Shown here: positions 1 to 22,739 of the stretch, one piece after another
Layout of the letters: the number at the start of each line of letters is the position of its first letter
Position numbering within the stretch: the first letter of the stretch is position 1
Source of the DNA: a virus
Length of the DNA stretch: 22,739 bases
Virus record (IMG/VR): IMGVR_UViG_3300044859_001114
Location: 1 to 22,739 of that record
Direction: 5' to 3' (one strand)
Translations under genes and position numbers: made by a program
The notes under the pieces: generated by a model
Databases searched by the model: none
Seen by the model: the letters and a program-made list of their open reading frames with translations, nothing else
Told to the model about the DNA's origin: nothing

Positions 1-36
1 CACAATACTCTTTTAGTATCTGATGAGATTCAATAG
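1..36 (+). CDS. possible 3' end of an upstream gene (partial)
   Basis: The first 36 bases read as an open frame ending in TAG and encode the peptide HNTLLVSDEIQ. The frame is open at the window edge, so it could be the last 11 residues of an upstream gene on the same strand. It is far too short to identify, and a chance open frame is equally possible. The other two forward frames meet stops by positions 16 and 27. Confidence 0.25.
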   Translation, partial: HNTLLVSDEIQ

Positions 37-203
37 AAATCTTAATATTTTTTATTTTCTTTGGGGTTTTTTTCATAAAGCAGAAAAAAGGCAGAATTTA
101 TTCATACCATATTATAAATATAAGCGGTATAATAAGATTTTTGAAAAAATCAACAATATTTATGTATAAAAATAAAACCTTAAAAAGAAAAAAATAATTA
201 GTA
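37..203 (+). promoter_or_regulatory. AT-rich leader of the tail sheath gene with promoter-like motifs
   Basis: This gap holds no convincing gene. It contains TATAAATA at 113-120, identical to the T4 late promoter -10 consensus, and a TATTTAT motif at 157-163 that recurs in several other gaps of this window. The last 25 bases before the sheath ATG are A-rich with no Shine-Dalgarno sequence. It is the most likely place for the promoter of the tail cluster, but in DNA this AT-rich such words also arise by chance. T4 late transcription further needs gp55/gp33/gp45 homologues, which are not in view. Confidence 0.35.
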
Positions 204-3200
204 ATGGCAACATCCAATAAAGTATTCGTTTCACCTGGAGTATACACTTCAGAACGTGATTTATCATTTGTAGCACAAAGCGTAGGTGTTACTACATTAG
301 GTATTGTGGGAGAAACATTAAAAGGTCCCGCTTTCGAACCTATATTCATAACAAATTTTGATGAGTTCCAAGCAGTGTTTGGAGGAACATTACCTGAAAA
401 ATTTGTTAACACTCAAATTCCAAAATACGAAGCGGCTTATATCGCTAAATCTTATTTACAACAATCAAATCAGTTGTTTGTAACAAGAGTGTTAGGTTTG
501 TCGGGTTATGATGCGGGTCCGTCTTGGTCAATTATTTCAGTTGCTAACGTAAATGGAGTTACTGTTGAACAAGATAGTACTGTATCTCCTGTTACTGTTA
601 CATTTACAGGAAGTACAGGTACAACTGCAGTATCATTTGGTTCGTTCTCTTCAGCAATATTTAATAATGACTTAAATGACGCTCAAACATTATCGGGTGG
701 TTCTACAACTACAATTCAATCACAGATTAACACTTTTGTTAAATCAGTAATGAGTAGTCAATCAACAAGTGGAACTTCAGCTTATGTGTTTGGTACTTTG
801 GATGATACAACATATAATACCTTAACAGGTGCTGGATATACAGGTTTAACTAACGTATGGAATGTACCATCAATGAAAGATGCTAATACTTCATATTCAA
901 GTAGAAACAATGATTTTTGGTATTATTCACAGTTTGACCCAACAACAGGTAATAACTACAGTGGTTATTCATTCAGTGTTGCGGTTGGTTCGTTATCGGG
1001 TAGTGCTTTTGGTACTGTAGGACAATTTTCAGGTTCAGTTACAATATCCGCAAGTACACAAGTTGGTACCGCATTTACAGATTGGAATAATGTTGTTTTA
1101 GCAACTTTACGTTCAAGAGGTATTTCACCTTATAGTGACTCAACAAATCCTGATTATCAAGTTACAGGTTCAACAGATGTAATTATTGATTTGTCAGGTG
1201 TTTATTCAGGAACAACAAAAACACCTTATGGGGCATTTGCAATTTCAGGTATAACATATGAAGGTGAAACATTTAACTTTAAAACATCACTTGATGAGAC
1301 AGATACAAATTATGTTTCAAAAGTATTTGGATTATCTAACTTCGGAAAAAATAGAACTGATGTTCCTTTATTTGTTGAAGAAGAATATAGTAGTATGTTA
1401 AACTATGGATACAAAATGGGTTATGTTAGAGGTATTGGTAGTTCTTTAGTTGATTTACCATCGGCTCAAGATGACAATTCAACAAACACATCAATTGGTT
1501 GGTATTTAGAACAATATCAAACACCTGAAACACCATATCTTGTTTCCGAATTACGTGGTAACACAGTTTACGACTTATTTAAATTTATATCAATTTCTGA
1601 CGGTAACGCAGCAAACGCTGAAATAAAAATTTCAATTTTGAATGTTTCTTTTAATAACGGAACTTTTGATGTTGGAATTAGAAGTTTTGATGATACAGAC
1701 CAAAATCCTGTTTTCTTAGAAAAGTTTACAAATTGTTCTATGAACCCAGCTAACAATAGTTTCATTGGTGTTAAAATAGGAACTAGTGATGGTGAATATC
1801 AGGTTCGTTCTAAATATGTAATGTTAGAATTAAATCCTGAAGCACCTGTAGACGCATTACCTTGTGGATTTAGAGGTTACCCATTAAGAACATATAGCGG
1901 TGTAAATTCACCATTCCCAATATATAAAACACAATATGAAACTACAGGAGAACCAACATTCTATCCACCATTTGGTTCACAACAAGTAAGTTCAGGAGAT
2001 AAGATAAACAGAACATACTTAGGTATATCCAATACTGTTGGTATCGACCAAACATATTTTGATTACAAAGGTAAACAAAATCCTAATGATTTGGCAACTG
2101 CAACAAGTTCAAATCCTTGGGCATATTTGTCAAAAGGTTACCATTTAGACTCAGGAGCAACTGTTGTTACAATACCTAACACATATAGTACTTCAGGTAC
2201 TTCAGCATTTGAAGTTGGTAACTATCCGTTTACTTCAGAACCAACAGACCCAACAAGTCCATATTATAGACTTAGTGGTAGAAAATTCACTTTGGTTCCT
2301 GCTGGTGGTTTTGATGGTTGGGATATCTACAGAGAATACAGAACAAACGGTGATAACTTTATTGTTGGTGGTTCAGGTTTCTTAAGAGGTTTCGCACCAA
2401 CATCACAATTCCCTACCGCTACAGGTTGGGGGGCGTTCAAGAAAATAACAGTTCAAGGAAACTCAACTGATTGGGCGAACACTGATTATTACGCATACTT
2501 GTTAGGTCAACAGACATTCGCAAACCCACAAGCGGTTAACATTAACATATTTGTAACTCCAGGTATTGATTTCGTATCAAACTCAAATCTTGTAGAAGAT
2601 GCTATTGATATGATTGAAAATGAAAGAGCGGATTCATTATACATTATGACATGTCCTGACTACAACATGTTTGTTCCTACGAGTACAAATGTAAACGACG
2701 CATACTTCCCACAAGAAGCGGTAGATAATTTGGAAAATACTGGAATAGATTCTAACTATACTTGTACATATTATCCTTGGGTATTAACAAGGGATACAGT
2801 AAACAACACACAAATTTACCTTCCACCAACTGCGGAAGTTTGTAGAAACTTGGCTTTAACTGACAACATAGCATTCCCTTGGTTCGCATCTGCGGGTTAC
2901 ACAAGAGGTTTAGTGAATTCAATTAAAGCAAGAAAGAAACTAACTCAAGAAGATAGAGATGTACTTTATCAAGGTCATATTAACCCAATTGCAACATTCT
3001 CTGATGTTGGAACAGTTATTTGGGGTAACAAGACAACTCAAATCGCTGAATCAGCACTTGATAGAATTAACGTTAGAAGATTGTTGTTACAAGCTCGTAA
3101 GTTAATTTCAGCAGTTGCGGTTAGATTGTTGTTTGAACAAAATGATGATAAAGTAAGACAAGATTTCTTGGATTCTGTTAACCCAATATTAGATTCAATT

Positions 3201-3371
3201 AGACGAGATAGAGGTTTGATTGACTTTAGAGTTGTTGTTACAAACACACCTGAAGACTTAGACAGAAACCAAATGACAGGTAAGATTTACCTTAAACCAA
3301 CAAAAGCTCTTGAATTCATTGATATTGAATTCTTGATTACACCATCAGGAGCATCATTTGAAAACATTTAA
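204..3371 (+). CDS. 18: contractile tail sheath protein (T4 gp18-like), enlarged
   Basis: This is the contractile sheath subunit that polymerises around the tail tube and shortens to drive it into the host. The N-terminus (about residues 8-110) has the sheath pattern, including VFVSPGVYTSE. The last ~260 residues carry the most conserved part: a PWFASAGYTRG segment near 890, then INPI and SALDRINVRRLL around 950-960, and a C-terminal IYLKPTKALEFIDIEF strand pair that forms the inter-subunit handshake in known sheaths. At 1055 aa it is about 400 residues longer than T4 gp18 (659 aa). The excess sits in the middle, about 110-780, rich in Ser, Thr, Gly, Asn and Tyr, and is probably surface-exposed inserted domains. 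Start ATG at 204 follows an A-rich leader. It heads the tail cluster and is followed by a GC-rich hairpin. Confidence 0.95.
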   Translation: MATSNKVFVSPGVYTSERDLSFVAQSVGVTTLGIVGETLKGPAFEPIFITNFDEFQAVFGGTLPEKFVNTQIPKYEAAYIAKSYLQQSNQLFVTRVLGLSGYDAGPSWSIISVANVNGVTVEQDSTVSPVTVTFTGSTGTTAVSFGSFSSAIFNNDLNDAQTLSGGSTTTIQSQINTFVKSVMSSQSTSGTSAYVFGTLDDTTYNTLTGAGYTGLTNVWNVPSMKDANTSYSSRNNDFWYYSQFDPTTGNNYSGYSFSVAVGSLSGSAFGTVGQFSGSVTISASTQVGTAFTDWNNVVLATLRSRGISPYSDSTNPDYQVTGSTDVIIDLSGVYSGTTKTPYGAFAISGITYEGETFNFKTSLDETDTNYVSKVFGLSNFGKNRTDVPLFVEEEYSSMLNYGYKMGYVRGIGSSLVDLPSAQDDNSTNTSIGWYLEQYQTPETPYLVSELRGNTVYDLFKFISISDGNAANAEIKISILNVSFNNGTFDVGIRSFDDTDQNPVFLEKFTNCSMNPANNSFIGVKIGTSDGEYQVRSKYVMLELNPEAPVDALPCGFRGYPLRTYSGVNSPFPIYKTQYETTGEPTFYPPFGSQQVSSGDKINRTYLGISNTVGIDQTYFDYKGKQNPNDLATATSSNPWAYLSKGYHLDSGATVVTIPNTYSTSGTSAFEVGNYPFTSEPTDPTSPYYRLSGRKFTLVPAGGFDGWDIYREYRTNGDNFIVGGSGFLRGFAPTSQFPTATGWGAFKKITVQGNSTDWANTDYYAYLLGQQTFANPQAVNINIFVTPGIDFVSNSNLVEDAIDMIENERADSLYIMTCPDYNMFVPTSTNVNDAYFPQEAVDNLENTGIDSNYTCTYYPWVLTRDTVNNTQIYLPPTAEVCRNLALTDNIAFPWFASAGYTRGLVNSIKARKKLTQEDRDVLYQGHINPIATFSDVGTVIWGNKTTQIAESALDRINVRRLLLQARKLISAVAVRLLFEQNDDKVRQDFLDSVNPILDSIRRDRGLIDFRVVVTNTPEDLDRNQMTGKIYLKPTKALEFIDIEFLITPSGASFENI

Positions 3372-3379
3372 TAAATTAT

Positions 3380-3403
3380 GGGGGTGAGATTTTTCTTACC
3401 CCC
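3380..3403 (+). terminator. GC-rich hairpin after the sheath gene, possible terminator or RNA-stability element
   Basis: GGGGGTGAG at 3380-3388 pairs with CTTACCCCC at 3395-3403 (9 bp, one G-U) around an ATTTTT loop, 8 bases after the sheath stop codon. It is one of very few GC-rich stretches in the window. There is no U-run after the stem (it is followed by AACTATTTAAAA), so it may protect or process the 3' end of the abundant sheath mRNA instead of terminating strongly. Confidence 0.5.
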
Positions 3404-3425
3404 AACTATTTAAAATAAAAGAAAT

Positions 3426-3569
3426 ATGAAATTCACAAAAAAAACATTGTTTGAAAACGTTAATGTAAAAACAGACGGTAAAAAAACTTATTCTGACAAA
3501 CCACAATCTGTAATAGTTACAGAATCACAATTAGAAAGAATTATTCAAAAACTTATTGGTAAAAAATGA
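3426..3569 (+). CDS. small 47-aa protein, unknown function
   Basis: A 47-residue ORF starts at ATG 3426 behind an A-rich leader (aaaagaaatATG) and ends with TGA at 3567-3569, overlapping the next gene's ATG (3566) by four bases in the ATGA arrangement typical of translational coupling. The protein is lysine-rich and basic. Its second half, VTESQLERIIQKLIGKK, should form an amphipathic helix. I recognise no family. The tight overlap and in-frame fill of the gap after the sheath argue that it is real. It may be a partner of the downstream HAD protein, or a small virion or assembly peptide. Confidence 0.6.
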   Translation: MKFTKKTLFENVNVKTDGKKTYSDKPQSVIVTESQLERIIQKLIGKK

Positions 3570-4417
3570 TTTTAGAAAAAATTGTTAGAAAAAATTTATT
3601 ACGTATTTATGAAGGTTTAGACCCTGAAAAGTTACCTGACAACAAATACTATGCTTTTGATTGGGATGATAATGTAATGAACATGCCAACAAAGATTATG
3701 GTGGTAGATAATGAAGGTAATGAATTGGGTATATCTACTGAAGATTTTGCAGAATATAGACATCAATTAGGTAAAGAACCTTTTGTATATAACGGTAAAA
3801 ACGTAGTTGGTTATGCATCAAATCCTTTCAGAAACTTCAGAGGTGAAGGGGAACAACAATTTTTGGAAGATGTATTGGTGGCAAGTTTTGGTCCATCATG
3901 GGACGATTTTGTTGAGTGTATCAATGGAGGGTCAATTTTTGCAATAATTACCGCAAGGGGTCACAACCCTGAGATTTTAAAAGAAGCGGTGTACCGTTTA
4001 ATTAAAAACGATATTGGTGGTTTGGACCAAGAAAAATTAGTTCAATCACTTAAAGACTATAGAGAATTATCAGGTGAAGATATTAAAGATGACGAAACAT
4101 TAATAAAAGAATATTTGGATATGTGTAAATTCCATCCTGTTTCATTTGGTACAGGAGCTGAAGCAAATCCTGAAGAAGGGAAAATCGTTGCTTTGAGGGA
4201 TTTTATTTCATATGTAAAAAAGTTGTCAATGGATTTGGGTGGGAAAGTATTGTTCAAAAATGACGTGTCCAATAATTTTGTGATACCAAAAATAGGGTTT
4301 TCTGACGACGACTTAAAAAACATAGAAAAAGTTAAGGAGTTCTTAGCTAAAGAATTTGGTAAAGAAAGCCCAGTACAAACATATTTAACTAAATCTAATA
4401 TAAAAACTAGATATTAA
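3566..4417 (+). CDS. HAD-superfamily phosphatase-like protein
   Basis: The protein shows the four HAD signatures in order. Motif I is FDWDDN, with nucleophile and acid candidates D32 and D34. Motif II is IITARGHNP with T129. A motif III lysine candidate is K206 in NPEEGKIVAL. Motif IV is GFSDDD at 244-249. The N-terminal ~27 residues form a basic amphipathic helix ahead of the HAD core, and the segment between motifs I and II (about 37-120) may be a cap. HAD enzymes of this layout remove phosphate from nucleotides, DNA/RNA 3' ends (as in the phosphatase half of T4 Pnk) or small metabolites; the substrate cannot be read from sequence. It is translationally coupled to the 47-aa ORF and sits between sheath and tube, an unusual place for an enzyme. 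It could be a moron gene or act on nucleic acid ends. Confidence 0.75.
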   Translation: MILEKIVRKNLLRIYEGLDPEKLPDNKYYAFDWDDNVMNMPTKIMVVDNEGNELGISTEDFAEYRHQLGKEPFVYNGKNVVGYASNPFRNFRGEGEQQFLEDVLVASFGPSWDDFVECINGGSIFAIITARGHNPEILKEAVYRLIKNDIGGLDQEKLVQSLKDYRELSGEDIKDDETLIKEYLDMCKFHPVSFGTGAEANPEEGKIVALRDFISYVKKLSMDLGGKVLFKNDVSNNFVIPKIGFSDDDLKNIEKVKEFLAKEFGKESPVQTYLTKSNIKTRY

Positions 4418-4534
4418 ATAAATAATTAACTAATAAACTAGAACGCCTAGGAAATATATGACGAAAAAAACCAAATAGTCAATATTTATAAGAAAAATAA
4501 ACTAAAATAAAATAAAAAATAATAGAAATAAGAT
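4418..4534 (+). promoter_or_regulatory. leader of the tail tube gene with a TATTTAT motif
   Basis: This 117-base gap contains no credible gene; the only ATG frame at 4458 encodes six residues. TATTTAT occurs at 4483-4489, followed by an A-rich tract and the start context ataagatATG. The arrangement resembles the leader of the sheath gene (motif about 40-45 bases before the ATG), so it may carry a promoter for the highly expressed tube gene. This rests on motif recurrence only. Confidence 0.3.
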
Positions 4535-5023
4535 ATGGCTGATTTATTAATGAAAATGCCCGACCCATACGAACCGAAACGAATCAATCGATTTATTCTT
4601 ACGTTTCCATCTTCTTTGGGTATTAATTCTTGGTATGTTGAATCAACAGCACGTCCAAGTATAACAATAAAATCAACAGAAATACCATTTTTGAACACAA
4701 AAACATATGTTGCGGGTCAATTTGAATGGGGTGAAATTAATGTTACATTCCGTGACCCTATTGGACCATCAGCAGCACAGGCATTGATGGAATGGGTACG
4801 TTTACACGCTGAATCAGTTACAGGTCGTATGGGATATGCTGCGGGGTATAAAAAAGACATTACATTAGAAATGTTAGACCCAACTGGAGTTGCGGTTGAA
4901 AAATGGATAATGCAAGGTTGTTTTTTAACTAAAGCTGATTTCCAAGGATTGGATTATGGACAAGACGGTTTACAAAAAATACAAGTTTCTATGAGACCTG
5001 ACCGTTGTATTTTGGTTTATTAA
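4535..5023 (+). CDS. 19: tail tube protein (T4 gp19-like)
   Basis: A 162-aa protein, the same size as T4 gp19 (163 aa), forms the inner tube through which DNA passes. It has the family layout: N-terminal PDPYEPKRINRFILTFP leading into the first strands, a central EWGEINVTFRDPIGPSAAQ segment (about 67-85), and a C-terminal GLDYGQDGLQKIQVSMRPD strand region. Position two genes after the sheath matches the T4 order 18-19, apart from the inserted small ORF and HAD gene. Start ATG 4535 follows aataagat, a leader shared with other genes here. It is immediately followed by a strong terminator, which fits the need for far more tube than hub subunits. Confidence 0.93.
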   Translation: MADLLMKMPDPYEPKRINRFILTFPSSLGINSWYVESTARPSITIKSTEIPFLNTKTYVAGQFEWGEINVTFRDPIGPSAAQALMEWVRLHAESVTGRMGYAAGYKKDITLEMLDPTGVAVEKWIMQGCFLTKADFQGLDYGQDGLQKIQVSMRPDRCILVY

Positions 5024-5054
5024 TATTTACAAAAAATATATTTTATTTATATTT

Positions 5055-5083
5055 AAAGCCAGGACTAACCCTGGCTTTTTTTT
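5055..5083 (+). terminator. intrinsic terminator/attenuator abutting the next start codon
   Basis: AAAGCCAGG (5055-5063) and CCTGGCTTT (5070-5078) form a perfect 9-bp stem with loop ACTAAC, followed by T to 5083. The next gene's ATG begins at 5084, directly after the last T. This is a textbook intrinsic terminator shape. Since there is no space for a promoter between it and the following start, it probably acts partially, lowering transcription of the downstream assembly genes relative to the tube gene. Confidence 0.85.
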
Positions 5084-5842
5084 ATGAATAACGAAAAAGA
5101 ATACGGACAAATGAATTTTAACCTACCACACGATGTGGTACCACTTCCTTCACAAGGAATTTTTTACAAAAATAAAAAGAAAACTGTTAAAGTAGGTTAT
5201 TTAACCGCATTAGATGAAAATTTATTATTATCTAATAATTTTGGTGGTTCAGATTTAATTTCACAATTATTAAGAAATAAAGTTTTTGAACCTGACTTAA
5301 GAATTGATGATATGTTAACGGGAGACATTGAAGCAATTTTATTATTTTTAAGAAACACAGCATTCGGGACAAACTATGGTGTTTCCGTTTTAGACCCAAT
5401 AACAGGAAAAAGGTTTGAATCAGTTGTTGATTTAAGTGAAATGAACATAAAAAAAGTAGAACAAAAACCAGACGAACACGGATTTTTTACCACAGTTTTA
5501 CCAACATCAAATGACACGGTTCAAATTAAGTTATTAACTTACGGTGAAGAAGCAATAATAGATAAAGAATTAAGTGTTTATCCAAACGGAATAACAAAAC
5601 CAATAATTACAAGAAAATTAGAATCTCAAATAGTTTCAGTTAATGGTTCTACAGATAGGAATATGATATCAACATATATTACAATGATGCCAATCGCTGA
5701 TTCAAAATTTATTAGAAAATTTTCATCTGACGTTGAACCAAGATTAGATTTAAACAAAAAAATACAAACCCCGTCAGGAGAACTAATTGATGTTGCCATC
5801 AATTTTGGGGTAGAGTTTTTTCGGCCTTTCTTCGCAATATAG
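5084..5842 (+). CDS. 26: T4 gp26-like baseplate/tail assembly protein, zero-frame product
   Basis: The 252-aa product matches the T4 baseplate gp26 family (Pfam T4_baseplate type) in pattern: an N-terminal NLPHDVVPLPSQGIFY, a KTVKVGYLTALDENLLLS segment (about 34-51), an acidic helix with DIEAILLFLRNTAFG (about 84-98), and a C-terminal NFGVEFF. T4 gp26 (208 aa) acts in assembly of the baseplate hub. The start at 5084 lies directly against the terminator T-run. An in-frame ATG at 5108 (MNFNLPHDVV) is a good alternative and may be the true start. The frame closes with TAG, the only TAG ending a complete gene here. Coding-like sequence continues in the +1 frame beyond that stop, so this is probably the short member of a frameshifted pair. 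It lies just upstream of the tape measure gene. Confidence 0.8.
   Translation: MNNEKEYGQMNFNLPHDVVPLPSQGIFYKNKKKTVKVGYLTALDENLLLSNNFGGSDLISQLLRNKVFEPDLRIDDMLTGDIEAILLFLRNTAFGTNYGVSVLDPITGKRFESVVDLSEMNIKKVEQKPDEHGFFTTVLPTSNDTVQIKLLTYGEEAIIDKELSVYPNGITKPIITRKLESQIVSVNGSTDRNMISTYITMMPIADSKFIRKFSSDVEPRLDLNKKIQTPSGELIDVAINFGVEFFRPFFAI
5816..5824 (+). other. candidate programmed +1 (or -2) ribosomal frameshift site, TTT-TTT-CGG
   Basis: In the gp26-like frame the codons are GAG TTT TTT CGG. A tRNA-Phe (anticodon GAA) on the second TTT can slip +1 to TTC, its better match, while the A site waits on CGG, an arginine codon that looks very rare in this AGA-dominated sequence. A -2 slip on the T6 run would reach the same frame. 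Six codons later the zero frame ends in TAG (5840-5842), while the new frame stays open to 5975. This is inferred from sequence; no protein evidence is available. Confidence 0.6.
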
Positions 5843-5975
5843 TAAAGTAATATTAGACGAATTATATTTTTTAATTAAAGACGGATTTACATATTCCGAC
5901 TTAATGTCAATGCCCACATATCAAAGAAAATATTTTTTGGGTAAAATATTGGAAAGACACGATATAGACAAATAA
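5823..5975 (+). CDS. C-terminal extension of the gp26-like protein, reached by frameshift
   Basis: This frame is open from just after an upstream TAG (5811-5813) to TAA at 5973-5975. From the proposed +1 slip it encodes 50 residues (GLSSQYSKVILDELYF near the start, then YSDLMSMPTYQRKYFLGKIL). The peptide is helical and amphipathic, with ordinary codon use and a MPTYQRKYF motif, and so looks like real protein. Its first ATG is only at 5904 and gives 23 residues; no ATG, GTG or TTG precedes it, so the upstream half needs frameshifting to be made. The fusion would be 296 aa (+1) or 297 aa (-2). The position directly ahead of the tape measure is where lambda-type gpG/gpGT and other tail chaperones are encoded. 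An undetected one-base sequencing error is the main alternative. Confidence 0.65.
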   Translation, partial: GLSSQYSKVILDELYFLIKDGFTYSDLMSMPTYQRKYFLGKILERHDIDK

Positions 5976-6006
5976 CTAAAAAAAATAATATTGTCTATTT
6001 ATTATT

Positions 6007-7686
6007 ATGATGTTACAAACACCTGACCCCAATAAAATTCAAGAAACCCAAGGATTATACACCAAATTAGAAGGTACTATAAAATCTGCTGGTAATTTAC
6101 AAAAAAATTTAATAAGTGGTTTTAAAGAATTAGTTGATAACGTATCTAAATTTGATGATGAGTTAATTAAAGCATCAAGAAGTTTAGGACAGAGTATGGA
6201 ATATGCTCAAAGTTTAGAACAAAGACTTGGAAGAGTATCACAAAAAATGATTCAAATAGGATACGATTCAAATGACGTTATTGCGTTATTTAAATCAATG
6301 TCTGACCAAATTGGTAGAACAGTTGATTTTTCTGAGAAAGCTTTATTTAATATGGCTCTTCTTAAGAGGGTTGGTGTTGCGGATGAATCAATCAAAAGTT
6401 TTAATAAATTATTTGATAGTATTGGTGGAACATTTGAAGAAGCGACAATATTACAAATGGATTTGGTAAATCAAGCCAAAAGTTACGGATTAAATGTTGG
6501 TCAATTTATGACTAGTGTTGCAGGACAATTAACAAAAATTAATCAGTACGGGTTTCCAAATGGTGTTAAAGATTTGGGTGAAATGGTTGCAAAGTCCAAA
6601 TTATTAGGCGGTAATATAGAATTAGCGGCAGGATTAGCCGATAAAATAATGGGGAGTCCTGAAACGGCATTAGACTTGGCTGCTCAATTACAAACATTAG
6701 GTGGTTCATTCGCGTCATTAGGCGACCCAATGGAATTACTTTTTTTGGCACAAAATGACTTGGCAGGTTTAAATGACAAACTAATGGATGCAACTAAAGG
6801 ACTTGCAACATTCAATAAAGAAACAGGACAGTTTGAAATTGGTATTAATGAACGTATAAGAATAGGTAAAGTTGCGAGTGCATTTGGTACTGATTCCAAA
6901 TCAATTATAGAAAACGCTACAAAACTTGCTAAACAACAAGAAATTATAAAACAATTTGATTTGTCAGGCGCTTTTAAAGGTATAAAACCTGAAGACCAAC
7001 AAACTTTGGCCGCTTTTGCTCAAATTGGTAAGGGAGGTAAAGTAACAATTGAAGGTCAATCATTAGAAGAATTTACAAGAAGTGGTCCAAAAGCAATGAA
7101 CGACCTTCTTGAAAAATTAAAAGGAACTGGAAGTAATTTACTTACACAAGAAGATGGTATTAAAAATAATATAAATGTAACACAACAACAATCTTCAATA
7201 CTTGAAAAGGTAAACATACAACAACAACAATATAATGATACATTAAGTTTAGCCGCAATAACAACAGGAAACTTTAACAAGGTTTTAGAAACCGCGTCAA
7301 CTCAACTTGTTAATTTATATAAAGTTGGTACATTGTCTAAAGGAATTGCAGAAGCGTCTGTTAGTGATTTAATTGGTAAAGCTAAAACTCAATTGGGCTC
7401 ACTAACCGCTAGTACTGAGTCTAATGGTAATATCGGACTTGATAAATTAGTAGAAATATTAAGCGCGACTGCGGCAGCTAAAGGTACAAATACAAATATT
7501 GAAGTTACATCCAAAGAACCGATTAAAATTGAAATTACATCGGCGTTTAATATTGATGAGGTTGTTAGAGGAGCATTGGAAAAAGCGATGAATCAAAAGA
7601 TAAAAGATGCGGTAATAGAACAAACTACTGGTAAAACTGGTGCCGCAGTACCATATGCTAGCGGGAAATCGGGAACTTCAAATTAA
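6007..7686 (+). CDS. tail tape measure protein (functional counterpart of T4 gp29)
   Basis: This 559-aa, mostly helical protein is the likely ruler and tube-lumen protein that fixes tail length and connects to the hub. The N-terminal ~90 residues are a long amphipathic helix rich in Lys, Gln and Leu. The middle is Ala/Gly/Leu-rich (for example ALDLAAQLQTLGGSFASLG), Gln-rich runs (IQQQQ) fall near residue 400, and the C-terminus ends in a flexible Gly/Ser/Thr tail. It contains no cysteine and no enzymatic motif. Its length is close to T4 gp29 (590 aa), which would predict a tail of roughly T4 length if the usual ~1.5 angstrom per residue holds. It follows the frameshifted gp26-like gene and precedes the baseplate genes. 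The start has tandem ATGs (6007 and 6010). The identification rests on composition, size and position more than on a conserved motif. Confidence 0.75.
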   Translation: MMLQTPDPNKIQETQGLYTKLEGTIKSAGNLQKNLISGFKELVDNVSKFDDELIKASRSLGQSMEYAQSLEQRLGRVSQKMIQIGYDSNDVIALFKSMSDQIGRTVDFSEKALFNMALLKRVGVADESIKSFNKLFDSIGGTFEEATILQMDLVNQAKSYGLNVGQFMTSVAGQLTKINQYGFPNGVKDLGEMVAKSKLLGGNIELAAGLADKIMGSPETALDLAAQLQTLGGSFASLGDPMELLFLAQNDLAGLNDKLMDATKGLATFNKETGQFEIGINERIRIGKVASAFGTDSKSIIENATKLAKQQEIIKQFDLSGAFKGIKPEDQQTLAAFAQIGKGGKVTIEGQSLEEFTRSGPKAMNDLLEKLKGTGSNLLTQEDGIKNNINVTQQQSSILEKVNIQQQQYNDTLSLAAITTGNFNKVLETASTQLVNLYKVGTLSKGIAEASVSDLIGKAKTQLGSLTASTESNGNIGLDKLVEILSATAAAKGTNTNIEVTSKEPIKIEITSAFNIDEVVRGALEKAMNQKIKDAVIEQTTGKTGAAVPYASGKSGTSN

Positions 7687-7738
7687 AAATAAAAATTAAA
7701 AAAAATAAACCTAATCTATTTATTAAAAAAATAGAAAA

Positions 7739-10700
7739 ATGACATCAAGTCCATTATCGTTTTCTGCGACACAAAGTCTAAGATTAAAACTTATGGCTAT
7801 GAACTTAGAACCTTACTTCGTTAAGGAATCTAGTGCACCACAAATAAATAGGGCTGATGTCGGTACAAAAGAAACACAGTGGATTGAAAGTCCATTGGTA
7901 AATCAACCTGATTTAGATAATGTTGGTTTACTACCACAAGCAAAATTAAATATATTAAATCAATATGGTCCTGAAAATGGTAGAGGTCCTAATGCTTTAT
8001 TTAAAAATTTAGGTACAAAATCAAACCAAGGACCTTTTAATTTTCAAACTGATAGTACGTCTAAGTTTGCCGAATCAGAACAAGAACAAAAAGAATTGTT
8101 AGTTCTTAATAGATTTGGACCGCAAGACGGGTGGAGTGACGCTTCATCGGAATTGGAAGTATCGATTCTTGAACCAACAATCAGAGATGAGTATGTTTCA
8201 GACAGTACAAAGCCAAATTTATTTAGACCATCATCTTATTCTTCATCACAAATATTATTAGATAAAGACCCAACAGGTTCAGACGGATTACTATCACAAG
8301 ATTCGGTATTAACACAATTAGCTGCAACAAAACTAAGAAGTTTATTTGAAGAATCAATCGCGTATGAAATTCAACAAGAAACCGTTGGTAGAGCTAACGG
8401 TGTAGCGGCATTAAAAGACCCTTATTTGGGACTTAAAATAGCTGTAGGTAGGTCACCATTAATTGAACCCGATTGGAACGTCACAGTACCTGATACGGTA
8501 ATAGGAACTGCAGCAGATTTCATTTCAAGAATTACTGGTGTATATTCACCGTTCTCATATATTCCTGGTGATTATTTTTCACCTGTACAACCAACAAGTC
8601 TTTTAAATCAGGCAGTAAATTTTGTAACGGGTTTATTTGGTTTTCCAAATGTTTTACCAACAAGAAAAACCGCTTCAGATATTTTTTTAGCGTATACAGG
8701 ACAAGGAACCAAAAAGTTATTATTTGGTAGTCTCGCATTAAATAGATTCGTACCTGATTATAGATTCAACTTTATTAATCAAGTTGGTTTATTCGCGCCA
8801 AGACCAAATTATTATATTGGAAGTAGAACTTCAGACCCATTAGATATTGTTTCACCTTCAGGTGAAGTACCCGTAAACGAATATGGTGAAGAAGTAGAAA
8901 CAAATGTATATGGACCGAGTTTACTTGGAAATCTTTATGAAAATGATATTGAATTCAAATTTGGATTAAACGGTACATCTACAATTGATGGTGGAGGTAT
9001 TCAAGGAGGATTTACTTGGGTTTCACCAAAATATAAAGGAAACGCTGGTTTTAAAGTGGGTAAAGGTGGTGATGCAAAAGGATTTGACCAAAACTTCCCA
9101 CCAATATCCGCACAATATAATAATTCAGAATCTACACAATATGCATTAAGAAAAGGTTCTATTTTAGATGAAACACAAAGGTTAATTAATTCACAACCTG
9201 GCGGTCAAAAAAGGTTACAACACGTTGGTAATGCAATTGACCAAGTATCTAAAGTTTTTAATGATGGATATAAAGAAATAACAAAAGGTTCAAGAGTTAT
9301 AAGATATGTTGATAATAATGGAACTTTTGTGGGTGAAGAATACGGTAGAGTTTTTGCCAAAGATATTCCATATTATGAAAATTCTAAATTACAGAAGATT
9401 GATGGAAATATTAGAAAAAATCCATATTCTATTTTAGATAAAACATATAACTTAAATATGTACCCAACTTTAGGTCCTGACTCAACATCAATTGAAGGCG
9501 GTAGGGTTAAAAAATATATGGTATCAATTGAAAACCTTGCGTGGAGGACTTCAAGAAGACCAGGATTAACATATGCTGATTTACCTGAAAGCGAAAAAGG
9601 TCCAAACGGAGGTAGAATTATGTGGTTCCCACCATATGATTTAGGATTTTCAGATAACTCTACTGTTTCTTGGGAGCCAAATACATTCTTAGGAAGACCT
9701 GAAGACATTTATACATATAAAGGAACATCAAGAGGTGGTAGTTTATCATTTAAAATGGTTGTTGACCACCCATCAATTATGAATTTAGTTGTTAATCAAG
9801 TATTATCAAACTCAAGTTCTAGCGTAGTTGCTGACCAAGTTTTAGAATCTTTCTTTGCAGGACTTACAAAATTCGACGTTTATGAATTAGGTAAAAGATA
9901 TCAAAACTTTTCAATTACAGAATTACAACAATTACAAGACACTATTAATAAATCAAGTGACCCTGAAAAAATAAAACAAGCGGTAACATCAAATTTAAAT
10001 AAAGGTGGTACAGGTGCTGGTGGACCTATGACATCCAATTCTTCAGTTGGTACTCAGGATTATAAACCACAACTTACACAGTATATTAACAATTCTCAAT
10101 TTTATTTTGACTACAACCAAACAGGTGGTGCGTCATACAATGAATCATTGACATCATATGAATCAAATCCACAATTTGTTTCTATAGAACAATCTCAAAA
10201 AACACAAGTAGAGAATTCTAAAAATGTATTAACAAATTTAGCCAATAAAGTAAAAGAAATTTTAAACGTTAATCCAAACGTTAAAATTACTATTGTACTT
10301 AAATCAAACAGTTCATTTAATGAATCAACAAGTGTCAAGGACTCAAGAAATTCTTGTATAGAACAAAGTATTTTAAACATTGTTGGTACCAACCCTAATT
10401 TAACCATTACTAAAACAAGTGGTGCGGATAATGATACAATTGCCCCACAGACAGTACCTTGTAATACAAACACATTAAATAATTATGATGTTGTATCCGT
10501 AGGATGTAGAAGAGTTGTTATACAAGATATTATAGAAATACCATTACCTAACATTACAAATCCAAATGGTGGAGTAGTTACAAGCCCATCAACAGTTGTT
10601 GGAAATATTGGTTCACAAAACACATTACTTAATCAACTTAATAACGCATCAAGTAATCAGGCAAGAAACCAATTACAAACAATATCTAAAGAAGTTTTAA

Positions 10701-12379
10701 GAAAATTGTTAAATGAATCAAATTACTTCCAATTCGTAAAAGAAAGCAATCCTTATGTTTACGATTCACTAAGAGAAAAACTTAAATTTTTTCACCCCGC
10801 TTTTCACTCTACAACACCTGAAGGACTTAACTCAAGATTAACATTCTTAATGCAATGTACAAGACCTGGTGATACAATACCAACTAAAAAAAGTGACGGT
10901 ACTTTTATTGATAAAGACGCAAGAAACACTGCGTTCGGAGCACCACCTGTTTGTGTTATAAGAATTGGTGACTTCTATCATACCAAAGCAATTATTAATA
11001 GTGTTAGATTTACATATGATGAAAAAACATTGGATTTAAATCCCGAGGGTATCGGTGTTCAACCAATGATTGTAAGTGTTAGTGTTGAATTCAATTTTAT
11101 TGGTGGTCAAAGTTTAAGAGGACCTGTGGAAGAATTACAAAACGCATTATCATTTAATTTCTTTGCTAATACTGAAATGTACGATGAAAGGGCAACTGTG
11201 TTGGATGTTTCAGCATATGATAAAGAATTTATTGACAAAACCGAAGAAACTGGTGATACCGCAAGAAATACTAATGGTGATTATAGTGCTGAAGGCGGTG
11301 AATTTATTGGTAAATTAAAAGGTGAATTAAAATTTAGTGCAACTACAGGCGAAAACGATTACCAAAACATTGTAGAAACATTATTAGATGTTTCCGAAGA
11401 AACATATGATTCAACTTATGATAAATTACTTCAAGTTTTTAATGAATATAATTGGATTATATTACAAATATATACCACAAATAGAATTTACGGAACAGGT
11501 AAATTAGAATCACAAGACGTTCAAATTTTTGGAAAATCGGAAGGATATACCGATAAAATAAATGAATTATTTGATAATTTAAAAACAAGTATAAGTAATA
11601 AGGATTTAACTTTATTCAAAGTACCTAGTCTTGTAAATGATGTAAATAAAACATCCATTTTACAAACACAATTAAACAATTTAGTTGATTCAAAAAGAGC
11701 TTCATTTATAGATAATTTAGATTCTGCAACAAACGACCTTTCACAATCTCAAATACCTTATGTTAGAGTAATTGACAAATTAAATTTCCTTTCAGGAAAT
11801 GCCGACGGTATTGTAGATAAAACAGGTATTGCTAAAATTTATAATACAATATCCGCAACTACAATAACCGATTTAGTAACAGATACAAAATTAATTGTTC
11901 AGTCTACAGGAAAACAAATAGACGATTTAAAATCAACAACAACACAAATAATACCAGACACAACTAATTATAGTTTTGATAGTATTAATACGATAGGTAC
12001 TACATTTGATAATAATGCGGACAAACAGTTTTGTACTATCTTTAGTAAAGACTTAATTTTAGATTTTACTACAATTCAAACTCAAGTTTTAGGTGAACTA
12101 AATACTAAACCATTTAATACCGAATTAACAAAAGTTTTGAGAGACAACTATCAAACTAAATGTAAACAATTATCAACTGATGGAAAAAAACGATTCAAAA
12201 AAGAAAAATTTACCACAAAATTACCTTCAGATTGGAACAAACTTAAAAAGAAAGACAGACCTAATGGTCTTGAATTACAGAACCCACAAGACTCTGCAAA
12301 ACAAGAACAGTTATTGAACTTATACTCAAATTCAAACACTAATACTGATAACACATTTAACGGAAAAGTAACATTCTAA
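7739..12379 (+). CDS. large baseplate / tail-tube-initiator-like protein with OmpA-like insertion
   Basis: The 1546-aa product is not a clear homologue of any single T4 protein. N-terminal ~1-300 has two short similar units (LNQYGPENG and LNRFGPQDG) and hydrophobic helices such as AADFISRITGVYSPF. Around 627-680 there is a segment IMWFPPYDLGF and then LGRPEDIYTYKGTSRGGSL. Around 1076-1152 lies GDFYHTK, GVQPMIVSVSVEF and LQNALSFNFFANTEMYDERA. Both segments resemble the tube-like folds of tail-tube initiators and caps such as T4 gp48/gp54. Between them, about 785-930, is a candidate OmpA-like peptidoglycan-binding domain. The last 400 residues are helical. It follows the tape measure, and its TAA overlaps the next ATG by one base. 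Most likely a central baseplate component where the tube starts; the exact T4 equivalence is my inference. Confidence 0.65.
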   Translation: MTSSPLSFSATQSLRLKLMAMNLEPYFVKESSAPQINRADVGTKETQWIESPLVNQPDLDNVGLLPQAKLNILNQYGPENGRGPNALFKNLGTKSNQGPFNFQTDSTSKFAESEQEQKELLVLNRFGPQDGWSDASSELEVSILEPTIRDEYVSDSTKPNLFRPSSYSSSQILLDKDPTGSDGLLSQDSVLTQLAATKLRSLFEESIAYEIQQETVGRANGVAALKDPYLGLKIAVGRSPLIEPDWNVTVPDTVIGTAADFISRITGVYSPFSYIPGDYFSPVQPTSLLNQAVNFVTGLFGFPNVLPTRKTASDIFLAYTGQGTKKLLFGSLALNRFVPDYRFNFINQVGLFAPRPNYYIGSRTSDPLDIVSPSGEVPVNEYGEEVETNVYGPSLLGNLYENDIEFKFGLNGTSTIDGGGIQGGFTWVSPKYKGNAGFKVGKGGDAKGFDQNFPPISAQYNNSESTQYALRKGSILDETQRLINSQPGGQKRLQHVGNAIDQVSKVFNDGYKEITKGSRVIRYVDNNGTFVGEEYGRVFAKDIPYYENSKLQKIDGNIRKNPYSILDKTYNLNMYPTLGPDSTSIEGGRVKKYMVSIENLAWRTSRRPGLTYADLPESEKGPNGGRIMWFPPYDLGFSDNSTVSWEPNTFLGRPEDIYTYKGTSRGGSLSFKMVVDHPSIMNLVVNQVLSNSSSSVVADQVLESFFAGLTKFDVYELGKRYQNFSITELQQLQDTINKSSDPEKIKQAVTSNLNKGGTGAGGPMTSNSSVGTQDYKPQLTQYINNSQFYFDYNQTGGASYNESLTSYESNPQFVSIEQSQKTQVENSKNVLTNLANKVKEILNVNPNVKITIVLKSNSSFNESTSVKDSRNSCIEQSILNIVGTNPNLTITKTSGADNDTIAPQTVPCNTNTLNNYDVVSVGCRRVVIQDIIEIPLPNITNPNGGVVTSPSTVVGNIGSQNTLLNQLNNASSNQARNQLQTISKEVLRKLLNESNYFQFVKESNPYVYDSLREKLKFFHPAFHSTTPEGLNSRLTFLMQCTRPGDTIPTKKSDGTFIDKDARNTAFGAPPVCVIRIGDFYHTKAIINSVRFTYDEKTLDLNPEGIGVQPMIVSVSVEFNFIGGQSLRGPVEELQNALSFNFFANTEMYDERATVLDVSAYDKEFIDKTEETGDTARNTNGDYSAEGGEFIGKLKGELKFSATTGENDYQNIVETLLDVSEETYDSTYDKLLQVFNEYNWIILQIYTTNRIYGTGKLESQDVQIFGKSEGYTDKINELFDNLKTSISNKDLTLFKVPSLVNDVNKTSILQTQLNNLVDSKRASFIDNLDSATNDLSQSQIPYVRVIDKLNFLSGNADGIVDKTGIAKIYNTISATTITDLVTDTKLIVQSTGKQIDDLKSTTTQIIPDTTNYSFDSINTIGTTFDNNADKQFCTIFSKDLILDFTTIQTQVLGELNTKPFNTELTKVLRDNYQTKCKQLSTDGKKRFKKEKFTTKLPSDWNKLKKKDRPNGLELQNPQDSAKQEQLLNLYSNSNTNTDNTFNGKVTF

Positions 12380-12696
12380 TGGAATATTTTAACAGATATC
12401 AACAATTTTTAGTGGACGGTGAACAAACTGTTTTACCATATGTAACTTTACCAAGAAAAAGTACAGATGTTAAATACATATACAGAGCACAACAAACTAG
12501 ACTAGATAAAATAAGTCAAGAATATTATAATAGTCCATATTTTGGTTGGTTAATTATGTTAGCCAATCCTGAATTTGGTGGATTAGAATGGAACATTCCT
12601 GATAATGCTATTATTGTGGTACCATACCCTTTAAATGCGTCAATTCAGGACTATAATAATGCAATAAAGACAAGATTCTATTATTATGGCAGATAA
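12379..12696 (+). CDS. 53: baseplate wedge protein, gp53-like with LysM-type fold
   Basis: This 105-aa protein resembles the LysM-like part of T4 gp53, which ties baseplate wedges together around the hub. Residues about 33-85 follow the pattern: YIYRAQQTRLDKISQEYY, then the FGWLIMLANPEF helix, then an IPDNAIIVVPYPL strand, as in LysM domains. At 105 aa it is about half the length of T4 gp53 (196 aa), so accessory regions are missing. The start overlaps the previous TAA by one base (TAATG) and the end overlaps the next gene by 11 bases, so it is almost certainly translated with both large neighbours. In phage baseplates the LysM fold is structural, so peptidoglycan binding should not be assumed. 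Confidence 0.82.
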   Translation: MEYFNRYQQFLVDGEQTVLPYVTLPRKSTDVKYIYRAQQTRLDKISQEYYNSPYFGWLIMLANPEFGGLEWNIPDNAIIVVPYPLNASIQDYNNAIKTRFYYYGR

Positions 12697-15600
12697 TTTC
12701 GGTGGTAGTGAAAATATATTTTATACAGATGATGCAAACATCGTTTTAATAGACCCAAATTCAATAATAGACAGTAAAGGTCTAAAAAAAGATAGGGTAA
12801 TAAAACAAGAAAACCTTGTTATGTATGCCAATTTAGAAGTTGGTGCGGTACCAAGAACTAAATTATCTGTTGGTGAAAGTGTTGATAAAGCAATTAATAA
12901 TGTTACAATTGCGTCAATTAACTTTTTAAAACCACAAGGAAAAAATTCTTTTGATACTAGTTATACCGATGAATTTACAGGAGGCAGAAATTTACAAGGT
13001 GCTGTAAATCAACGTTCATTTGATTTTAATAATAACCCACAACAAGTTAATTATGTGGATACACAAGTTTTAGGTATTAAAAACATAAGTGTTGATATTA
13101 TGTTTAATGGTATACCAACTGTTAGTATGCAATTGGTTGACGTACAAGGTAGAGCATTATTTGAAACAGGAGGTAATTCACCATATTCAGTATTTTTGTA
13201 TTATCCATACCCACTTTTTAAATTAACCCTAAAAGGTTTTTATGGTAAGGCAATTCAATATGAATTAATGTTAAGAAGTTTTAATGCTTCTTTTGAATCT
13301 TCTTCAGGTAACTATTTAATTGATTTACAATTTATAGCAAGAACAAGTGCAATATTAGATGATGTTAGACTTGGTTATTTGTTTGCATTACCAAATATGT
13401 ATCCAAAATATACGGTACCTGTAACAACAAATAATAATACATCCCAACAAGCAGTTGCAAGTCAAAATCAAATAGGAACAAACACAACAACGGTATCAAC
13501 AAAACAATTAAACAGTGTTGGATATAGTAAAATAAAACAAGTTTTTGATGAATACAGAAACAATGGACTAATCGATAAAAATGTACCTACATTAACTTTG
13601 GAAGAGATGGGTATTAATCTTTCAAAGTACACACAATTTTTAAATGAACAATTTGATAAACTTGATTTTACTAGAGTTGTTGGACTTAAAAAATATCGTG
13701 AAAGTATCTCAAAATACAAAACTGAAATTTCAAAATGGCAATCAGATTATATTAATACCGAAGATAAGATTATTTTAAATGACAACTCTGTGATGTACGG
13801 ACTAAAACAAACAGTTACAGAAACTAATACATCTAACAGCACTTCAATAGGAAACAATCCAAGTGTAGCTGCAAGAGCCAATGTTACTTTAACAGGAATA
13901 ACAGAATCAAACAAAAAAACTATAAACAATTTCCCAATATGGGGTAAAGAAATAAACAAACCTGAAAATTTTTTCAAATACGATTTATTCACTAGAAAGT
14001 TTACAGAAACAGATATTAATTTTGCAAAAACATATGAGGCAATAACACCAAATAAATTTACAAATGCAAATAGCCCACAATTTAAAAATTTTAAAAGGGA
14101 GTTAATTGAAGGTTTAAAATTAAAAGGTACATTACCAAGACCTGCATCTACAAGTACACCAAACCCATATTATTATACTTTTGAAGAATTCGAGGAAGAA
14201 ATCGAAAATTTAAATACGGTTATAGACCAAAAAGACTTACAAGAAAATGAATTACTTAACGAAACGTTTCAAAATAAATTAAAATCTAGTTCTAACCCAA
14301 CTAATTTAAATTTTAGACCAACAATAAGAAATGTTGTAGGTGTTATAATGGCATCTGTTGATGCTTTTTATAGATTAATGGATGATGTACACAAACAAGC
14401 TTGGAATGTAAGAAATGATAAACAAAGAATAAAAGCGATTATAAACAAAGGAATTCCATCGCAAGATGGTAAAGACGCTGTTGAAAGCAGTCAAAGAAAT
14501 AATATTACAAATATTGTTTACCCATGGCCACAATTCGTACAGAAAAAAGAACAAAAGGGTGTTACAGAGTATCAAGTTACATACCCTGGTTCTAAATCTG
14601 TGGTTAATTTTACAAATGGTTACGATACAAGAGTTTGGCCTGAAGTAGAATTTGTTGAACAATTTTTAAATGGTGTTACTCAAAAAGAATTGACATATGA
14701 TAATGAAAATCAAAATTCACCAACAATCGCATTACCATATACACCATTATCGGCAATAGAATTTGCATTTAAAAATAGAATATATAACGGTGAAAATGAT
14801 AATCCCGATGCAATTTACCCTGTTTATGAATTATACGAAAGAATTTTATTGAATGCGTATTATTCAGGTTTACATTATACAGATACAAATCAAACATCAG
14901 ATTTAATATTTGCGGGTTCGGATTTAGAATTAAGTAACTTAAAGAACGCTGGTATTCCCGAAGTAAGTGATTTAAAAAAAGTTTTTAAGGATAGATTACC
15001 GTCAGAATCTTTATATGATTATTTAAAATCAACAGGTGGACAAAATGAAGAGGGACCTGATTGGAACAGATTTAAAAACCAAGAATTTATTACACCATAT
15101 CTAAATGAAAAAGTAGTAAACTCAACTGAAATTTTTTCTGAAAAAAACTACAGAAAATTAAGTAGAAACCCAATACAATTAGAATCACAAGGTAAACTAA
15201 CAAATTTTTTATCGGCAAACACTAGTAGTCAAACAAGTATATTAGACACATATCCATTTATTATACCCGATTTTCAAAATAGAATGGAAAATCCTAAAGG
15301 TAAAAATTATTACGAAACAATATACACATACGGTTTAGACAGTAAAAACTTATTCATTAACAATGAAAAAACACCAATAATACCTTTAAGTAAAAATACA
15401 TCGACTAAAAACGGATTCAATTCAACAGCCGAAAAATCTGCAATAAATTTGTTTTTTGAAACAAGATATGACAAACCAACTGAAAGGTATTTAACTGAAG
15501 GAAACTTTGAACCAAGTTCTCCTGGCATAACACAGAAACAAACAACAAGTATTTTTAACACGCCAATGTTTATGAATGGTGTGATGGAAGCAGCAACAAA

Positions 15601-18600
15601 CACATCAGAAACACAATTCACTAAACTAGCGTTTTTATTTTTAAACTCACTACCACTTTCAACATTCTATGAAAGATATTTAAATTCTAGTATAACTGAC
15701 ACAGAGACACAAAAAAGTGATTACATATTTGCGTCAATGACAAAATTTTCTGCAGTACATAAAATACCATATGCTTTTTTATTAAAAATAGGTTCTATAT
15801 GGCACAGATATAAAACATACATAAATACTAATGTTGATATCTTGGATAGTATTTGGAAAGATTTTGATTATGTAAAGGCATATACTAATGGTGTAGGAAC
15901 GGATGATACTTACCAAGTTTATACTAATAATGATACATCCACTACTGAACCATTTAAATTAAATGGTACTGATAGTTTAAATCTTGGTTTTTATCCTGAA
16001 TTGGTTAAAAACTTCTATAGTCTTTTTACAAATCAAAATAATTTTCCTGAATCATTAACTGACGCATCTAAAGAAAATTTAAAAATTGTAAGATATAATC
16101 CTGTTTCATTACCAACAGGTGCTATTAACACATACTACACATATTTTAAAATAACAGACAAATATTTACAATATTTTGGACCGTCAAATAGTAATAAAAT
16201 ATTAGTGTTACCATCTGCGGGATATCTACCTTTTGAACAAGCTTATTATCAATATACAAATGAAGGTGTAAAAACAAAATCAGAATTAAATGTCCCACAA
16301 GTATATAACGGTTCTGCAAGATTATTTTGGGATTCACCTAATTACGGTTGGTTTGATGCAACAAATCTATCTAAACCAAGACCCGACCAACATTTAAAAT
16401 ATATAAAGCCATTACAACAAGACATAAATAAACAATTTGAGTTCATACTTTCAACAAAAAACCCAACATATTCATCAATTGAAGATTTATTTGGTACTTT
16501 TGATTTTTCTCAATTAGAAAAATTTGAAAAAGAGTTTTTAGATTTTTGTAAAAAAGGTGGTAAGTCATCTATTTTTACAGGTACTGACGATATTCCATCA
16601 GAGTATGCGAACTTCCAAGAATTATTGAAAAAACTGTTTATTGTAGACGTGTCTGATATTGCAGATATAAAAAACTTTTCTAATACTCATGCAACAAGTA
16701 TGAGTTCAGAAATTAATAAATTTTTAAATATAAACGTACATTTAAAAATTGGTAATCCAAAACAATTTGATAGAATACAGTTTGGTAATTTTATTTCTGC
16801 ATCAACAAGTTCAGTACTTGCAATGAAACCTGTTAGTGCAATTACATATGGTGAATATGTTAAAAACACATTACCTGGTGCAGGACAAACAGTAACATTA
16901 CAAGAATCTAAAGATAACAATGAAGAAGCTTGGAAAGCTCTTAATTTATACATAGGCCCCTCAACAATACCAAATTTAGGATTTGGTAATACTTCATACA
17001 TATACGATTTCTTTATTGATAATAACATAGAATTTACCGCACAAAACGTTGAAAGATTACATAAATTAATAAAAATTTATGCAACACAAAAATATCTAAA
17101 AGGTTCATATGATTCTAATACATTTAAAAATGATATAACAAATATCTTACAAAATGTTTACAATAAAAGAACAAATATCGAATTACAAGTAAGAGGTAAA
17201 TTAAATACAGTATTAACTGAAGGAACCGCTGCTGAATCCCCAAAAAAATCGACATTTGATGGAGACAGCTCAAAGTTAGAAATGTGGGAAGTTTTTAAAG
17301 CAATTAATGACAAATGGGTTGCGGGTATTAATTTTTCAGAAACAGGACCTGATAGAAAAGTATTGTTTGAAGAATTTTTATTCTTTGATAGAAGTAATCG
17401 AGACATTGGTGACGATTTTATTATTAATGTTGAATCTATTAGAAAATATTGTGTGTGGGAAAACTCAAACACATCTGTAATGAGTTTAATAAGACAATTA
17501 CTTTCAGAAAATAGAATGAATTTCTTTGTAATGCCAGCGTACATTAATTTTTATGGTAAACCATCAAGACAGTCAACAACAAGAAATCAAACTATTTTAA
17601 ATAATGCGAATGACACTTTTAGTACATTTGGTTATGTTGATTACACAGATTCAGGACCTAAATTTTTGTGTCAATATATTGGGAAACCATCAGAAACATT
17701 ATCAATGGATAACGACCCAAAATATCCTTTCAATAGTGATTCTTTTGATATGGGTACAACCGCAGGAAACCCATTAAGAAATACGATAACACCAGCGTCA
17801 AATAAACAATTTCAAAACAATAAAGCGGTTGGTTTTATTGTGGATTTTGGTACTGTAAATCAAAGTGTATTTAAATCTGTAGAAATTGCACAAAATCAAA
17901 ACGTAACATCTTCGGAACAAATACAGACTATTGTTGACATGGGTAGGTCAGGTGGAAATAAAAAGACGATGCAACAATCAACATCACTATTTGAATTGTA
18001 TAAAAATAGAACATATGATTGTACATTAAAAACGTTTGGTAATGTTATGTTACAACCTACAATGTATTTTGTGTTAAGACATATGCCAATGTTTAATGGT
18101 ACATATGTTATTAGAAGTGTTAAACATAATATAGGACCTGGTGTTTTTAACACGGAAGTAAGAGGACAAAGATTATCTAAGTTTACTAATGTTAATGTAA
18201 CTGATGAGTTAGCGTCAATTAATCAAGATTTTACAAAAAAACTAAATGATAAGGTTAGAAATTTAACAGATAACAATCAAGTTGTTACATTTAATTCAGA
18301 AAGCGGTCAATATGTAACAGGACAAGAATCTAAAGATATTGGTATTTCAGGTAGAACACCGTATCAAGGTTTAATATCTACTTCTGTTGATACTGAATTA
18401 CAAGCATGTCAAACAAGTTTATGGGGCGCGATTAACACTCCACCGTCAGAACAATCAAAACTTTCTGGTAAAACATTTAATGAAAACACTAACTTTACTA
18501 GAGATGAATTATTCCGTTTATTAAAAGGAAATGTTAAGGATAAAAATATGAGATTATTCCTTTGGGCATTGTTCTGTTTATCAAATTCAACAAGCACAGA

Positions 18601-19051
18601 AAAAGATACATCGGAAAAAACTGAATATACTATTAAACAAAACAATTTATTTGGTGCAACTGCCGATGTAAAATGGAATGAAGAATTGTTAAGATTTGTT
18701 GATGGATACAGATGTTTAAATAACACAAGTAAAGGTGTTATACCATTTTTAGATTTTAAATCACCAACAGAAAGTATATTATTTACCAATGGTTATTTTG
18801 AACAATTATTACCCACATATATAACAAGTAATAATACTGGAATATGTTTAAATTTCCAAGTTACAGGAACCACAACAAAAGATATTAATTGTACCGCAAT
18901 TACATTTATTAAACTATGGTATGAGAAATGGTATACATCAGGACCAACCGCAACAACTAATATAAATGAAAATACTTCTGAATATGTTGGATGGACTAAT
19001 AACGTCAAATATGCGATAACCCAAGCAATATTAAACGGACTTTTGAATTAA
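12686..19051 (+). CDS. giant baseplate hub-like protein (gp27/gpD-like) with extra C-terminal domain
   Basis: At 2121 aa this is the largest gene here. N-terminal ~130-240 contains an ISVDIMFNGIPTVSMQLVD strand and FYGKAIQYELMLRSFN, resembling the first tube-like domain of hub proteins. About 1700-1840 contains a second hub-type domain with RTYDCTLKTFGNVMLQP, MFNGTYVIRSVKHNIGPGVF and TEVRGQRL, the pattern seen in gp27/gpD hubs (TFGN, GxYxIxxVxHxI, F.TE..G.R). The ~1450 residues between them are Asn/Thr/Tyr-rich and unassigned. The last ~230 residues form a separate domain with QNNLFGATADVKW, VDGYRCLNN and FIKLWYEKWYT, reminiscent of NLFG-type glucosaminidase or lysozyme-like domains, but a catalytic glutamate cannot be assigned. 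It may combine hub and cell-wall-degrading roles that T4 splits between gp27 and gp5. The start overlaps the gp53-like gene by 11 bases; T4 gp27 is only 391 aa. Confidence 0.7.
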   Translation: MADNFGGSENIFYTDDANIVLIDPNSIIDSKGLKKDRVIKQENLVMYANLEVGAVPRTKLSVGESVDKAINNVTIASINFLKPQGKNSFDTSYTDEFTGGRNLQGAVNQRSFDFNNNPQQVNYVDTQVLGIKNISVDIMFNGIPTVSMQLVDVQGRALFETGGNSPYSVFLYYPYPLFKLTLKGFYGKAIQYELMLRSFNASFESSSGNYLIDLQFIARTSAILDDVRLGYLFALPNMYPKYTVPVTTNNNTSQQAVASQNQIGTNTTTVSTKQLNSVGYSKIKQVFDEYRNNGLIDKNVPTLTLEEMGINLSKYTQFLNEQFDKLDFTRVVGLKKYRESISKYKTEISKWQSDYINTEDKIILNDNSVMYGLKQTVTETNTSNSTSIGNNPSVAARANVTLTGITESNKKTINNFPIWGKEINKPENFFKYDLFTRKFTETDINFAKTYEAITPNKFTNANSPQFKNFKRELIEGLKLKGTLPRPASTSTPNPYYYTFEEFEEEIENLNTVIDQKDLQENELLNETFQNKLKSSSNPTNLNFRPTIRNVVGVIMASVDAFYRLMDDVHKQAWNVRNDKQRIKAIINKGIPSQDGKDAVESSQRNNITNIVYPWPQFVQKKEQKGVTEYQVTYPGSKSVVNFTNGYDTRVWPEVEFVEQFLNGVTQKELTYDNENQNSPTIALPYTPLSAIEFAFKNRIYNGENDNPDAIYPVYELYERILLNAYYSGLHYTDTNQTSDLIFAGSDLELSNLKNAGIPEVSDLKKVFKDRLPSESLYDYLKSTGGQNEEGPDWNRFKNQEFITPYLNEKVVNSTEIFSEKNYRKLSRNPIQLESQGKLTNFLSANTSSQTSILDTYPFIIPDFQNRMENPKGKNYYETIYTYGLDSKNLFINNEKTPIIPLSKNTSTKNGFNSTAEKSAINLFFETRYDKPTERYLTEGNFEPSSPGITQKQTTSIFNTPMFMNGVMEAATNTSETQFTKLAFLFLNSLPLSTFYERYLNSSITDTETQKSDYIFASMTKFSAVHKIPYAFLLKIGSIWHRYKTYINTNVDILDSIWKDFDYVKAYTNGVGTDDTYQVYTNNDTSTTEPFKLNGTDSLNLGFYPELVKNFYSLFTNQNNFPESLTDASKENLKIVRYNPVSLPTGAINTYYTYFKITDKYLQYFGPSNSNKILVLPSAGYLPFEQAYYQYTNEGVKTKSELNVPQVYNGSARLFWDSPNYGWFDATNLSKPRPDQHLKYIKPLQQDINKQFEFILSTKNPTYSSIEDLFGTFDFSQLEKFEKEFLDFCKKGGKSSIFTGTDDIPSEYANFQELLKKLFIVDVSDIADIKNFSNTHATSMSSEINKFLNINVHLKIGNPKQFDRIQFGNFISASTSSVLAMKPVSAITYGEYVKNTLPGAGQTVTLQESKDNNEEAWKALNLYIGPSTIPNLGFGNTSYIYDFFIDNNIEFTAQNVERLHKLIKIYATQKYLKGSYDSNTFKNDITNILQNVYNKRTNIELQVRGKLNTVLTEGTAAESPKKSTFDGDSSKLEMWEVFKAINDKWVAGINFSETGPDRKVLFEEFLFFDRSNRDIGDDFIINVESIRKYCVWENSNTSVMSLIRQLLSENRMNFFVMPAYINFYGKPSRQSTTRNQTILNNANDTFSTFGYVDYTDSGPKFLCQYIGKPSETLSMDNDPKYPFNSDSFDMGTTAGNPLRNTITPASNKQFQNNKAVGFIVDFGTVNQSVFKSVEIAQNQNVTSSEQIQTIVDMGRSGGNKKTMQQSTSLFELYKNRTYDCTLKTFGNVMLQPTMYFVLRHMPMFNGTYVIRSVKHNIGPGVFNTEVRGQRLSKFTNVNVTDELASINQDFTKKLNDKVRNLTDNNQVVTFNSESGQYVTGQESKDIGISGRTPYQGLISTSVDTELQACQTSLWGAINTPPSEQSKLSGKTFNENTNFTRDELFRLLKGNVKDKNMRLFLWALFCLSNSTSTEKDTSEKTEYTIKQNNLFGATADVKWNEELLRFVDGYRCLNNTSKGVIPFLDFKSPTESILFTNGYFEQLLPTYITSNNTGICLNFQVTGTTTKDINCTAITFIKLWYEKWYTSGPTATTNINENTSEYVGWTNNVKYAITQAILNGLLN

Positions 19052-19076
19052 CGATATATTTATAAATAAAAAAGAT
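19052..19076 (+). promoter_or_regulatory. short AT-rich spacer with palindromic TATTTATAAATA
   Basis: The 25-base gap after the hub gene contains TATTTATAAATA at 19057-19068, a perfect palindrome that holds both the recurring TATTTAT motif and the T4-late-like TATAAATA. It ends in aaaagatATG. If it is a promoter, transcripts would start almost at the start codon, so the role is uncertain. Confidence 0.3.
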
Positions 19077-19304
19077 ATGAATAGTATTAAAACTTTACTC
19101 GATAATTATCTTCAAAAAGATACTGTAGTTGCCGAAAAAGATTTAGGTAATGGATATAAAGAAGTTTGTGATTTACAAACAGGAGATTGTTATACTGTTA
19201 GATTAAAAGATGGTTTAATTGAAAGAGTTGACAATACAATGAAATTAAACAGAACTCTAAAGGTTGAAACACCAACAGGAGTAAAAACTTTATTAAAAGA
19301 CTAA
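19077..19304 (+). CDS. small 75-aa protein, unknown function
   Basis: The 75-aa product begins with a short helix (MNSIKTLLDNYLQKD), followed by a compact and probably beta-rich part: GNGYKEVCDLQTGDCYTVRL, a DGLIERVDN turn and a Lys/Thr-rich end. Two cysteines spaced six residues apart (C..(6)..C near 36-43) could bind metal or form a disulfide, but nothing proves it. I do not recognise the family. The start has the shared aaaagatATG context, and its TAA is followed after one base by the next gene, so the two are probably co-translated. Being downstream of the hub and upstream of gp32, it may be either a minor virion or an early protein. Confidence 0.7.
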   Translation: MNSIKTLLDNYLQKDTVVAEKDLGNGYKEVCDLQTGDCYTVRLKDGLIERVDNTMKLNRTLKVETPTGVKTLLKD

Positions 19305-19305
19305 A

Positions 19306-19977
19306 ATGAAAAAAACATTATCAGAGGCTTTATTGTCTGAATTGGGCAGATATAACCAAATTAACAAATATATTTCGGAACAAGATATACCTGCCGAAGA
19401 CCCTGCAGGTGACTTACCACCATTAGGTGGAGATGTTCCCCCACCGCCAGCACCTGGTGATGCCACATTAGGAGGTGCAACTCCACCACCAACAGAACCT
19501 GTTGTTGAGCCAGGACAACCAATTGATGTTACTAATGACCCTGATGTTGAAGAAATTACGGATGATGAAACTACTGAGACAGGTAATGAAGATTCAGGAA
19601 CCGAAGAGTTAGATATTACTGAATTAGTAAAATCACAAAAAGATATTCAATCTAAACAAGAAGAATACATGAGTTCAATGATGGCTAAATTAGATGATTT
19701 AGACCAAAAGTTAGCTCAAATGGATTCTATTTTTGAAAAAATTAACAATCTTGAAAACTCAATTGAGAAATACAGACCAAAATCTGCGGAAGAAAAATTA
19801 CATTTGAGGTCTTTAGATTCTTATCCTTTTAATCAAAAACTTACCGATTTCTTTGAAGATAAAAAAGGTGAAATGGAACAAACAGGAAAAAATGAATATA
19901 TTTTAAAACCTGAAGATGTTGAAGATGTTGACCATAGAGAAATTAGAAGAACCTTTGACCAAGGTTTAGCAAAGTAA
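19306..19977 (+). CDS. acidic coiled-coil protein with Pro-rich linker, probable virion or assembly protein
   Basis: This 223-aa protein has four visible parts. Residues 1-25 are an amphipathic leader (MKKTLSEALLSELGRYNQIN) ending in YISEQD. Residues ~26-70 are Pro/Gly-rich with runs such as PPPPAPGD. Residues ~70-108 are strongly acidic (DDETTETGNEDSGTEELD). Residues ~108-160 have a heptad pattern with leucine, methionine and isoleucine (MAKLDDLDQKLAQMDSIFEK) and should form a coiled coil. The C-terminal 60 residues (LRSLDSYPFNQKLTDFF, then VDHREIRRTFDQGL) look globular. No enzyme motif is present. It could be a scaffold, adaptor or internal virion protein. ISE near residue 25 resembles a T4 prohead protease site (I/L-x-E), which would fit a cleaved leader, but this is speculative. 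It starts one base after the preceding stop. Confidence 0.7.
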   Translation: MKKTLSEALLSELGRYNQINKYISEQDIPAEDPAGDLPPLGGDVPPPPAPGDATLGGATPPPTEPVVEPGQPIDVTNDPDVEEITDDETTETGNEDSGTEELDITELVKSQKDIQSKQEEYMSSMMAKLDDLDQKLAQMDSIFEKINNLENSIEKYRPKSAEEKLHLRSLDSYPFNQKLTDFFEDKKGEMEQTGKNEYILKPEDVEDVDHREIRRTFDQGLAK

Positions 19978-20035
19978 TTTGATTTCTTAAGATTCTTTAT
20001 TATACTTGTTAATATAAAGTTTAATTAACAAAGAT

Positions 20036-20878
20036 ATGATGCAAGATTCAACATTTGATGCCGTATTGGCGCAGTACGAACAAAACACAAAACCATTTGG
20101 TGACTCACCAATGATGACACAAGAGGAAAGAATGAAGCGATATTTCGCAGCAATTCTTCCTAAAGGAGAAAATTCAGGACAAAGAAGAATTAGAATCCTT
20201 CCTACCACAGATGGTGGTTCCCCATTCAAAGAAGTATGGTTCCACGAAATTCAAGTAAATGGAGTTTACAACAAATTCTATGACCCCGACAAAAACGAAG
20301 GTGGTCGTTCACCTCTAACCGAAGTTTATGAAGAACTTATGAAAACAGGCAAGGAGTCTGACAAAGAACTTGCTAAACAATATAAGGCACGTAAATTTTA
20401 CATCGTTAAGGTTATCGACAGAGACCACGAAGATGAAGGTGTAAAATTCTGGCGTTTTAAACACAACTACAAACAAGATGGTGTGTTGGACAAAATTATC
20501 CCAATTTGGAGGTCTAAAGGAAACATCACAGATGTTAATGAAGGTAGAGACCTTATTATTCAGTTGGTAAAATCTAAGACCCCAAAAGGTAAAGAATATA
20601 CCACAATTCAAACAATCATGCACGATGACCCAAGTGCACTTTCAGCTGATAAAGCTCAATTGGAAGAGTGGAAGAATGACACAACAACTTGGGAAGATGT
20701 GTATTCTAAAAAACCTGTAGAGTATTTGGAGGCTATCGCTCGTGGAGAAGTTCCACGTTGGGATTCAGAAGCTAAGAAATACGTTTACGGTGACGAGGCA
20801 AGTGAATCTTTTGGTGGTAAGGCAAACTATTCAGACCCACAAGCGGGAATGGATGCTGACGAGGAATTACCATTCTAA
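20036..20878 (+). CDS. 32: single-stranded DNA-binding protein (T4 gp32-like), lacking the zinc site
   Basis: This protein coats ssDNA and organises T4-type replication and recombination. The 280-aa length is near T4 gp32 (301 aa). The OB-fold start, GQRRIRILPTTDGGSPFKEV (from 48), aligns in pattern with the gp32 core, followed by WFHEIQVNGVYNKFYD, KARKFYIVKVIDRDHED and GVKFWRFKHN. The C-terminus is acidic and ends DADEELPF, like the protein-recruiting tails of SSBs (DDIPF in bacterial SSB). T4 gp32 binds zinc with one His and three Cys; this protein contains no cysteine at all, so that site is absent. The start has tandem ATGs (20036, 20039) after aacaaagat. The gene ends in a strong terminator, as expected for a highly expressed SSB, with uvsX next. 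Confidence 0.88.
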   Translation: MMQDSTFDAVLAQYEQNTKPFGDSPMMTQEERMKRYFAAILPKGENSGQRRIRILPTTDGGSPFKEVWFHEIQVNGVYNKFYDPDKNEGGRSPLTEVYEELMKTGKESDKELAKQYKARKFYIVKVIDRDHEDEGVKFWRFKHNYKQDGVLDKIIPIWRSKGNITDVNEGRDLIIQLVKSKTPKGKEYTTIQTIMHDDPSALSADKAQLEEWKNDTTTWEDVYSKKPVEYLEAIARGEVPRWDSEAKKYVYGDEASESFGGKANYSDPQAGMDADEELPF

Positions 20879-20885
20879 TTTAAAT

Positions 20886-20931
20886 AAGCATGGACACATA
20901 CATAGACATTGTGTCCATGCTTTTATTTTTT
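20886..20931 (+). terminator. strong intrinsic terminator after the gp32-like gene
   Basis: A perfect 13-bp stem, AAGCATGGACACA (20886-20898) with TGTGTCCATGCTT (20910-20922), encloses an 11-base loop and runs into TTTTATTTTTT. It begins seven bases after the SSB stop codon. It separates the SSB from the recombinase, which starts 28 bases further on, so uvsX needs readthrough or a promoter in that short gap. Confidence 0.93.
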
Positions 20932-20958
20932 AACAAAAAAACAAAAAACACATAGACA

Positions 20959-21972
20959 ATGGCAATAAAGAAAAATGATTTTAGTTCGTTGAAGAAGAAG
21001 TTCTCAACTTCGGCGAAATACAAACCGCAAAGATATCTTGACTTAGGAAAAGATTTCTTGGATGCGGTTGGACTTCCTGGTCCTGCAATAGGACACTTGA
21101 ATATGTTCTTGGGACATTCGGATACAGGAAAAACCACTGCTGCGGTTAAAGCGGCTGTGGCGGCACAAAAGATGGGTGTTTTACCTGTGTTTATTATTAC
21201 CGAACAAAAGTGGAGTTTTGAACACGCACAACTTATGGGATTTGAATGTGAAGAAGTTGTTGACGAAGAAACAGGTGAAACAGATTGGGATGGATTTTAT
21301 ATATTCAACAATAATTTTAACTACATTGAAGAAATTACTGATTATATAAATTCATTGTTGGATGCTCAAACAAAAGGTGAATTGGATTATGATTTATGTT
21401 TTATTTGGGATTCAGTAGGTTCAGTTCCTTGTAAGATGACTTATGAAGGAAAAGGTGGAAAACAACACAACGCTGCGGTTCTTGCCGACAAGATTGGTAT
21501 GGGTATTAACCAAAGAATTTCAGGTTCAAGAAAATCGGATTCAAAACATGAGAACACATTGATTATTATTAATCAGCCATGGGTTGAACTTCCTGACAAT
21601 CCATTTGGTCAACCAAAAATTAAGGCAAAAGGTGGTGAAGCAATTTGGTTGAACTCATCGTTGGTATTCTTATTTGGAAACCAAAAAGGTGCGGGAACAA
21701 ACAAGATTACCGCAACCAAAGACAAACGTAGTGTTAAGTTTGCAATTCGTAGTAAAGTATCCGTATTAAAAAATCACATCAATGGTTTGGGATACGAAGA
21801 TGGTAAGATTATTGTAACACCACACGGGTTCTTGGCAGGAAAAGACTCAACAGAAGAAAAAGCATCTATTGAGGCTTACAAAAAAGAATACGCTGACTAT
21901 TGGAGTCAAATTATCGGAACCGATGGTGATTTTGATTTGAAAGAAGAAAAAGAAGATAGGGTTTTAGAATAA
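20959..21972 (+). CDS. uvsX: UvsX-like RecA-family recombinase
   Basis: This is the ATP-dependent strand-exchange protein of T4-type recombination-dependent replication. Walker A is GHSDTGKTT at 52-60. VFIITEQKW carries E82 at the position of the RecA catalytic glutamate. Walker B is LCFIWDSVGS with D151. LIIINQPW and then KAKGGEAIWLNSSLVF match the RecA L2/core region. At 337 aa it is shorter than T4 UvsX (391 aa); the C-terminus ends in an acidic Lys/Glu/Asp tail. It follows the gp32-like gene, its usual partner on ssDNA, and precedes the 5' nuclease by only nine bases. Start ATG 20959 has an A-rich leader (cacatagacaATG). A radA/RecA-type bacterial protein is less likely given the phage context and length. 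Confidence 0.92.
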   Translation: MAIKKNDFSSLKKKFSTSAKYKPQRYLDLGKDFLDAVGLPGPAIGHLNMFLGHSDTGKTTAAVKAAVAAQKMGVLPVFIITEQKWSFEHAQLMGFECEEVVDEETGETDWDGFYIFNNNFNYIEEITDYINSLLDAQTKGELDYDLCFIWDSVGSVPCKMTYEGKGGKQHNAAVLADKIGMGINQRISGSRKSDSKHENTLIIINQPWVELPDNPFGQPKIKAKGGEAIWLNSSLVFLFGNQKGAGTNKITATKDKRSVKFAIRSKVSVLKNHINGLGYEDGKIIVTPHGFLAGKDSTEEKASIEAYKKEYADYWSQIIGTDGDFDLKEEKEDRVLE

Positions 21973-21981
21973 TAAACTGAA

Positions 21982-22739
21982 GTGGTAAAAACATTAGTAG
22001 TTGACGGAGACAACTTATTTAAAATTGGTTTTCATGGTGTAAGAGATTTTTACCATGAAGGTCGACACATTGGTGGAATTTACCACTTCATTAATGTTAT
22101 TCAAAGATTTCTATCAGATTATAACTACGATAAAATTGTAGTATTTTGGGACGGAAATAATAATGCATCCCAAAGAAAGGCTCTCTATCCTTTATATAAA
22201 GAAAATCGTCGCATGACGATGAATGAAGATAAGAAAGAATCTTATTATTATCAGAAAAATAGAGTAAGACAATACTTGGAAGAAATGTTCGTTAGACAAG
22301 TGTGTATTGACGACCATGAATGTGATGACTTAATTGCTCACTACTGTCAAATCAGTGATGAAAAAGTAACCATATTATCATCAGACAAGGATTTAACACA
22401 ACTTATTTCAAGTAAGGTACACATCTACTCACCCATTGCGAAACAATGGGTTACAGACAAACACAAGATTAAAATTGGTACAATAGAAATTCCCGTACAA
22501 AACGTTGAATTGGTTAAAGTATTGTTGGGTGATAAATCTGACAATATTGAAGGTATTCAAAATTTTGGTGAAAAGAAATTAGTTAAATATTTTCCTGAAG
22601 TATTTGATAATGTTATGACAATAAACGATATTTTGGAAAAGGGACAACAATTACTTGCGAATGATACCAAAAGCAAACCACTTCAAAACCTACTATCAGG
22701 TGTTACCAAAACAGGAACCTACGGAGAAGAATATTTTAC
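21982..22739 (+). CDS. rnh: 5'-3' exonuclease / T4 RNase H-like FEN nuclease (3' end outside the window)
   Basis: The frame runs from GTG 21982 to the window edge (252 complete codons) and encodes a FEN/PIN-type nuclease that removes RNA primers and 5' flaps. The acidic metal-binding positions are visible: LVVDGDNLF with D8, VVFWDG with D57, DDHECDDLI (D110-D116) and LSSDKDL (D135, D137). A helix-three-turn-helix DNA-binding motif, GDKSDNIEGIQNFGEKKL, begins at 183 and is diagnostic of this family. I chose GTG 21982 because TAA at 21973 closes the frame upstream and only ACT GAA intervene. No other start codon lies before the first conserved strand. It is nine bases from the uvsX stop, so the two genes are probably one operon. 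T4 Rnh is 305 aa, so perhaps 50 residues are missing. Confidence 0.9.
   Translation, partial: MVKTLVVDGDNLFKIGFHGVRDFYHEGRHIGGIYHFINVIQRFLSDYNYDKIVVFWDGNNNASQRKALYPLYKENRRMTMNEDKKESYYYQKNRVRQYLEEMFVRQVCIDDHECDDLIAHYCQISDEKVTILSSDKDLTQLISSKVHIYSPIAKQWVTDKHKIKIGTIEIPVQNVELVKVLLGDKSDNIEGIQNFGEKKLVKYFPEVFDNVMTINDILEKGQQLLANDTKSKPLQNLLSGVTKTGTYGEEYF

Follow-up and report, generated by a model that had tools for sequence, protein, structure and literature searches.

How is a gene read when its frame closes at a TAG codon while a second, protein-like frame runs on past the stop, with no start codon near its beginning? This question is raised by a gp26-like gene in a viral DNA stretch of 22,739 nucleotides (IMGVR_UViG_3300044859_001114; hereafter, the window), whose source looks like a phage of bacteria. 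The best explanation, which we consider very probable, is that a +1 programmed frameshift at TTTTTTCGG yields the longer of two forms of a gp26/gp51-type tail assembly chaperone, in a gene that belongs to a distant T4-like contractile phage.

The gp26-like gene, its neighbours and its predicted product

The gp26-like gene sits between the tail tube gene and the tape-measure position (Table 1), and an annotated tape measure follows it in Flavobacterium phage immuto and Listeria phage LIS04. The gene order in LIS04 is sheath, tube, gp26-like gene, tape measure; immuto has the same order, with the tube-sized gene annotated there as a tail completion protein. The window's own 559-aa ORF at the tape-measure position gave no family match under E 0.07 in Pfam and PHROG profile searches and did not resemble the immuto tape measure over the latter's first 907 residues.

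Table 1. Features of the window around the proposed frameshift.
Feature	Position	Strand	Basis
Tail sheath protein	204..3371	+	phrog_23, E 1.6e-58
Tail tube protein	4535..5023	+	phrog_4542, E 4.2e-27
gp26-like protein, putative chaperone short form, 252 aa, stop TAG 5840-5842	5084..5842	+	phrog_150, PF12322
SD-like stretch GGG GTA GAG, candidate stimulator, just 5' of the slip site	5807..5815	+	GGG conservation, duplex energy
+1-frame extension, 53 codons plus TAA (5973-5975), of which ~50 codons could be fused to the short form	5814..5975	+	+1 census, dN/dS
Proposed slip site TTT TTT CGG	5816..5824	+	TTT then T/C in 263/263 +1 loci (among the matches listed)
559-aa protein, tape-measure position	6007..7686	+	assigned by position alone

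Other features of the region were recorded alongside. The sheath protein has 1055 residues and its best phrog_23 stretch covers residues 756-1052; therefore, its N-terminal part may carry added domains. Two very large tail-region ORFs (7739-12379, 1546 aa; 12686-19051, 2121 aa) had no PHROG match at E 0.001. By eye, a terminator-like hairpin (AAAGCCAGG..CCTGGCTTTTTTTT) occupies positions 5055-5083, directly 5' of the gp26-like ATG; Bacillus phage SP-15 has an annotated terminator between its tube and hub genes (locus L286, 1430-1462). No tRNA genes were found in the window, and a GTDB scan with the gp26-like protein returned 40 pattern matches with no relative among them and, therefore, no host clue.

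The first-pass annotation of this DNA had described a gp26-like frame ending in the TAG and a +1 frame open to 5975, the first 27 codons of which hold no usable start. Both statements were confirmed on the ORF list and by reading the frames: the frames overlap at GAG TTT TTT CGG (5813-5824), and no ATG, GTG or TTG appears in the +1 frame until 28 codons past the slip codon. The CGG at the site is indeed rare, as the annotation had also held, being used once among the 7010 codons of the 12 main ORFs; that single use is in the gp26-like ORF, as is the only TAG stop among these ORFs. The conceptual +1 fusion has 296 residues. By itself, the open +1 frame of the window is weak evidence, because random sequence with the window's composition would leave a frame open for these 44 codons beyond the stop in 3.4% of cases. 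Judged by its conservation, on the other hand, the two-frame arrangement is far more than chance would produce.

What kind of protein would the fusion be? The gp26-like protein matched the baseplate hub family phrog_150 (E 3.5e-10, residues 12-248) in the PHROG profile search, which gives it the T4_baseplate/hub N-domain of the T4 gp26/gp51 hub chaperones; its score with PF12322 (T4_baseplate), 23.8 bits, falls just below the cut-off of 24.5. A search with the gp26 of phage Melnitz reaches T4-type gp26 (25% identity, E 3e-6), and the family is therefore joined to T4 gp26. The extension had no family match better than E 0.008, and that one was to an unrelated-looking family. Neither the HMM nor a profile comparison of the whole fusion detected sequence similarity between the extension and the end of T4 gp51, and a PDB sequence search with the fused-protein profile gave no match. 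PF20546 matched neither the window's record nor any of 14 control genomes, an uninformative result. In the extension alignment (A5), weak matches were seen to the Pfam family DUF6760 (3/15 members, best E 0.049) and to the tail assembly chaperone family phrog_32580 (2/15 members, best E 0.022).

Folding the conceptual fusion with a 34-row alignment (A6) gave a confident model (pLDDT 91.0, pTM 0.86; block means of 89-94 over residues 251-290), in which the extension is predicted to form helices at residues 252-265, 270-275 and 278-295. After re-alignment of PDB matches, the first row was the HK97 tail assembly chaperone 2ob9 (Z 4.9, 87 residues, rmsd 5.7), followed by a row at Z 3.8, 1.1 lower; as a Z under 8 may mean a common arrangement only, this weak likeness of the model to the HK97 chaperone is suggestive only. 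The BFVD matches to the model include the SP-15 baseplate hub subunit (E 2.1e-16), T4-like hub assembly proteins, Gp26 of Aeromonas phage 25 (E 1.6e-5) and, over the whole fusion, the hub assembly catalyst of phage ZZ1, which carries the gp51 name (E 2.4e-4). The initial proposal that the gp26-type protein and its extension may serve as a frameshifted chaperone pair is supported by the gene's position and by phrog_150, and weakly by the fold.

Conservation of the proposed slip site and selection on the extension

Viral contigs were scanned with the 252-aa gp26-like protein, and the best 80 of 123 relatives were taken. The site reads GGGGTN-GA(A/G/C)-TTT-TTT-CG(G/C), with the +1 frame open, in 80/80 of these, and the upstream GGG is found in 81/81 when the window is counted; the extension is complete in 80/81, with one locus (L007) leaving its contig inside it. 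The alignment across the junction that the first-pass annotation had called for thus finds the two frames, the slip site and the overlap conserved among these best 80 of 123 relatives. Seven other contigs (L002-L008) encode a 100% identical gp26-like protein and carry the same site, which rules out the one-base read error, restoring a simple in-frame ORF, that the annotation had named as a possible undoing of its reading. One of the six peptide patterns used in the scan, INFGVEFF, covers the site; codon conservation there was not built into the scan, because the back-translation of a peptide pattern is degenerate.

Codons at the site were compared with those elsewhere in 32 clade members under 95% identity. 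The glycine codon is GGG in 32/32 members, compared with 8.7% of other Gly codons, and the phenylalanine pair is TTT TTT in 32/32, compared with 79% elsewhere. The arginine codon is CGG in 29 and CGC in 3 of the 32, codons that are absent from the other Arg positions; ATC stands at the site in 30/32 (9% elsewhere) and GAG in 22 of 30 Glu codons (14% elsewhere). An invariant single codon was seen in only 3 of 80 other conserved degenerate columns. These results show that the synonymous positions at the slip site are frozen in the window's clade. Much of the CGG-CCT-TTC-TTC stretch is under a second coding constraint from the +1 frame, which need not apply to GGG and ATC.

A search that made no use of the protein gave a similar picture. 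Scanning viral contigs with the DNA motif GGGGTNGARTTTTTTCGG returned at least 119 stretches, namely one already known locus (L030) and 118 others, 11 of which lie on contigs already obtained in the 252-aa protein scan. Among the matches listed, the motif is in register with a +1 extension and preceded by an open frame of more than 100 codons in 116/118 loci; the other two (L171 and L242) end 46 and 43 bases past the motif and have 250 open codons before it.

Judged from substitution ratios, the extension is under purifying selection. Among the 496 pairs formed by the 32 clade members, we used those with pS between 0.1 and 0.65. The median dN/dS was 0.40 for the non-overlapping part of the extension (154 pairs, maximum 1.29) and 0.29 for the gp26-like ORF (384 pairs), with dS in these comparisons at ~1, near saturation.

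What might stimulate a shift here? No stable downstream RNA structure was found: compared with shuffled sequences, the 141 bases around the site showed no greater folding stability (z +1.09). A candidate lies upstream. When the 18 bases before the slip were paired with a 16S rRNA 3' end, the median duplex energy was -9.4 kcal/mol over 28 distinct clade sites, compared with -2.4 over the ORFs, and 1.7% of ORF windows were as strong as the clade median; for the stretch in the window itself, the value was -6.8 kcal/mol. In the other groups the effect was weak, 11 to 26% of ORF windows being equally strong. The SD-like element is therefore not general, because it is strong in the window's clade only, and it is a candidate clade-specific stimulator. 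Bacterial RF2 (prfB) has an SD-like stretch upstream of its +1 site; the window shares this feature at a different spacing. Use of such an element would be uncertain if the window's host were in Bacteroidota, as that of immuto is.

Direction of the proposed shift and rival explanations

To widen the sample, we assembled a census of 273 loci: the window, 262 loci from five protein scans of viral contigs and ten fetched phage records. Besides the scan above, these included scans with the immuto and Mel-JY01 proteins (the best 80 of at least 600 matches each), with LR756508 (20 loci) and with LIS04 (2 loci). Five loci end before the stop of the N-terminal ORF, which leaves 268 evaluable. By HMM, the extension lies in the +1 frame in 263/268 loci among the matches listed and in the -1 frame in three (L086, L301 and L306); two more (L289 and L290) had no HMM match and are -1 by eye. 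The HMM was trained on +1 frames, yet recovered the three -1 cases. The 263 +1 loci are related by descent: they comprise 219 distinct ORF sequences, falling among the matches listed into 152, 55 and 13 clusters at 95%, 70% and 50% protein identity, and one phage, SP-15, is present twice (L286 and L311). They include Microcystis phage Mel-JY01, immuto, LIS04, SP-15, Streptococcus phage GXN1 and Rhodothermus phage RM378.

An in-frame TTT followed by T or C occurs within the last 12 codons in all 263 of these +1 loci (among the matches listed), compared with 498 of 5205 (9.6%) other 12-codon blocks of the same ORFs. The site types include TTT TTT CGG, TTT TTT TGG, TTT CTT TGG, TTT CTA TGG and TTC TTT TGG. 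Two overlapping frames with a conserved shift site are the arrangement of frameshifted tail assembly chaperone pairs, and an overlap that holds a frame-0 TTT with T or C as the next base is that of a +1 P-site slip at UUU_Y. The slip of tRNA-Phe from UUU to UUC put forward in the first-pass annotation is therefore supported.

Could the ribosome instead move two bases back? A -2 shift on the T6 run, as in Mu, was the annotation's alternative and would give a 297-aa fusion with one more Phe. A codon able to re-pair two bases back is present in 208/263 +1 loci among the matches listed, the window's T6 run included. On the other hand, 55/263 of them, in 8 clusters at 70% identity, offer no such pairing (TTT CTT, TTT CTA and TTC TTT), although their extension lies in the same frame. 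The family as a whole therefore cannot depend on a -2 shift and a single family-wide mechanism must be +1, which leaves -2 very unlikely. The site comparison supports +1 as the shared direction, since a tRNA-Phe slip from UUU to UUY could serve all members; in the window, either of the two TTT codons could be the P-site codon. The T6 run might also invite transcriptional slippage, or an error in sequencing or assembly. Slippage would normally call for a longer run, relatives whose site is TTT CTT or TTC TTT lack the T6 altogether, and the arrangement is common to the seven identical-protein contigs and the best 80 of 123 relatives, so that we regard this account as extremely unlikely.

Alternatively, the extension could be a separate small gene, started within the overlap or by reinitiation, whose product acts in trans. 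A small ORF is annotated at this place in the Mel-JY01, immuto and SP-15 records, and separate genes do exist: at L301 and L306 the extension is an ORF with its own ATG, 2 and 5 bases past the stop. The first-pass annotation had counted such ATG-started genes in related phages, where no slippery site is conserved, against a frameshift. They were found, among the matches listed, at these two loci only, where TTT_Y has been lost from the site. The two cases, possibly related, fit a site that is kept for frameshifting. The stand-alone genes (L301 2232-2549; L306 2223-2510) each have a new N-terminal stretch. Elsewhere, a separate gene would often lack a start: among the matches listed, ATG, GTG and TTG are all missing from the +1 frame up to the stop in 70/263 +1 loci, and 145/263 have no ATG, while the window has none of the three for 27 codons past the slip codon. 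It would also leave the conservation of TTT_Y and of the rare CGG without a purpose, and we consider it highly unlikely.

With a +1 frameshift, the locus can be explained as follows. Normal translation would yield the 252-aa short form. A minority of ribosomes would be stalled at the rare CGG, perhaps also by the upstream SD-like GGGGTNGAR, and the P-site tRNA-Phe would re-pair from UUU to the overlapping UUC. Reading of the second frame to its TAA would then produce a long form of ~296 residues with a C-terminal helical domain. We infer that this long form acts as a chaperone that loads the tube protein onto the tape measure. In frameshifted chaperone pairs, the two products arise at a fixed ratio, bind the tape measure and tube proteins and are not part of the virion.

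Relation to T4 and to known frameshifted chaperones

In T4, 26 and 51 are two genes encoded on different strands, whereas this 22.7-kb fragment has one gene with an overlapping frame; a second gp26-like gene may lie elsewhere in the virus, outside the fragment. The T4 genes named by Vladimirov et al. in 2022 are reportedly gp26 and gp51. Tail assembly chaperones and their frameshifting as such are known already. A review covers the lambda-type chaperone frameshift and its role, describes it as widespread, with T4 as the exception, and considers a +1 shift very likely in the archaeal myovirus HSTV-2 (PMC5009743). In lambda gpG/gpGT and the wider group of frameshifted tail chaperones, the shift is -1; in the window it is predicted to be +1 and follows a T4 gp26-like N-domain, and the site differs from the canonical -1 X_XXY_YYZ signal in that the extension is in the +1 frame. 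The PRFect study lists 350 forward positive cases, with training data mostly from chaperone genes, and gives CUU next to a stop codon as a common site of forward shifts (PMC10274946); +1 chaperone shifts as such are therefore not new. The same paper mentions, citing Vladimirov et al. 2022, that some T4-like phages instead carry a short and a fused long gene, and a further report presents a -1 site from Vandenendeviridae and mentions that T4-like phages have poly-T signals for -1 shifts (PMC12846349). The first-pass annotation needs correcting on this point: T4-like tail chaperone genes are already in print according to papers citing Vladimirov et al. 2022. In the literature consulted, where that work is represented through its citing papers, we found no report, for T4-like phages, of a frameshift in gp26 or of a chaperone made by a +1 shift.

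A close likeness is in Kyanoviridae. In S-SSM7, S-RIM50 and Melnitz, a short extension frame likewise comes after a gp26-like ORF; it is annotated as gp51 or hub assembly and ends in the MPWE..YV motif common to these phages and the window's family. The site in these phages is T_TTT_TTC or T_TTT_TTT and their extension is in the -1 frame, whereas that of the window is +1; the short ORF in these three records is probably part of a fusion. A -1 gp26 extension was observed in L396, L397, L290, L398, L289 and L086 (two cyanophages, Melnitz, a Kuttervirus and two jumbo phages). For the slip itself, a near parallel is the influenza A PA-X site UCC_UUU_CGU, a +1 P-site tRNA-Phe slip at UUU_C before CGN (PMC3498833). 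Influenza A is a eukaryotic virus and the likeness is one of mechanism only; TTC_TTT_CGT of Streptococcus phage GXN1 resembles the PA-X site.

What seems new is a +1 UUU_Y site conserved across a family, while the cyanophage and jumbo relatives examined use -1. A broader reading, which we offer tentatively, is that a conserved Phe-Phe pair is the common shift point of gp26/gp51-type chaperones in contractile phages, and that the shift at this point has switched polarity in evolution between -1 (U_UUU_UUY; cyanophages and jumbo phages) and +1 (UUU_Y; the window's lineage, immuto, Mel-JY01, LIS04, SP-15, GXN1 and RM378). The two genes of T4 and the stand-alone genes of L301 and L306 would then be derived escapes from frameshifting, and the SD-like stimulator and the rare CGG trap would be additions made in the window's clade.

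The family would offer a widely sampled bacterial-virus example of a UUU_C-type +1 site, which is of use since sites for forward shifts are difficult to recognise. In the immuto, SP-15, Mel-JY01 and cyanophage records, the small ORF that follows gp26 probably encodes the C-terminal portion of a longer protein. With a frameshift placed where T4 uses separate genes, the gp26/gp51 hub puzzle would become testable through one slip site.
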